Source: Phytobacter palmae
GTDB lineage: Bacteria > Pseudomonadota > Gammaproteobacteria > Enterobacterales > Enterobacteriaceae
NCBI GenBank assembly: GCA_900112785.1
Contig: FONB01000005.1
Location: 310,001 to 374,000, forward strand
Reading direction: 5' to 3'
Length of the DNA: 64,000 nt
Shown here: one piece after another, positions 1 to 64,000 of the stretch
Position numbering within the stretch: position 1 is the stretch's first letter
How the letters are laid out: each line of letters opens with the position of its first letter
Made by a program: the position numbers and the translations under genes
Notes under the pieces: model-generated
What the model saw: only the letters and a program-made list of their open reading frames with translations
What the model was told of the DNA's origin: nothing
Databases searched by the model: none

Positions 1-476
1 AATTCGGTCTCTATGGCGATCCGGATTTTGTGATGGGGCTGACGCGTTTCCTGCTGGAGCTGGGCTGCGAACCGACGGTAATCCTCTGTCATAACGGCAG
101 CAAGCGCTGGCAGAAAGCGATGAAGAAAATGCTTGAGGCGTCATCCTACGGTCAGGAGAGCGAGGTATTCATCAATTGCGACCTGTGGCATTTCCGCTCG
201 CTGATGTTTACCCGTAAACCGGACTTTATGATCGGCAACTCATACGCCAAATTCATTCAGCGTGACACGCTGGCGAAAGGCGAACAGTTTGAAGTGCCGC
301 TGATCCGCCTCGGCTTCCCGTTGTTCGACCGCCATCATCTGCATCGCCAGACCACCTGGGGTTATGAAGGGGCGATGAACATCGTCACCACCCTGGTCAA
401 CGCCGTGCTGGAGAAAGTCGACCGCGATACCATCAAACTGGGCAAAACGGACTACAGCTTCGACCTTGTCCGCTAA
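1..476 (+). CDS. nifK: Nitrogenase molybdenum-iron protein beta chain, 3' part only
   Basis: The window opens inside this gene; the readable frame begins at base 3 and ends with TAA at 474-476, giving the last ~157 residues. The product is the beta subunit of the MoFe protein, which with NifD holds the P-cluster and FeMo-cofactor and reduces N2 in the cytoplasm. The visible part is the conserved C-terminal Rossmann-like domain, with the blocks INCDLWHFRSLMF, DFMIGNSYAKFIQRD and PLIRLGFPLFDRHH, and it ends in DYSFDLVR as in Klebsiella NifK. nifT follows 44 bases later, so it is the distal part of a nifHDKTY-type operon whose promoter lies to the left of the window. Confidence 0.97.
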   Translation, partial: FGLYGDPDFVMGLTRFLLELGCEPTVILCHNGSKRWQKAMKKMLEASSYGQESEVFINCDLWHFRSLMFTRKPDFMIGNSYAKFIQRDTLAKGEQFEVPLIRLGFPLFDRHHLHRQTTWGYEGAMNIVTTLVNAVLEKVDRDTIKLGKTDYSFDLVR

Positions 477-520
477 CCATTACGCGCCCCGCCCTGTGCG
501 GGGCCGCAAAGGGGAAAAAG

Positions 521-739
521 ATGCCAATAGTGATATTTCGTGAGCGCGGACCGGACCTCTGGTGCTACATCGCTAAACAGGACCTTGAGGCAAAAGTCAT
601 CGCGATTGAACATGACACCCCGGATAACTGGGGTGGCGCTATTTCTCTGGAAGGGGGACGCCAGTATATCGTCAGCCTGCAACCTGGACGGCCCACCTTC
701 CCCATCAGCCTGCGCGCCACGCGCGGCGCGCTTTTGTGA
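521..739 (+). CDS. nifT: Nitrogen fixation protein NifT
   Basis: A 72-residue protein of the NifT/FixU family. Its role is not settled; nifT mutants in Klebsiella have little phenotype, and an accessory part in nitrogenase maturation is usually assumed. The length and the motif VIFRERGPDLWCYIAKQDLE match the family. It lies between nifK and nifY on the same strand, the place it has in Klebsiella. A purine-rich stretch (AAAGGGGAAAAAG) before the ATG serves as ribosome site. An overlapping longer frame starts at 540 but belongs to nifY read from too far upstream. Confidence 0.93.
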   Translation: MPIVIFRERGPDLWCYIAKQDLEAKVIAIEHDTPDNWGGAISLEGGRQYIVSLQPGRPTFPISLRATRGALL

Positions 740-749
740 AGGAGGTCAG

Positions 750-1409
750 ATGAACGATAACGATGTCCTTTTCTGGCGCATGCTGGCGCTATTCCAGTGT
801 CTGCCGGAGCTGCAACCGGCGCAAATACTGGCCTGGCTTACGGGAGAGCGCGACGACGCCCTAACCCCGGCGTACCTTGATAAGCTTAATGTTCGCGAAC
901 TTGAAGCCACCTTTCCATCTGAAACGGCGATGATGTCGCCCGCGCGCTGGAGTCGCGTCAAAGCATGCCTTCACGGTACGCTGCCCGCGCACCTGCAGGT
1001 AAAAAACACATCCCGTCAGGGGCAATTACGGGTGGCTTTTTGTTCGCTGGATGGATTGCTGATCAATGGTCATTTTGGTCAGGGGCGGCTCTTTTTTATC
1101 TATGCCTTTGATGAACAAGGCGGATGGCTGCATGCGTTACGTCGTCTTCCCTCAGCCCCACAACCCCTGGAGCCGAATGAAGTTCGCGCGCAGTTATTGA
1201 GCGATTGCCACCTGTTGTTTTGTGAAGCGATTGGCGGGCCCGCTGCCGCCCGGCTGATTCGCCACAATATCCACCCTATGAAAGTGTCGCCAGGGATGTC
1301 CATTGCCGCCCAGTGTGATGCCATTACCTCACTGCTGCGCGGTCGTCTGCCACCGTGGCTGGCAAAACGTCTTGAGAAAGCCAACCCACTGGAAGAACGG
1401 GTGTTTTAA
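750..1409 (+). CDS. nifY: Nitrogenase accessory protein NifY
   Basis: A 219-residue protein. NifY binds apo-MoFe protein and/or FeMo-cofactor and helps insert the cofactor; it belongs to the NifX/NafY dinitrogenase-cofactor-binding family. The C-terminal half (from about residue 90) has the family core, including GQLRVAFCSLDGLLINGHFG; the N-terminal half resembles the NafY/NifY SAM-like docking part. I chose the ATG at 750 because GGAGG (741-745) lies just before it and the length agrees with Klebsiella NifY; the open frame could be extended upstream to 540. The gene is followed by a strong hairpin, so it is probably the last gene of the nifHDKTY transcript. Confidence 0.93.
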   Translation: MNDNDVLFWRMLALFQCLPELQPAQILAWLTGERDDALTPAYLDKLNVRELEATFPSETAMMSPARWSRVKACLHGTLPAHLQVKNTSRQGQLRVAFCSLDGLLINGHFGQGRLFFIYAFDEQGGWLHALRRLPSAPQPLEPNEVRAQLLSDCHLLFCEAIGGPAAARLIRHNIHPMKVSPGMSIAAQCDAITSLLRGRLPPWLAKRLEKANPLEERVF

Positions 1410-1416
1410 TCTGCCC

Positions 1417-1451
1417 GATCCCCTGCGATTGATCCAGATATGCAGGGGATC
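1417..1451 (+). terminator. Terminator-like hairpin after nifY
   Basis: A perfect 10-base-pair stem (GATCCCCTGC at 1417-1426 with GCAGGGGATC at 1442-1451) encloses a 15-base loop just after the nifY stop. The T-tract behind it is poor (ATTCCCGTTGTCC), so it may work with Rho or as a 3'-end stabiliser. It separates the nifHDKTY unit from the separately promoted nifE unit. Confidence 0.7.
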
Positions 1452-1486
1452 ATTCCCGTTGTCCTCAATATGCCAATTGTCTGCTT

Positions 1487-1502
1487 TGTCGCAAACCCGA
1501 CA
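1487..1502 (+). promoter_or_regulatory. NifA upstream activator site for nifE
   Basis: TGT-CGCAAACCCG-ACA matches the NifA consensus TGT-N10-ACA exactly. It lies 34 bases before the -24 element of the nifE promoter, roughly 67 bases before the expected transcription start, which is closer than the usual 80-150. A second overlapping half-good site (TGT at 1478-1480, N10, GCA) is present. Confidence 0.75.
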
Positions 1503-1535
1503 GTAACTTCCCTTTAAAAATCAACGACTCATTCC

Positions 1536-1551
1536 TGGCTTGCGAATTGCA
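1536..1551 (+). promoter_or_regulatory. Sigma-54 promoter of nifENX
   Basis: TGGCTTGCGAATTGCA has the invariant GG (1537-1538) and GC (1549-1550) separated by ten bases, as required for RpoN holoenzyme. The expected start of transcription is about 1561-1562, some 26 bases before the nifE ATG. Confidence 0.85.
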
Positions 1552-1587
1552 ACATGGCTCACAGCCCAACAAGTCAATGAGGTCACT

Positions 1588-2961
1588 ATGAAGGGAAATG
1601 ACATTCTCGCGCTGCTGGATGAACCCGCCTGCGAACACAATCATAAACAAAAATCCGGCTGTAGCGCCCCCAAACCCGGAGCAACGGCAGGTGGTTGCGC
1701 GTTTGATGGTGCGCAAATCACTCTGTTGCCATTATCGGATGTGGCCCATCTGGTCCACGGGCCGATTGGCTGTACGGGAAGCTCCTGGGATAACCGGGGC
1801 AGCATGAGCTCCGGCCCCAGTCTCAACCGGCTCGGTTTTACCACCGATTTAAATGAGCAGGATGTGATCATGGGGCGTGGCGAACGGCGGCTTTTCCATG
1901 CGGTGCGCCATATCGTTAACCGCTATCACCCCTCTGCGGTGTTTATCTATAACACCTGCGTCCCGGCGATGGAGGGTGACGATATTGATGCCGTGTGTCA
2001 GGCGGCGGAAACCGCCACAGGCGTGCCGGTGATTGCCATTGATGCCGCCGGGTTCTACGGCAGCAAAAATCTCGGCAACCGTCTGGCGGGTGAAGTGATG
2101 GTCAACAAGGTTATCGGACGACGCGCGCCTGCGCCCTGGCCGGACAATACCCCTTTCGCGCCGGAACATCGCCACGATATCGGGCTGATTGGCGAATTCA
2201 ATATCGCCGGGGAGTTCTGGCACGTTCAGCCACTGCTTGATGAACTGGGTATACGCGTGCTGGGTAGCCTGTCGGGGGATGGCCGTTTTAGCGAAATCCA
2301 GACCCTGCACCACGCGCAGGTCAATATGCTGGTCTGCTCCAGGGCGCTGATTAACGTAGCCCGCACCCTTGAACAGCGCTATGGCACCCCCTGGTTTGAG
2401 GGCAGTTTTTACGGCGTGCGCGCCACCTCTGATGCGCTGCGGCAGCTGGCATCCCTGCTTGGCGACAGCGATCTGATGGCCCGCACCGAAGCCGTTATCG
2501 CACGGGAAGAAGCCGCCGCCAGTCTGGCGCTGGCCCCGTGGCGCGAACGCTTGCAGGGACGCAAAGTGCTGCTCTATACCGGCGGGGTGAAATCCTGGTC
2601 GGTGGTCTCGGCCTTACAGGATTTAGGCATGACCGTGGTGGCGACCGGCACACGAAAATCCACCGAAGAAGATAAACAGCGTATTCGCGAATTAATGGGT
2701 GATGACGCGCTGATGCTGGAAGAAGGTAACGCCCGCACCCTGCTTGATGTGGTGTACCGCTATCAGGCGGACTTAATGATTGCCGGTGGGCGCAATATGT
2801 ATACCGCCTACAAAGCGCGACTGCCGTTTCTGGATATCAACCAGGAGCGCGAACACGCCTTTGCAGGTTATCGCGGTATCGTCACCCTCGCCCAACAGCT
2901 TTGCCAGACCATTGACAGCCCCGTCTGGCCGCAAACACACGCCCGCGCGCCGTGGCAATAA
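1588..2961 (+). CDS. nifE: FeMo-cofactor biosynthesis scaffold NifE
   Basis: A 457-residue protein, alpha-type subunit of the NifEN scaffold, a NifDK-like alpha2beta2 complex that converts the NifB product into FeMo-cofactor precursor by adding Mo and homocitrate. Visible landmarks are the Cys-rich N-terminus (Cys25, GGC Cys37, GPIGC Cys62), the block [12 protein letters not shown] and the C-terminal [18 protein letters not shown]. The start at 1588 gives [13 protein letters not shown], as in Klebsiella; the frame is open further upstream but GAGGT at 1579-1583 favours this ATG. It is first in the nifENX operon, and nifN begins 10 bases after its stop. Confidence 0.97.
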
Positions 2962-2971
2962 GGAGTGAAAG

Positions 2972-4354
2972 ATGGCAGATATCATCCGTAATCAGAAACC
3001 GCTGGCAGTAAGTCCGGTAAAAAGCGGCCAGCCGTTAGGCGCAATTCTCGCGAGCCTCGGCTTTGAGCACAGCATTCCGCTGGTGCACGGGGCGCAGGGA
3101 TGCAGCGCGTTCGCCAAAGTATTCTTTATCCAACATTTTCATGACCCTATTCCGCTGCAATCCACAGCGATGGACCCCACCTCAACGGTGATGGGGGCAG
3201 ATGGCAATATCCTTACCGCACTGAATACGTTATGTCAGCGCAACAACCCGAAAGCTATTGTCCTGTTGAGCACGGGTCTGTCTGAGGCTCAGGGCAGCGA
3301 TATCAGCCGCGTGGTACGCCAGTTTCGCGAGGATTTTCCCCGCCATAAAAATATCGCCCTTCTGACGGTCAACACGCCGGATTTCTACGGCACGCTGGAG
3401 AACGGCTTTAGCGCAGTGGTGGAAAGCGTTATTGAACAGTGGGTACCGGAAAAGCCCCAGCACGGCCTGCGTAACCGGCGGGTCAACTTACTGTTAAGCC
3501 ACCTGCTGACGCCCGGTGATGTTGAGCTGCTGCGCAGCTACGTAGAGGCGTTTGGCCTGCAACCGGTGATCGTTCCCGACCTTTCACAATCGCTGGATGG
3601 CCACCTGGCAAGCGGCGATTTTTCGCCCGTCACCCAGGGAGGAACGTCGCAGCGGGTCATCGAACAGATGGGACAGAGCCTGTGCACCTTTGCCATCGGC
3701 GTGTCGCTTTCGCGCGCGGCCTCGCTGCTTGCGCAACGCAGCCGTGGCGAAGTTGTCGTTCTTCCCCATCTGATGACCATGGAACACTGCGACCGCTTTA
3801 TTCACCAGCTAAAGATCATTTCCGGGCGCGACGTTCCCGCCTGGATTGAGCGCCAGCGCGGACAGTTGCAGGATGCGATGATCGATTGTCATATGTGGCT
3901 ACAGGATGCCCGGCTCGCACTGGCGGCTGAAGGCGATCTGCTGGCAGGCTGGTGCGATTTCGCCCGTAGCCAGGGCATGCTCCCCGGCCCCGTCGTGGCG
4001 CCGGTCAGCCAGCCAGGCCTGCAACAGCTTCCCGTTGAGAAAGTGGTCATTGGCGATCTGGAAGATATGCAGGATTTACTGTGCGATACGCCCGCCGACC
4101 TGCTGGTCGCCAACTCTCATGCGGCAGACCTGGCCTGCCAGTTCTCCATTCCGCTTATCCGCGCCGGGTTTCCCATCTTCGACAGGCTTGGAGAGTTTCG
4201 CCGCGTGCGTCAGGGATACCCCGGTATTCGTGACACGCTGTTTGAGCTGGCGAACCTGATGCGCGAACGTCACCACCACATGCCACTCTACCGCTCCCCC
4301 CTGCGCCAGCAGTTTGCCCGGGACGCTGACGGAGGACGCTATGCAACATGTTAA
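2972..4354 (+). CDS. nifN: FeMo-cofactor biosynthesis scaffold NifN
   Basis: A 460-residue protein, beta-type subunit of NifEN. It is related to NifK; Cys44 in HGAQGCSAFAKV corresponds to a P-cluster-type ligand. Other conserved stretches are STGLSEAQGSDISRV and, near the end, NSHAADLACQFSIPLIRAGFP. The start is preceded by AAGGAG (2960-2965). Its last 14 bases overlap the start of nifX in another frame, which suggests translational coupling of scaffold and cofactor carrier. Length and position are as in Klebsiella. Confidence 0.97.
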   Translation: MADIIRNQKPLAVSPVKSGQPLGAILASLGFEHSIPLVHGAQGCSAFAKVFFIQHFHDPIPLQSTAMDPTSTVMGADGNILTALNTLCQRNNPKAIVLLSTGLSEAQGSDISRVVRQFREDFPRHKNIALLTVNTPDFYGTLENGFSAVVESVIEQWVPEKPQHGLRNRRVNLLLSHLLTPGDVELLRSYVEAFGLQPVIVPDLSQSLDGHLASGDFSPVTQGGTSQRVIEQMGQSLCTFAIGVSLSRAASLLAQRSRGEVVVLPHLMTMEHCDRFIHQLKIISGRDVPAWIERQRGQLQDAMIDCHMWLQDARLALAAEGDLLAGWCDFARSQGMLPGPVVAPVSQPGLQQLPVEKVVIGDLEDMQDLLCDTPADLLVANSHAADLACQFSIPLIRAGFPIFDRLGEFRRVRQGYPGIRDTLFELANLMRERHHHMPLYRSPLRQQFARDADGGRYATC

Positions 4355-4805
4355 TCGTCAGTTCAGTACCATCTGTTCCGGTGAATGGTCGATGAAAGTC
4401 GCCTTCGCCAGTTCCGATTACCATCACGTGGATCAGCACTTCGGCGCTACGCCCCGCCTGGTGGTCTATGGCGTCAAAGAAGATGATGTCACCTTGCTGC
4501 GGGTCGTCGATTTTACCGTACTGGCCGGACATCAAACCGAGAAGATCGCCAGCCGCATCAGCGCGCTGGAAGATTGCGTCACCCTTTACTGTGTGGCGAT
4601 TGGCGAAACAGTATTTCGTCAACTGCTGCAAATAGGTGTGCGCGCCGTCCGCGTGCCCGAAGACACGCCGATTGTCGGCCTGTTACAGGAAATTCAGCAC
4701 TACTGGTATGACAAAGAACAGCGCAAAAACGCGCGCAATCGCGACCCCAATCGCTTTTCGCAACTGCTGCTGGAAAGTCAGTGGCAGGATGACAATGAGC
4801 ATTAA
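4341..4805 (+). CDS. nifX: FeMo-cofactor/NifB-co carrier NifX
   Basis: A 154-residue protein of the dinitrogenase-cofactor-binding family. NifX binds NifB-co and the VK cluster and passes them between NifB, NifEN and the apo-enzyme; it also affects nif expression negatively in Klebsiella. The core MKVAFASSDYHHVDQHFG and a C-terminal KEQRKNARNRDPNRF stretch identify it. The ATG at 4341 (GGAGG at 4331-4335) is chosen over the upstream open frame because of its ribosome site and the usual length. It is the last gene of nifENX; a strong hairpin follows. Confidence 0.95.
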   Translation: MQHVNRQFSTICSGEWSMKVAFASSDYHHVDQHFGATPRLVVYGVKEDDVTLLRVVDFTVLAGHQTEKIASRISALEDCVTLYCVAIGETVFRQLLQIGVRAVRVPEDTPIVGLLQEIQHYWYDKEQRKNARNRDPNRFSQLLLESQWQDDNEH

Positions 4806-4811
4806 AGATTG

Positions 4812-4827
4812 TGTCGTTTCTGCGACA
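4812..4827 (+). promoter_or_regulatory. NifA upstream activator site for nifU
   Basis: TGT-CGTTTCTGCG-ACA matches TGT-N10-ACA exactly and is nearly palindromic (TGTCG..CGACA). It lies about 117 bases before the expected nifU start of transcription, a normal distance for NifA acting through DNA looping. Confidence 0.8.
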
Positions 4828-4830
4828 AAC

Positions 4831-4869
4831 CTCACATAAACCACGACATTGCGCGTGGGTTTATGTGAG
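4831..4869 (+). terminator. Long hairpin between nifX and nifU
   Basis: A perfect 12-base-pair arm (CTCACATAAACC with GGTTTATGTGAG) is extended by ACG/CGT next to a single bulged G, with an ACATTGCG loop. It lies 25 bases after the nifX stop. No T-tract follows, so termination may be Rho-assisted or the stem may protect the nifENX 3' end. It lies between the NifA site and the sigma-54 promoter of nifU. Confidence 0.6.
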
Positions 4870-4910
4870 CAAACATTCATAACACACTGAAAATAATAAA
4901 TTTTAATCTC

Positions 4911-4926
4911 TGGTACTGCTTTTGCT
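4911..4926 (+). promoter_or_regulatory. Sigma-54 promoter of nifUSVWZM
   Basis: TGGTACTGCTTTTGCT has GG at 4912-4913 and GC at 4924-4925, ten bases apart. The start of transcription is expected near 4937. The stretch between the NifA site and this promoter is A+T-rich (AAAATAATAAATTTTAAT), which would suit an IHF-type bend, but no clear IHF consensus was confirmed. Confidence 0.87.
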
Positions 4927-5003
4927 TAATCTTCATACCCGCTGTTGATTAACGCGGTGAATTGCGCCTTGCGCTGTCCGTCATAATCCTGGGAGCTGAG
5001 AGC

Positions 5004-5831
5004 ATGTGGAACTATTCCGAGAAAGTGAAAGACCATTTTTTTAATCCCCGTAATGCCCGGGTGGTGGCAGAGGCCAACGCGATTGGCGACGTAGGTTCGA
5101 TAAGCTGTGGCGACGCCCTGCGCCTGATGCTGCGGGTTGATCCGCAAAGCGAAACCATTCTTGAGGCCGGTTTTCAGACCTTTGGCTGCGGTAGCGCCAT
5201 CGCCTCCTCATCCGCCTTAACGGAACTGATCATTGGCCGCACGCTACAAGAAGCCGAACAGGTCACCAACCAGCAAATCGCCGACTATCTCGACGGACTG
5301 CCGCCGCAAAAAATGCACTGCTCAGTCATGGGCCAGGAAGCGCTGCGCGCGGCGATCGCCAACTACCGGGGCGAAACCCTCGATGACGATCATGAAGAAG
5401 GCAAACTTATCTGCAAATGCTTTGGCGTTGACGAAGGCCAGATCCGCCGCGCGGTGTTGACCAATGGCCTGACCACGCTCGAAGAGGTGATCAACTACAC
5501 CAAAGCGGGCGGTGGCTGCACCGCCTGCCACGAAAATATCGAGCTGGCGCTGGCTGCGATTCTGGCCGAACAGCAGGAAACCCCATCGGTCGCCCTTGAG
5601 GCGACAAAAGATCCGCACTGGCAAGAAGTGATCGACGCGATTACCGAACTGCGTCCGCACATTCAGGCGGACGGTGGTGATATGTCGCTGATTAATGTCG
5701 CAAATCACAAAGTCACCGTCAGTCTTTCCGGTAGCTGTAGCGGCTGCATGATGACCGACATGACGCTGGCCTGGCTGCAACAGAAATTAATGGAACGTAC
5801 CGGCTGTTTTATGGAAGTCGTGGCGGCGTAA
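5004..5831 (+). CDS. nifU: Fe-S cluster scaffold NifU
   Basis: A 275-residue modular scaffold on which NifS-derived sulfur and iron are assembled into [4Fe-4S] clusters for NifH, NifB and others. Three modules are visible: an IscU-like N-domain with Cys35, Cys62 and Cys106; a central BFD-like [2Fe-2S] domain with Cys137, Cys139, Cys172 and Cys175; and a C-terminal Nfu-type domain with the CxxC pair Cys245/Cys248. The ATG at 5004 follows GGGAGC, gives [12 protein letters not shown] and matches family length; the open frame upstream (from 4962) is leader. It is the first gene of the nifUSVWZM operon. Confidence 0.97.
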
Positions 5832-5865
5832 GCCACATCTCGCTATCCGTTATGGGGGAACAAAG

Positions 5866-7068
5866 ATGAAACAGGTTTATCTGGATAATAACGCCACCAC
5901 CCGTATCGACCCGATGGTGCTGGAGGCGATGATGCCGTTTTTGACCGAGCATTACGGCAATCCGTCATCGATTCACGACTTTGGTCTGCCCTCGCGCGGG
6001 GCGCTGGAACGTGCGCATCAACAGGTTGCCGCCCTGCTGGGCGCCGATCACGCCAGTGAAATCATTTTTACCTCCTGCGCCACCGAAGCGACCTCGACAG
6101 CGCTGCATGCCTGCATTGAACTGATGCCGGAACGCCGGGAGATCATCACCACCATGGTAGAACACCCGGCGACGCTGGCGGTCTGCGAACACCTGGAACG
6201 CCAGGGATACCTCATCCACCGTATTGCGGTCGATGCCGATGGCGCACTCGATATGGCCCAGTACCGTCAGGCGCTCAGTCAGCGGGTCGCGGTAGTCAGC
6301 GTGATGTGGGCTAACAACGAAACCGGGGTCATTTTTCCGGTGGCGGAGATGGCAGAGCTGGCCCATGAATATGGCGCGCTTTTTCACTGTGACGCGGTCC
6401 AGGCGGTGGGGAAAATTCCGCTGGCGGTGGGTAAAACGCAAATAGACATGCTGTCGTGCTCCGCCCACAAATTACACGGACCGAAAGGGGTCGGCTGCCT
6501 CTATTTGCGCCGTGGCACACGCTTTCGCCCGCTGCTGCGTGGCGGTCATCAGGAGCGTGGGCGGCGCGCCGGCACGGAAAATATTGCCGGGATTGTCGGT
6601 ATGGGCAGCGCCTGCGAACTGGCGCAGGTTCATCTGCCCGGCATGCGCGAAATCGCCCGTCTTCGCGATTATTTGCAGGACGAACTGGTCAATAGCGTGC
6701 CGTCAGTAATGGTGATGGGAGGCAATCAGCCGCGCGTACCGGGCACTGCGAATCTGGCGTTCGAGTTTATTGAAGGCGAAGCCATTTTGCTGCTGCTCAA
6801 TCAGGCAGGGATCGCCGCATCCAGCGGTAGCGCCTGCACATCGGGCTCACTGGAGCCGTCGCATGTCATGCGCGCAATGAACATCCCCTATACCGCCGCC
6901 CACGGCAGCATTCGCTTCTCCCTTTCACGCTACACGCGGGAAAAAGAGATTGATTACGTCATTGCCACGTTGCCACCGATTATCGCCCGACTGCGGATGC
7001 TTTCCCCTTACTGGCAGGACGGTAAACCGCTGCCGGTGGAGTCATCATTTGCGCCGGTTTACGGCTAA
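5866..7068 (+). CDS. nifS: Cysteine desulfurase NifS
   Basis: A 400-residue PLP enzyme of aminotransferase class V that takes sulfur from L-cysteine and gives it to NifU as persulfide. The PLP lysine is Lys202 in SAHKLHGPKGVG and the catalytic cysteine is Cys324 in SSGSACTSGSLEPSHV. The N-terminus MKQVYLDNNATTRIDP is typical. It follows nifU by 34 bases with GGGGGAA before the ATG and forms the usual nifU-nifS pair. Confidence 0.97.
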   Translation: MKQVYLDNNATTRIDPMVLEAMMPFLTEHYGNPSSIHDFGLPSRGALERAHQQVAALLGADHASEIIFTSCATEATSTALHACIELMPERREIITTMVEHPATLAVCEHLERQGYLIHRIAVDADGALDMAQYRQALSQRVAVVSVMWANNETGVIFPVAEMAELAHEYGALFHCDAVQAVGKIPLAVGKTQIDMLSCSAHKLHGPKGVGCLYLRRGTRFRPLLRGGHQERGRRAGTENIAGIVGMGSACELAQVHLPGMREIARLRDYLQDELVNSVPSVMVMGGNQPRVPGTANLAFEFIEGEAILLLLNQAGIAASSGSACTSGSLEPSHVMRAMNIPYTAAHGSIRFSLSRYTREKEIDYVIATLPPIIARLRMLSPYWQDGKPLPVESSFAPVYG

Positions 7069-7080
7069 GCGGAGGCGGCT

Positions 7081-8223
7081 ATGGCCAGTGTGCTGATTAA
7101 CGACACAACGCTGCGGGACGGCGAACAAAGCCCCGGGGTGGCGTTTCGCGCAAGCGAGAAAGTCGCCATTGCCGAGGCGCTGTTTGCCGCAGGCATCAAG
7201 GCGCTTGAGGTAGGAACGCCGGCTATGGGTGATGAAGAGCGCACCCGCATCCAGCTGGTACGTCGCCATTTGCCCGATGCGACACTGATGTCCTGGTGTC
7301 GGATGAATGCCGGGGAAATCCGCCAGAGTGCCGATCTTGGTATGGACTGGGTGGATATTTCGATTCCGGCGTCCGACAAACTGCGTCAGTACAAATTGCG
7401 TGAACCGTTGGCTGTGCTGCTTGAACGGCTGGAAAGCTTTATCGGCATGGCGCGCGCACTGGGGATGGCGGTCTGTATCGGCTGTGAAGATGCATCTCGC
7501 GCCGATGATGACACGCTTCGCCAGATAGCGAGTGTCGCACAGGAGGCAGGGGCGCTGCGTTTGCGTTTTGCTGATACGCTGGGAGTGCTGGACCCGTTCG
7601 CGACCGACCAGGCTATCCGTTCGCTGCGTAGCTACTGGCGTGGTGACATTGAGATGCACGCCCATAACGATCTGGGGCTGGCCACCGCCAATACCCTGGC
7701 GGCCATTCGTGCCGGGGCGACCAGCGTAAATACCACCGTGCTGGGCCTGGGAGAACGCGCGGGGAATGCCGCACTGGAGACCGTCGCGCTTGGCTTACAC
7801 CGTTGTCTGGGGCTTGATAGCGGCGTCGATTTTAGCCAGCTGCCCGCACTCTGCCAGAAGGTCGCCGAGGCCGCTCAGCGCCCTATCGACGCCCAGCAAC
7901 CGCTGGTTGGCGAACAGGTCTTCACCCATGAATCCGGAGTTCATGTTGCTGCGTTGTTGCAGGACAGAGAGAGTTATCAGGCGATTGATCCGGCGCTGAT
8001 GGGACGCGAATATCGCCTGGTACTGGGAAAACACTCTGGCCGCCAGGCAGTGAACGGCGTCTTTGCACGCATGGGCTACCCCCTTAACGCGCTGCAAATC
8101 GACGTACTGCTCCCGGCTATTCGCCGTTTTGCGGAGAGCTGGAAGCGTACGCCGAAAGATTATGAACTGATCGCGATTTACGATGAGTTATGCGGTGAAC
8201 CCATTCGCCAGGTGGGAGGCTGA
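7081..8223 (+). CDS. nifV: Homocitrate synthase NifV
   Basis: A 380-residue enzyme that condenses acetyl-CoA with 2-oxoglutarate to (R)-homocitrate, the organic ligand of FeMo-cofactor. It is a DRE-TIM metallolyase: [17 protein letters not shown] near the N-terminus carries the DRE-type signature, and [20 protein letters not shown] contains the metal-binding HxH. A C-terminal LeuA-like linker begins at about residue 290. It begins 12 bases after nifS with GGAGG before the ATG and ends 2 bases before nifW. Confidence 0.97.
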
Positions 8224-8225
8224 GT

Positions 8226-8483
8226 ATGGAGTGGTTTTATCAGATTCCCGGTGTTGATGAGCTGGAAAGCGCCGAATCTTTCTTTGAGTTTTTTTCCGTC
8301 CCGTATGATCCAGCCGTACTGCGCAGCCGCTGCCTGCTCGTGCTGAGGGCCTTTAACCATAAACTGCGTGCCAACGTACCGCTGCGTAATCTGCTTGAAG
8401 AAGAGACGCGCGCACCCTGGCTCCTCGCCCGACGTCTGCTGGCAGAGAGTTACCAGCAACAGATTACCGGAGGTGGACAATGA
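8226..8483 (+). CDS. nifW: Nitrogenase stabilizing/protective protein NifW
   Basis: An 85-residue protein of the NifW family, thought to protect or help mature the MoFe protein, possibly against oxygen. The N-terminus MEWFYQIPGVDELESAESFF and the motif RCLLVLRAFNHKL are family features. It starts just after the nifV stop and its last four bases overlap nifZ (ATGA), which indicates tight translational coupling. Confidence 0.94.
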   Translation: MEWFYQIPGVDELESAESFFEFFSVPYDPAVLRSRCLLVLRAFNHKLRANVPLRNLLEEETRAPWLLARRLLAESYQQQITGGGQ

Positions 8484-8923
8484 CCCCCGCATTTACCTTT
8501 GGCGATGAAGTTCGCGTCACGCGGGCCATTCGTAATGACGGCACTATGCCCGGCTTTGCACGCGGTCAATTGCTGGTACGGCGAGGCAGCACCGGGTTTG
8601 TCCGGGAATGGGGGCTGTTTTTGCAAGACCAGATTATCTACCAGATTCACTTTCTCGACGCTGACCTGGTGGTTGGCTGCCGTGGACAGGAACTGATCCC
8701 GGCAAACCAGCCCTGGAATGCCGGGATGCTGCAATTCGGTGATCTTGTCACTACCCTACATTCCCTGTCGGTCAATGGCGTGGTGGCAGTGAGGGCCGGG
8801 GAGACCGGGCAGATCGAAGCCACCGATCAGGGAGATGATGGCAACAGTTACACTGTCACCTTTTCCGGGCGCTGGTTTCAGGTTCCCGCCAGCGCACTGC
8901 GCTTAGCGGAGGAATTTGCATGA
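8480..8923 (+). CDS. nifZ: Nitrogenase maturation protein NifZ
   Basis: A 147-residue NifZ-family protein. NifZ acts as an accessory factor in P-cluster maturation of the MoFe protein (fusion of [4Fe-4S] pairs). Family features are FTFGDEVRVTRAIRNDGT and GTTGFVREWG-like GSTGFVREWGLFLQDQ; two NifZ-like beta domains are apparent (residues ~1-75 and ~80-145). It overlaps nifW and nifM by 4 bases at each end, so the three are probably translated as a coupled set. Confidence 0.94.
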   Translation: MTPAFTFGDEVRVTRAIRNDGTMPGFARGQLLVRRGSTGFVREWGLFLQDQIIYQIHFLDADLVVGCRGQELIPANQPWNAGMLQFGDLVTTLHSLSVNGVVAVRAGETGQIEATDQGDDGNSYTVTFSGRWFQVPASALRLAEEFA

Positions 8924-9714
8924 GCAGAGCCTGGGAGCAATTCGCGCGGCGACGTCTGGCGAAGACTCGCTGGAACTGCGAGCCACAGGATATTCCGGCC
9001 AGTGAAAACGCGGCCTTTGAACAGGCCTGGCGTCGACAGTGTTCACTGGAACAGGCTATCGTGCAGCAGGCCCATGATTTGCCGGTCACCGATACCCTGC
9101 TGCAGAGTATTGACTCCTCGCTGGCAGAGTTACTCGCTGAAAGCGCGTTTAGCGAGGAAGAACGTCAGGCAGTGGTGCGTCATCACGCGCTGATGGAGCT
9201 GCAATTTGTGCGCATCAGCGGGCAGACCTCCAGGCCTGATGACCTGACAGTGCTCACCTGGTATCAGCGTAATCAGCAGAAGTTTATGCGCCCGGAGCAG
9301 CGGTTAACCCATCATCTGCTGCTCACCGTTGATAATGACAATGAAGCAGTGCGCCGCCAGACGATGCGGTTTTACCGGGAGATTCAGGCCTCTCGTGAGG
9401 TTTTCTCCCGTCTGGCGAACCGTTATTCCCATTGCCCGAGTGCCTTAGAAGGTGGGCTGCTGGGCTGGATCAGTCGCGGTTTGCTTTATCCCGAACTGGA
9501 ATCTGCCCTGTTTGCCTTGCCGGAAAACGGTGTCGCCGCGCCGGTGGAAACGGAGCTGGGCTGGCATATTGTCTGGTGTGAACGGATTCGGGGGCCTCAG
9601 CCATTGCCACAGGCCGAAGCGCTGGAAAAAGCACGGGGTTTTTTATGGCGCCAGCGTCAACAGCAGGCGCAACAGAGGTGGTTAAAGCAGTTGATGACCG
9701 GAATTGCAGAGTGA
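8920..9714 (+). CDS. nifM: NifH-maturation peptidyl-prolyl isomerase NifM
   Basis: A 264-residue parvulin-type peptidyl-prolyl cis/trans isomerase needed to make active Fe protein (NifH). The N-terminal ~125 residues are a helical SurA-like region. The C-terminal part (about 125-235) is the rotamase domain, with EQRLTHHLLLTVD, FSRLANRYSHCPSALEGGLL and ETELGWHIVWCERI. It is the last gene of nifUSVWZM. In Klebsiella nifF, L, A, B and Q follow; here a hairpin and then hrpA on the other strand follow at once, so this is the end of the cluster. Confidence 0.95.
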   Translation: MSRAWEQFARRRLAKTRWNCEPQDIPASENAAFEQAWRRQCSLEQAIVQQAHDLPVTDTLLQSIDSSLAELLAESAFSEEERQAVVRHHALMELQFVRISGQTSRPDDLTVLTWYQRNQQKFMRPEQRLTHHLLLTVDNDNEAVRRQTMRFYREIQASREVFSRLANRYSHCPSALEGGLLGWISRGLLYPELESALFALPENGVAAPVETELGWHIVWCERIRGPQPLPQAEALEKARGFLWRQRQQQAQQRWLKQLMTGIAE

Positions 9715-9748
9715 GTGTGGGGCCGGTTATACATACCCCACCGCACTC
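9713..9748 (+). terminator. Hairpin at the end of the nif cluster
   Basis: Overlapping the nifM stop is an inverted repeat: GTGGGG at 9717-9722 pairs with CCCCAC at 9736-9741, and outer GAGT/ACTC (9713-9716 and 9745-9748) pair across a small bulge. No T-run follows, so confidence in true terminator function is moderate. Confidence 0.5.
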
Positions 9749-9780
9749 CTGACCCGGACTATACGACACCTGATGAACCC

Positions 9781-9815
9781 GTATCCCGGATAAGGCAAAG
9801 CCGCATCCGGGATAC
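9781..9815. repeat. REP-like palindrome between nifM and hrpA
   Basis: GTATCCCGGA (9781-9790) pairs perfectly with TCCGGGATAC (9806-9815) around TAAGGCAAAGCCGCA. The inner sequence CCGGATAAGGC...GCCGCATCCGG resembles enterobacterial REP/BIME units, which lie between genes and stabilise or end transcripts. It lies at the convergent nifM/hrpA junction, that is at the edge of the nif cluster. Only one copy was recognised in the window. Confidence 0.6.
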
Positions 9816-9825
9816 CAGGAAAAAA

Positions 9826-12800
9826 CTATGCGCTTACTTGCTCCATCGCCTGTAATACGCGTTTATCGGAGACCGGGTACGGTGTACCGAGCTGCTGCGC
9901 AAAATAACTGACGCGAAGCTCTTCTATCATCCAGCGAATCGCTTTCACCTCTTCATCTTCACGACGCGCGGGCGGTAGCTTATTCAGCCACTGCTGCCAC
10001 GCCTGCTGAACCTGTTCGACTTTCAGCATTTGCGCCCGGTCACGGTGCGGATCGACTGCCAGCTTTTCCAGACGCTTTTCAATTGCGTGCAGATAGCGCA
10101 GCGTATCCCCCAGGCGACGGAAGCCATTGCCGGTAACGAAACCGCGATAAACCAGCCCGCTCATTTGCGCTTTGATATCCGACAGTCCCAGCGCCATGGT
10201 CATATCCACGCGCCCTTTCAGACGTTTGTTGATATTGAACACCGCGGTAAGGATCTGCTCGACCTGTTTAGCGATGTCCACCACCGTTTCGTTCAGGTCA
10301 GCACGGACTTTTTCATGCAGCGCCGTAAAGCCCTCTTCCGTCCAGACCGGTCCGCCCGCTTCGTCAATCAACTTATCAACACCGCAGGAGATACAATCAT
10401 CAATCAAATCCAGTACTTTGCCATACGGGTTGAAATACAGGCCCAGCTTGGCTTTGTTTGGTAGCTTTTCGTGCAAATATTTGATGGGCGATGGAATATT
10501 TAACAACAGCAGACGGCGTAACCCGTTCCACATCGCCTGCTGCTGATCCAGCGGATTATCAAACAACTTAATGGCTACACTGTCGCGCTCATCCACCAGC
10601 GCAGGCCAGGCTTTCACCTTATAGTTGCCGCGTTTCTGCTCATAGCTTTCCGGTAGCTGACCGAAGCTCCAGATATGTAGCCCGCTTTGCTCAATACCGT
10701 CGTCCGCTACCGCAGAAAGGGTCTCCTGCACTTTGCCTTTCAGCGACTCTTTCAGTGCAGTTAACGACGGGCCTTCGGCAAGTTTCTTATTCTTCTCATC
10801 CACCACCCTGAAGGTGATTTTCAGATGGTCGGGAACCTGATCCCAGTGCCAGTCGTCGCGATCAATGGTATGCCCCGTCATACGCCGAAGCTCACGCTCC
10901 AGGGCATCCAACAGCGGCAGTTCAAGCGGCGTTACGCGGCCTAAAAACGCTTCGGCGTAGTTTGGCGCCGGTACAAAGTTGCGTCGTACCGGCTTGGGTA
11001 AGGATTTTATCAGCGCAATCACCAGCTCACGACGCAGCCCCGGTATTTGCCATTCAAACCCGCTTTCTTCCACCTGGTTAAGCAACGGTAGCGGAATATG
11101 CACCGTCACGCCGTCCGCGTCCGCGCCCGGCTCAAACTGATAGGTAAGACGCAGCTTCAGGTTGCCCTGATGCCAGAAGTTGGGGTAATCCAGCTTGCTG
11201 ACCTTCTCCGCCCCTTCTTTGATTAACATGCTCTTTTCAAAATTGAGCAGATCCGGGGTTTCATGGCTCGCTTTCTTCCACCAGCTATCAAAGTGGCGGG
11301 CAGAGATCACATCATGGCTGATGCGCTGGTCATAGAACTCAAACAACGTATCGTCATCCACCAGAATATCGCGGCGGCGCGATTTGTGTTCAAGCTCTTC
11401 AATTTCAGCACGCAGTTTGAGGTTGTCGCGGAAAAAGGCATGACGCGTCTGCCAGTCGCCTTCCACCAGGGCGTGGCGAATAAACAACTCACGGCACAGA
11501 GCCGGGTCAATCTGGCTATAATTCACGCTGCGGGCAGCCACAATCGGCAGGCCGTACACCGTCACCTTCTCCGTTGCCATTACCGCGCCCTGCGAACGTT
11601 CCCAGTGCGGTTCGCTGTAAGAACGCTTGATCAGGTGTTGAGCGACAGGCTCCACCCATTCCGGATCGATACGCGCCGCGATGCGCCCCCACAGACGGCT
11701 TGTTTCCACCAGTTCGGCCACAATGACCCACTTCGGCGGCTTTTTGAATAAACCGGACCCAGGAAAAATCGAAAAACGGGCATTACGCGCACCGGTAAAC
11801 TCCTGCTTATCGGCATCTTTCATCCCGATATGCGACAGCAGCCCGGTTAGCAGCGCGATGTGGATCTCGCGGTATTCCGCCGGTTCGCTGTTTACCGGAA
11901 TGCCAAGCTCTTTTACGACCTGGCGCAACTGGGTGTAGATATCCTGCCACTCGCGCACCCGCAGGTAGTTGAGGAAATCGACGCGGCACTGGCGACGGAA
12001 CTGGTTCGAGGAGAGCGCTTTCTGCTGCTCGCCGAGGTAGTTCCACAGGTTCACGAACGCGAGGAAGTCAGACTCTTTATCGTGGAAGCGGCGATGTTTT
12101 TCATCGGACGCCTGCTGCTTGTCCATCGGACGCTCACGCGGATCCTGAATGGAGAGCGCCGAAGTGATGATCATCGCCTCGCGCACGCAGCCGTGTTTTT
12201 GCGCTTCCAGCACCATTCGCGCCAGGCGCGGGTCGACCGGCAACTGGCTGAGCTGACGCCCCATCGGGGTTAATTTGTAGGCGGTGGCCTGCTCGTCAGT
12301 GGTGATAGCGCCGAGTTCTTCCAGCAGACGCACACCGTCCTGGATATTGCGTTTATCCGGTGCTTCAACAAACGGAAACGCGGCGATATCGCCCAGCCCC
12401 AGCGCGGTCATCTGCAGAATGACGGACGCCAGGTTGGTACGCAAAATTTCCGGGTCGGTAAATTCCGGGCGTGACAGGAAGTCATCCTCGGAATAGAGAC
12501 GAATACAGATCCCTTCGGAAACACGCCCGCAACGGCCTTTACGCTGATTGGCGGATGCCTGCGAGACGGGCTCAATCGGCAGACGTTGTACTTTGGTCCG
12601 ATAGCTGTAGCGACTGATACGCGCAGTGCCAGGGTCAATGACATATTTAATACCTGGCACCGTTAGCGAGGTTTCCGCCACGTTGGTCGCCAGCACAATG
12701 CGCCGCCCGCTGTGCGCCTGGAAAACGCGGTTCTGTTCACTGTTAGACAGACGCGCGTAAAGCGGCAGCACTTCCGTATGGCGCAGATCGCGCTTATTGA

Positions 12801-13728
12801 GCGCATCGGCGGTATCGCGGATTTCACGCTCGCCACTCATAAAAATCAGGATATCGCCCGGCGCCTCCTGACTTAATTCATCAACCGCATCGAAAATGGC
12901 CTGTAGCTGATCGCGCTCGGTATCATCCGCCTCCTCGACAATCGGACGGTAGCGCACTTCCACCGGATAAGTGCGCCCTGATACTTCGATGATCGGCGCA
13001 TTATTAAAGTGGCGCGAGAAACGCTCCGGATCGATGGTCGCCGAGGTAATGATGATTTTCAGATCCGGACGCCGTGGTAACAGCTCTTTCAGATAACCGA
13101 GCAGGAAATCGATGTTCAGGCTGCGTTCGTGCGCTTCATCAATAATGATGGTGTCGTACTGCATCAACAGGCGATCCTGCTGAATTTCCGCCAGCAGGAT
13201 ACCGTCTGTCATCAGCTTGACCATAGTGTTGTCACTGACATGGTCGCTAAAACGGACTTTATAGCCGATACAACCGCCCGGCTCAGTTTGCAACTCTTCG
13301 GCAATACGGTTGGCGACGGTGCGCGCCGCCAGGCGGCGCGGCTGGGTATGGCCAATCAACCCTTTTATCCCGCGCCCCAGTTCCATACAGATTTTTGGCA
13401 ATTGCGTGGTTTTCCCCGAGCCGGTTTCCCCCGCAACAATCACGACCTGATTGTCACGCACGGCTTCAAGAATCGCCTGTTTCTTCTGGCTTACTGGCAG
13501 GTTATCGGGATAAGTAATGGCTGGACGGGACGCCTCACGTAGCAGAACCTTCCCGGCGGCCTCGTTCATCTCCTGAGCCATTTTCTGAAAAATGATTTGC
13601 TGTGCTTCAGGATTTTTAACTTTCTTTGCCCCATGCAGGCGACGGGCAAAACGCAACCGATCGCGCAGCATCAGCGACTCTAACTGCTGATCCAGATCGG
13701 AGAAGGTCAATTTATGTTGTTCTGTCAT
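9826..13728 (-). CDS. hrpA: ATP-dependent RNA helicase HrpA
   Basis: A 1300-residue DEAH-box helicase, the same length as E. coli HrpA. HrpA resolves stalled or collided ribosomes on mRNA and affects processing of fimbrial mRNA. Landmarks are Walker A GETGSGKTTQ at about residue 101, DEAH in IIIDEAHERS, motif III SATID, and motif VI QRKGRCGR; then winged-helix, ratchet-like and OB-fold regions and a long C-terminal extension (DUF3418). It is transcribed toward the nif cluster and divergently from azoR. Several long open frames on the opposite strand are shadows of this gene. Confidence 0.97.
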   Translation of the reverse strand: MTEQHKLTFSDLDQQLESLMLRDRLRFARRLHGAKKVKNPEAQQIIFQKMAQEMNEAAGKVLLREASRPAITYPDNLPVSQKKQAILEAVRDNQVVIVAGETGSGKTTQLPKICMELGRGIKGLIGHTQPRRLAARTVANRIAEELQTEPGGCIGYKVRFSDHVSDNTMVKLMTDGILLAEIQQDRLLMQYDTIIIDEAHERSLNIDFLLGYLKELLPRRPDLKIIITSATIDPERFSRHFNNAPIIEVSGRTYPVEVRYRPIVEEADDTERDQLQAIFDAVDELSQEAPGDILIFMSGEREIRDTADALNKRDLRHTEVLPLYARLSNSEQNRVFQAHSGRRIVLATNVAETSLTVPGIKYVIDPGTARISRYSYRTKVQRLPIEPVSQASANQRKGRCGRVSEGICIRLYSEDDFLSRPEFTDPEILRTNLASVILQMTALGLGDIAAFPFVEAPDKRNIQDGVRLLEELGAITTDEQATAYKLTPMGRQLSQLPVDPRLARMVLEAQKHGCVREAMIITSALSIQDPRERPMDKQQASDEKHRRFHDKESDFLAFVNLWNYLGEQQKALSSNQFRRQCRVDFLNYLRVREWQDIYTQLRQVVKELGIPVNSEPAEYREIHIALLTGLLSHIGMKDADKQEFTGARNARFSIFPGSGLFKKPPKWVIVAELVETSRLWGRIAARIDPEWVEPVAQHLIKRSYSEPHWERSQGAVMATEKVTVYGLPIVAARSVNYSQIDPALCRELFIRHALVEGDWQTRHAFFRDNLKLRAEIEELEHKSRRRDILVDDDTLFEFYDQRISHDVISARHFDSWWKKASHETPDLLNFEKSMLIKEGAEKVSKLDYPNFWHQGNLKLRLTYQFEPGADADGVTVHIPLPLLNQVEESGFEWQIPGLRRELVIALIKSLPKPVRRNFVPAPNYAEAFLGRVTPLELPLLDALERELRRMTGHTIDRDDWHWDQVPDHLKITFRVVDEKNKKLAEGPSLTALKESLKGKVQETLSAVADDGIEQSGLHIWSFGQLPESYEQKRGNYKVKAWPALVDERDSVAIKLFDNPLDQQQAMWNGLRRLLLLNIPSPIKYLHEKLPNKAKLGLYFNPYGKVLDLIDDCISCGVDKLIDEAGGPVWTEEGFTALHEKVRADLNETVVDIAKQVEQILTAVFNINKRLKGRVDMTMALGLSDIKAQMSGLVYRGFVTGNGFRRLGDTLRYLHAIEKRLEKLAVDPHRDRAQMLKVEQVQQAWQQWLNKLPPARREDEEVKAIRWMIEELRVSYFAQQLGTPYPVSDKRVLQAMEQVSA

Positions 13729-13806
13729 AGTGTTATCGGTCAGCGCACTGACGGAAAAAATCTCTTTGGCTTAATGCTCATAGAATACCACATCGTCATA
13801 AACCAT

Positions 13807-13875
13807 TTCTTGTTCAAGAAATTCGAACATAGGATTCGATATATTGCGCTATTCACGCAGCACTTTTGTGAATAG
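13807..13875. promoter_or_regulatory. Two inverted repeats in the hrpA-azoR intergenic region
   Basis: The 201-base divergent region contains TTCTTG-TT-CAAGAA (13807-13820) and CTATTCAC-N11-GTGAATAG (13849-13856 and 13868-13875). Both are perfect and sit 55-120 bases before the azoR ATG, where operators of a redox- or quinone-responsive regulator would be expected. The regulator is not identifiable from the sequence. Confidence 0.4.
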
Positions 13876-14535
<660 letters not shown>

Positions 14536-14539
14536 GTAT

Positions 14540-14734
14540 TTACCCTCCTGCGCTCGCAGGAGGGTTCTGTTTCTCCAGCAACGTCTCCACTTCTTTATCC
14601 GCTTTAATATTGATGTCGTGCTCGATCTTCACATTCATATTGATGGTGATCGGCTCTTTCGGCGCAGCCACCTCAATCCGCGGCGTACAGGCAGCCAGCA
14701 TCATTGTCATCATTAGTACTGGCAGAGTTTTCAT
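14540..14734 (-). CDS. ynbE: YnbE-like outer-membrane lipoprotein with altered C-terminus
   Basis: A 64-residue lipoprotein. The signal MKTLPVLMMTMMLAACT has a lipobox (LAAC), followed by the conserved PRIEVAAPKEPITINMNVKI. In E. coli, YnbE oligomerises by beta-strand stacking and links the AsmA-like protein YdbH to the outer membrane, forming a bridge redundant with YhdP and TamB for phospholipid transport. The start overlaps the end of ydbH by 4 bases (ATGA). The last eight or so residues (NPPASAGG) are encoded inside the azoR terminator hairpin and do not resemble the usual end. The normal third gene, ydbL, is absent. Confidence 0.85.
   Translation of the reverse strand: MKTLPVLMMTMMLAACTPRIEVAAPKEPITINMNVKIEHDINIKADKEVETLLEKQNPPASAGG
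14542..14565. terminator. Bidirectional terminator of azoR that also encodes the end of ynbE
   Basis: A perfect 11-base-pair stem (ACCCTCCTGCG with CGCAGGAGGGT) with a tiny loop is followed on the + strand by TCTGTTTCT. It follows the azoR stop by 6 bases. On the minus strand the same bases are the last codons of ynbE (Pro-Pro-Ala-Ser-Ala-Gly-Gly-stop). Confidence 0.8.
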
Positions 14735-17373
14735 TGTTTATCCTCACACTCTTTTCCGTTCGCACAGGGAACCGCAGGTAGCTTCGCTTTTTGTTTTAGC
14801 AAAGACTGAAGATTGTCGCCGAAGCGCAGACTGCGCCACAACTCAAAGACATTCTCTTCGTGGGCATAGTTCAGGTTCACCGTATTACTCTTTCCTTCCA
14901 CAAAACTGGTGCCTTTGATGGTCGCCTTCATTTTCAGCACGCCCTGACGGTCCAGATTGAGCGTCGTCCAGGAGCGTGAAATCTCCATATATCGCAACCA
15001 ATTAATTGCCGCACCGGCCGCTATATTATCTTTCACCAGAGCGTCGGCAGTATCTTTATCCACGCGTAAGGTCATGGGGCCGGGGTTATGCAGCCAGCCG
15101 TTTTTGATAATCCATGAACCGTTGTTATCCAGCCACAACGGCAGCGCGCCGTCAAAAGGACCGGACATAGCAAACTGTTTAGGGTTAATGGCACTGATTA
15201 ACTCGCTTGATGAGATATTACGCAAGCGCAACAGCGCCGGATCATGTTGCGGTAAACGCAACTGGCTCATCGTCACTTTGCCCCCCAGCACGTCGATACT
15301 GACATCACTCAACTGCAAGGGGTTCTCTTCACTCCAGGGATAATTGCCCTGCAAATCGGCAGCGATATTACGTGCAGTTACCTGATTGACCACTTCACCT
15401 ATACGCAACGATACCGGTCTGCGCGTCCCCAGTTGCCAGTTACCTTCGTGGTAACGGAAAGGCAGGACGAAATCGACGCCGGAGAGTTGGTTATCCGGCA
15501 TCCATGCACTGCCGCCACGCAGCACGCCATGCCCACCCGCCTCAAAACCCTGCCCGGCTGCGGCGGAAAAGGCGACCTGAGCATAAAGAGAACCATCCAG
15601 TAAATTCATCTTCCAGTCTGGTGGAACCAAAGGCTGGAAAACCGTCAACGACTGGCGCGGCCACCAGGCCTGTCCACGCAGGCGCTCACCATCCCAGCGC
15701 CCGTTTACCCGCACCGGGCCAATTTTTTCCGCGCGTAAATCGCCTTTGAACTGAAAGATGGTGGGTTCGCTCCCTTCAACGCTGAAGGTTAACGTTGAAG
15801 GTGGTAGTACGCTTCCGCCGGTGAAGGTAGTCTTTCCGGCATCAAGGGTTAACGCCCCGCTAAAAAAGGGGTGATCTTCATCGCGCAGCCAACGCACCGG
15901 TTCATTCAATACCAGACGGGGCGAGCTCACATGCATCGTGCCGTACTGCAACTGGTCGAAACCGGTAGACAAATCGCTGAGTAAAATTGTTTTATCACGC
16001 CATTCGCCGCGGCCATTGACATCCCAGCGGGCGCTCATAGGGGTAAAATTACCCGTTCCCCAGTAGCGCCATTGCCACAAACCATCGTCTGGCAGAAAAT
16101 CACGTGCCTGGCCATCAAGGTGTAAAACAAAATCCCCCATCGCGTTCTCATGGGCACGCAGAATAGCCTGTAACCGCCCGTCCACCCCCTCACGGGTGAC
16201 TTTAACGCCCGCCAGTGGCCAGCGAACATCATCAATATTGAGTGCGTCGATCACGCGTCCGCTTGAGCGCAACAGCGCGCCAGGCGTAAACGCCAGCTTC
16301 GGGTCGCTGAGCCCGCCTGTCAGGTGAGCTGGCAGCACGGCGTAGAAAATCATCTCCCCTTGTTTAGCTTCCCCTGTCAGTTGCAGCGGCATATCGCTGT
16401 TCACCATATTCAGACGCCCCGGCCCAATGGTGAGAACCGCATTGCCTTTCCCGGCATCGCCCTGCGTCAGAACGTTCAGACGCCCGCTTATTTTTGCGTT
16501 CTGCAATCCATCCTGCCAGCCATCGATACGCAATCCGACGCGTCCGCTTAACGGGAACCCCTGATAAGGCCAGTTCCAGCGGCCATCGCTAATGGTCAAA
16601 CGTTCCCGCGTCGCCTGCCAGGGCAGATCCAGGATTGGTTCTGGATTATCGCGTGCGGTGATGATCAGTTGCCCTTCGTTGTTGCGCCACTCCAGATCGG
16701 CATCCACCAGCGAAGGTTCCGTTGGCAGCGTGAGCGTGGTCCGGGCATGACCATTAACCGGGATGCCATCAGGTACGTTTGGCAGGACAAACTCGCCGCC
16801 CAGCGTGACGGGGGGTTCGCCTTCGATCAGACGCAACTGCATTTGCGTCAGCGTGAGTATCTGTCCGCGCAGACGGGCCCTGAAGGATACCTGCTCGCCG
16901 TCATAGTGGAGCACCTGATTCTCTTCGGATAATGCCAGTGAGATTTTCCCTTCCCACTCCTGCCACGGCGAGACGGTGAAGCGGTCAATAGTAACCCATG
17001 TTTTCGGTAGCATGGATTGCCACTCAGCCAGGGTTGTCGGCGCCCCCGGAGACGGTTCCGTCTCGGGAAGTTTTGCCAGACAGGTGGTATTGATATCCAG
17101 CGACCCGATATCCAGCTTCCAGCGGCTCGGGTGCGTCAGTTGCGCGTTTTTGACCAGCGCCACGGGGCAATCCTCAATAAAATAATGCAGGTCCGGGATT
17201 TGCAGCGAGTGACGGGTAAACCGTGGGCTTTCTTCGAAGACAATACGTGTGCCTGCCGGCAGCCAGATGCCTGCAAGCGTGGGCACCCAATACGCGAGCG
17301 TAAGCAGCAGCGTCAACGGCAGCAGAATAAACAACAGTAGCAATGCGATTGCGGCTTTGTATTTACCCTTCAT
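14731..17373 (-). CDS. ydbH: AsmA-like intermembrane bridge protein YdbH
   Basis: An 880-residue protein with one N-terminal membrane anchor (about residues 7-30, IALLLLFILLPLTLLLTLAY) and a long periplasmic beta-rich repeat body, as in the E. coli YdbH family. Together with YnbE it forms a hydrophobic-groove bridge for glycerophospholipids between inner and outer membranes. The C-terminus NLQSLLKQKAKLPAVPCANG leads into ynbE. It is upstream of, and translationally coupled to, ynbE on the minus strand, and divergent from ldhA, with 208 bases of A+T-rich DNA between. Confidence 0.93.
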   Translation of the reverse strand: MKGKYKAAIALLLLFILLPLTLLLTLAYWVPTLAGIWLPAGTRIVFEESPRFTRHSLQIPDLHYFIEDCPVALVKNAQLTHPSRWKLDIGSLDINTTCLAKLPETEPSPGAPTTLAEWQSMLPKTWVTIDRFTVSPWQEWEGKISLALSEENQVLHYDGEQVSFRARLRGQILTLTQMQLRLIEGEPPVTLGGEFVLPNVPDGIPVNGHARTTLTLPTEPSLVDADLEWRNNEGQLIITARDNPEPILDLPWQATRERLTISDGRWNWPYQGFPLSGRVGLRIDGWQDGLQNAKISGRLNVLTQGDAGKGNAVLTIGPGRLNMVNSDMPLQLTGEAKQGEMIFYAVLPAHLTGGLSDPKLAFTPGALLRSSGRVIDALNIDDVRWPLAGVKVTREGVDGRLQAILRAHENAMGDFVLHLDGQARDFLPDDGLWQWRYWGTGNFTPMSARWDVNGRGEWRDKTILLSDLSTGFDQLQYGTMHVSSPRLVLNEPVRWLRDEDHPFFSGALTLDAGKTTFTGGSVLPPSTLTFSVEGSEPTIFQFKGDLRAEKIGPVRVNGRWDGERLRGQAWWPRQSLTVFQPLVPPDWKMNLLDGSLYAQVAFSAAAGQGFEAGGHGVLRGGSAWMPDNQLSGVDFVLPFRYHEGNWQLGTRRPVSLRIGEVVNQVTARNIAADLQGNYPWSEENPLQLSDVSIDVLGGKVTMSQLRLPQHDPALLRLRNISSSELISAINPKQFAMSGPFDGALPLWLDNNGSWIIKNGWLHNPGPMTLRVDKDTADALVKDNIAAGAAINWLRYMEISRSWTTLNLDRQGVLKMKATIKGTSFVEGKSNTVNLNYAHEENVFELWRSLRFGDNLQSLLKQKAKLPAVPCANGKECEDKQ

Positions 17374-17581
17374 GGGCAGTTAATATCCTGATTTTGCATA
17401 TAATTAAGCCGATTCTGGCCATTATTGTGGCATGTTTAGCCTGACAGGTGAAGTCGCTGCCCATTTTAAGCGTAGATGTTTTAAACTGTTTTATATGTCT
17501 CTGTTTATCAATTATTTTTTAGTATTTACACAATTATTTTAACCATGTTAATGTGGTGACAAACCTGATGGAGAAAGTCTT

Positions 17582-18571
17582 ATGAAACTCGCGGTATACA
17601 GCACAAAGCAATACGATAAAAAGTATTTGCAGCACGTAAACGAGAAATTCGGCTACGAGATTGAATTTTTTGACTTTCTGCTTACGGAGAAAACAGCAAA
17701 AACGGCTAATGGCTGTGAAGGGATCTGCATTTTCGTTAACGATGACGGCAGTCGCCCGGTACTGGAAGAGCTGAAAAAGCATGGCGTGAAATTTATCGCG
17801 CTGCGCTGTGCCGGCTTCAATAACGTCGATCTGGATGCGGCAAAAGAGTTAGGGCTTAAGGTCGTGCGTGTTCCGGCTTATTCCCCGGAAGCCGTGGCAG
17901 AACACGCGATTGGTATGATGATGGCCCTGAACCGCCGCATTCACCGCGCTTATCAGCGTACCCGTGACGCCAACTTCTCTCTGGAAGGCCTGACGGGCTT
18001 TACCATGTACGGTAAAACAGCAGGTGTCATTGGTACCGGGAAAATTGGCGTCGCCGCTCTGCGGATCCTGAAAGGTTTCGGTATGCGTCTGTTGGCCTTT
18101 GATCCTTATCCGAGCGCTGCCGCACTTGAGCTGGGGGTAGAATATGTTGACCTCACGACCCTCTTTACCGAGTCCGATGTTATCTCCCTGCACTGCCCGC
18201 TGACGCCGGAGAACTACCACCTGCTTAATCACGCGGCCTTTGACCAAATGAAGGATGGCGTCATGATCGTGAACACCAGCCGCGGCGGTCTGATCGATTC
18301 GCAGGCAGCGATTGAAGCGCTGAAAAACCAGAAGATCGGTTCGCTGGGGATGGATGTGTACGAAAACGAACGCGATCTCTTCTTTGAAGACAAATCTAAT
18401 GACGTGATTCAGGATGATATTTTCCGTCGCCTGTCGGCCTGCCATAATGTGCTCTTTACCGGCCATCAGGCATTTTTGACGGCAGAAGCGCTGATCAGTA
18501 TTTCTGAAACCACCCTGAATAATCTGCATCAGCTGGAGAACGGCGAAACCTGTCCTAACGCACTGGTGTAA
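17582..18571 (+). CDS. ldhA: Fermentative D-lactate dehydrogenase
   Basis: A 329-residue NAD-dependent 2-hydroxyacid dehydrogenase that reduces pyruvate to D-lactate in fermentation and thus re-oxidises NADH. The NAD-binding loop is VIGTGKIG near residue 152; the catalytic Arg is in NTSRGGLID, the Glu in DVYENERD, and the catalytic His in FTGHQAFLT. GGAG precedes the ATG. The leader (17374-17581) is very A+T-rich and is likely a regulatory region. A hairpin terminator follows. Confidence 0.97.
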   Translation: MKLAVYSTKQYDKKYLQHVNEKFGYEIEFFDFLLTEKTAKTANGCEGICIFVNDDGSRPVLEELKKHGVKFIALRCAGFNNVDLDAAKELGLKVVRVPAYSPEAVAEHAIGMMMALNRRIHRAYQRTRDANFSLEGLTGFTMYGKTAGVIGTGKIGVAALRILKGFGMRLLAFDPYPSAAALELGVEYVDLTTLFTESDVISLHCPLTPENYHLLNHAAFDQMKDGVMIVNTSRGGLIDSQAAIEALKNQKIGSLGMDVYENERDLFFEDKSNDVIQDDIFRRLSACHNVLFTGHQAFLTAEALISISETTLNNLHQLENGETCPNALV

Positions 18572-18578
18572 ATGCTGA

Positions 18579-18605
18579 GGTTCCCTTCGCCCGAAGGGAA
18601 CCCTT
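18579..18605 (+). terminator. ldhA terminator
   Basis: GGTTCCCTTCG and CGAAGGGAACC form a perfect 11-base-pair stem with a two-base loop, followed by CTTT, 7 bases after the ldhA stop. Confidence 0.8.
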
Positions 18606-18683
18606 TAAGACAATTCCTGCCAACATCAGATTACCGCAGTCTGTTACTATCCTGCCGTTATGTTGATTTTCTTTGAGGACCAA

Positions 18684-19112
18684 ATGAAAAGGATCATTAC
18701 CCTGGTAGCCTTTGGCGTGCTGCTATCCGGCTGCGTAAGCCATGGCGTGAGCAAAAATTCAGTAAACGAGACACAGCTTGCACAGCACCGCTTCGTGCTG
18801 GAAACGGTAAACGGACAGGCCGTCGAGAAAGGCGAGCATCCGGCAGAAATCCATTTTGACGATAAAATGATTGTCTCTGGCAGCATGTGCAATCGCTTTA
18901 CGGGTCAGGGGAAATTGTCCGAAGGCACGCTAACGGTGAAGAAGATGGCGATGACACGCATGATGTGTGTTGATGCCCAGCGCAACGCGCTGGACAATGT
19001 CATCGGTAAAATGCTCAGTGAAGGTGCCCAGGTCGATCTGACCGATGGCCAGCTTACGCTGACAACCGCCGATCAAACCCTGATTTATACCCAGGCAGAT
19101 CAGGCTCAGTAA
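18684..19112 (+). CDS. hslJ: Heat-shock lipoprotein HslJ (META domain)
   Basis: A 142-residue outer-membrane lipoprotein with a META domain; in E. coli it is heat-inducible and contributes to novobiocin resistance. The signal MKRIITLVAFGVLLSGC ends in a lipobox (LSGC). The META core is visible as MIVSGSMCNRFTGQGKL with the KMAMTRMMC block. The ATG at 18684 after GAGGAC gives a proper signal peptide; the frame is open from 18660 but that extension would spoil it. It overlaps the 3' end of convergent ydbJ by 7 bases. Confidence 0.93.
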   Translation: MKRIITLVAFGVLLSGCVSHGVSKNSVNETQLAQHRFVLETVNGQAVEKGEHPAEIHFDDKMIVSGSMCNRFTGQGKLSEGTLTVKKMAMTRMMCVDAQRNALDNVIGKMLSEGAQVDLTDGQLTLTTADQTLIYTQADQAQ

Positions 19113-19372
19113 GTGCCACAACTTCCGGCGGCAAGCGACTGTTCGCTACAACGCTTGCCGTTAGGGAGAGCACACATCCCGATAGCGGTTCCATCCAGTT
19201 GACGGGCGACAGACAATGACCCACCGATCATTGCGCAATTCGCCTCACCGCTGCTCGACATGGACGCGCGTAACCCCGGCGCCACGTGCGCGGCCGTTGC
19301 CTGCTGTACGGGTTCACTGCTGCATGCAGAGAGTAATAAAACAGCACACCCTACCCAAAACGCTGAACGCAT
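19106..19372 (-). CDS. ydbJ: DUF333 lipoprotein YdbJ
   Basis: An 88-residue putative lipoprotein (signal MRSAFWVGCAVLLLSAC, lipobox LSAC). The C-terminal half has the DUF333 pattern: a Cys in EANCAMIGGSL, then GTAIGMCALPNGKRCSEQSLAAGSC. The function is unknown. It is convergent with hslJ, as in E. coli, and the two stop regions overlap by 7 bases. Confidence 0.88.
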   Translation of the reverse strand: MRSAFWVGCAVLLLSACSSEPVQQATAAHVAPGLRASMSSSGEANCAMIGGSLSVARQLDGTAIGMCALPNGKRCSEQSLAAGSCGTY

Positions 19373-19608
19373 TTCTCATCCCCCAATGATTTAGCAAAAC
19401 CTAAGCATCATAGGCAGCACAGCGCAGTACGTCGAGACCGTAACCGCACCTTTATGCGTTCCGGAAACATTTTGATTCTATTTTTTTGCGCAAACGCAAA
19501 ATAACAAACCATATCGAGTGAGTGGCTGACAGGGCTCTGGGGATAAAAAACGATTCCGCTTTATGTGCGCGTGACGAGACACGTGTGCGTCATTATGCAG
19601 GTCGGAAA

Positions 19609-19634
19609 TAAAAAACCTGTCATCAAGACAGGTT
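19609..19634 (-). terminator. Terminator of the small secreted-protein gene
   Basis: On the minus strand AACCTGTC-TTGAT-GACAGGTT is followed by TTTTTATTTCC. It lies 24 bases after the stop of the small gene at 19658-19864 and supports that gene being real. The DNA from 19373 to 19608 holds no gene I can support. Confidence 0.8.
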
Positions 19635-19657
19635 CACCAGGACTTTTACACTCGTTT

Positions 19658-19864
19658 TCAGCGATGTGTTTTACGGAAGAACTGCTCCATTGATTCTCTG
19701 ACATGTTCATCAGGATTTTCAGCGAGGTCCCCCTCCCCTGATGAATGCCGTACGACATTATTATGTCCCTGCAGAAGAGCCGGAGGCTGTTCTGTGTAAG
19801 CTGCCGCCGAGCCTAATGATAAAAACAGTAAAAACCACGCCGTTCTTAACGTCTTACCCATCAT
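19658..19864 (-). CDS. Small secreted protein, unknown function
   Basis: A 68-residue protein with a clear Sec signal (hydrophobic TAWFLLFLSLGSAAA, likely cut after AAA) and a short polar, acidic-then-basic mature part ending ESMEQFFRKTHR. The spacing of VVRH...VRESMEQFF recalls E. coli YncJ (DUF2554), but the match is by eye only. Several adjacent ATGs exist at the start; 19864 is used because the codon before it is TTG. It has its own terminator. I cannot assign a function. Confidence 0.6.
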   Translation of the reverse strand: MMGKTLRTAWFLLFLSLGSAAAYTEQPPALLQGHNNVVRHSSGEGDLAENPDEHVRESMEQFFRKTHR

Positions 19865-20047
19865 CAATGACCCTGTATGTTGGTAACATGCAGCGGCTAT
19901 ATTGCTGGAGCAAAAGTAAAAAGCTGTATGTGATGTTTAAACGTATCCTGGAAGCTGTGAACAACTGCATGGACGGAAAAATTCTGCGGACGAACAGTCG
20001 CCTGCGAATTTCTTCAAAATTGCGCGGCTTATTTAGCCTCTGGTTGT

Positions 20048-20071
20048 AAAAAAGGCCCGCCTGAGCGGGCC
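20048..20071 (-). terminator. Terminator of the small heat-shock gene
   Basis: On the minus strand GGCCCGC-TCAG-GCGGGCC is followed by a run of six T. It lies 27 bases after the stop of the Hsp20 gene. The 183 bases from 19865 to 20047 contain no supported gene. Confidence 0.85.
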
Positions 20072-20097
20072 CATGACAGGCAAAATATTAACGGAAA

Positions 20098-20568
20098 TTA
20101 TCCAGCCTGGTGCTCAATAACTTTTTGACTGTTCTCGATTGCGATTTTCCGCGGTTTTTCATGTTCAGGAATATCCTGATAAATAGTTACCTCTAAAAGC
20201 CCGCTTTCCAGTTTTGCATTGCTGACCTTTGCATGCTCTGGTAGCGAGAAACTTAAACGAAAATCGGAGCGGCGTATGCCTCTGTAAATCCACCCTTGTT
20301 CATCCTGGGAGTCATTAACAGCACGTTTACCAGAGATATGGAGAGTGCCGCCCACGGTTTCGATTTCCAGCTCGTCTTCTTTCCAGCCTGGAACGCTTAC
20401 GTTTAGCAGGTAGTTATTTTCATCCACTTTTTTCAGGTCATAGGCGGGTAACGCCGAAACAGGCGAATCCCCGGTTAACTGACTAAAAAGTTTGTCGATA
20501 CGGTTGAAACGGTCAGCAAAGACAGAATCAGAAAAGCCCGGAAGTGCTGACAAGGTTCTGAGTGCCAT
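20098..20568 (-). CDS. agsA: Small heat-shock protein, AgsA type (Hsp20)
   Basis: A 156-residue alpha-crystallin-domain chaperone that holds unfolding proteins under heat stress for later refolding by DnaK/ClpB. The N-terminus MALRTLSALPGFSDSVF and the whole layout recall Salmonella AgsA rather than IbpA/IbpB. The alpha-crystallin domain runs from about residue 40 to 140 (YDLKKVDENNYLLNVSVPGW, then RSDFRLSFSLPEHA), and the C-terminal tail has a partial IxI-like PRKIAIE. The Shine-Dalgarno AGGAGG lies 7 bases before the ATG but is buried in a hairpin (next entry). It is a single gene with its own terminator. Confidence 0.9.
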   Translation of the reverse strand: MALRTLSALPGFSDSVFADRFNRIDKLFSQLTGDSPVSALPAYDLKKVDENNYLLNVSVPGWKEDELEIETVGGTLHISGKRAVNDSQDEQGWIYRGIRRSDFRLSFSLPEHAKVSNAKLESGLLEVTIYQDIPEHEKPRKIAIENSQKVIEHQAG

Positions 20569-20573
20569 AAATT

Positions 20574-20601
20574 AACCTCCTGAATGTTGGATTCAAAAGT
20601 T
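20574..20601 (-). promoter_or_regulatory. FourU-type RNA thermometer over the agsA ribosome site
   Basis: On the transcript, AACUUUUGAAU pairs with AUUC(A)GGAGGUU around a CCAAC loop. The run UUUU lies opposite AGG(A)G of the Shine-Dalgarno, using U-G and U-A pairs, with one bulged A between the lower and upper stems. This is the architecture of the fourU thermometer first described for Salmonella agsA: weak pairs hide the ribosome site at low temperature and open with heat. A second perfect hairpin (CAAGCC-A-GGCTTG, 20613-20625) lies just upstream in the leader. Confidence 0.8.
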
Positions 20602-20635
20602 CAAGTTAAAGGCAAGCCTGGCTTGTCCGCTGATC

Positions 20636-20664
20636 AAAATAAGCACTGAAAACGGTTTTTCAAG
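20636..20664 (-). promoter_or_regulatory. Possible sigma-32 promoter of agsA
   Basis: On the minus strand CTTGAAA (20664-20658) is an exact sigma-32 -35 element. Fourteen bases later CTTATTTT (20643-20636) is a poor match to CCCCATnT. A heat-shock promoter suits the gene, but the -10 is weak. Confidence 0.4.
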
Positions 20665-21093
20665 ACCTGCATAAAAAATTTTTTCCTGTTTCCTGTCACA
20701 AAGATTCGCACCCCGCTGCAAAACAAATTAGTGCTACTCACGGGAAAACGGCGATAGCAAAATTGCGCTATTTTTCCGGGAATGAACACAACGCGACAGG
20801 TTCAACAGGTTACGAACAGAGCCCGAACGACTGAATACAATACATTTATCAGGCTGATAACTGCCGCTAAAGCCCATGAGATCAAAAACCGTTGGCCTCG
20901 GGCTGTCTATACTGACTTAAAGCATGGTGAAGAGAGCGACAGAGCCATAACCCTGAAAGCGAAGCGAAGAGACACCAGAAGAAGTCCGATAAATCTATTA
21001 AATAAAAGTGCCTGTAGTTGCGCGGCCCCAAAGAGTCGCCATGCGAGCATAACGTCGCTTTAAAACTGACATTTAAGCAATGAGAGTTTCCAT
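20665..21093. other. Divergent intergenic region agsA-ydbK
   Basis: These 429 bases hold no convincing gene; an open frame at 20782-21063 lacks a ribosome site and has no recognisable features. An imperfect inverted repeat, ATAGC-N8-GCTAT (20754-20771), could be part of a SoxS/MarA-type site, since E. coli ydbK belongs to the SoxRS response, but it is not a close match. Confidence 0.4.
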
Positions 21094-24000
21094 ATGATCA
21101 CTATTGACGGTAATGGCGCGGTCGCTTCGGTGGCGTTCCGTACCAGTGAAGTTATCGCCATCTATCCCATTACCCCAAGTTCAACCATGGCTGAGCAGGC
21201 AGATGCCTGGGCCGGGAATGGGCTAAATAATGTTTGGGGTGATACGCCACGCGTTGTGGAGATGCAGTCAGAAGCCGGGGCTATTGCTGCGGTACACGGT
21301 GCATTGCAGACGGGCGCCCTCTCCACCTCCTTTACCTCGTCGCAGGGTCTGTTGCTGATGATCCCGACGCTATATAAACTCGCCGGTCAACTCACACCGT
21401 TCGTATTGCACGTGGCGGCCCGAACGGTTGCCACCCATGCGCTCTCTATATTCGGCGATCATTCCGATGTGATGGCCGTCCGGCAGACTGGCTGTGCGAT
21501 GCTCTGTGCGGGTAGTGTTCAGGAGGCGCAGGACTTTGCGTTGATTTCGCATATCGCAACGCTGAAAAGCCGCGTGCCGTTTATTCACTTCTTTGATGGC
21601 TTTCGCACCTCGCACGAAATCAACAAAATTGTACCGCTCAATGATGATACGATCCGCGCCCTGATGCCGCAGGACGAGATTGATGCCCACCGTTCGCGTG
21701 CGCTTAATCCTGAACATCCGGTCATTCGCGGCACCTCCGCCAACCCGGATACCTTTTTCCAGTCACGCGAAGCGACTAACCCCTGGTACAACGCCGTTTA
21801 TGACCACGTTGAGCAGGCAATGGATGCGTTTGCAACCGCCACCGGACGTCAGTACAAACCGTTTGAGTACTACGGACACCCTCAGGCTGAGCGCGTCATT
21901 ATCCTGATGGGGTCAGCGATTGGTACCTGTGAAGAGGTTGTCGACGAACTCCTCACCCGGGGTGAGAAAGTCGGCGTACTGAAAGTGCGCCTGTTCCGCC
22001 CGTTCAGCGCACAGCATCTGCTTTCTGTGTTGCCTGAATCGGTAAAAACTATCGCCGTACTTGATCGCACAAAAGAGCCCGGTGCGCTGGCTGAACCCCT
22101 CTATCTGGACGTGATGACTGCGCTCGCGGAAGCCTTTAATCGCGGTGAACGTGAAACTCTGCCTCGCGTTATCGGTGGACGCTACGGATTGTCATCCAAA
22201 GAGTTTGGCCCGGATTGCGTATTGGCCGTCTTCAGTGAACTGCGCGCCAGCAAACCTAAACCACGCTTTACCGTCGGCATCTATGATGACGTGACAAACC
22301 TGTCGCTGCCATTGCCGGAAAATACGCTGCCTTCAAAAGCGCGTCTGGAAGCTCTGTTTTATGGACTTGGCAGCGATGGCAGTGTTTCAGCCACCAAGAA
22401 CAACATCAAAATTATCGGCAATTCAACACCGTGGTATTCACAGGGGTATTTTGTCTACGACTCCAAAAAGGCGGGCGGTCTGACCGTTTCGCACCTGCGC
22501 GTCAGTGAACACCCGATTCGCTCGGCTTATCTGGTATCACAGGCGGATTTCGTCGGCTGCCATCAATTGCAGTTTATTGATAAATATCAGATGGCGGAGC
22601 GGCTGAAACCTGGCGGTATTTTCCTGCTCAATACTCCGTACAGTGCGGACGAAGTGTGGGAGCGACTGCCACAAGAAGTGCAGGCTGTTCTGAACCAGAA
22701 GCAAGCCCATTTCTACGTCATTAATGCCGCAAAAATTGCCCGCGAATGTGGGCTGGCCGCGCGTATCAACACGGTGATGCAGATGGCCTTCTTCCACCTG
22801 ACGAGGATCCTGCCGGGCGACAGCGCGCTGGCAGAGTTGCAGGGGGCGATTGCCAAAAGTTACAGCAACAAAGGCCAGGAACTGGTTGAACGCAACTGGC
22901 AGGCACTGGCGATGGCGCGTGAGTCGCTGTTCGAAGTCCCGTTGCAGCAGGTAAATCCTGCCAGTGCGCACCGCCCGCCGGTGGTTTCTGATGCAGCACC
23001 CGATTTTGTCAAAACTGTCACGGCCGCCATGCTGGCTGGCCTGGGCGATGCCCTGCCTGTCTCTGCACTGCCGCCAGACGGCACCTGGCCGATGGGGACC
23101 ACCCGCTGGGAGAAGCGCAATATCGCCGAAGAGATCCCTGTCTGGAGAGAAGATCTCTGTACGCAATGTAACCACTGCGTTGCGGCCTGCCCACACTCAG
23201 CCATACGCGCCAAAGTGGTTTCACCAGAAGCAATGGAGCATGCTCCGGCAAGTCTGCATTCACTGGATGTAAAATCCCGTGATATGCGCGGTCAGAAGTA
23301 TGTGTTACAGGTAGCGCCCGAGGATTGCACCGGCTGTAATCTGTGCGTGGAAGTCTGCCCGGCAAAAGATCGTCAGAATCCGGAAATTAAAGCCATCAAT
23401 ATGATGTCGCGACTTGAGCACGTGGAAGAGGAGAAAGTGAATTTCGACTACTTCCTGAGCCTGCCGGAGATAGATCGCAGCAAACTAGAACGTATCGACA
23501 TTCGTACCTCGCAGCTTATCAGCCCGCTGTTTGAATACTCCGGTGCCTGTTCCGGCTGTGGCGAAACCCCGTACATCAAGCTGCTTACCCAACTGTATGG
23601 CGATCGCATGCTGATAGCTAACGCCACCGGTTGTTCATCGATTTATGGCGGTAACTTGCCTTCCACGCCGTATACCACTGATGCGGCAGGCCGTGGTCCG
23701 GCATGGGCGAACTCCCTGTTTGAGGATAACGCCGAGTTTGGTCTGGGCTTCCGCCTGACGGTCGATCAGCATCGCAAACGCGTGATGCGCCTGCTGGAAC
23801 AGTTCGCCGGGCGAATTCCGGACGAACTCAACAATGCGCTGCATGCCGACGCAACACCTGATGAGCGCCGGGAACAGGTTGCTGCACTGCGTCAGGCGCT
23901 GGCCGGTGTCGATGAAGCCAAAGAGTTGTTGACCGATGCTGATGCACTGGTCGAGAAATCCATCTGGCTCATTGGCGGCGATGGCTGGGCCTATGACATT

Positions 24001-24618
24001 GGCTTTGGCGGCCTCGATCATGTGTTGAGCCTGACCGAGAACGTCAACATCCTGGTGCTGGATACCCAGTGTTATTCCAACACCGGTGGTCAGGCATCGA
24101 AAGCCACGCCGCTCGGTGCAGTCACTAAGTTCGGCGAACATGGTAAACGTAAGGCGCGTAAGGATCTTGGCGTCAGCATGATGATGTACGGCCATGTTTA
24201 TGTCGCGCAGATTTCACTTGGCGCACAGCTCAACCAGACGGTCAAAGCGATTCAGGAGGCGGAAGCCTACCCTGGCCCGTCATTGATCATTGCCTATAGC
24301 CCCTGTGAGGAACATGGCTACGACCTGGCATTGAGCCATGATCAGATGCGTCAACTGACGGCAACCGGCTTCTGGCCACTCTACCGCTTCGATCCGCGCC
24401 GTGCGGATGAAGGGAAATTGCCGCTGGCGCTCGATTCCCGCCCACCGTCTGATGCGCTGGCCGAAACGCTTCTCAACGAGCAACGTTTCAGGCGCCTTAA
24501 CGCCCAGCAACCGGAGGTGGCTGAGCAGCTCTGGAAAGACGCCGCCGCCGATTTGCAAAAACGTTATGATTTCCTCGCCCAAATGGCGGGTAAATCGGAA
24601 AAAAGCTCGGCAGAATAA
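21094..24618 (+). CDS. ydbK: Pyruvate:flavodoxin (ferredoxin) oxidoreductase YdbK
   Basis: A 1174-residue fused PFOR that decarboxylates pyruvate to acetyl-CoA and CO2 and passes low-potential electrons to flavodoxin or ferredoxin. In order: N-terminal TPP-family pyrimidine-binding domain (IYPITPSSTMAEQ), a transketolase-C-like domain, the gamma domain (about 430-600), two [4Fe-4S] ferredoxin motifs (CTQCNHCVAACPHS and CTGCNLCVEVCPAK, about 690-755), a CSGCGETPY block and the TPP-binding GDGWAYDIGFGGLDH near residue 965. It matches E. coli YdbK much better than Klebsiella nif-cluster NifJ. It could supply NifF with electrons, though it is about 11 kb from nifM. Confidence 0.95.
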   Translation: MITIDGNGAVASVAFRTSEVIAIYPITPSSTMAEQADAWAGNGLNNVWGDTPRVVEMQSEAGAIAAVHGALQTGALSTSFTSSQGLLLMIPTLYKLAGQLTPFVLHVAARTVATHALSIFGDHSDVMAVRQTGCAMLCAGSVQEAQDFALISHIATLKSRVPFIHFFDGFRTSHEINKIVPLNDDTIRALMPQDEIDAHRSRALNPEHPVIRGTSANPDTFFQSREATNPWYNAVYDHVEQAMDAFATATGRQYKPFEYYGHPQAERVIILMGSAIGTCEEVVDELLTRGEKVGVLKVRLFRPFSAQHLLSVLPESVKTIAVLDRTKEPGALAEPLYLDVMTALAEAFNRGERETLPRVIGGRYGLSSKEFGPDCVLAVFSELRASKPKPRFTVGIYDDVTNLSLPLPENTLPSKARLEALFYGLGSDGSVSATKNNIKIIGNSTPWYSQGYFVYDSKKAGGLTVSHLRVSEHPIRSAYLVSQADFVGCHQLQFIDKYQMAERLKPGGIFLLNTPYSADEVWERLPQEVQAVLNQKQAHFYVINAAKIARECGLAARINTVMQMAFFHLTRILPGDSALAELQGAIAKSYSNKGQELVERNWQALAMARESLFEVPLQQVNPASAHRPPVVSDAAPDFVKTVTAAMLAGLGDALPVSALPPDGTWPMGTTRWEKRNIAEEIPVWREDLCTQCNHCVAACPHSAIRAKVVSPEAMEHAPASLHSLDVKSRDMRGQKYVLQVAPEDCTGCNLCVEVCPAKDRQNPEIKAINMMSRLEHVEEEKVNFDYFLSLPEIDRSKLERIDIRTSQLISPLFEYSGACSGCGETPYIKLLTQLYGDRMLIANATGCSSIYGGNLPSTPYTTDAAGRGPAWANSLFEDNAEFGLGFRLTVDQHRKRVMRLLEQFAGRIPDELNNALHADATPDERREQVAALRQALAGVDEAKELLTDADALVEKSIWLIGGDGWAYDIGFGGLDHVLSLTENVNILVLDTQCYSNTGGQASKATPLGAVTKFGEHGKRKARKDLGVSMMMYGHVYVAQISLGAQLNQTVKAIQEAEAYPGPSLIIAYSPCEEHGYDLALSHDQMRQLTATGFWPLYRFDPRRADEGKLPLALDSRPPSDALAETLLNEQRFRRLNAQQPEVAEQLWKDAAADLQKRYDFLAQMAGKSEKSSAE

Positions 24619-24633
24619 TGATTTAAGCTGGAC

Positions 24634-24663
24634 AAAAAGCCTGCATATTTGCAGGCTTTTTAT
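24634..24663 (+). terminator. ydbK terminator
   Basis: AAAAAGCCTGCA-TATT-TGCAGGCTTTTT is a strong stem with T-run, 16 bases after the stop. The A-run on the left also allows function on the other strand. Confidence 0.9.
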
Positions 24664-24741
24664 TTCTGTGCGTCTTGCAACAGACAGCATATCTGGTGGA
24701 TGATAAACCTTCCCCGCGCCGAGTTGTAAAGGACACCCAGC

Positions 24742-24954
24742 ATGCAACACCATCCCGTAAAATCTTCTCGTATTTCATCCATTGGCTATGATGAACGTAC
24801 AACCACGCTGGAAGTCCGATTTCATGATAAAAGTACCTTGCAGTACCGTGGTGTGCCGGAAAGAATTTTCACCGTCTTTCTGACGGTTGTATCAAAAGGA
24901 CGCTATTACGATGGTGTAGTAAAAGGCAAATTCCCGGAAAAGAAAGTGGCCTGA
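24742..24954 (+). CDS. KTSC-domain small protein
   Basis: A 70-residue cytoplasmic protein. The features fit the KTSC domain, a short beta-rich fold named after a C-terminal-like lysyl-tRNA-synthetase motif: SSRISSIGYDERTTTLEVRF, LQYRGVPERIFTVFL and a terminal YYDGVVKGKFPEKKV. KTSC proteins are widespread and their role is unknown. AAAGGA lies 9 bases before the ATG. It is probably a single gene. Confidence 0.8.
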   Translation: MQHHPVKSSRISSIGYDERTTTLEVRFHDKSTLQYRGVPERIFTVFLTVVSKGRYYDGVVKGKFPEKKVA

Positions 24955-25116
24955 AGGGGGAGCATTTCCTCACGATACTTACCAAAAATCCGCCTGTTTT
25001 CTGAAAATCCTGCCATAACAGACATTGCTGATATAAAACTGTCAAATAACTGCGCCATACTCATGTTCAGACCTGAACATTCGTCTGACTATTCCTTTGC
25101 TATAGAGAACAATTGA

Positions 25117-25227
25117 ATGAAATTAAGCAGAACTCGCCGCACAATGCAGATTCACTGGAGCCTGCAACGTCAACGCGAAAACCAATGGAAGAAATTTAGC
25201 CTTGTGCTGACTAACCGCAGAGCCTGA
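25117..25227 (+). CDS. Putative 36-residue basic mini-protein
   Basis: A short frame (ATG at 25117, TGA at 25225-25227) encodes an Arg- and Gln-rich peptide beginning MKLSRTRRTMQIHW and ending SLVLTNRRA. Two tryptophans and an amphipathic middle are notable. The ribosome site is weak (AGAGAACAA). It lies in a stretch with other mini-genes and no long gene. I do not recognise it; the coding call is tentative. Confidence 0.4.
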   Translation: MKLSRTRRTMQIHWSLQRQRENQWKKFSLVLTNRRA

Positions 25228-25417
25228 ATAACCGCCTTGTCCGCCGTTATGTGCGCTAAACGTAACGGCAATGCCCTCTCTCCTCTTACGTCTAAAACAG
25301 TCATCCTGTCGACGGCGGTAAACAATATTACGGTTTCAGAGTGATAACATTTGCAGAGCCGATCCGCTTTGGGTAATGTTCTCTCCTGCTTTTCACCTCA
25401 GGCATTAGAGAACAGTT

Positions 25418-25513
25418 ATGAGACTGGGTATTGCTTTCCCTATCATCGTATTTATCGTCGCTGTTGTGTTTCTCAGCTGGTTTATTATCGGTGGCTACGC
25501 TACACCGGGCTAA
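25418..25513 (+). CDS. yoaK: YoaK-like single-span membrane mini-protein
   Basis: A 31-residue protein starting MRLGIAFPIIVFIVAVVFLS and ending WFIIGGYATPG. It has one strong transmembrane helix (about residues 5-24) and resembles the E. coli small membrane protein YoaK in length, in the MR-GI-FP start and in the FIGGYA-PG end. Its function is unknown. TTAGAGAACAG stands before the ATG. In E. coli yoaK lies elsewhere on the chromosome, so either the locus has moved or this is a paralogue. Confidence 0.7.
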   Translation: MRLGIAFPIIVFIVAVVFLSWFIIGGYATPG

Positions 25514-25671
25514 CAACGGTGTTGATCCCTGCGACCATACCCACGATAAAAATCCTGTATTCGCCGTCAATCATTGCTACAAGCTCGCTTTAGTGCCCCT
25601 ATCTGTTGGCCTGGTCGCGCCTGGTTGACGTTGAACACCTGAATTAAGCCTTTTTTCAGCAAGGTACAATT

Positions 25672-25697
25672 AAAAAAAACCCCGCTTAAGCGAGGCC
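25672..25697 (-). terminator. Terminator of the minus-strand small gene
   Basis: On the minus strand CCTCGCTTAAGCGGGG is followed by seven or eight T. It lies 23 bases after the stop of the gene at 25720-25920. Confidence 0.85.
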
Positions 25698-25719
25698 ACA
25701 ACTGATTGAAATGTCACTA

Positions 25720-25920
25720 TCAGGACACTTTTAAAGCATCATCTATTGCATCTGCGAGAGCTTTAATTTGCTGTGCAACATGTTGCATTTCTCTATCTGT
25801 TTTGCATGCCGCAGCAGCGTCATAACGTCCAACAGATACCCTGGCAATTTCTAACGCTGCTTTTACTACTTCTGCGCGATTTTTCTCTTCGCTTGTCTTT
25901 GGCGTATATTTGTCAAGCAT
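25720..25920 (-). CDS. Small helical protein, unknown function
   Basis: A 66-residue, probably all-helical cytoplasmic protein: MLDKYTPKTSEEKNRAEVVK at the start, two cysteine-poor helices in the middle and a tail IKALADAIDDALKVS. I chose the start at 25920 because AAGGAGGTT sits ideally before it; the frame is open to 25998. It has its own terminator, so it is very likely expressed, but I do not recognise a family. Confidence 0.7.
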   Translation of the reverse strand: MLDKYTPKTSEEKNRAEVVKAALEIARVSVGRYDAAAACKTDREMQHVAQQIKALADAIDDALKVS

Positions 25921-25998
25921 TACAACCTCCTTTTCATAAACAGACCCGTAGAATAATCTTAAGATTTGTCTGAATAAAGCGTAATCGCAAGTACTCAC

Positions 25999-26422
25999 TG
26001 AATAACTACCATCTTTGGCAGTGGTCGTGCCCTTGAATCATCACCTCGGGTCGTCTGTGCTACTCCCCCGCAGTCACTAACCAGCGCGTGAGGCCATTAC
26101 GCCACGTCAGTAAGTCGGGGCTGGCTACATTATCAATGCCGGGGGGGCGCTGGTCGTTCCGTTCTCTGGAAAGCGGCAGAGACTTGCAGCCAGCATTTGC
26201 CAGTAGCAAATCACGTTCAGGCAAAGCGCCTTTAATGTTCCGGCGCGATCCACCAATCGCGGCTATACCTGACCGTTTCCCCATAACGGGTAAACTGATT
26301 ACAGGCTGCGCTGACGGTATCAATACGGAATGCGGACTTAGAGAACGGCAATCGGTGCATTTTGTTTTCATGTCCGGGATAAAAAACCTTACTACTTATC
26401 AGGCAGTATTGGCTCTCATTAA
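25999..26422. other. Degenerate DNA left of the integrase remnant
   Basis: About 420 bases with overlapping short frames on both strands (for example minus-strand frames ending RYSRDWWIAPEH and LTRWLVTAGE) but no convincing start, ribosome site or family. Because it touches an integrase remnant beside a known phage integration gene, it may be eroded prophage DNA. Confidence 0.4.
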
Positions 26423-26641
26423 GACTCTGATGTAAAACGTGCTGGCATTCGTCGCCGCAATCCGTACCATACACGGCACACTTTCGCATGCTGATTATTG
26501 TATGCCGGCGCTAACCCGTCTTTTATTGCTAATCCGATGGGGCACGAGAATGCGCGGATGGTGTATGAAATCTATGCTACATGGATTGAAGAAATGAATA
26601 GCGAGCAGGTGGCAATGCTGAACTCAAAGCCAGCGCTTTAA
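26423..26641 (+). pseudogene. Tail of a phage tyrosine integrase (Rac-type), frameshifted
   Basis: The reading KRAGIRRRNPYHTRHTFA carries the Arg of the HxxR-type box, then the frame breaks near 26490. It resumes as LLYAGANPSFIANPMGHENA, with the GH motif, then MVYEIYATWIEEMNSEQVAM with the catalytic Tyr region, and ends at TAA 26639-26641. This is the C-terminal ~70 residues of a lambda-like integrase; the rest is lost. It lies 48 bases before ttcA on the same strand, the place intR occupies relative to ttcA in E. coli K-12, where Rac is integrated. Confidence 0.85.
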
Positions 26642-26689
26642 GTGCTCTTGCCCCTTTAGTGCCCCATTTGATATTTGAGTAAAGAATAA

Positions 26690-27625
26690 ATGTCGCAAAA
26701 TCAAGAAATTACCAAAAAAGAACAATACAATCTGAACAAGCTGCAAAAACGTCTGCGCCGTAATGTGGGCGAAGCGATTGCCGACTTCAATATGATTGAA
26801 GAAGGCGATCGCATCATGGTCTGTCTCTCCGGCGGCAAAGACAGCTATACCATGCTGGAAATCCTGCGTAATCTGCAGCAAAGCGCGCCTATCAATTTCA
26901 GCCTTGTGGCGGTAAACCTCGACCAGAAGCAGCCGGGGTTTCCGGAGCATATTCTGCCAGCCTACCTGGAGCAGCAGGGCGTCGAATATAAGATTGTAGA
27001 AGAGAACACCTACGGGATCGTAAAAGACAAAATTCCGGAAGGTAAAACGACCTGTTCACTCTGCTCACGCCTGCGTCGCGGTATTTTGTACCGTACGGCC
27101 ACCGAGCTGGGCGCCACGAAAATCGCGCTGGGCCATCACCGTGACGACATTTTGCAGACGCTGTTCCTGAACATGTTCTATGGCGGCAAAATGAAAGGTA
27201 TGCCGCCTAAACTAATGAGCGATGACGGCAAACATATCGTGATTCGCCCGCTCGCTTACTGCCGCGAAAAAGATATCGAGCGTTTCGCCGAAGCTAAAGC
27301 TTTCCCTATCATTCCGTGCAACCTGTGCGGTTCGCAGCCGAACCTGCAACGTCAGGTTATCGCCGATATGTTGCGCGACTGGGATAAACGCTATCCCGGC
27401 CGTATTGAGACGATGTTTAGCGCGATGCAGAACGTGGTACCTTCGCACCTTAGCGACACGACCCTGTTTGATTTCAAGTCAATCCATCACGGTTCTGCGG
27501 TGGTGGCTGGTGGCGATCTCGCTTTTGACCGCGAAGAGATTCCCTTACAGCCAGCAGGCTGGCAGCCTGATGAAGACGATGCCGATTTCACGGCCAACCG
27601 TCTCGACATCCTCGAAATCAAATAA
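26690..27625 (+). CDS. ttcA: tRNA 2-thiocytidine(32) biosynthesis protein TtcA
   Basis: A 311-residue PP-loop ATPase with an oxygen-sensitive [4Fe-4S] cluster that thiolates cytidine 32 of some tRNAs. The PP-loop [10 protein letters not shown] is near residue 46; cluster ligands are in the CSLC pair (about residues 122-125) and in [10 protein letters not shown]. Length and start agree with E. coli. The gene is intact although its 5' end carries a Rac-like attachment core and a broken integrase lies before it. A strong terminator follows. Confidence 0.96.
26714..26739 (+). other. Rac-like phage attachment core inside ttcA
   Basis: The 26 bases here, reading AAAAAAGAACAATACAA then TCTGAACAA, are almost the complement of the core at which Rac is integrated in E. 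coli (differences at about two positions, recalled from memory). With the integrase tail just upstream this is best read as attL/attR or a restored attB. No second copy was found within the window. Confidence 0.65.
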
Positions 27626-27631
27626 ACCAGC

Positions 27632-27658
27632 AGCCCTCTTCGACAGAGGGCTTTTTTT
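27632..27658 (+). terminator. ttcA terminator
   Basis: AGCCCTCT-TCGAC-AGAGGGCT followed by TTTTTT begins 7 bases after the ttcA stop. Its right edge touches the end of the minus-strand proline-rich gene. Confidence 0.9.
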
Positions 27659-27806
27659 ACCTGTGCGGCGGAGGATCGATAATCGGTCGCGGATCCGGGT
27701 CGAATGGCGGATCGGGGATGGGCTGTGGTTTTGGTATGGGATCGGGCACCGGAACCGGATCAGTCGGAATCGGGTCGCTCATCTGCAGTGGGGTTAATGT
27801 ACGCAT
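27657..27806 (-). CDS. ynaL: Proline-rich mini-protein, YnaL-like
   Basis: A 49-residue protein, about 40% proline, built of DPxP-type repeats (DPIPTDPVPVPDPIPKPQPI, then DPPFDPDPRPIIDPPP). It would be an extended, polyproline-II-like acidic chain. The ATG at 27806 is chosen because AGGAGG lies at the right distance; a longer open frame upstream lacks this. Position next to ttcA and composition recall the E. coli small protein YnaL, recognised from memory only. Function unknown. Confidence 0.65.
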   Translation of the reverse strand: MRTLTPLQMSDPIPTDPVPVPDPIPKPQPIPDPPFDPDPRPIIDPPPHR

Positions 27807-27864
27807 TTTCGCCTCCTTTTTCTCGTTGCCATCCTTTAAGGGTAGACCGGACAAACTGAGAGGC

Positions 27865-27986
27865 AAAAAAAAGCCGACTCTTCAAAGTCGGCGTCGTACG
27901 AATCAATTGTGCTATGCAGTAATTCAAAAAAGGAAGTAAGACAATATGGAGCGCAACGCCCATCGCTTGACGTTGCATTCACCTGC
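27865..27986 (-). ncRNA. fnrS: FnrS, anaerobically induced Hfq-binding small RNA
   Basis: The minus strand from 27986 reads GCAGGTGAATGCAACGTCAA, through a middle CTTACTTCCTTTTTTGAATT, to the terminator GCCGACTTTGAAGAGTCGGC plus T8 ending at 27865. This is E. coli FnrS almost base for base. FnrS is made under FNR control without oxygen and represses aerobic-metabolism mRNAs (for example sodB, maeA, folE). It lies next to zntB as in E. coli, but dbpA, which separates it from ttcA in E. coli, is absent here. Confidence 0.95.
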
Positions 27987-28021
27987 GAGTGCAATATTGC
28001 ACTGGTTGCGTATAGCATTTA

Positions 28022-28035
28022 TTGATATCGCTCAA
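28022..28035 (-). promoter_or_regulatory. FNR box of fnrS
   Basis: TTGAT-ATCG-CTCAA, read on either strand, matches the FNR consensus TTGATnnnnATCAA in 9 of 10 positions. Its centre is about 42 bases upstream of the FnrS 5' end, the class II position. An AATATT -10-like element lies at 27993-27998. Confidence 0.85.
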
Positions 28036-28081
28036 AGTAAACGGCGTTTTTATGTTCATTTTTTGTTAAAAAAGTGAAATT

Positions 28082-29065
28082 TTACAGCCATTTACTGCGA
28101 TGCAACCACCAGGTAACACCGCCGATCAGGATGACCAACATAATGCAGAAAAGTGCGAAGCCAAATCGCCATCCACCGCCGGGGATTCCGCCTAAATTGA
28201 CGCCAAACAGCCCGGTCAGAAATGTGCTGGGCAGGAAGACCATTGCCATCAACGACATGGTATAGGTTCTGCGGGCCAGCGATTCCTGCATTACCTGGGT
28301 TATTTCATCCGTCATCACCGCCGTGCGCGCGATACAGGCATCAATTTCATCAAGTCCTCTCCCCAGCCGGTCTGCAATGTCTTGCATACGACGACGCTGA
28401 TCATCGGTCATCCACGGCAGCCGCTCGCTGGCCAGCCGTGCAAAAACATCCCGTTGTGGCGCCATATAACGACGCATCACAATTAACTGCTTACGCAGTA
28501 ATGCGAGGAAACCTCTGGGGGGAATCTCCTGGTCAAGCAAATTGTCTTCAAGGTCAATAATCTTATCGTGAAGCTCTTCTATAAACTCGCTGGCATGGTC
28601 GGTGAGGGCATCACAAACATCCACCAGCCAGCCGCCGCAATCCACCGGGCCGGTTCCCTCCTCCAGATCGCTCACCACGTCATCGAGTGCCAGAACTTTG
28701 CGCTGGCGCGTCGAGATGATCATTCGTTCGTCCATATAGACACGCACTGCAACTAACTGATCCGGACGTTCGTCTGTGCTGCCGTTAATGCAACGCAGCG
28801 TAATAAGCGTACCTTCGCCTACACGACTGACGCGCGGACGCAGGCTTTCCCCGGCCAGCGCGTTTCTGACGCTATTGGGCAGTTGCGGCGTTGATGCCAG
28901 CCATTGCGCGCTCTCTGGATTGGTATAATTCAGATGCAGCCAGCAAGGATGCTGTGCATCAATGACGTCATCAGGCTCCAGCGGTTTGACCCCGCCCTTT
29001 CCATCCAGACGCCAGGCGAAAACCGCATCCGGAATATCGACATCCGTTCCTTTGATTGCTTCCAC
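28082..29065 (-). CDS. zntB: Zinc transporter ZntB (CorA superfamily)
   Basis: A 327-residue inner-membrane metal transporter that forms a funnel-shaped pentamer and moves Zn2+. The N-terminal two thirds is the cytoplasmic domain; two membrane helices lie at the C-terminus (about 268-290 and 300-320), with the GVN signature ([13 protein letters not shown], the ZntB form of CorA GMN) between them. The tail WWLHRSKWL is typical. E. coli ZntB has the same length. It is read toward the fnrS promoter. Confidence 0.95.
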
Positions 29066-29154
29066 ATCACCTCCACAATCAATATAAGTATTGTTGTCAG
29101 TCTAGCTCCCTGCGCACGTTAAGCAACCATCATGCTGAATTCGTTACAAATATT

Positions 29155-29178
29155 AAAAAAAAGCCCGCTTAAGCGGGC
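29155..29178 (-). terminator. Terminator of the chemoreceptor gene
   Basis: On the minus strand GCCCGCTTAAGCGGGC is followed by eight T, 22 bases after the stop of the gene at 29201-30397. Confidence 0.9.
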
Positions 29179-29200
29179 CAGAGGCGGGATGACCTGAAAG

Positions 29201-30397
29201 TCAGAAGGAGTGCCAGTAATTTTCCTGGTTATGGATGACCGGGCTTACCAGGCGGGGCTTACGATTTTCGGAAGGAATGGTTGCCGTTGTCGCAACGGGT
29301 TCAACGTCTGTTAACTGTTTTTCCGCCAGACGGAACCTGGATGTGCGTGCCTGCAGTTCGATAACCCGGTTTTTCAGCATGTCCGAAGAGCCAGCCAGCT
29401 CTTCGACCATGGTGACATTACTCTGCGTAACTTTTTCAAGTTCGGACAACGCAAGCGTGATCTGTGAAATGCCTTTTTCTTGTTCCACGGTCGATACCGC
29501 AATCTCATCCATCAACTTGCTAACCACACTCGCACCCGAAACAATCTCATGCATATTCTGCTCGGCCTCGCTGACGACAGTCGCCCCTTGCGTAACGTTC
29601 TCGGTGGTGACAGCAATCAGTGACTTAATATTTTTAGCCGCTTCGGCGCTGCGATGCGCCAGGCCCCTGACTTCTCCAGCCACAACGGAGAAGCCTTTAC
29701 CGTGATCCCCGGCTCTTGCCGCTTCCACAGCAGCGTTAAGTGCGAGAATGTTAGTCTGAAAAGCTATGCCATCAATAAGGGAGATGATATCTGCCATCTG
29801 GCCCGCACAGTCGGTAATAGACTGCATATTTTTCGCTACCTGCCCCATTAAATCCCCACCTTTACGCGCACTGGCACTGGCATCACTCGCCCGGGTGCTG
29901 GCAAGCCGCGTGTTTTCGGCATTATTTTTGGTACTGCTGGCTATCTGCTCCATGCTGGCCGCAGTTTGCACCAGCGCCGCAGATTGCTCTTCGGTTTTCA
30001 CCGACAGTTCGCCGCTTCGCGACGCCAGTTGATCGGAGAGATCCATGGCGTTTTGTGAAGAGAGACGTATCTCATTAACCAGGGTTGCGATGCTTGCAGA
30101 AAGGCTATTAATTCCCGGAATTAACCGCCCGGCACAGTTGTTGCCAAATTCCGCAATTGTAATCGACAGGTTGCCGGAGGTCACCTCTTCGATACTTTTC
30201 TTAACCGTATTAATTGGCGAGACTAAATAATAAGTCATATAAAACCAAAGCAAACCTAAAGTCGCTACCCAAACCACGCTAATTGCTGCTAATAATGCCA
30301 TGTTTTTTGAGATGGCGATCACTAAAAGTTCCATAATTATAAAAGAGACAATCAGGAACGATAATATAAACGTTCTAACACTAATATTCTTAAGCAT
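29201..30397 (-). CDS. Methyl-accepting chemotaxis protein without periplasmic domain
   Basis: A 398-residue chemoreceptor. Two membrane helices (about residues 8-28 and 33-55) are separated by only a few residues, so there is no ligand-binding periplasmic domain; a HAMP-like stretch follows, then the signalling domain with the hairpin tip DGIAFQTNILALNAAVEAAR. The C-terminus ends YWHSF, which fits the xWxxF form of the CheR/CheB-binding pentapeptide (NWETF in Tar/Tsr). Salmonella Tip, next to zntB, has the same build. A role in sensing membrane state or cytoplasmic signals is inferred. The start has only a weak ribosome site. Confidence 0.9.
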   Translation of the reverse strand: MLKNISVRTFILSFLIVSFIIMELLVIAISKNMALLAAISVVWVATLGLLWFYMTYYLVSPINTVKKSIEEVTSGNLSITIAEFGNNCAGRLIPGINSLSASIATLVNEIRLSSQNAMDLSDQLASRSGELSVKTEEQSAALVQTAASMEQIASSTKNNAENTRLASTRASDASASARKGGDLMGQVAKNMQSITDCAGQMADIISLIDGIAFQTNILALNAAVEAARAGDHGKGFSVVAGEVRGLAHRSAEAAKNIKSLIAVTTENVTQGATVVSEAEQNMHEIVSGASVVSKLMDEIAVSTVEQEKGISQITLALSELEKVTQSNVTMVEELAGSSDMLKNRVIELQARTSRFRLAEKQLTDVEPVATTATIPSENRKPRLVSPVIHNQENYWHSF

Positions 30398-30842
30398 GGG
30401 GCACCAACAAATACTTCATGAGGGGTAATATTCTTATAGCATTCGGCATTCACTTTTTCATCTGGAATTTGATCCTGCCACATGTTTGGCCCCACACCAC
30501 CGCAGTTTGACTTAAGAGCAGAGTAATCGTTCAAAAATCAGGTTGTGGTGCAAATATTAATGGTGAGAAATCTAAAAAAGTCTTTATATCAGGGATGATT
30601 CATCGTATAAAAATCAGCGCAAAACTTTCTACACCATAATTTATGATGTGGCTTAAGTTATATTTAAGCCACGCTAAAATGATTCATAATTCTAAAGTTA
30701 CTATTGCGAATGCCGATAACAATAAATTACTTTTAATTTAGCTTAAATCGCAGTATAAATAATAAATATTTCCAGCAACATAAATTCGTCAGGTTAGCTG
30801 CTAGAATAAAAATTACAAATAACTCATTCTTTTTTAGCGGGC
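30398..30842. other. Divergent intergenic region, chemoreceptor-MHYT cyclase
   Basis: These 445 A+T-rich bases hold no gene I can support. An inverted repeat GTGGCTTAA (30648-30656) / TTAAGCCAC (30664-30672), perfect over nine bases, lies about 170 bases before the MHYT gene and may be an operator or terminator stem. A 60-codon frame at 30352-30534 has no ribosome site and overlaps the chemoreceptor start. Confidence 0.5.
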
Positions 30843-32222
30843 GTGAAATCCATAATGCTTTATGTATCGTGGGACCCTATTCTTATTGGTATTTCTTTTG
30901 TCGTGGCGTTCATTGCCTCATTCGTGGCGCTGGATAGCGCCAGCAAAATTTTTTCTTCCTCCGTTCGCGGTGCACTGTTCTGGCGATTCTGCGGTGGGGC
31001 AACGTTAGGTATAGGAATATGGTCAATGCATTTTGTTGGCATGCTGGCAATGCGCATGCCTATCGTGATGCATTACGATTTAGTGTTAACCATTGCTTCG
31101 TTCGTCGTTGCGTTAATTGCCGCCACTCTTGCCATCAATGTGGTGGTTAGCGCTGAGATGCTCCCCTTTCGACGCCTCATACTGGCGACCTGTTTATTGT
31201 GTCTGGGCATTGTGGGTATGCACGCGCTCGGTATGGCTGCCCTCACCGATTACGTCACGCTCTACTGGAACACGCCGCGTCTAATTCTCTCAGTAACCAT
31301 TGCCTTTTTCGCCTCCGGCTTTTCGCTGTGGCTTGCCTTTGGTCGCCAGTTCAACCAGCACGGCGCCTTTATCTATCGGGTTTTCGCAGGTCTCGTCCTC
31401 GGCATTACCATATGCGCAATGCATTATGTGGCGATGAGCGCCGTTGAGTTCAGCAATGGTAAAGACAGCACAGGAATTATCGTTCGCAGTACCGCCCATT
31501 ACTCTACACATACCAGCGTGAGCGAAACTGGCCTTTCAATCTGGGTTTCCACCTCCACGCTCATTGTATTGGGAATAATGTTGTTTATTTCACTCATTGA
31601 TTCCCAGATCCGCACCTCACGACTTACAGAAAGCCTGCGTCAGTTGAATCACCAACTGGAGATGCAGGCCCATTTCGATCCCCTGACTAACCTGGCAAAT
31701 CGTATTCAATTCGATATCTTACTGGATGCGTGCCTCGCCAGTGCAGCAGCCCAACGACAGCGATTCGCCTTATTATTTATGGATCTTGACCGTTTTAAGC
31801 AGGTCAATGATGCGTATGGACATCACGTTGGTGATCTATTATTGAAATCCGTAGCCATAAGACTTTCGACCTGCGTCAATGCAAAAATGACGCTGGCGCG
31901 TCTTGGCGGTGATGAGTTTATTTTGCTGGTACCTGATTGTATTGATGAGGAGATCACCACACTGGCGAAAAGACTGGTAGACACCATTCATTTTCCATTT
32001 TATGAGCAAGGCCATGTCATTAACGTATCGTTAAGTGTGGGTATCAGTTTTTATCCTCAACATGGTGATACCGTTCAGGATCTCAAATTCAGAGCGGATG
32101 CCGCAATGTATCGTGTCAAAAAAAATGGACGTAATGGTTGGGAAGTCTGGCACCCGGCGATAACCCACAATGCGGCAAATACTCCTTTTTTCCTCTCAGA
32201 TATCTCCATCAATCAAAAGTAA
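30843..32222 (+). CDS. MHYT-sensor diguanylate cyclase
   Basis: A 459-residue inner-membrane protein. The first ~250 residues form a seven-helix MHYT domain with its three repeats visible as SMHFVGMLAM, GMHALGMAAL and AMHYVAMSAV; such domains are predicted to bind copper and sense O2, CO or NO. A short coil (SLRQLNHQLEMQAHFDPLTN) leads to a GGDEF domain with intact [13 protein letters not shown] and no EAL domain, so it should make c-di-GMP. The start is uncertain: GTG at 30843 or ATG at 30855. E. coli K-12 has no counterpart at this locus. Confidence 0.9.
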   Translation: MKSIMLYVSWDPILIGISFVVAFIASFVALDSASKIFSSSVRGALFWRFCGGATLGIGIWSMHFVGMLAMRMPIVMHYDLVLTIASFVVALIAATLAINVVVSAEMLPFRRLILATCLLCLGIVGMHALGMAALTDYVTLYWNTPRLILSVTIAFFASGFSLWLAFGRQFNQHGAFIYRVFAGLVLGITICAMHYVAMSAVEFSNGKDSTGIIVRSTAHYSTHTSVSETGLSIWVSTSTLIVLGIMLFISLIDSQIRTSRLTESLRQLNHQLEMQAHFDPLTNLANRIQFDILLDACLASAAAQRQRFALLFMDLDRFKQVNDAYGHHVGDLLLKSVAIRLSTCVNAKMTLARLGGDEFILLVPDCIDEEITTLAKRLVDTIHFPFYEQGHVINVSLSVGISFYPQHGDTVQDLKFRADAAMYRVKKNGRNGWEVWHPAITHNAANTPFFLSDISINQK

Positions 32223-32365
32223 AATTTACTTATTGCGGCGATACATACCAATTCACCTTTTTTTGCGTTAGATTTTCCTCAAGCCTGATAAAAATAGTGC
32301 CGAAAAAGCTATTATTCGATACGTTACAATAATTAAAGCGATGCGCACAATAAGGGGATAAACCC

Positions 32366-33586
32366 ATGCTGACAGATCACCTGGATGCGCTTAATCTGCT
32401 GACGACACCGGTCTGGGTAGTTTCACCCGAGACTGAAGAGCTGCTTTTTACCAACGCAGCGGCGAAGAAATTGACCGCAGAGGGTTCATTACGGGATTTG
32501 CGAACCGGTAAATATTCCGCCTGGGCGCAGCACAATCTGGCCATGTACCTGCCGGGCCTCAGGAATCAGCATAATATTATCGAAGTATGGACTGTTCATA
32601 TTGATGGCGAGGAGGTCAGTTTAAGTTGTAAGGCCTCTCTGCGTGAAATCACTGGCGTGGGTGAAGTGATTCTTTTTGAAGGATTATCAGCGGGAACTTC
32701 CGCCAGACTAAAAGCCAGCCGCTCAAAAACATACCGCCCCCGCAAGCAGGGTTTTTATGCCCGCTTTTTCTATACCAACTCCGCGCCCATTCTGCTTATT
32801 GATCCCGCCAGAGACGGCCTCATCGTTGACGCCAATCTCGCCGCATTACGCTTTTACGGCTACTCCTACGATGAAATGTGCCAAAAGCACACCTGGGAAA
32901 TCAACACGCTAGGGCGCGGTATTCTGCCGGTGATGGCAGAGATCGCTCATCTGCCTGGCGGCCACAGGCCGCTCAATTTTGTGCACAGGCTGGCAGATGG
33001 TTCCACCCGCCATGTTCAGACCTACGCCGGTCCGGTTGAAATCTATAATGAGCGACTGATGCTTTGCATCATCCACGACATTACCGAACAGAAACGCCTT
33101 GAGCAGGAACTGGAATATGCCGCGCACCGTGATTTACTCACCGGTTTGCTGAACCGCCGGCAGTTCTACCACCTGACTGAACATGTTATGCCGACTGCTT
33201 TCGATTTCAGTCTGTTGCTGGTAGATACCGACCATTTTAAACGCATCAATGATCAGTATGGTCATCAGAAAGGTGACGAAGTCCTGATACAACTTTCCCG
33301 CACACTTGAACAACATTGCCGACGCGGAGACTACGTGTTTCGCTGGGGAGGCGAAGAATTTCTCTTACTGCTGCCGCATACGACCGAGGAAATCGCTATT
33401 GGTGTCGCTGAGCAGTTACGTGAAGCCGTCGCCAGTATCAGTATTCCCCAACTGCCAGGCTTTACTGTGAGTATCGGCGTTGCGCGCCACCTGGCGGGAG
33501 AGTCACTGGATGAGCTGTTTAAGCGTGTCGATGAAGCGTTGTATCGCGCGAAAAACAGCGGGCGTAATAAAGTGCTGGCGGCCTGA
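32366..33586 (+). CDS. dgcM: Diguanylate cyclase DgcM (PAS-PAS-GGDEF)
   Basis: A 406-residue cytoplasmic protein matching E. coli DgcM (YdaM), which with PdeR and MlrA controls csgD and curli formation. An N-terminal PAS-like segment (LNLLTTPVWVVSPETEELL) is followed by a second PAS domain (about 130-250, GFYARFFYTNSAPILLIDPA) and a GGDEF domain with FRWGGEEFLLLLP; GGEEF is an active variant. The E. coli partner PdeR is also encoded in this window (56.5-58.5 kb). A purine-rich AAGGGGATAAA precedes the ATG. Confidence 0.95.
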   Translation: MLTDHLDALNLLTTPVWVVSPETEELLFTNAAAKKLTAEGSLRDLRTGKYSAWAQHNLAMYLPGLRNQHNIIEVWTVHIDGEEVSLSCKASLREITGVGEVILFEGLSAGTSARLKASRSKTYRPRKQGFYARFFYTNSAPILLIDPARDGLIVDANLAALRFYGYSYDEMCQKHTWEINTLGRGILPVMAEIAHLPGGHRPLNFVHRLADGSTRHVQTYAGPVEIYNERLMLCIIHDITEQKRLEQELEYAAHRDLLTGLLNRRQFYHLTEHVMPTAFDFSLLLVDTDHFKRINDQYGHQKGDEVLIQLSRTLEQHCRRGDYVFRWGGEEFLLLLPHTTEEIAIGVAEQLREAVASISIPQLPGFTVSIGVARHLAGESLDELFKRVDEALYRAKNSGRNKVLAA

Positions 33587-33604
33587 ATTTAGGGCAAAAA
33601 AAAT

Positions 33605-33626
33605 GCGCCCTTACGAGGGCGCTTTT
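33605..33626. terminator. Bidirectional terminator dgcM / small gene
   Basis: GCGCCC-TTACGA-GGGCGC followed by TTTT lies 19 bases after dgcM; on the other strand AAAAAAAAT before the stem gives a T-run ending the minus-strand gene at 33643-33831. Confidence 0.85.
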
Positions 33627-33642
33627 CAGTGATGGGCGATGC

Positions 33643-33831
33643 TTAGTGGATGCCCATTCGCCAGGCAAAATCAATCTCTTCTTTCAGCTCGCTATGCGAG
33701 AGTGTCAGCAAATCCGCAAATTCCAGCCTGAGTTGTTTTAATTTCTTAAGATATTCTGCAGGCGTTAATGCGCTTTTATCGCGACGGAGATATTCAATTG
33801 CCAGTTGAGTGGGGTCTAATTCGGTGTGCAT
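33643..33831 (-). CDS. Small conserved-looking helical protein
   Basis: A 62-residue protein starting MHTELDPTQLAIEYLRRD and ending EEIDFAWRMGIH, predicted helical and cytoplasmic. GAGGATT stands 2-8 bases before the ATG at 33831, while the longer open frame to 33945 has no ribosome site. It shares a terminator with dgcM. I cannot name its family. Confidence 0.7.
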   Translation of the reverse strand: MHTELDPTQLAIEYLRRDKSALTPAEYLKKLKQLRLEFADLLTLSHSELKEEIDFAWRMGIH

Positions 33832-34106
33832 ATAATCCTCATGTGTGGTTAAAACATAATCACTATAACACATTTTTCCGGCCATTTTTTGACCAAAATC
33901 GTATATGCGTTCGACATCACACCTATTTTTGTGCACAGCGGGCAATAAAATTCAAGAAGTTATGATGAACTGAAAATCGCGAAACCTGCCGATATTTTTG
34001 CTGGGACATATCTCGCCGGACACAGTGTCCCGTCCCTTCGTCCCGATGCAATCCGGCAGGTTCAAACTCTTTTCCATAACAGAATTGGTTGATGGGGAAA
34101 TGCATT

Positions 34107-34129
34107 GCTGGCGCTTTATCAGCGCCAGC
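34107..34129. terminator. Hairpin after mppA
   Basis: GCTGGCGCT-N5-AGCGCCAGC is a perfect nine-base-pair stem 47 bases past the mppA stop. It lacks a T-run on the minus strand, so it may be a Rho-assisted end or a processing stop. Confidence 0.5.
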
Positions 34130-34175
34130 TGAAATGTCGAAAAGCTTTATAGCCGCTTGCGTGAACTTATCAGAA

Positions 34176-35792
34176 TCAGTGTTTGATCAAATACATCGTG
34201 CGGGTATAAGCCACATCTTCTGGGTTGGTAATGGGGTAACCTTTCAACCACGGTTTAATCAGTCGTCCATTGGTATATTGATAGACGGGAATGATCGGCG
34301 CTTTTTCGGCGATGATTTTCTCTGCCGCATTGTAATCCGCATTACGGGCATCGAGCTGTGTTTCCTGCGCAGCCTGACTGATAACTTTGTCATATGCCGG
34401 ATCGTTAAAACGCGCGATATTTCCGCTATGGGTGGAGGTCAGCAGCGACAGAAAGGTGGACGGTTCATTGTAATCTCCCACCCACGAAGCGCGAATCACA
34501 TCAAAGTTGCCCGTATTACGGCTATCGATATACGTTTTCCATTCCTGATTTTGCAGTTTGACATCAATGCCCAGATTCTTTTTCCACATTGACGCCACCG
34601 CAATCGCAATTTTCTGATGCGTCTCGGAGGTGTTGTACAGTAACGTCAGTTCCAGTGGGCGTTGCGGACCATAACCTGCGGCACGGAGCAATGTTTTTGC
34701 CTGGGCATTGAGCTCCGCCTGGCTCATTTTTTCCATTGCTGATGGCTGCGGTTTAAACCCTGCGGTTACGTCCGGTGTGAATCTCCAGGCCGGTTTTTCC
34801 CCGGTGCCTAACACCTTCTCAGCCACCACACGGCGATCAACTGTCATACTTAGCGCCAGACGTACTCGCGGATCGGCTGTCGGCCCTTTTTGCGTATTAA
34901 GGGCGTAGTAATAGGTGCCGAGTTGCGGCGGTGTGTAAACCTGGCCGGGAATATCCTTGAGTAATTTCTGGTACTGATTTTTCGGGAATGATTCAGTGAT
35001 ATCAATCCCACCGGCAAGATAACGGTTTGTCGCCGCCGTTTCCTGATTGATCGGCACAAAGGTCACTTTTTGAATGACAGTTTTACTATTGTCCCAGTAA
35101 TGGGTGTTGGGTTTGAGTTCAATTTTCTCATTCACCACCCTGCTTTCCAGTACGTAAGCGCCATTGCCGACCAGGTTTCCGGGACGCGTCCAGTCCGGGC
35201 CGCTTTCAACATTGGCTTTCTGCACCGGGTAAAGCGCGAAACTAGCCGCCAGGTTCGCAAACCATGGTAGTGGCTTATCAAGTTGCACCCGCAGCGTATG
35301 GGCATCGACCGCCGTCACGCCAAGCTTATCCGGTGTGGCTTTGCCATCAATAATGTCCTGCGCACTGGTGATACCAGCCAGCGCTGCAAACCAGGCAAAG
35401 GGAGACGTTGTTTTCGGATCAACCAGGCGCTGCCAGCTGTACACAAAATCTTGCGCAGTGACCGGCGTACCGTCAGACCACTTTGCATCACTACGCAGGG
35501 AAAATGTCCAGACGCGGTTATCGCTGGTCTGCCATTTAGTGGCAACGCCAGGAATGATCTCACCTTTCTCATTCTGATTGACCAGGCCTTCGTACAGATC
35601 GCGAATGACCTGAATTTCCGGTAACCCCACAGCCTTCGCTGGGTCAAGCGTCGCGGGTTCGTCTTTAATATGGCGAACCAACTCCTGTTTCTGAGCCAGT
35701 TCCGTGCCTGGCGGAACATCCGCAGCCCAGGGCGATGAGGAAAAACCACAGAGTAAAAGCGCACAACTGAGCAACGAGACAGGATGCTTCAT
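34176..35792 (-). CDS. mppA: Periplasmic murein-tripeptide-binding protein MppA
   Basis: A 538-residue OppA-type solute-binding protein (SBP_bac_5). It captures L-Ala-gamma-D-Glu-meso-Dap in the periplasm and hands it to the Opp permease for reuse. A signal peptide (about 1-23, MKHPVSLLSCALLLCGFSSS...AWA) is followed by VRHIKDEPATLDPAKAVG and FSLRSDAKWSDGTPVTAQDF, both typical. It lies next to mpaA and ycjG, which degrade and rearrange the same peptide, so the three form a murein recycling locus. Confidence 0.94.
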   Translation of the reverse strand: MKHPVSLLSCALLLCGFSSSPWAADVPPGTELAQKQELVRHIKDEPATLDPAKAVGLPEIQVIRDLYEGLVNQNEKGEIIPGVATKWQTSDNRVWTFSLRSDAKWSDGTPVTAQDFVYSWQRLVDPKTTSPFAWFAALAGITSAQDIIDGKATPDKLGVTAVDAHTLRVQLDKPLPWFANLAASFALYPVQKANVESGPDWTRPGNLVGNGAYVLESRVVNEKIELKPNTHYWDNSKTVIQKVTFVPINQETAATNRYLAGGIDITESFPKNQYQKLLKDIPGQVYTPPQLGTYYYALNTQKGPTADPRVRLALSMTVDRRVVAEKVLGTGEKPAWRFTPDVTAGFKPQPSAMEKMSQAELNAQAKTLLRAAGYGPQRPLELTLLYNTSETHQKIAIAVASMWKKNLGIDVKLQNQEWKTYIDSRNTGNFDVIRASWVGDYNEPSTFLSLLTSTHSGNIARFNDPAYDKVISQAAQETQLDARNADYNAAEKIIAEKAPIIPVYQYTNGRLIKPWLKGYPITNPEDVAYTRTMYLIKH

Positions 35793-35979
35793 GAGATCCC
35801 CTTTTATGTTTTGAAGCTAAGCCAAAGATGAGGTAATTATTTGTTTTAGAACGAACGAATGCAAATTTTCGTCGATGGAAAGTTGACGGCTATTCCTTTT
35901 TACCTGAATACAGCAATAATTTGTCCATATGAGAAATATGCCTAAAACTTGCAATAAGCCAACCAGAAAAAGGATGACT

Positions 35980-36693
35980 ATGCCTGCTTCACGCCCACGC
36001 CCGGAACGGGGTGCTTTTCCTTCCGGTAGCGAATATTACGGACATTCTCTGTTAGGTGCGCCGCTCATCTGGTTTCCGGCAACCGAAGCCTCGCATGCCA
36101 GCGGGCTTATCATTGCGGGAACCCACGGAGATGAAAATTCCTCTATCGTAACGCTCTCCTGCGCCTTGCGTACGCTGAAACCAGAGCTACGTCGCCACCA
36201 CGTTGTGCTGGCCGTTAATCCCGATGGTTGTCAGCTTGGCCTGCGCGCTAATGCGAATGGCGTGGATTTGAATCGCAACTTTCCCGCCGCAAACTGGAAA
36301 CCCGGCGAAACGGTTTATCGCTGGAACAGTGCCGCAAAAGCGCGTGACGTGGTGTTATCGACAGGCGACGCTCCCGCCTCCGAACCGGAAACCCGCGCGT
36401 TATGCCAGTTGATTCATCAGTTGCGTCCCGCATGGGTAGTGTCGTTTCATGACCCGCTGGCATGTGTGGAAGATCCGCGTAATAGCGCGTTTGGTCAGTG
36501 GCTGGCGCAGGCGTTTAACCTGCCTCTGGTCACCAGTGTAGGTTACGAAACGCCAGGCTCTTTCGGCAGCTGGTGTGCGGATATGAATTTGCACTGCATC
36601 ACAATGGAATTCCCGCCAGTTTCAGCCGATGAAGCCAGCGAGAAATACCTGAGCGCGATGATCGCTCTATTGCATTATGACCGGGAAAGATGA
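35980..36693 (+). CDS. mpaA: Murein tripeptide amidase MpaA
   Basis: A 237-residue M14-type zinc carboxypeptidase. It splits the gamma-D-Glu-meso-Dap bond of the tripeptide brought in by MppA/Opp. Zinc ligands are visible in AGTHGDENSS (H, E) and in VVSFHDPLA (H), and the catalytic Glu in TMEFPP; NANGVDLNRNFPA holds the substrate-binding Arg. I chose ATG 35980 after AAAAAGG; ATG 35974 is in frame but too close to the ribosome site, and the frame is open from 35929. The gene ends overlapping convergent ycjG by 19 bases. Confidence 0.92.
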   Translation: MPASRPRPERGAFPSGSEYYGHSLLGAPLIWFPATEASHASGLIIAGTHGDENSSIVTLSCALRTLKPELRRHHVVLAVNPDGCQLGLRANANGVDLNRNFPAANWKPGETVYRWNSAAKARDVVLSTGDAPASEPETRALCQLIHQLRPAWVVSFHDPLACVEDPRNSAFGQWLAQAFNLPLVTSVGYETPGSFGSWCADMNLHCITMEFPPVSADEASEKYLSAMIALLHYDRER

Positions 36694-37649
36694 AGCTGGC
36701 CGGGGGTAAATTGCAGCGCCGGTTCGACATCCACCGCAAGCCATGTGGGGCCGTCGAGATCGGCGAAGCGAACCTCACCCACCAAAGGCAGCGCCGCAGC
36801 AATGGCCCTTGAAGTGCAAATCATGCACCCCAGCATCAATCCAAAACCTTGCTCTCGCGCCGCACGGGCCAGGGCCAACGCTTCTGTCAGCCCACCGGTT
36901 TTATCCAGTTTGATGTTTACCATCTCATAGCGCCCCGCCAGCGCAGCGAGATCCCGCTGCGTATGACAACTTTCATCGGCACAGATGGGCAATGGATGAA
37001 TAAAGTTACTCAGTGCGGCATCGTCGCCTGCCGGAAGCGGCTGTTCGAGCATCGCCACACCGAGGTCCGCCAGGAGTTGACAGCGGGCGGCGAGACCTTC
37101 GCTTTGCCAGGACTCATTGGCATCAACAATCAGCGTCGCTTCCGGCGCGGCGGCGCGTATCGCCACCAGCCTTTCGCTGATCAAGTGATCGTCAAGTTTC
37201 ACCTTAAGCAGCTTTGCGCCAGCCTCCCACAGCGCTGAGGCACTGGCGGCCATTTGCTCTGGCGTACCGATAACCACTGTTTGCGCAGTAGTGACTGCGG
37301 CGGGCAATGTTACCCCCACATACTGCCCAAGCGTCATTCCCTGTCGTCTGGCCTCCAGATCCCAAAGCGCACAATCCACGGCATTACGCGCCGCGCCGGC
37401 AGGAAGCAATGTCTGGAGTTCTTCTCGGGTCAGACGATTTTCCAGTTGTGGCAGAATTGTCATAATCTGCGCAATCACCGAAGCCTCGCTCTCACCATAA
37501 CGTGGGTATGGCGTACATTCTCCTGCGGCTTTGACGCCGTCATCTTCCAGTTCAACGACCACTACCCGGGCCTCGCTGCGCGCACCCCGTGCGATCACAA
37601 AAGGCGTGTGTAACGGCCAGGTTTCATCATAAACCTTAACGCTTCTCAT
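36675..37649 (-). CDS. ycjG: L-Ala-D/L-Glu epimerase
   Basis: A 324-residue enolase-superfamily enzyme that turns L-Ala-D-Glu from murein into L-Ala-L-Glu for degradation. The catalytic lysines are in LLKVKLD (KxK) and in VNIKLDKTGG; the metal ligands are the Asp of LIVDANESW, the Glu of LEQPLP and the Asp of CADES. The start at 37649 (RSVKVYDETWPL) is chosen because AGGAGAAAGG precedes it and the length fits; the open frame extends to 37727. It completes the set mppA-mpaA-ycjG. Confidence 0.94.
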   Translation of the reverse strand: MRSVKVYDETWPLHTPFVIARGARSEARVVVVELEDDGVKAAGECTPYPRYGESEASVIAQIMTILPQLENRLTREELQTLLPAGAARNAVDCALWDLEARRQGMTLGQYVGVTLPAAVTTAQTVVIGTPEQMAASASALWEAGAKLLKVKLDDHLISERLVAIRAAAPEATLIVDANESWQSEGLAARCQLLADLGVAMLEQPLPAGDDAALSNFIHPLPICADESCHTQRDLAALAGRYEMVNIKLDKTGGLTEALALARAAREQGFGLMLGCMICTSRAIAAALPLVGEVRFADLDGPTWLAVDVEPALQFTPGQLHLSRS

Positions 37650-37766
37650 CCCTTTCTCCTCTGCCGCCCTTTCCACGAGTATAGATGTGAAATTAGGTTT
37701 GCCGTGGTCCTTGCTTTCAGAATACACTAGCGCTGAAGTTAACTATATGTAAACAGGAAGATATCT

Positions 37767-38273
37767 ATGTCACAGCTTGTCCATTTCCAGGGTAATCCAG
37801 TTTCCGTTGCCGGTAAGATTCCGCAGGTCGGGTCCAAAGCCGCACCGTTCTCTCTCGTGGCGAAAGACCTGTCTGACGTTGCGTTAAGCCAGTTTGCTGG
37901 TAAACGTAAAGTTCTTAATATTTTCCCCAGCATTGATACCGGCGTATGCGCCGCATCAGTGCGTAAATTTAACGAGCTGGCAACAGGCGTAAACGACACG
38001 GTCGTTCTGTGCATTTCTGCTGACCTGCCGTTCGCCCAGTCCCGCTTCTGCGGCGCAGAAGGTCTGAGCAATGTGATCACCCTGTCCACTCTGCGTAACG
38101 CGGAGTTCCTGGAAAACTACGGTGTGGGAATTTCAGAAGGCGCGCTGAAAGGACTGGCGGCACGTGCCGTGGTGGTCATTGACGAAAATGACAACGTTAT
38201 TTTCAGTCAACTCGTCAATGAAATCACCAACGAGCCTGACTACGCTGCCGCACTGGACGTGCTGAAAGGCTAA
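37767..38273 (+). CDS. tpx: Lipid hydroperoxide peroxidase Tpx
   Basis: A 168-residue atypical 2-Cys peroxiredoxin that reduces alkyl hydroperoxides with thioredoxin in the periplasm/cytosol fraction. The peroxidatic Cys is in [16 protein letters not shown] and the resolving Cys in [12 protein letters not shown], as in E. coli (Cys61/Cys95). It lies between divergent ycjG and convergent tyrR and ends at a shared hairpin. Confidence 0.97.
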
Positions 38274-38281
38274 TGAAGTCT

Positions 38282-38307
38282 GCCCGGCAACATGCTATTT
38301 GCCGGGC
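38282..38307. terminator. tpx/tyrR bidirectional terminator
   Basis: GCCCGGCAA-N8-TTGCCGGGC forms a nine-base-pair stem 8 bases after the tpx stop and 8 bases beyond the tyrR stop. The T-tract is short on both strands. Confidence 0.65.
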
Positions 38308-38315
38308 TATTCCTG

Positions 38316-39857
38316 CTATTCATCGCCCTTTTTCTGATTCAATCCATACTCCCGCAACTTATTCGCGATCGCGGTATGCGAGACACCAAGACGCTTAGCC
38401 AGCTTACGCGTGCTGGGGAAACTGCGATAGAGCTGTGTCAGTACCGAGCGTTCAAAGCGGCTGGTGATCTCATCGAGCGACCCTTCCATGGCATCTTCGC
38501 CAACAGGCATGGTGGTGGCATCGAAGTCCGGCAGCAGAATATCCTGTGAGCGCAGCTCATAACCTTCCAGTTGGGTAAGCGCACGGTAAACAGCATTTTT
38601 TAACTGACGGACATTGCCCGGCCAGCCATAACGCGTCAGGACATTACCCAGATCGGCCGATAATTTAGGCCGGGGAACACCCTGCTCATCGGCAAAACGG
38701 GCAACAAAGAGTTCGGTTAGCGGCATGATATCCTGCGGGCGCTCCCGCAGCGGCGGTATATTCAGCGTCAGAACATTCAGGCGGTAATAGAGATCTTCAC
38801 GGAACACCCCCTTTTGCACCAGATCCACCAGGTTACGTTGGGTCGCGCAAATCACCCGCACATCAACATGGACCTCGTGATCTTCCCCAACCCGGCGGAA
38901 CGTCCCGTCGTTAAGAAAACGCAGCAGTTTAACCTGCATACGCGCAGACATTTCGCCGATTTCATCCAATAACACCGAACCGCCATTAGCCTGCTCAAAG
39001 AAGCCTTTTTTTCCTTCCGGAGCATGACCAAACAGTTCACTTTCGACGGCATCTTCCGGTATAGAGGCGCAGTTCAGCGCCAGATAAGGTTTTGCCGCAC
39101 GGGGGCTGGCCATATGGCAGGCACGCGCCAGCAGATCTTTTCCGGTACCCGTGTCACCGGTAATCAGTAGCGGCGCCGTGAGCGTCGCCAGCTTCCGGGC
39201 TTGCTCCAATACCTGACGCATTTTGGGGCTGACAGCGACAATCTGGCTGAATGCACCCAGATCCTGTTGCGAAAGATTTTGTAACTGGCGTCCCATTCGG
39301 ACGGTGGAACGCAGCATGACTACCGCGCCGGTCAGAACCGGTTCACCGGTTTCGCCTTCCAGATGGACCGGAGTAATTTCCATCAGGAAGTTTTGTCCAT
39401 TGATGGCAACATGTTCGCTATGGGAGTTGTGAGGGTTGCTTTCCAGCCAACGCGTAAAATTGAAACCGGAAATCAGTTGTACTGCGTTGTGATTGCGCAA
39501 TTTACTCTGGTCCAGCGCAAATAGCTGGCAACTTGCCGGGTTCGCCAGTTCAATCTTCCCTTTCATATCCAGCGATAACACGGGTTCCGGCAGCGCCTCC
39601 AGCACCGCACTCAGTGCGCGGTGCTCACGCTCGGAAGGCATCCACAAGACAGTGCGCACATCAGTTACGCCGGGGATGCGACGAATCTCTGCCATAAGGC
39701 TGCTGAATGTATTAAATTCCAGAGCAGCAAAATTCAGGTAGATGCGCCCGACAGGGTCTATCTCAATTCCGCGTAAATCAATGCCACGTAACACCAGTAA
39801 ATCCAGCAGTTCGCGTGTCAGACCCAGCCGGTCTTCACAAAAGACTTCAAGACGCAT
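38316..39857 (-). CDS. tyrR: Aromatic amino acid regulator TyrR
   Basis: A 513-residue regulator that represses or activates genes for aromatic amino acid synthesis and transport in response to Tyr, Phe and Trp. An ACT domain (1-70, MRLEVFCEDRLGLTRELLDL) is followed by PAS, an AAA+ domain with Walker A GDTGTGKDLL and no GAFTGA loop (FGHAPEGKKGFFE instead), as expected since TyrR works with sigma-70, and a C-terminal helix-turn-helix (STRKLAKRLGVSHTAIANKL). The start at 39857 matches E. coli length. A TyrR box lies upstream. Confidence 0.96.
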   Translation of the reverse strand: MRLEVFCEDRLGLTRELLDLLVLRGIDLRGIEIDPVGRIYLNFAALEFNTFSSLMAEIRRIPGVTDVRTVLWMPSEREHRALSAVLEALPEPVLSLDMKGKIELANPASCQLFALDQSKLRNHNAVQLISGFNFTRWLESNPHNSHSEHVAINGQNFLMEITPVHLEGETGEPVLTGAVVMLRSTVRMGRQLQNLSQQDLGAFSQIVAVSPKMRQVLEQARKLATLTAPLLITGDTGTGKDLLARACHMASPRAAKPYLALNCASIPEDAVESELFGHAPEGKKGFFEQANGGSVLLDEIGEMSARMQVKLLRFLNDGTFRRVGEDHEVHVDVRVICATQRNLVDLVQKGVFREDLYYRLNVLTLNIPPLRERPQDIMPLTELFVARFADEQGVPRPKLSADLGNVLTRYGWPGNVRQLKNAVYRALTQLEGYELRSQDILLPDFDATTMPVGEDAMEGSLDEITSRFERSVLTQLYRSFPSTRKLAKRLGVSHTAIANKLREYGLNQKKGDE

Positions 39858-39927
39858 GGAAATATCACCCAACATTATCAACTAATGCCAGGATGATATG
39901 TCAGTTCCTGTCTGGCAGGAAGATGTC

Positions 39928-39945
39928 TGTCAAGAAATATTGACA
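39928..39945. promoter_or_regulatory. TyrR box in the tyrR-ycjF region
   Basis: TGTCAA-GAAATA-TTGACA is a perfect palindrome with the TyrR-box form TGTAAA-N6-TTTACA, differing only at the symmetric fourth position. It lies about 70 bases before the tyrR ATG, which fits autoregulation. Confidence 0.7.
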
Positions 39946-39998
39946 GCATGGCGGAAAAGTGGGCGCTGTGCCGTAAAGTTAAACGCGCAGCGCACAAT

Positions 39999-41063
39999 TT
40001 ATAGTCCATCACGCTTCGGGGATTTGCCTTTTTGCACTGTCTCTTTGAGTTGCACTACTAACTGGCGGCGAAAATCGCCCAGCCGCGGTTTGTCATCGTC
40101 AATCCATGGTAACGGGCGGCACAACTCCATGGCTTTGATACCTAATCGGGCGGTCAATAAACCTGCGCCAATCCCCTGTGCGGCACGGGCGGAGAGACGA
40201 GCTGCAAGATCTTGCGACATCCAGTCCATACCCACTTCGCGCACCATTTCACTGGCTCCGGCAAAGGCAATATTAAGTAACACCAGGCGAAAGAGACGCA
40301 GTCGGCTGTAATACCCAAGCTCAATACCATAAAGCGTCGCAATGCGGTTAATCAGCCGCAGGTTGCGCCAGGCGATAAACGCCATATCCACCACCGCAAG
40401 AGGACTCACGGCAATCATTAATGTTGATTCAGCCGCCGAGCGACTGATCTCTCGCCGTGCCTGGTTATCCAGCACGGGCTGCACGATATGTGCATACAGC
40501 GATACCACTTCCTGGTCATTTTGCGTTTCATGAATAGCGGCATACCAGCGCTGGAGCGCGGGATGCGCATGGTCAAGCCCGGCCTGACGCGCCAGGCTTT
40601 CACAAAATGCGCGTCCTTTCCCCGTTCCGTGGCTGTGAAGTAATTCACGCGCCTCGTCCCGAGCCTGGGCGCGCTGACGTAGCCGCCATAAACGACGCCA
40701 TTCCGTCGCCACGGAACCCACACCTGCACCGACAATCAATGCCCCGGCGGCACATCCGCCCATAGCCACCCAATCCTGAGTCTGCCAGGCATTCATCGCC
40801 CATTGCACGCCCTGCCCGACAACGCTTGCGCCAAACAGCCCCATCCCGGTCAACACCATTTTGCGCCACAGGCTGCGTTTGGGATGCAACGCCGCCTCAA
40901 CGGCGGCTTCTGCCGGACCTTCTTCGCCCATTTCGTCAGGATTGACCGGGGCAAAGTTTTCAGCCAGTTCGTCGCCAAATGTTTGCGCAGCTTTAACCTG
41001 CATGACGGTCTCCGCTTCCAGCGGCCCGGTAAAATCGATACGCGGTTTGAGGGGTTCGCTCAT
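39999..41063 (-). CDS. ycjF: Inner-membrane protein YcjF (DUF697)
   Basis: A 354-residue protein with a polar N-terminus, two membrane helices in the middle (about 70-90 and 100-120, [19 protein letters not shown] and [20 protein letters not shown]) and a C-terminal DUF697 domain. It is the usual partner of YcjX: the two overlap by 4 bases and are co-transcribed. In E. coli they belong to the sigma-32/PspF-linked stress set near psp; biochemical function is unknown. Confidence 0.93.
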
Positions 41064-42463
41064 CGCAATTTATCTCCCAGTAAAAATTCCAGCGCGGCGT
41101 CCAGACGGATATGCGGCAACGGCTTATCCACATCCAGCGCCTGAGGACGAAAGGATTCAAACTGAAACCCCTGTTTTTCCCAGAATGCCTGGCCTGGCAG
41201 GCGCGCTGGCACCTCGCCGGGGTAAAACGTGAGCGGGGAACCATCGCTCAGTCGGTGACCACGTAAAGCGGGAATTTTCTCGCCATTAACGTCAATTACG
41301 CCACTTTGCGTTGCCTGAACGGAAGCCAGACCGACACAATCCATGCTGATGCCTTCAAACGCGGCGTTTTGCCATGCATCCTGAATCAGTTGCTGGAGTA
41401 GCGACACCATATTGGCATGCTGATCGAGAGTGACATGATCCGCTTTTGTGGCGGCAAACAGCAGTTTGTCGATAACCGGCGAGAACAGACGACGAAACAA
41501 TGTCCGCTGGCCATAGTGAAAGCTCTGCATCAGTTGTGTCAGCGCCAGGCGCATATCACTGAAGGCCTGCGGCCCGCTATTGAGTGGCTGCAGACAATCC
41601 ACCAGTACTATCTGGCGGTCAAAACGCAGGAAGTAATTTTTGTAAAACGCCTTCACGACATGCTCGCAATAGTAGTTATACCGGTCGCGCAGCATACCCG
41701 CGTTCGTGTGTTTACCCGCCTGCGCCAGTCTGGCTTCTCCTGTTTCGTCCACATCGGGCCACGGGAAAAATTGCAGCGCAGGCGCGCCGGCCATATCACC
41801 GGGCAGAACAAAACGACCCGGCTGAATAAAATGCAACCCTTCGCGTTTGCACTGATGCAAATAATCTGTCCACGCGGCGGCAATCTCCGCCAGGCGGTTT
41901 TCATCGGCAGGCGCTAAAGGATCCAGCCCCTTACACATGTCTTGCCACTTCTGCGACCATTCGCCACGAGCCCCCTGCAACAGACCGCGCATCTGTCGTG
42001 ACCAGCTCTGGTAATCCTGAGCCAGCATTGGCAAATCGAGCAGCCATTCGCCGGGATAATCGACAATTTCCAGATACAGGGTGGAGGTCTCTTTAAAATG
42101 GCGCAGCAGCGAATCCTGTGACCGAAAACGCAGCGCGAGTCGAATCTCGCTGACACCACGTGTAGGTGTTGGCCAGACGGGCGGCGTACCATAGAGTTGC
42201 GCCAGTCCTTCGTCATAAGTAAAACGAGGAATACCAAAATCACGCTGCGGAACTCGTTTAACACCAAGCAGTCGCTCTTCACGTACCGCGCTGAACAACG
42301 GGAGCCGCGCGCCCGCATGAACGTTAAGCAGCTGGTTCACCATTGCGGTGATAAATGCTGTCTTTCCGCTACGGCTAAGCCCCGTGACGGCTAACCGCAG
42401 ATGGCGGTCCATCCCCCGGTTTACCAGGGCATTAAGTTCATTTTTCCATCGTTCAATCGTCAT
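41060..42463 (-). CDS. ycjX: Stress-related P-loop GTPase-like protein YcjX
   Basis: A 467-residue DUF463 protein with an N-terminal P-loop, [20 protein letters not shown], and a later [15 protein letters not shown] block resembling a Walker B region. Homologues bind GTP/GDP and are induced by heat and envelope stress. It is the first gene of ycjX-ycjF and lies just beyond pspE, as in E. coli, where transcripts can extend from psp. Confidence 0.93.
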
Positions 42464-42570
42464 TCCGTGCCGCCATGAAATCTGAAAATTTATTCACAGG
42501 ATATATGAGATGAGGTGCACTTCGGCAGATATCAACGGTAGCGAGGCGAATGCCCCGCCGCCAGGAGATA

Positions 42571-42873
42571 TTATTCAGAGGTAACGACAGGCTTTTTCAG
42601 ACCGGCAATGCCGCCCATATTGATGACATTCTGATAACCCATTTGCTGTAATGCATCCTGTGCCAGTGTCGCCTGCCGCCCGGAATTGCAGTACAGGTAA
42701 AGGATGTCCTCTTTTGCCAGTGGCGGAAAGGTCCCGGCCTGAATATCGCGAAGCGGTATATTCAGAGCCCCCTGAATATGTTCACACTGAAATTGTTCCG
42801 GGATCCGTACATCAATCCACTTCTGCGCAGTAATAGCCGGTGTGCTGGTGGCGATACGCGTTTGTTTTAACAT
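42571..42873 (-). CDS. pspE: Rhodanese-fold protein PspE lacking an export signal
   Basis: A 100-residue single-domain thiosulfate sulfurtransferase. WIDVRIPEQFQCEHIQGALN and the active-site loop YCNSGRQATLA with its catalytic Cys are clear. E. coli PspE is periplasmic with a hydrophobic signal peptide. Here the N-terminus MLKQTRIATSTPAITAQK is polar, no hydrophobic segment is available in the frame even up to 42909, so the product is predicted to stay in the cytoplasm. GGAAGGAC precedes the ATG at 42873. It follows pspD with a 91-base gap. Confidence 0.88.
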   Translation of the reverse strand: MLKQTRIATSTPAITAQKWIDVRIPEQFQCEHIQGALNIPLRDIQAGTFPPLAKEDILYLYCNSGRQATLAQDALQQMGYQNVINMGGIAGLKKPVVTSE

Positions 42874-42964
42874 CCGTCCTTCCTTTGGTTTTGTTAAATC
42901 CTTCGCCAACTATACGCGCGGGCATATTGCGGTTGTAGTACTGTTATCGCATTCTGCGCATGGA

Positions 42965-43183
42965 TTACTTCATAAAACGCTTCGAAAATCTGCTCGCCGC
43001 GCGATTCAGTAATGGTTCAAGCGCAAAAGCCAGCAACAATTTTACCGGACGTCGCGCCACCGATTTCACCGCCCAGCCTGCAACCCCCGCCGGGCCAAAG
43101 CGCAGCGCGGCCAGCAGGACAACTTTCCCGGCGATTTTCATCCCCGGTTTAACTTTCTGTGTAGCCTGTCGCCACGTTGCCAT
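42965..43183 (-). CDS. pspD: Phage shock protein PspD
   Basis: A 72-residue basic peripheral inner-membrane protein of the psp operon, with a hydrophobic segment [19 protein letters not shown] (about 21-39) and an Arg/Lys-rich C-terminus. Its exact role is unclear. It follows pspC by 17 bases and AGGTATC stands before the ATG. Confidence 0.9.
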
Positions 43184-43200
43184 TGCCTGATACCTCTTTA

Positions 43201-43560
43201 TTAAAGCTGTCGGAAACGGCTGCGCAGAGAGAACGTGTCGGAGGTGACATAACGTTCCATCTGACGCAGACGGTGTTCACCGGCTTCCAGTTCCGCGTCC
43301 ACAGCATCCAGAAGCTGGCTGCTGGTGGGTGCGTTTTCGGCATCCACTGCGCTCTCCGGCATCGGATCAAGGAAGAAAGTCATGACGATGTAGACCACCA
43401 CCACCGGGAAAAACAGCCCGAACAGCATGGCCAGCACCGTTATCAGACGGATCAACTTCACCGGAACATCCAGATAGTGCGCAACGCCGGCACATACCCC
43501 TTTCACCATGCCTTGCTGCGGGATACGCCATAATTTCTTATTGTTGTTTAAACCTGCCAT
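43201..43560 (-). CDS. pspC: Phage shock protein PspC
   Basis: A 119-residue inner-membrane protein that, with PspB, senses envelope stress (for example secretin mislocalisation) and takes PspA off PspF. The PspC domain [20 protein letters not shown] is N-terminal, followed by one or two helices (about 38-68) and an acidic cytoplasmic/periplasmic tail with a Leu-rich heptad region. Start and pspB stop overlap by one base. Confidence 0.95.
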
Positions 43561-43784
43561 CAGCGATCTCTCCAGTTCGGATGCTCTGCATCAAGAATGT
43601 CTTCCAGCGCCTGAATACGTTCACGCATTCGCCGGGCGTCGTCGGTCAGTTGCACCAGCCGTTGCTGCTCACTTTGCGGTAGTTCACCGCGTGAGGTACG
43701 GTTGTTGTAGTGCAGCCATAACCAGACCGGCAAAATAAACAGCACGAATAATGTCAGGGGAATGGCCAGAAAAAGCGCGCTCAT
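43560..43784 (-). CDS. pspB: Phage shock protein PspB
   Basis: A 74-residue protein with one N-terminal membrane helix (LFLAIPLTLFVLFILPVWLW) and a cytoplasmic coiled coil (QQRLVQLTDDARRMRERIQAL). It acts with PspC as stress sensor. It follows pspA by 67 bases and its stop touches the pspC start. Confidence 0.95.
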   Translation of the reverse strand: MSALFLAIPLTLFVLFILPVWLWLHYNNRTSRGELPQSEQQRLVQLTDDARRMRERIQALEDILDAEHPNWRDR

Positions 43785-43851
43785 GTGTACTCCTTACAGG
43801 TGATAATGGGGCGACATCTCCGGATGCCGCCTGCAATGTCTCGCAAAAATA

Positions 43852-44520
43852 TTATTGATTATCCTGTTTCATTTTTGCTTTCAGCTGCGCCAGTTGTTCG
43901 CTGATTTCGTCGTCCGCTTTCAGTTCAGAGAACTGCTGATCCAGCGTCTTGTGTTTCCCAAAACCATGACTTTCCGCTTCGGCTTCCATCTGGTCAATTC
44001 GACGTTCGAAAGACTCAAAACGGGCCATCGCTTCATCAATTTTGCCGCTATCAAGCTGGCGACGCACATCGCGGGACGAACTCGCCGCCTGGTGACGTAA
44101 AGAGAGCGCCTGCTGGCGTGCGCGTGTTTCGCTGAGTTTACTTTCCAGCTCGCCAATCTCTTTTTTCATCCTGGCGAGGGTTTCATCAACCTGCACCACT
44201 TCCTGCTCCAGCGTGTCGATAAGCGCCGTCACTTTCTGCTTCTCGATCAGCGCCGCACGAGCCAGATCGTCTTTATCTTTACGCAATGCCAGCTCAGCTT
44301 TTTCCTGCCATTCAACCTGTTGCGCGGTCGCCTGCTCGACGCGACGTACGAGCTGTTTTTTCTCCGCCAGCGCACGGGCTGAGGTTGAACGCACTTCGAC
44401 CAGCGTGTCTTCCATTTCCTGGATCATCAGACGCACCAGCTTTTGCGGATCTTCTGCACGCTCAAGCAGCGAGTTGATGTTGGCATTCACGATGTCGGCA
44501 AAACGAGAAAAAATACCCAT
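43852..44520 (-). CDS. pspA: Phage shock protein PspA
   Basis: A 222-residue PspA/IM30 (ESCRT-III-like) coiled-coil protein. In unstressed cells it binds and inhibits PspF; under stress it coats the inner membrane and limits proton leak. The N-terminal amphipathic helix [20 protein letters not shown] is intact, and the rest is nearly all helix. It is first in pspABCDE and is read from the sigma-54 promoter at 44572-44587. Confidence 0.97.
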
Positions 44521-44571
44521 AATCTGTTCCTCTTGATTTCTGTAATCGGGCCTTGCCCTGCTCTCAGCTAT

Positions 44572-44587
44572 TACAATCTTCGTGCCA
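44572..44587 (-). promoter_or_regulatory. Sigma-54 promoter of pspABCDE
   Basis: On the minus strand TGGCACGAAGATTGTA has GG at -24 and GT at -12 ten bases apart, the same slightly unusual -12 as the E. coli pspA promoter. It lies about 52 bases before the pspA ATG. PspF enhancer sites should lie between it and pspF. Confidence 0.85.
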
Positions 44588-44686
44588 ATTTTTTAATTAT
44601 TTGATTTTAAAGGAAAGACGTTATTTTACCGCTGCGTATTTTTAGTCTACAGTGGTGAATAACACTAACAAGTGGCGAAATTCATC

Positions 44687-45667
44687 ATGGCTGAACAAAG
44701 AGACAATCTGCTGGGCGAGTCCAACAGCTTTATCGAGGTGCTGGAACAGGTTTCGCGTCTGGCGCCGCTCGATAAACCCGTGCTTGTTATCGGTGAACGC
44801 GGTACAGGGAAAGAGTTAATCGCCAATCGTCTTCACTATCTGTCGAGCCGCTGGCAAGGGCCGTTTATCTCCCTCAACTGTGCCGCCCTTAATGAAAATC
44901 TGCTTGATACCGAGCTGTTTGGACATGAAGCGGGCGCATTCACCGGTGCGCAAAAACGCCATCCCGGCCGTTTTGAGCGTGCCGATGGCGGCACCCTGTT
45001 TCTTGATGAACTGGCCACCGCTCCGATGCTGGTACAGGAGAAACTGCTGCGTGTGATTGAATACGGAGAACTGGAGCGCGTCGGCGGCAGCCAGCCTCTG
45101 CAGGTGAATGTACGCCTGGTCTGTGCCACCAATGCCAACCTGCCGGAAATGGTTTACAAAGGTACTTTCCGCGCCGATTTACTGGACCGTCTGGCGTTTG
45201 ATGTGGTGCAACTTCCCCCATTGCGCCAGCGCCAGAGCGATATCATGCTGATGGCCGACCATTTCGCTATACAAATGTGTCGCGAACTCAAACTGCCGCT
45301 GTTTGCCGGTTTTACCGACCGCGCGCGTGAAACACTGATGCGCTACAGCTGGCCGGGGAATATTCGCGAGCTAAAAAACGTGGTCGAACGCTCGGTATAT
45401 CGACACGGAACGAGTGACACGCCGCTCGATGAGATCATTATCGACCCCTTTAACAGTGGGATGCCGACCGTTGACGCGCTTTTTCCACAGTCAGACGCCC
45501 TGCCGACGCTGCCTGTCGATTTACGTCAGTTCCAGCACCAGCAGGAACGCGAACTGCTGTTAAACAGCTTGCAGCAGGCAAAATTTAACCAGAAACGTGC
45601 GGCAGAGCTGTTGGGTTTGACCTATCACCAGCTGCGCGCACTACTGAAAAAGCACCAGATAAGCTGA
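44687..45667 (+). CDS. pspF: Sigma-54 enhancer-binding activator PspF
   Basis: A 326-residue AAA+ activator without a regulatory receiver domain; it drives the psp promoter and is held back by PspA. Walker A is GERGTGKELI, the sigma-54-contact loop GAFTGA is present in FGHEAGAFTGAQKRH, and a Fis-type helix-turn-helix closes the protein (FNQKRAAELLGLTYHQLRAL). The ATG at 44687 gives MAEQRDNLLGE as in E. coli; the frame opens at 44672. It is divergent from pspA. Confidence 0.96.
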   Translation: MAEQRDNLLGESNSFIEVLEQVSRLAPLDKPVLVIGERGTGKELIANRLHYLSSRWQGPFISLNCAALNENLLDTELFGHEAGAFTGAQKRHPGRFERADGGTLFLDELATAPMLVQEKLLRVIEYGELERVGGSQPLQVNVRLVCATNANLPEMVYKGTFRADLLDRLAFDVVQLPPLRQRQSDIMLMADHFAIQMCRELKLPLFAGFTDRARETLMRYSWPGNIRELKNVVERSVYRHGTSDTPLDEIIIDPFNSGMPTVDALFPQSDALPTLPVDLRQFQHQQERELLLNSLQQAKFNQKRAAELLGLTYHQLRALLKKHQIS

Positions 45668-45765
45668 AATCGCTGACAATAACAGCAGTCGTTATCAGAC
45701 ATTTGTACGAAGCTATGGCAAGTGCGATACACTTTGCTCATGAATCTAAAATCGTTGAATAAAAC

Positions 45766-47409
45766 ATGCGTCTGCTCCCCCCTTTCCTGCTAATCACCGC
45801 GAGCCTGTGGGCCGGTATTGCGCAGTCTGCTTCACCGCAGACGGCGACTGCCGATATTCGCGATAATGGCTTCGTCTATTGTGTTAACGGACAGGTAAGC
45901 ACGTTTAATCCACAAAAAGCGGGCAGCGGTCTGATCGTCGATACGCTGGCTGCACAACTTTATGACCGCCTGCTGGATGTTGATCCCTATACCTACCGTC
46001 TGGTGCCCGAACTGGCGGAAAGCTGGGAAGTCATGGATAACGGTGCGACTTATCGTTTTCACCTGCGTGATGGTGTTGCCTTCCAGACGACGCAGTGGTT
46101 CAAACCTAAACGTAATTTCAACGCAGACGATGTCGTTTTTACCTTTCAGCGCATTTTTGATCGCGACAATCCATGGCATAACGTTAACGGCAGCAGCTTC
46201 CCTTATTTCGACAGTCTGCAATTCGCGGATTCTGTACAGAGCGTACGCAAACTGGATAACCACACCGTTGAGTTTCGCCTGCGCCAGCCAGACGCCTCCT
46301 TCTTATGGCATCTGGCGACCCACTACGCCTCGGTGATGTCTGCCGAGTATGCTGCGATGCTGGCAAAATCCGACCGCCAGGAACTTCTCGACCGTCAGCC
46401 CGTCGGTACCGGGCCATTCCAGTTAGCGGAATACCGCGCCGGGCAGTATGTCAGGTTACAACGTCACGCACACTTCTGGCGCGGTACACCGCTAATGCCA
46501 CAAGTGGTGGTAGATCTCGGTTCCGGTGGCACTGGTCGACTCTCAAAATTATTGACCGGTGAGTGCGATGTACTGGCCTGGCCCGCAGCGAGTCAGTTAA
46601 CGATATTACGCGACGACCCGCGGCTGCGCCTGACGCTGCGTCCGGGGATGAATATCGCCTATCTCGCGTTTAATACTGACAAAGCGCCGCTGAATAATCC
46701 GGAGGTTCGTCACGCGCTCGCACTGTCCATAAACAATCAGCGGCTGATGCAGTCCATCTATTACGGCACGGCTGAAACGGCGGCATCGATTTTACCTCGC
46801 GCCTCCTGGGCCTATGACAGCGAGGCCAAAGTCACTGAATACGATCCCGAGAAGGCGAGAACACGCCTCAAAGAGCTCGGGCTGGAGAACCTGACGCTAC
46901 ATTTATGGGTGCCAACAACGTCGCAGGCCTGGAACCCCAGCCCGCTCAAAACGGCAGAACTGATCCAGGCAGACATGGCGCAGATTGGTGTCAAAGTCAT
47001 CATTGTTCCAGTGGAAGGACGTTTTCAGGAAGCGCGCCTGATGGACATGAATCATGATCTCACCCTCTCCGGCTGGGCAACCGACAGTAATGATCCGGAC
47101 AGCTTCTTTCGTCCGCTATTGAGCTGTGCGGCTATCGATTCCCAAACCAATTTCGCCCACTGGTGTAACCGCGAATTTGACAGCGTATTGCAAAAGGCAC
47201 TGGCATCACAGCAACTTGCCTCGCGCATCGATGCATATGACGAGGCGCAAAAAATTCTGGCGCAGGAGCTGCCGGTGCTGCCACTCGCTTCATCACTGCG
47301 TCTGCAGGCTTATCGTTACGATATTAAAGGGCTGGTGTTGAGTCCGTTCGGCAGCGCCTCGTTTGCCGGGGTGACGCGGGAAAAAGAAGAAGAGGTGAAA
47401 AAACCATGA
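45766..47409 (+). CDS. sapA: Peptide ABC transporter substrate-binding protein SapA
   Basis: A 547-residue periplasmic SBP_bac_5 protein with a signal peptide ([20 protein letters not shown], cut near QSA). Sap was described in Salmonella as giving resistance to antimicrobial peptides; in E. coli the transporter exports putrescine (SapBCDF) and SapD supports Trk potassium uptake. [16 protein letters not shown] near the N-terminus and [15 protein letters not shown] are family blocks. It is first of the sapABCDF operon, and its end overlaps sapB by 4 bases. Confidence 0.95.
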
Positions 47410-48371
47410 TTATTTTTACCTTACGCCGCCTGTTACTTCTGCTGGTGACGCTGTTTCTGCTGACATTTGTCGGTTTTAGTTTGAGCTATTTCACACCACA
47501 TGCGCCCCTGCAGGGGGCATCGCTGTGGAACGCATGGGTGTTCTGGTTTAACGGGCTGCTGCACTGGGACTTTGGTGTGTCGAGCATTAATGGTCAGTTG
47601 ATTTCTGAGCAATTGAAAGAGGTTTTCCCTGCGACCATGGAGTTGTGTATTTTCGCCTTTGGCTTTGCCTTGCTGGTGGGCATACCCATAGGCATGATGG
47701 CGGGCATCATGCGCAATAAATGGCAGGATAAACTGATAAGCGCTATCGCCCTGCTCGGTTTCTCCATTCCGGTATTCTGGCTGGCGCTGCTGCTAACTCT
47801 TTTCTTCTCCCTGACCCTGGGCTGGCTACCGGTTTCTGGCCGCTTTGATCTGCTTTACGAAGTGAAGCCTGTCACCGGGTTCGCCATTATTGATGCGTGG
47901 CTTTCTGATTCGCCATGGCGCGACGAGATGATAGTCAGCGCCATCCGTCATATGGTGTTGCCGGTGCTGACGCTGGCGGTAGCCCCAACCACCGAAGTCA
48001 TACGCCTGATGCGTATCAGCACCATCGAAGTCTTCGACAAAAACTATATTAAGGCCGCAGCCACGCGTGGTATGTCGCGCCTGACCATTTTACGCCGCCA
48101 CGTTCTGCATAATGCTCTGCCCCCGGTCATTCCGCGCCTGGGTCTGCAATTTTCGACCATGCTGACGCTGGCGATGATCACCGAAATGGTGTTCAGCTGG
48201 CCTGGTCTTGGGCGCTGGGTCATCAACGCAATCCGCCAACAAGATTATGCGGCAATTTCTGCCGGGGTAATGGTGATAGGCTCACTGGTTATCATCGTGA
48301 ACGTGCTTTCTGACATTCTGGGCGCACTGGCGAACCCGTTGAAACATAAGGAATGGTATGCCTTACGATAG
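47406..48371 (+). CDS. sapB: ABC transporter permease SapB
   Basis: A 321-residue DppB-type inner-membrane permease with about six helices; the ABC-contact EAA-type loop is seen as [20 protein letters not shown]. It starts inside the end of sapA (ATGA) and overlaps sapC by 14 bases. Confidence 0.95.
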
Positions 48372-49248
48372 TGTCTATAGCGAAAAGCGCCCGCCCAGTA
48401 CTTTGCTGACCGCATGGCGAAAATTCTATGGCGACACTCCCGCTATGATTGGCCTCTACGGCTGTGCGGCTCTGGCGGTGTTATGCGTGTTCGGTAGCTG
48501 GTTCGCGCCTTATGGCATTGATCAGCAGTTTTTAGGCTACCAGTTGTTGCCGCCATCCTGGTCGCGCTATGGCGAGGTCTCTTTCTTTCTTGGCACCGAC
48601 GATTTGGGTCGCGATGTGTTAAGCCGTTTACTCAGCGGCGCGGCCCCAACGGTCGGAGGTGCGTTTGTGGTGACGCTCGCCGCCACGCTTGTCGGGCTGG
48701 CGCTGGGTGTATTTGCCGGGGCGACCCATGGTCTGCGCTCGGCGGTACTGAACCATATTCTCGATACCCTGCTCTCAATTCCGTCACTGCTGTTAGCGAT
48801 AATTGTGGTGGCCTTCGCCGGGCCGCACCTTTCTCATGCGATGTTTGCCGTCTGGCTGGCGCTTCTTCCGCGTATGGTGAGGTCAGTTTATAGCCTGGTG
48901 CATGATGAACTGGAGAAAGAGTACGTTATTGCCGCTCGTCTTGATGGCGCCTCTACGCTGAATATTCTGTGGTTTGCCGTGCTGCCAAACATGACCTCAG
49001 GGCTGGTCACTGAAATTACCCGTTCGCTGTCAATGGCAATTCTCGATATCGCCGCCCTGGGCTTCCTCGATTTAGGTGCGCAACTCCCCTCGCCGGAATG
49101 GGGCGCCATGCTTGGTGACGCACTGGAACTCATTTATGTCGCCCCATGGACAGTAATGCTGCCGGGTGCTGCAATTATGTTGAGTGTTCTTTTAGTCAAT
49201 CTGCTGGGCGATGGTATTCGCCGGGCAATTAATGCGGGGGTGGAATAA
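48358..49248 (+). CDS. sapC: ABC transporter permease SapC
   Basis: A 296-residue DppC-type permease with an N-terminal helix (about 29-50) and five more helices; the conserved [18 protein letters not shown] and the EAA loop [15 protein letters not shown] are visible. Its stop overlaps the sapD start by one base. Confidence 0.95.
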
Positions 49249-50240
49249 TGCCACTGCTGGATATCCGCAATCTGACCATTGAAGTGAAGACCGGTGAAGA
49301 CTGGGTTAAAGCCGTTGATCGGGTTAGCCTGACGCTGGCCGAAGGGGAAATCCGCGGTCTGGTGGGGGAATCTGGTTCCGGTAAGAGTCTTATCGCCAAA
49401 GCCATTTGCGGTGTGACGAAAGAGAACTGGCGTGTTACTGCCGACCGTATGCGTTTTGATGATATCGATCTTATGCGGCTTTCGTCACGCGAGCGTCGCA
49501 AGCTGCTGGGCCATAACGTCTCCATGATTTTTCAGGAGCCGCAGTCGTGTCTCGACCCGTCAGAACGTATTGGCAAACAGTTAATGCAAAACATCCCCGG
49601 CTGGACGTGGAAAGGTGGCTTTTTCCGTCGTTTTGGCTGGCGCAAACAGCGCGCTATCGAGCTGCTTCACCGGGTGGGTATTAAAGATCATAAAGATGCG
49701 ATGCGCAGTTTCCCCTATGAACTGACCGAAGGGGAATGCCAGAAAGTCATGATCGCTATCGCACTGGCTAATCAACCGCGCCTGCTGATTGCCGATGAGC
49801 CGACAAACGCAATGGAGCCAACAACTCAGGCGCAAATTTTCCGTCTGTTAACCCGACTGAACCAGAACAACAACACTACCATTTTGTTAATCAGTCATGA
49901 CTTGCAGATGCTGAGCAAATGGGCCGACCGTATTAACGTGATGTACTGCGGTCAAACTGTGGAGACCGCACCAAGCGAAGAACTGGTGACGACACCCCAT
50001 CACCCCTATACTCAGGCGCTGATTCGTGCGATACCTGATTTTGGTAGCGCCATGCCGCATAAAAGCCGCCTGAATACCATGCCAGGTGCTATTCCGCTGC
50101 TCGAACATCTGCCGATTGGCTGTCGCCTTGGACCACGCTGCCCCTACGCCCAGCGCAAATGTGTAGAAAGACCGCGTCTGAGTGGTGCGAAAAACCATCT
50201 CTATGCCTGTCATTTCCCGTTAAATATGGAGAGAGAGTGA
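49248..50240 (+). CDS. sapD: ABC transporter ATP-binding protein SapD
   Basis: A 330-residue ATPase of the peptide-transporter class. Walker A is [10 protein letters not shown]; the signature loop is degenerate ([14 protein letters not shown], with TEGEC for LSGGQ); Walker B is [11 protein letters not shown]; the C-terminal oligopeptide-transporter extension has Cys in [15 protein letters not shown]. In E. coli SapD ATP binding is needed for TrkG/H potassium uptake (it is TrkE). sapF begins 1 base beyond its stop. Confidence 0.95.
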
Positions 50241-50241
50241 G

Positions 50242-51048
50242 ATGGTTGAAACGCTGCTCGAAGTGCGCAATCTGAGTAAGACTTTCCGCTATCGTACCGG
50301 CTGGTTTCGCCCGCAAACCGTCGAAGCGGTGAAGTCGCTGAGTTTTACTCTGCGTGAGAAGCAAACGCTGGCGATTATTGGCGAGAACGGCTCCGGTAAA
50401 TCGACCCTGGCGAAGATGCTGGCAGGTATGGTTGAACCCTCCACCGGAGAGTTACTGATTGACGATCATCCTTTGCATTACGGCGACTATTCTTTTCGTA
50501 GCCAACGCATCCGCATGATATTTCAGGATCCGTCGACCTCATTAAACCCACGTCAGCGCATCTCGCAGATCCTTGATTTTCCGCTGCGTCTGAATACAGA
50601 CCTTGAGCCGGAGGCGCGGCAAAAACGTATCTATGAAACGTTGCGCATGGTAGGCCTGTTACCCGATCACGCCAGCTACTACCCGTATATGTTCGCGCCA
50701 GGGCAGAAGCAACGCCTGGGACTTGCTCGCGCGCTGATATTACGTCCGAAAGTCATCATTGCGGACGAAGCGCTGGCATCGCTGGATATGTCGATGCGTT
50801 CGCAACTCATTAATCTGATGCTGGAATTACAGGAAAAACAGGGCATTTCATATATTTATGTGACTCAGCATATCGGTATGATGAAGCATATCAGCGATCA
50901 AGTTCTGGTGATGCACCAGGGTGAAGTGGTTGAACGTGGTAGTACCGCGAGCGTACTGGCCTCGCCGCTGCATGATCTGACTAAACGTTTGATTGCCGGT
51001 CATTTTGGTGAGGCATTAACCGCCGATGCCTGGCGGCAGGATCGCTGA
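50242..51048 (+). CDS. sapF: ABC transporter ATP-binding protein SapF
   Basis: A 268-residue ATPase partner of SapD. Walker A is GENGSGKSTL, the signature is again unusual (FAPGQKQRLGLARAL, APGQK for LSGGQ) and Walker B is VIIADEALASLD, where Ala-Leu replaces the more common Pro-Thr. It is the last gene of sapABCDF; no clear terminator follows directly. Confidence 0.95.
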   Translation: MVETLLEVRNLSKTFRYRTGWFRPQTVEAVKSLSFTLREKQTLAIIGENGSGKSTLAKMLAGMVEPSTGELLIDDHPLHYGDYSFRSQRIRMIFQDPSTSLNPRQRISQILDFPLRLNTDLEPEARQKRIYETLRMVGLLPDHASYYPYMFAPGQKQRLGLARALILRPKVIIADEALASLDMSMRSQLINLMLELQEKQGISYIYVTQHIGMMKHISDQVLVMHQGEVVERGSTASVLASPLHDLTKRLIAGHFGEALTADAWRQDR

Positions 51049-51905
51049 TAACTCTGTTTATGCTTTTCGCACCTGGCAAATAGCACCGTGATAGCTCTTC
51101 ATGTGACGTCATGGGTTAGTTGCCAGGTTCTCTGACGGATCGTTTGCTGGCCCTGGTTGTACATGACGAGTGGAATGAATATCAAAGATTGTCATTCTAT
51201 CCTGCCCTCTTGCGAAGGTATTACTTAATAAAGGATGAATATTTAAGTTCTGCCCAACGGCTCATGCGAACCAAAAAAATGGCTTTTGTATTTATATAAA
51301 AAATAAACAATGTGATTTACGTGCAAATATAGCAATCAATAATTATTACTGGTATTGCCTTTATGCTTGTAAGTATGATTGCCCTTTTTATGGAAGCCGT
51401 TGATGCCTGACTTTTACCGGGTACAGGCCTCGCAGCCAGCCTCATCCGCTTTTCAGTCACATCAGATATAATAATATTACATGTAAGGCCGTTGATTACC
51501 GGAGAATGTCGATACGTCTACGACACACATATTTTCCTGAAGATATTTTGTTTTCCGCGGTAAAAATTTCAAAAAAATAGAGTGGCTAATAAATTAAAGA
51601 TGAGATGTCTGCTGAAAATAATGCGCTTTTTGAAAAGCTATATGACTAAACATCACGCAGAACCCTCATTTCCCGCTGGTTGGATGACCCGAAATGACAG
51701 ACTAGTGATATACTTTTGCGGTATCGAACTGTTTATGATTCAGTCTGAAACAAATTCCCGGCACGGTCTCCTGTCACGGAAAAAACGTGACACCAGCAGC
51801 GGCTGCTGGGATAATTCGATTTCGTTTTGATTTATGTTGAAATGGCAATCATAACCTGTTGATTGTTAAAGTAAATAAAAGCAATGACTATAAGGATTAA
51901 AAGCT
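51049..51905. other. Long intergenic region before fabI with tandem hairpins
   Basis: These 857 bases, A+T-rich over much of their length, hold no gene I can support; the frame at 51582-51830 lacks a ribosome site and ends through the hairpins. At 51772-51792 TGTCACG-N7-CGTGACA and at 51793-51809 CCAGCAG-CGG-CTGCTGG are two perfect, directly abutting palindromes about 100 bases before the fabI ATG. They may be operators or leader structures of fabI. Confidence 0.5.
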
Positions 51906-52694
51906 ATGGGTTTTCTTACCGGTAAGCGCATTCTGGTAACGGGTGTTGCCAGCAAACTTTCCATCGCCTACGGTATCGCGCAAGCTATGCATCGCGAAGG
52001 CGCTGAACTGGCGTTCACTTATCAGAACGACAAACTGAAAGGCCGTGTGGAAGAGTTTGCCGCTCAACTGGGTTCCAGCATCGTACTGCCTTGTGACGTT
52101 GCGGAAGATGCCAGCATCGAAGCCCTGTTCAGCGAACTGGTTAAAGTATGGCCGAAATTTGACGGTTTCGTTCACTCCATCGGTTTTGCGCCGGGCGACC
52201 AGTTGGACGGCGACTACGTTAATGCCGTAACCCGCGATGGCTTCAAAATCGCACATGACATCAGCTCCTACAGCTTTGTGGCACTCGCTAAATCCTGCCG
52301 CGAAATGCTGAACCCGGGCTCCGCGCTGCTGACCCTGTCCTATCTGGGCGCAGAACGAGCTATTCCTAACTACAACGTTATGGGTCTGGCTAAAGCCTCT
52401 CTGGAAGCGAACGTTCGTTACATGGCGAACGCGATGGGTCCGGAAGGTGTTCGTGTTAACGGCATCTCTGCTGGTCCGATCCGCACGCTGGCTGCGTCTG
52501 GTATCAAAGATTTCCGTAAAATGCTGTCTCATTGCGAAGCGGTTACTCCGATTCGCCGTACCGTTACCATTGAAGATGTGGGTAACACGGCTGCCTTCCT
52601 GTGTTCTGACCTGTCCGCAGGTATTTCCGGTGAAGTTGTTCACGTTGATGGCGGTTTCAACATCGCAGCAATGAATGAGCTGGAACTGAAATAA
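51906..52694 (+). CDS. fabI: NADH-dependent enoyl-ACP reductase FabI
   Basis: A 262-residue short-chain dehydrogenase that performs the last reduction of each fatty-acid elongation cycle; target of triclosan. The NADH loop [16 protein letters not shown] and the catalytic Tyr-x6-Lys in [11 protein letters not shown] (Tyr156/Lys163 in E. coli numbering) are present, and Gly93 ([10 protein letters not shown]) is the wild-type residue at the classic triclosan position. AAGGATT precedes the ATG; a terminator follows. Confidence 0.97.
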
Positions 52695-52701
52695 TCTCTC
52701 G

Positions 52702-52722
52702 CGCCCCCTGTCTCAGGGGGCG
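52702..52722 (+). terminator. fabI terminator
   Basis: CGCCCCCTG-TCT-CAGGGGGCG forms a nine-base-pair stem 8 bases after the stop, followed by AATTTCATT. The 223 bases from here to yciW contain no other supported feature. Confidence 0.75.
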
Positions 52723-52945
52723 AATTTCATTACCCTTTATCTCCTTTTGTTCCTTATCTTCTTTAGCCTGCCCACCTACTCTGCGGCCCGCACGCTGTAA
52801 CGTTTTATATATCTTTCTGATATTTATTATCACGTAACATTCTTTCATCCCTTTCACCGCTTACGCCAGGATAAAACAGCGAAAAAGATCCGCGTACCAG
52901 CATAACGACGAGTCCGGATCGCCACTTTCAGACCAAGGAACGACC

Positions 52946-54103
52946 ATGGAACAACGCCGTGTTTCCGGCAAAAGCCACTGGTATCATGAAACCCAGTCGA
53001 GCGCCCGTCAGGCTCAGGTGCTACCCTTAGTTCCCGAAGCGGCTACAGTTGACGACCCGTTTCTGTTAAATCTCACCCTGCCGGATTGGTTAACTCAGTT
53101 GTGCAGCAGCTGGCTGGCGCCGGCGCGAACACTGTATAAAATCCTCTTTCCTCAGCGCGTGACGATCAACCGACTGCACACTTTCAGCGCCTATGACCGC
53201 CTGAGTACGGCATTGACTGTCGCTCAGGTATACGGCGTGCAGCGCTTGTGTAATCACTATGCCGCCCGTCTGGCTCCCCTTCCCGGCCCCGACTCGTCTC
53301 GAGAGAGCAATCGCCGTCTGGCACAAATCACGCAATATGCCCGCCAGCTTGCGTTGTCACCTGGCGTTATCAACGCCCGCGCCCGCCATCAACTTGATGA
53401 AGTGGGGTTAACAGAATATGACATTATCCTGATGGGCCAGATTATCGGTTTCATTAGTTTTCAGGCGCGTGCCATCGCTACCTTTCAGGCTCTACAAGGG
53501 CAGCCCGTACGTTTGATCCCCGGCATGGAGATGCAGCAAGAGGCAGAACAGACCTTGTTTGTCGGGACGCAAACCCAGTGGACGCCAGGGATTGCACCGG
53601 TCGATTTACGCACTGCCAGCTCGCGTCAGATGGAATCCCTTGCCAACTGGCAGCCACTGCCTGCTTTTCAGCTTCTCGCACCCGTACTGGCACATGAGTA
53701 CCCTTCGCTTGATGCGCTGGGAGAAATTTACAGCGGCGCGCAGCCAGCGCTGGTGGACGACGACATAAAGCAGCTGGTCACCCTCTACACCGCGCGAATT
53801 AACGGCAGCGTAAATTGCTTTAGCGAAACCAGGCAAGGCTGGAGCGGCGATGAAGATCTTGCCGAAGCGGTACGCATTGGTGATCGGGTACTCAAACGCC
53901 CTGGGCAAACACGAAGTAAAGAAGGGGCCATTGCGCAAGCGGTCCAGATGCTAACCTGCGCGCCCGATCGTTTCAGTCCGGCACATTTCGCACAGTTGAA
54001 GGACAACGGAATCAACGAAACATCAGCCGTCGAATTACTTATCTGGTGTGCATTGTGCGGCTGGTTAAACCGTCTGAAAATTGCCTTTGGTGATATCACC
54101 TGA
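52946..54103 (+). CDS. yciW: YciW, carboxymuconolactone-decarboxylase-like protein
   Basis: A 385-residue protein matching E. coli YciW in its N-terminus (MEQRRVSGKSHWYHETQSSA) and in position between fabI and rnb. It has two AhpD/CMD-like helical halves (about 85-200 and 255-380). The AhpD-type redox CxxC is not intact: the equivalent stretch reads RINGSVNCFSETRQ with a single Cys. YciW is linked in E. coli to cysteine/sulfur metabolism, without a proven reaction. GACCAAGGAACG precedes the ATG. Confidence 0.9.
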   Translation: MEQRRVSGKSHWYHETQSSARQAQVLPLVPEAATVDDPFLLNLTLPDWLTQLCSSWLAPARTLYKILFPQRVTINRLHTFSAYDRLSTALTVAQVYGVQRLCNHYAARLAPLPGPDSSRESNRRLAQITQYARQLALSPGVINARARHQLDEVGLTEYDIILMGQIIGFISFQARAIATFQALQGQPVRLIPGMEMQQEAEQTLFVGTQTQWTPGIAPVDLRTASSRQMESLANWQPLPAFQLLAPVLAHEYPSLDALGEIYSGAQPALVDDDIKQLVTLYTARINGSVNCFSETRQGWSGDEDLAEAVRIGDRVLKRPGQTRSKEGAIAQAVQMLTCAPDRFSPAHFAQLKDNGINETSAVELLIWCALCGWLNRLKIAFGDIT

Positions 54104-54242
54104 TTCTGGTACAAGCGCCCTGGTTCAGCGTGTGGCTTTATGCTGATTCAGGGACAGGCATTTTGCTGAAACAGCGCTTGCTGCAACAGGCAGATTCGCG
54201 TAAAACTGTCAGCCGCTCTTTCAGCCACGAAAATACAAAATT

Positions 54243-56177
54243 ATGTTTCAGGACAACCCGCTGCTAGCGCAGCTAAAACAGCAACTTCATTCCCAAACAC
54301 CCCGTGCGGAAGGTGTCGTTAAAGCCACGGAAAAGGGCTTTGGTTTCCTCGAAGTCGATGCGCAAAAAAGCTACTTTATTCCGCCGCCACAGATGAAAAA
54401 AGTGATGCACGGCGATCGTATTGTCGCTGTGATCCATACCGAAAAGGAACGCGAATCCGCTGAACCGGAAGAGTTGGTTGAGCCGTTTCTGAGCCGTTTT
54501 GTTGGCCGGGTACAGAAGAAAGATGATCGTCTTTCTATCGTGCCTGACCACCCGTTGATTAAAGATGTTATCCCTTGCCGCGCTGAGCGTGGCGTGACGC
54601 ACGATTTCAAAGACGGTGACTGGGCAGTTGCTGAAATGCGCCGTCACCCGCTCAAAGGTGATCGCAGCTTTTATGCTGAGCTGACACAGTTCATCACCTT
54701 TGGCGATGACCATTTTGTGCCATGGTGGGTCACTCTGGCGCGACACAATCTTGAAAAAGAAGCGCCAGACGGCGTATCGACCAGCATGCTGGATGAAGGT
54801 CTTGAACGTATCGATTTAACCGCGCTGGATTTTGTCACCATCGACAGTGCCAGTACCGAAGATATGGATGACGCGCTGTATGTTACTGAGACTGCTGATG
54901 GCAAACTGCAACTGACCGTTGCGATTGCCGACCCAACCGCGTGGATCGCAGAAGGCAGCAAGCTGGACAATATCGCGAAAGTGCGTGCCTTTACCAATTA
55001 CCTGCCGGGCTTCAACATTCCGATGCTGCCGCGTGAACTGTCTGATGACTTGTGTTCACTGCGCGCCAATGAAGTTCGCCCGGTGCTGGCTTGCCGCATG
55101 ACCTTAGATGCGCAAGGCGCTATCGAAGACAATATCGAGTTCTTTGCGGCGACCATTACATCGAAAGCCAAACTGGTATATGACGAGGTTTCCGACTGGC
55201 TGGAAAACAGTGGCAGCTGGCAGCCGCAGAACGAGGCTATCGCCACACAAATTCGTCTGCTGCATCGCGTATGCCAGGCGCGTTCTCAATGGCGCCAGAC
55301 CCATGCGCTGGTATTCAAAGACCGTCCTGATTATCGTTTTATTCTTGGTGAAAAAGGCGAAGTACTGGATATCGTTGCCGAACCGCGTCGAATCGCGAAT
55401 CGTATCGTGGAAGAGTCAATGATTGCCGCCAATATCTGTGCTGCCCGCGTGCTGCGCGACAAGCTTGGTTTTGGTATTTACAACGTGCATATGGGCTTTG
55501 ATCCGGCAAATAGCGAACAGCTTGCCGCACTGTTGAAAGGCCACGGTATGCATGTGGATGCGGAAGAAGTGCTGACACTGGATGGCTTCTGTAAACTGCG
55601 TCGTGAACTGGATGCGCAGCCTTCTGGTTTCCTCGACAGTCGCATTCGCCGTTTTCAGTCCTTTGCGGAAATCAGCGTCGACCCGGGCCCGCATTTCGGT
55701 CTGGGCCTCGAAGCTTACGCCACCTGGACGTCCCCTATTCGTAAGTATGGCGATATGATTAACCATCGTCTGCTGAAAGCGGTAATCAAAGGTGAAACAG
55801 CAGAACGTCCACAGGCGGAAGCTACCGTGCAGATGGCTGAACGTCGTCGTCTGAACCGCATGGCGGAACGTGATGTCGGCGACTGGCTATATGCTCGCTT
55901 CCTGCAAAACAAAGCGGGTACCGAAGCCCGTTTTAGCGCTGAGATTATCGATATCAGCCGTGGCGGCATGCGTGTTCGTCTGGTAGATAACGGCGCCATT
56001 GCGTTTATCCCGGCGCCGTTCCTTCATGCGGTACGCGATGAATTAGTGTGCAGCCAGGAAACCGGGACTGTGCAAATTAAAGGCGAAACCGTTTATAAAG
56101 TGACAGACGTCATTGATGTCACTATTGCGGAAGTTCGTATGGAAACGCGGAGTATTATCGCGCGCCCAGCCGCCTGA
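54243..56177 (+). CDS. rnb: Exoribonuclease II
   Basis: A 644-residue 3'-5' exoribonuclease that degrades single-stranded RNA processively. Two N-terminal cold-shock domains ([16 protein letters not shown]), a central RNB catalytic domain with the Asp cluster [13 protein letters not shown] and the [16 protein letters not shown] block, and a C-terminal S1 domain ([20 protein letters not shown]) are in the usual order. Length equals E. coli RNase II. Confidence 0.97.
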
Positions 56178-56190
56178 TAACTCAGGTTGT

Positions 56191-56228
56191 TTTGCTCCCT
56201 CAGATCTCCCGGGGGAGCAAAAATTTCT
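56191..56228 (+). terminator. rnb terminator
   Basis: TTTGCTCCC pairs with GGGAGCAAA around a 13-base loop containing AGATCTCCCG, followed by AAATTTCTTT. It is 13 bases past the rnb stop. Confidence 0.7.
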
Positions 56229-56488
56229 TTGTGAAAGCGATACCACCCTCATTTTTTTTCAAATCCCCACAAAAAGCGGTAAAAACGACCACAATAAAAA
56301 TAACTTTGCACACACTGGTGGCGTTTTATGCATTTTTTCGTACCTGCTGTTCTTTTGTCCGGGACTCGTTCTATTATAAGATTGTAAATAAAAACAATAC
56401 CTTCATCCCTGATTACCCCTTATTTAAAGGGGGTTAATCCGTCATTAGATGAGTAACCGTTGCGCTTTTTGGTGGGTTGGGAGACAGC

Positions 56489-58480
56489 ATGAAAGACGAT
56501 CAGGAACAGAATCTACTGTTTCGTTACCTGGGTTCGGGCAGCCCATTCTGGCGATTGACCGCTGACAGCAACGCGTTACATTTCGCTCCTGATGAAGAGT
56601 CTGAATCAAGTCAGGTGGTGACATTAAATGATGAGCAGGCAGCGCAACTGCGCCAAATGACCGTTATTACTTCCAGCCTGACCATGCATATTTCATTATT
56701 TGGCGATAACGTTCCTGTGCATTTAGTCGGCCGCAAAATTAATAAAACCGAATGGGCCGGAACCGCATCAGCATGGAATGATACTTCGTCCGTGGCGCGG
56801 GATTTGGTGCAGGGTCTCTCCTTTGCCGAACAGGTTGTTTCCGAAGCCAATTCTGTGATCGTCATACTGGACCGCAACGGCAATATCCAGCGCTTTAACC
56901 GGCTCTGTGAAGAATATACAGGGTTAAAAGAGCACGAGGTCATTGGGCAAAACGTTTTTAAACTCTTTATGAGTCATAACGAAGCCGAAGCTTCGAAACG
57001 CAATATCTCTGAATTTTTCCGTAACGGCGCCTCTTATGAAGTTGAACGCTGGATTAAGACGCGTAAGGGACAGCGCCTGTTTTTATTTCGCAATAAATTC
57101 GTCCACAGCGGTAGCGGAAAAAACGAAATATTTCTTATTTGTTCCGGTACAGATATTACCGAAGAACGCCGGGCACAAGAGCGTTTACGGGTTTTAGCGA
57201 ATACCGACACGATCACGGGTTTGCCCAATCGTAATGCGATTCATGAATTAATCAGCAATGCGATTGATAATCGTGGCGACACGCAAATTGGTATCGTTTA
57301 TCTCGATCTGGATAATTTCAAGAAAGTAAATGATGCCTATGGCCATATGTTCGGCGATCAGCTGTTACAGGCCGTGGCGCTGGCGATTTTAAGCTGCCTG
57401 GATGAAGGCCAGACCCTTGCACGCCTGGGAGGTGACGAGTTTATCGTCCTGGCGACAGATTCTTCACAGAGCGCGCTGGAAGCGATGGCGTCGCGTATTA
57501 TCACCCGCCTGCGCCAGCCCTTCCGGATTGGCCTTATCGAGATTTACACCGGTTGTTCGTTGGGAATATCTCTTGCCCCGCAGCATGGTAATGATCGTGA
57601 AAGTATTATTCGCAACGCCGATACCGCAATGTATATCGCAAAAGAAAACGGACGCGGAAAGTTTTGTGTTTTCACCCCGGAAATGAATCAGCGGGTTTTC
57701 GAGTATTTATGGCTTGATACCAATCTGCGTAAAGCACTCGATAATGACCAACTGGTGATTCACTATCAGCCCAAAGTAACCTGGCGCGGCGAAGTGCGCA
57801 GCCTGGAAGCACTGGTACGGTGGCAATCGCCTGAGCGTGGGTTAATCCCGCCACAGGATTTTATCGCGTATGCAGAAGAGTCCGGGCTGATTGTCCCTCT
57901 GGGACGCTGGGTTATGCTCGATGTCGTGCGTCAGGTCGCGAAATGGCGCGATAAAGGTATCAATTTGCGTGTGGCGGTAAACGTCTCGGCACGACAGCTG
58001 GCAGACCAGTCAATATTCAGCGATTTGAAACAGGCTTTGCATGATCTGAATTTCGAATATTGCCCTATAGACGTTGAACTGACAGAGAGCTGTCTGATTG
58101 AAAACGAGGATCTGGCGCTGTCGGTGATACAACAGTTCAGCGAGTTGGGTTCACAGGTGCATCTTGATGACTTTGGCACCGGTTATTCTTCCCTTTCACA
58201 GCTGGCGCGTTTCCCTATAGATGCGATAAAACTTGATCAATCCTTCGTTAAGGATATCCATAAACAATCAGTATCACAGTCGCTGGTGCGGGCGATTGTT
58301 GCGGTAGCGCAGGCGCTGAACCTGCAGGTGATCGCAGAAGGAGTCGAAAACGCGAAAGAAGACGCCTTCCTTACCAAGAATGGCGTCAACGAACGGCAGG
58401 GATTCTTATTTGCTAAACCCATGCCCGCTGCCGTATTCGAGCGATGGTATAAGCGCTATCTGGCGCGGAAAAAGGGTTAG
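56489..58480 (+). CDS. pdeR: PdeR/RpfR: PAS-GGDEF-EAL c-di-GMP phosphodiesterase and likely DSF receptor
   Basis: A 663-residue protein orthologous to E. coli PdeR (Gmr/YciR) and to Cronobacter/Burkholderia RpfR. An N-terminal ~100-residue domain ([19 protein letters not shown] start), known in RpfR as the RpfF-interaction domain, is followed by PAS (about 105-215), GGDEF ([13 protein letters not shown], intact) and EAL ([33 protein letters not shown], intact). In RpfR, DSF-type cis-2 fatty acids bind PAS and stimulate EAL hydrolysis of c-di-GMP. ATG 56489 follows GGGAG; the frame opens at 56477. It is convergent with rpfF, with overlapping stops (TTAG). Confidence 0.93.
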
Positions 58481-59346
58481 CTTGCTTTACTTAAACTGGT
58501 GGACGAATGCCGGTTCTGCAACTGCACCAGACGTTCCATATAGGCCACGTCTTTAGGCTGCAGGCAGAAGGCGGCGTCGACCCAGTCTTCGGTAATGTCC
58601 ATAAGCTCACTACGAGGCAGTTGCATTACCCGTTGACGCGCTCGCAACATCGCGCGGATACCATTGAGCCGGGGTTGCAGCGTATCGATAAACGTACGAA
58701 CGGCCAGATAGCTTTGACCGGGCTCAAAAAGCTGATCCACCAGCCCATGTTGTTCATACCATTCCGCAGTGTGGGATTCGCCTTTATAGATGAGTTCCTC
58801 CGCAAGCTTCATCCCTGAGCGGCGGGCCACCAGCGAATAGCCCCCCATGCCCGGGAACAAGTTAAAAGCGATTTCCGGAAAGCCGAGGCGCGCATCACGT
58901 TGTGCCAGTACAAAATGGTGCGCCAGCGCCGCTTCAAAACCACCGCCTAATGCACTACCTTCGACCATGGCCAGAGTAATCGCACCGGTATCAAACCCGC
59001 GCGACGCCGCATGTACGCAATCGACGCAAGCGCGTGCATACGCACGCAATGCTTCCCGGCGACCATTTTGAATGCACTCAACGAAAAAATTCAGATCGCC
59101 CCCTGCATTGTACATACCGGGAACCAGCGAGCCCGTTACCCAAAAATCCACGGCAAATCCCGCTTGCCGGACAAGCCAGGAGATGTTCATGATCTCTTCG
59201 ATTAACACATGGTTAAAGCAGGGGCGTGGCTGGGCACGCAACATCATCCATACAGTGCGGCGCTCTTCTTCGTAGTACCCCGAAAGTTGCGTAAAACGTT
59301 CATTATCCGTAAAAAGTTTACACGTAGCCTGGTTGATAACTGTCAT
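58477..59346 (-). CDS. rpfF: DSF synthase RpfF (enoyl-CoA hydratase family)
   Basis: A 289-residue crotonase-fold enzyme, the same length as Xanthomonas RpfF. RpfF dehydrates 3-hydroxyacyl-ACP to the cis-2 enoyl form and releases the free fatty acid (diffusible signal factor or BDSF). The two catalytic glutamates are present: Glu138 in [12 protein letters not shown] and Glu158 in [29 protein letters not shown] forms the oxyanion region. E. coli lacks this gene. It faces its likely receptor gene pdeR, sharing 4 bases at the stops. GGAGG (minus strand) lies 8-12 bases before the ATG. Confidence 0.93.
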
Positions 59347-59540
59347 AGACTTACTCCTCCGGTAATAAAAGCGCGGTGTGCGCAGAGCAAGACTAATCCA
59401 GCAGCAACCTCAGCTGTATGTAACTTAATGAATATATAATTGGTATTTATAATATTTTGAAATTTCGCTTTTCCCCTTCTCTTTTTAAACTGTTTTCTGC
59501 ATCATTCAATTTGTTAATTTTCAAACATAAAGGTGAAGAC

Positions 59541-59723
59541 ATGGCCGACATTGATGTAAAGCAACTGACGAGACGGCTTGATACCGTGCTGGACATTCTG
59601 GTTGCGGGCGATTACCAGTCCGCCATTCGTAACCTGGAAATTCTGAAGGCTGAGCTACAGCACCTCGATAATGCGGATAAATCCGCTTCTGCTGGCAACC
59701 CTAAAACACCCTGGGAAGTCTGA
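59541..59723 (+). CDS. yciZ: UPF0509 small protein YciZ
   Basis: A 60-residue helical protein matching E. coli YciZ: RLDTVLDILVAGDYQSAIRN, EILKAELQHL and the terminal KTPWEV. The function is unknown. The ATG at 59541 after AAAGGTGAAG is preferred; the frame is open to 59457 but that extension is A+T-rich leader. It lies between rpfF and yciT, on the same strand as yciT. Confidence 0.88.
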   Translation: MADIDVKQLTRRLDTVLDILVAGDYQSAIRNLEILKAELQHLDNADKSASAGNPKTPWEV

Positions 59724-59812
59724 CTGATACCCTCTCGCGATAACGGACCACAGGAACATGGCGCCGTTATAGCTTTTTATTAATAGACGTAACGACTCTG
59801 AAAGTAGTGGCT

Positions 59813-60571
59813 ATGAATTCCCGACAACAACTAATATTGCAAACGGTAATTGATAAGGGGCGTATGAGCGTTTCGGATCTGTCAAAAATGACAGGGGTTT
59901 CCGAAGTAACCATCCGACAGGACCTCAATACCCTTGAAAAACAGAGTTACCTGCGCCGTACGCATGGTTTTGCCGTTCCGCTGGATAGCGATGACGTCGA
60001 AACGCGTATGATGAATAACTACACCGTGAAGCGTGAACTTGCAGACTACGCCGCGTCGCTGGTAAATGACGGCGAAACGGTTTTCATCGAAAACGGTAGC
60101 TGTAACGCGCTGCTGGCCCGTCGCCTGGGCGAGCAATCAGGCATCACCATCATTACCGTCAGTAGCTATATTGCGCACTTGCTTAAAGATGCCCTGTGCG
60201 ACGTTATCCTGCTGGGCGGCATTTATCAGAAGAAAAGTGAAAGCGTTGTCGGCCCCCTCACCCGGCAATATGTTCAGCAAATGCATTTCAGCAAGGCATT
60301 TATTGGCATTGATGGATGGCTACCTGACACCGGTTTTACCGGCAGAGATATGATGCGTTCTGAAGTCGTCAACGCCGTCCTGGAAAAAGGCAATGAAGCC
60401 ATTGTGCTGACTGATAGTTCAAAATTTGGCGCAGTACATCCCTACACGCTGGGCGTGGGCAGTCGCTTTAACCGAGTGATCACTGACACCGGCATTCCCG
60501 CTGATGCTCAGCGCCAGTTACAGGAATCTGGTCTTATTGTTGATATCGTCAACACAACCACTTTGCTTTAA
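59813..60571 (+). CDS. yciT: DeoR-family transcriptional regulator YciT
   Basis: A 252-residue repressor-type protein with an N-terminal DeoR helix-turn-helix ([20 protein letters not shown], then [15 protein letters not shown]) and a C-terminal ISOCOT sugar-phosphate-sensing domain (about 75-235; [29 protein letters not shown]). In E. coli YciT affects osmB and genes of the osmotic response, and osmB follows here too. The start at 59813 matches the E. coli protein; a GTG two codons earlier is possible. Confidence 0.93.
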
Positions 60572-60578
60572 GAGAAAC

Positions 60579-60603
60579 AGCCCGCTCAGCCGGGCTATCT
60601 CCT
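60579..60603 (+). terminator. yciT terminator
   Basis: AGCCCG-CTCAGC-CGGGCT with ATCTCCTTC behind it, 8 bases after the yciT stop. Confidence 0.7.
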
Positions 60604-60826
60604 TCATATCTGAGACGATTCTGACTCGCCAATTAAGACTATTTACCCTGCCGGCAAACATGTTCAGACGTAAAATTATATTCAGCGATATAACAGGACG
60701 TGACTATCACACGCGTGAATTTAGTAACACCTGCGCCACAAGGTTTTGCGGAAAGTCTTTAGGACGGGCTACAGGCACTATACTTAAAGAGAACACTTTC
60801 CGTGAATCAACTATTCAGGAGAAAGT

Positions 60827-61048
60827 ATGATGATGTTAACGAGCAAAAAAATGGCAGCCGCTCTGCTGGCTGTAACCCTGGCAATGTCTCTGAGTGCATG
60901 CGGTCACTGGTCTAAACGCGATCGTAATACAGCAATCGGTGCCGGCGCGGGTGCTTTGGGTGGTGCTGTCTTAACCGATGGTAGCACGCTGGGTACACTG
61001 GGTGGCGCGGCGGTTGGTGGTATCATCGGTCACCAGGTTGGTAAATAA
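60827..61048 (+). CDS. osmB: Osmotically inducible lipoprotein OsmB
   Basis: A 73-residue lipoprotein with signal KKMAAALLAVTLAMSLSAC (lipobox LSAC) and a Gly-rich glycine-zipper segment (AIGAGAGALGGAVLTDGSTL, then GTLGGAAVGGIIGHQVG). OsmB is made at high osmolarity and in stationary phase; a role in cell surface or aggregation has been suggested. AGGAG lies well placed for the ATG at 60827. The 255-base leader has no other gene. Confidence 0.94.
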   Translation: MMMLTSKKMAAALLAVTLAMSLSACGHWSKRDRNTAIGAGAGALGGAVLTDGSTLGTLGGAAVGGIIGHQVGK

Positions 61049-61112
61049 TTTATTTCTTCACGGCATCTCAAACAGAATAAAAGATACTTTCTTTCAGGTC
61101 TGAATACGCAGT

Positions 61113-61147
61113 AAAAAAAGCCGCGATTCCTGTCGCGGCTTTTCTTT
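61113..61147. terminator. osmB/yciH bidirectional terminator
   Basis: AAAAAAAGCCGCGA-TTCC-TGTCGCGGCTTTTCTTT has A- and T-runs on both sides, 65 bases after osmB and 11 bases after the yciH stop. Confidence 0.88.
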
Positions 61148-61157
61148 GACAGTAATT

Positions 61158-61484
61158 TTACCCACCTGCCAGTTTAACTTTCATACCTTTCGCTTCCAGT
61201 AACGATTTAAGCAAATCGCGCTTATCGCCCTGAATTTCAATGACGCCCTCTTTTACTGAGCCGCCACAGCCACATTTCTTTTTAAGTTCTGCCGCCAGGG
61301 CCGCAAGCACGGCATCATCACCGTCAACGCCTGTGATCAGGCATACACCCTTCCCTTTGCGTCCACTGGTCTGACGCTGTATGCGCACAACACCGTCGCC
61401 TTTCGGGCGCTCAGCGGGGGCTTTTTGTTCATTGATGCGCCCGGTTTCGGTGGAATAAACCAGACGGCTATTGTTATCGCTCAT
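61158..61484 (-). CDS. yciH: SUI1/eIF1-like translation factor YciH
   Basis: A 108-residue homologue of eukaryotic eIF1, which may monitor start-site fidelity and repress translation under stress. The SUI1 domain includes [20 protein letters not shown] and [20 protein letters not shown]. Two ATGs exist; 61484 is used (E. coli begins the same way) and overlaps the pyrF stop as ATGA, so it is translated by coupling; GGAGG lies inside the pyrF end. Confidence 0.94.
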
Positions 61485-62221
61485 CATACCTCCAGGCCAA
61501 GAGAGGCGTTAATATCGCGTAGGGTCTGTGCGGGATCAGCAGACTGCGTCACCGGGCGCCCAATCACCATATAGTCCACACCCGCTGCCAGCGCCTGCTC
61601 CGGGGTCATAATACGCCGCTGATCGCCCACCTCACTACCCTGCGGACGAATGCCTGGCGTCACCAGCCTGAATTGTTGACCAAAAGCCGCTTTAAATCGA
61701 ACCGCCTCTTGTGCAGAGCAGACGACGCCATCCAGACCACATTGCTGTGTGAGGCCCGCCAGACGTTCTGCGTAGTCGGCAGGGCTAGCGTTGATACCCA
61801 AACCTTGCAGATCACTGGCTTCCATACTGGTAAGTACCGTGACCGCGATAAGAAGCGGTGCATCATTACCGAAAGGAACCAGCGCCTCTTTAGCAGCAGT
61901 CATCATACGTGCGCCGCCAGAAGCATGTACGTTCACCATCCACACGCCTAAATCTGCTGCTGCTTTTACTGCATGCGCTGCCGTGTTCGGGATGTCATGA
62001 AATTTTAAGTCCAGGAACACGTCAAAACCGCGTTGTTGCAGGTCACGAACCAGTTGCGGACCAAACAACGTGAACATCTCTTTGCCGACTTTCAGCCTGC
62101 AATCACGGGGATCGATGCGGTCGACAAAGGCCAGGGCCTTATCACGGTTATCGTAGTCAAGCGCAACCACAACCGGAGAAGACGTTAACGCGCGGGAAAT
62201 AGATGAAGCAGTGGACGTCAT
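61484..62221 (-). CDS. pyrF: Orotidine-5'-phosphate decarboxylase
   Basis: A 245-residue TIM-barrel enzyme for the last step of UMP synthesis. The catalytic Lys/Asp set is in [12 protein letters not shown], and [14 protein letters not shown] forms the phosphate-binding loop. It is in an operon lapA-lapB-pyrF-yciH, as in E. coli, although 187 bases separate it from lapB, leaving room for its own promoter. Confidence 0.97.
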
Positions 62222-62408
62222 GATGAGACCTTCTTTGATGAGGGCACCCGCTCAGGCGCGAATAATAAACGGCGAGCATTCTACCTGCGCTCACGCGGAA
62301 TTGACAGGTTCTATTCACCTCCTGCCAGGCGATGCGAGTGCCGGGCTAAGGTGTGTGAAGTTAAAGCAGTCATTAGTATGTTGTAACTAAAGTAGGCTTT
62401 TTTTTAAA

Positions 62409-63578
62409 CTACTGCCCGTCGAGACCACGGATAGGCTTAACGGTGGACCAGGCGCGGCATGACGGACAATGCCAGTACATCGTAAAAGCAGTAAACCCAC
62501 ATTTATGGCAGCGATAACGCGGCTTACTGCGAATTTGCTCACCCACCATATCTCGCAGCACCATCAGGCTCTCTTTTGCGCGCCCTTCCTCTGCTTCGTT
62601 CAGATGGTAATCCATTAATTTGTGGAAAACGCGCATTGTTGGGTGGCGCTGCAATTGGCGAGTGATGTACATCTGCGCAGGATCCTGCCCTTCGCGATTC
62701 TCCATGATTTCCGCCAGCATCAATTCCGCAGTAGCCCCCGTGTTCTCTTCGACACAGCGCTGGAGAAATGCGGCCCATTCATCCATTTTACCCAGATGCT
62801 GATAGCACACCTGCAACATTTCCAGCGTTTCGCTGACCAGTTCTTTATCCTGATCGATGACGCGCAGAAGGCTCTCTACTGCTTTGCTGTATTCCCCTTT
62901 CGCCATAAACACGCGACCCGTCATGATCGACACGCGCGGACTATCGCGGTCGGCGGCAGCACCTTTTTTCAACAATGCCATCGCCTTGTCCATATCGTCA
63001 TTACCCATTTGCTGTAACGCCAGTTCACAGTAGAAATGGGCAATTTCGCCTCGCTGTTTATCTTTACCCAGCTTCACCAGCCGCTCCGCAACATCGATGG
63101 CTTTCTGCCAGTCGCTGGTAGCCTGATATATCTGTAATAGCTGCTGGAGCGCGCTGATGCGAAAATCAGTCTCATCAACGAGTTGATTGAACATATCTTC
63201 CGCACGGTCATACATCCCCGCGGCCATATAATCACGGCCCAGTTGCTGTACGGCAAGCAATCGCTGGTCATAGGAGAGCGACGCGCTCTCCATCAGGGTC
63301 TGGTGAATTCGGATCGCGCGATCAACTTCGCCGCGGGAACGGAACAGGTTTCCGAGGGTGAGATGGGCTTCGACAGTGCCGGTATCCTCTTTGAGCATGT
63401 CGAGGAACAGGTCCACCGCCTTGTCTTGTTGGTTGCTCAGAAGCAGGTTCATCCCGGCTACGTAATCACGTGAAAGCCGATTTGCCTCATCCTGCTTAGT
63501 TTGCTGAGCATTTCTGCGCCCCATATACCAGCCGTATGCAGCCGCAACAGGTAACAGCAGAAACAACAACTCCAACAT
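62409..63578 (-). CDS. lapB: Lipopolysaccharide assembly protein LapB
   Basis: A 389-residue inner-membrane protein (formerly YciM) with one N-terminal helix, about nine TPR repeats and a C-terminal rubredoxin-type metal site (CHKCGFTAFTMYWHCPSC). LapB presents LpxC to FtsH for degradation and is itself held back by PbgA/YejM, thereby balancing LPS and phospholipid synthesis. It follows lapA by 6 bases. Confidence 0.96.
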   Translation of the reverse strand: MLELLFLLLPVAAAYGWYMGRRNAQQTKQDEANRLSRDYVAGMNLLLSNQQDKAVDLFLDMLKEDTGTVEAHLTLGNLFRSRGEVDRAIRIHQTLMESASLSYDQRLLAVQQLGRDYMAAGMYDRAEDMFNQLVDETDFRISALQQLLQIYQATSDWQKAIDVAERLVKLGKDKQRGEIAHFYCELALQQMGNDDMDKAMALLKKGAAADRDSPRVSIMTGRVFMAKGEYSKAVESLLRVIDQDKELVSETLEMLQVCYQHLGKMDEWAAFLQRCVEENTGATAELMLAEIMENREGQDPAQMYITRQLQRHPTMRVFHKLMDYHLNEAEEGRAKESLMVLRDMVGEQIRSKPRYRCHKCGFTAFTMYWHCPSCRAWSTVKPIRGLDGQ

Positions 63579-63584
63579 ATATGA

Positions 63585-63893
63585 TTATTCCTTTACTACC
63601 GGCGTACCGGGGTCCACAGCAGCCGTGGTAGCAGGCGCGAGTTGGTGCTCAAGACGTTTAATTTTCCGCTCCGCACGCGCGAGAGAAACACGTACGCGCA
63701 ACCAGAACAGGCCGCAGATCAGCCAGCCAATTACAAAACCAGCGGCAAAAAGGACGGCCAGTAATGTCGAAATGCGATATTCGCCCTGGGCGAGCAGATA
63801 ATTGAAGGTCACCTGCTGATCGTTTTGTGCACCAAGCGTGACCGAAACGACAAAAATCGCCAGCACCAATAAAAAAATGAGTAAATATTTCAC
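63585..63893 (-). CDS. lapA: Lipopolysaccharide assembly protein LapA (GTG start)
   Basis: A 102-residue protein (formerly YciS) with two membrane helices (about 1-20 and 42-64) and a cytoplasmic coiled coil (LARAERKIKRLEHQL). It is co-expressed with and binds LapB. The start is GTG at 63893, as in E. coli: GGGAAG stands before it and the only nearby ATG is out of frame; the frame is open to 63947 but the added residues are polar and would precede the first helix. The remaining 107 bases of the window hold its promoter region. Confidence 0.93.
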   Translation of the reverse strand: MKYLLIFLLVLAIFVVSVTLGAQNDQQVTFNYLLAQGEYRISTLLAVLFAAGFVIGWLICGLFWLRVRVSLARAERKIKRLEHQLAPATTAAVDPGTPVVKE

Positions 63894-64000
63894 ATTACTT
63901 CCCGTTATGTGGTTATGAGCGAGTAAGTTATGTTCAACTGATCGCATCCAGCCTTATAAACTACCATTTTAGCGCCTGGCGCGAAATGGAAATGCGTAAC

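Follow-up and report, generated by a model that had tools for sequence, protein, structure and literature searches.

A predicted RpfF/RpfR signalling module in Phytobacter palmae and altered signal-contact residues in PdeR sensors of relatives without rpfF

Does the rpfF gene found next to pdeR in Phytobacter palmae belong to a complete DSF signalling module, and could its signal reach the curli switch in which PdeR takes part in E. coli? The pair lies in a window of 64,000 nucleotides (positions 310001-374000 of its contig, in a genome of 5.28 Mb and 41 contigs), where a first-pass annotation made from the sequence alone had described a full-length rpfF lying tail to tail with pdeR. Open reading frames at 56489-58480 (plus strand) and 58477-59346 (minus strand) confirm this arrangement, and the two convergent stop codons do overlap, as had been noted, in four shared bases reading TTAG (58477-58480). 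The gene order is rnb-pdeR-rpfF-yciZ-yciT, compared with rnb-pdeR-yciZ-yciT in E. coli. On the same contig, 2.7 kb before the window, nifH (306512-307336; 476.7 bits, above the family cut-off) lends genetic support to the description of the host as a diazotroph.

The rpfF gene (58477-59346, minus strand) encodes a predicted crotonase-family DSF synthase of 289 amino acids. Its residues 6-282 match B. cenocepacia RpfF (6dgn, E 4e-122) with 175 of 277 positions identical, and the two catalytic glutamates claimed earlier, Glu138 and Glu158, are read in the sequence and are glutamate in 98/98 full-length RpfFs of the family stretches. Full-length homology to 5fus and 6dgn together with these two glutamates identifies the protein as an RpfF. 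It reached the crotonase model NF006452 (413.8 bits, cut-off 177) and missed the threshold of the NCBIfam RpfF equivalog model NF053515 (177.4 bits against 550 required), and our assignment is anchored on the Burkholderia RpfF. Identity is 99% to the protein of Phytobacter ursingii and 98% to that of P. diazotrophicus. From the homologues, we infer that the product in Phytobacter would be a cis-2 fatty acid.

The partner gene, rpfR/pdeR (56489-58480, plus strand), encodes an FI-PAS-GGDEF-EAL protein of 663 amino acids, a predicted c-di-GMP phosphodiesterase and DSF receptor. It starts at an ATG, the mechanical ORF opening at a TTG 12 bases upstream. A profile search gave 1290.9 bits to NCBIfam NF007474 (cut-off 782), and the Pfam GGDEF, EAL and PAS models matched as well. 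The N-terminal domain described as an extra on a PAS-GGDEF-EAL protein is indeed there: residues 1-95 (56489-56773, plus strand) match the crystallised FI (RpfF-interaction) domain of C. turicensis (6dga, E 7e-36), with 62/95 identical. The putative DSF-binding PAS domain (residues 115-224; 56831-57160, plus strand) is identical to 6dgg at 97 of 110 positions (E 1e-60) and keeps, with the same numbering, all five published BDSF contacts, S169, N172, Y183, R187 and N202. The GGDEF domain (residues 237-390; 57197-57658, plus strand; PF00990) carries its GGDEF motif at 314, and the EAL domain (residues 412-644; 57722-58420, plus strand; PF00563) has EAL at 440 and DDFGTG at 560. An FI domain, a PAS domain with its contacts, GGDEF and EAL domains with their motifs and a convergent rpfF neighbour mark the protein as an RpfR. 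Every sequence determinant that we tested is present, and the pair is thus predicted to form a complete RpfF/RpfR module.

How such a module would work can be drawn from its homologues. Those of Cronobacter and Burkholderia direct the synthesis of a cis-2 fatty acid and respond to it (PMC4698668, PMC6361424). BDSF is formed by RpfF from acyl-ACP through dehydration and hydrolysis, and the enzyme is inhibited by the FI domain, which binds close to its tunnel (PMC6361424); the claim that the N-terminal domain binds RpfF thus agrees with published work, while it omitted the inhibition. BDSF in the PAS domain activates the EAL phosphodiesterase (PMC6361424, PMC4698668). By analogy, Phytobacter RpfF would convert acyl-ACP to BDSF by the same two steps, the FI domain would bind the synthase and restrain it, and accumulated signal would enter the PAS pocket and switch on the hydrolysis of c-di-GMP by the EAL domain. 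With less c-di-GMP, matrix (curli/cellulose) production should fall; that part of this effect might run via DgcM/MlrA/CsgD is speculative.

In C. turicensis, c-di-GMP was raised 3.4-fold in the rpfF mutant and 3.9-fold in the rpfR mutant, and csgA and bcsA expression increased in both, with partial complementation (PMC4698668). The rpfF mutant, and not the rpfR mutant, was reduced in virulence, from which the authors suspect a further receptor (PMC4698668). On the other hand, RpfF might act mainly as an acyl-ACP thioesterase/dehydratase of lipid metabolism, the FI domain limiting the drain and signalling being minor or absent. The signal of wild-type C. turicensis is indeed below detection: the wild type fails to induce a biosensor, which plasmid-borne rpfF alone does induce (PMC4698668). 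For the same reason, a culture in which DSF was missing would weigh little against the module. Against a metabolic role, the rise in c-di-GMP in rpfF mutants is accompanied by a partial restoration of the biofilm phenotype by added BDSF (PMC4698668), and the PAS contacts, which lie beyond the FI sites, are constant only together with rpfF (changed in 0/98 sensors with it and 22/40 without it). We therefore regard a mainly metabolic RpfF as unlikely.

Such a pair is widespread, and its rarity had been overstated. Among 391 evenly drawn family genomes of at least 95% completeness, 101 carry rpfF (threshold E 1e-60), including two with a broken copy. A pdeR gene of the FI-PAS type is found in 142, including all 101 with rpfF, which leaves 41 with a sensor without rpfF; an earlier sample of 197 genomes was nested in the same way (rpfF in 46; the sensor, scored by its FI domain alone, in 66). 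A 2015 review already lists RpfR-RpfF from several genera, namely Enterobacter, Cronobacter, Serratia and Yersinia, and gives the convergent layout of Burkholderia (PMC4504480); convergent rpfF and rpfR are also described in PMC6361424. The Phytobacter locus is an unexceptional representative of a system already known. On plasmids, rpfF occurs in 12 of 72,556 records (E 1e-40 or better), from Burkholderia (5), Methylobacterium (4), Bosea (2) and Sphingomonas (1). The statement that E. coli keeps only pdeR holds across 5426 genomes, of which 5372 have pdeR and none has rpfF (blastn).

The position of rpfF varies little. In 79 of the 80 named loci, which are the best 80 of 291 confirmed, it lies convergent behind pdeR, directly or with an insert, and the remaining one has no pdeR within its stretch. 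A four-base overlap of the stops is seen in 51 of these 80; they are 0-100 bases apart in 17 and further apart in 11, one of which (L066) counts as wide only through its broken pdeR frame. Four Buttiauxella loci (L031, L038, L051, L052) have about 1.4-1.5 kb between the two stops, filled by what we take, by eye, to be a gene for a LysR-type regulator and a carboxymuconolactone-decarboxylase-like gene. In the 1.1-kb gap of a Pluralibacter MAG (L050), a tandem pair of small genes with double-glycine leaders looks microcin-like on visual inspection.

Such a distribution might also arise if rpfF had been repeatedly gained beside pdeR and not repeatedly lost. One genome (G255) carries a second rpfF at C7:1005864-1006724, 77% identical to the query and some 280 kb away, along one contig, from the copy linked to pdeR, and rpfF can accordingly move or duplicate. 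Repeated gain would have to account, however, for the constant convergent place behind pdeR in the 79 loci, for the correlation between RpfF distances and those of the catalytic half of PdeR (r 0.861, 97 genomes), which supports joint inheritance, for two broken rpfF copies, and for RpfF- genomes (G230, G258, G345, G362, G076) whose genera include RpfF+ members. We find it an unconvincing account of the pattern. Considering the above results, we favour, with a probability of roughly 0.88, that the Phytobacter pair is an intact RpfF/RpfR module, inherited mostly by vertical descent, that works as in its homologues.

Several genomes depart from the common state. The two with a broken rpfF, G368 (L151) and G309 (L171), show one internal stop or a C-terminal half that alone matched as one piece, retain 5/5 PdeR contacts and apparently represent recent losses. 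The RpfF- genome G345 (L153) has RpfF+ relatives within its genus, and its PdeR, with N172D and Y183F, clusters with the PdeR of a different RpfF- genus, possibly through gene replacement. In G216 (L195) and L066 the PdeR frame is broken beside an intact rpfF (308 amino acids in L195); here the sensor was apparently lost with the synthase retained, or the break is a sequencing error.

We also inspected the DNA around the pair. The 75 bases upstream of rpfF (59347-59421, minus strand) form a leader that contains, besides the ribosome-binding site, a GGATTAGTCT-type motif and a GCGC hairpin. A GGATTAGTCT-like motif is found in 72/80 rpfF leaders (L003-L082), and in 69 of these 72, counted without a shuffle control, a short stem that shows paired changes (TGCGN..N'CGCA, for example) begins 11-13 bases after the start of the motif. 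The other eight leaders have a different layout, some with a GATCTAA..TTAGATC-like palindrome. Motif and stem may be a promoter plus a 5' stem-loop or an operator. Promoter and terminator scans of 56150-59900 yielded no more than they did in shuffles, and a tRNA scan of 50000-64000 found none. Upstream of yciZ, a CTTCTCTTTT..TTTTTGCATCAT box (59476-59506, plus strand) is kept in most aligned genomes, rpfF+ and rpfF- alike, and perhaps serves yciZ control. In E. coli the slot of the lost rpfF is filled by the annotated ymiD (42 amino acids; L148 5802-5930, minus strand), which overlaps the end of pdeR. We considered ymiD as an rpfF relic and rejected this, as the slot alignment shares only the CTTCTCTTTT...TTTTTGCATCAT box and tblastn of RpfF at the locus was empty; among the literature matches listed, none concerns ymiD.

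We compared PdeR proteins according to the presence of rpfF. The alignment holds 140 full-length PdeRs, of which 98 are RpfF+, 40 RpfF- (39 from the family and one E. coli strain, L-form0) and two from genomes with a broken rpfF. Rows were dropped for contig ends (G192, G058), degenerate pdeR (G044, G041) and the broken PdeR frame of an RpfF+ genome (G216); G241 was counted as RpfF+, its rpfF lying outside the fetched stretch. The five BDSF contacts are changed in 0/98 RpfF+, 22/40 RpfF- and 0/2 broken-rpfF sensors. The substitutions are varied (S169A; N172Y, H, K or D; Y183F or W; R187L) and map as 10-12 changes on RpfF- branches, depending on the tree used. Parsimony leaves site 169 tied and places one or two changes on RpfF+ branches in two of three trees, yet the residue is S in 98/98 RpfF+ rows. 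The E. coli row departs from the RpfF+-type residues by R187L, D26S, A29V, N121H and V123A.

It has been speculated, for E. coli Gmr, that PdeR is regulated by C12:0, with which the PAS domain of RpfR copurified (PMC6361424). The PAS domain might then sense this endogenous saturated fatty acid in all PdeRs, with rpfF as a dispensable accessory, and the 18/40 RpfF- sensors that retain all five contacts would fit such a role. A universal C12:0 site, however, should stay fixed after the loss of rpfF, and it is changed in the other 22; moreover, the affinity for C12:0 is some 900-fold lower than that for BDSF (Kd 800 µM vs 877 nM, PMC6361424). We hold a general C12:0 sensor to be very improbable.

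The changes extend beyond the contacts and are concentrated in the N-terminal half. Among the 98 RpfF+ rows 221 positions are fixed, 84 in residues 1-235 and 137 in residues 236-663. Two or more changes on RpfF- branches are seen at 20/84 N-terminal and 3/137 C-terminal fixed sites (Fisher P 4.9e-7), three or more at 12/84 and 0/137 (P 5.4e-6), and at least one at 33/84 and 18/137 (P 1.3e-5). The sites released most are A29, S27 and D26 in the FI domain and V185, V123, N172 and N121 in the PAS domain. As a control, we drew 200 pseudo-groups of RpfF+ subtrees matched in total branch length, with release defined as two changes or more. N-terminal release was 21.4 in the true RpfF- group against a pseudo-group mean of 2.1 and was reached by 0/200 draws; C-terminal release was 7.8 against 5.8 and was reached by 40/200. 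Within the PAS domain, the contacts were only modestly more released than other RpfF+-fixed sites (permutation P 0.03-0.14). Along likely strands V185 alternates with Y183 and R187, and N121 with V123, and from this spacing they would point into the pocket.

A domain-wide measure, in which FI and PAS changed more than GGDEF and EAL on RpfF- branches (140 rows), was set aside: it became marginal without the Erwinia-like genomes (bootstrap P 0.04-0.14), and much of the excess stems from RpfF+ members of that group with a diverged EAL domain, for which reason we prefer the fixed-site test and the pseudo-group control.

Under a loss-only model, rpfF was lost or broken 12 times (11 on the GGDEF-EAL tree). 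Four of the 12 clades (G079, the G072 group, a 22-genome clade including E. coli, and the G135 group) individually show more N- than C-terminal release (uncorrected P <0.05), and three more (G076, the G175 group, G011) have a changed contact without a significant excess. The five clades of G309, G230, G362, G258 and G368, with branch lengths of 0.01-0.06, keep every contact and have, in either half, one released site at most, as expected of recent losses. In these alignments, a set of FI and PAS residues is invariant only where rpfF is retained, and after the loss of rpfF important parts of the sensor tend to degenerate. The contrast between RpfF+ and RpfF- sensors, in the conservation of the contacts and in the release of mainly N-terminal fixed sites, is new with respect to the literature consulted: we found no report that DSF contacts degenerate in PdeRs that lack an RpfF, nor, searching whole words, a paper joining Phytobacter and rpfF, in literature mostly outside subscription journals. 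It also offers a simple sequence lead on whether a given PdeR is likely to hear DSF.

Could the signal then feed into the curli switch? In E. coli, PdeR is described as keeping DgcM and MlrA inactive until c-di-GMP rises, and direct PdeR-DgcM-MlrA contacts are described as well (PMC5052742, PMC5635695). The candidate partner at 32366-33586 (plus strand), with GGDEF and PAS matches, had been called DgcM. It is DgcM-like, in that it has a blastn match in 5334/5426 E. coli genomes, the three matches listed being all annotated dgcM; those three are covered at 39-72%, no match covers 80%, and a DgcM-specific model was absent from the library matches of its protein. The genome also encodes CsgD (83% identity) and MlrA (77%; two further paralogues score lower, at 53% and 40%). 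Counterparts of PdeR, DgcM, MlrA and CsgD from the E. coli-type switch, in which DgcE and PdeH form the upstream pair, thus coexist in this genome, so that signal and switch can meet in one protein, and a DSF-to-curli link in Phytobacter is plausible by analogy.

E. coli itself is of little help here. Its PdeR, in the one sequence aligned, has R187L and D26S, and therefore cannot tell whether the signal reaches DgcM; with contacts changed and N-terminal fixed sites released after rpfF loss it is a poor proxy for sensing and is probably unsuited as a model of that step. We tentatively propose, at somewhat less than even odds, that it is a deafened receptor. Its ancestors would have heard the DSF made by RpfF; rpfF would then have been lost, in one of the 11-12 losses or breakages counted for the family sample under loss alone. 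The docking surface (around D26/S27/A29) and the pocket (N121, V123, S169, N172, V185, R187) would have drifted, and the catalytic half, the main contributor to the DgcM contacts, would have remained unchanged. RpfF+ relatives including Phytobacter would keep both halves, with the signal gating DgcM/MlrA/CsgD directly. If this is true, DSF hearing should be predictable in any genome from the listed FI and PAS residues.

Set against known systems, the Phytobacter pair has in common with RpfF/RpfC/RpfG of Xanthomonas a crotonase-family synthase with two glutamates; the Xanthomonas RpfF is distant (3m6m, 156.7 bits) and the receptor is of a different type. In B. cenocepacia (5fus, 6dgn) the genes are likewise convergent and RpfF shares both glutamates and F44/F88 along with the 175 identical residues. 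The published output there is BerB/Bep, and PMC9684580 reports finding in strain H111 no homologue of any E. coli PdeR partner. With C. turicensis RpfF/RpfR (6dga, 6dgg) it shares the family, the domain order, the five BDSF contacts and the FI and PAS sequences, the two domains compared, which show no notable difference. The mutants of that species reveal a csg/bcs output (PMC4698668), whereas the Phytobacter host carries nifH and its module is known from sequence. E. coli PdeR (YciR/Gmr) is an orthologue in the same rnb-pdeR-yciZ-yciT place and acts as a trigger phosphodiesterase with DgcM/MlrA, but in a genome without rpfF and, in the single sequence aligned, with contact and FI changes. The DSF input known from Burkholderia and Cronobacter and the DgcM/MlrA output known from E. 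coli coexist in Phytobacter, where the joint circuit is testable in one organism.
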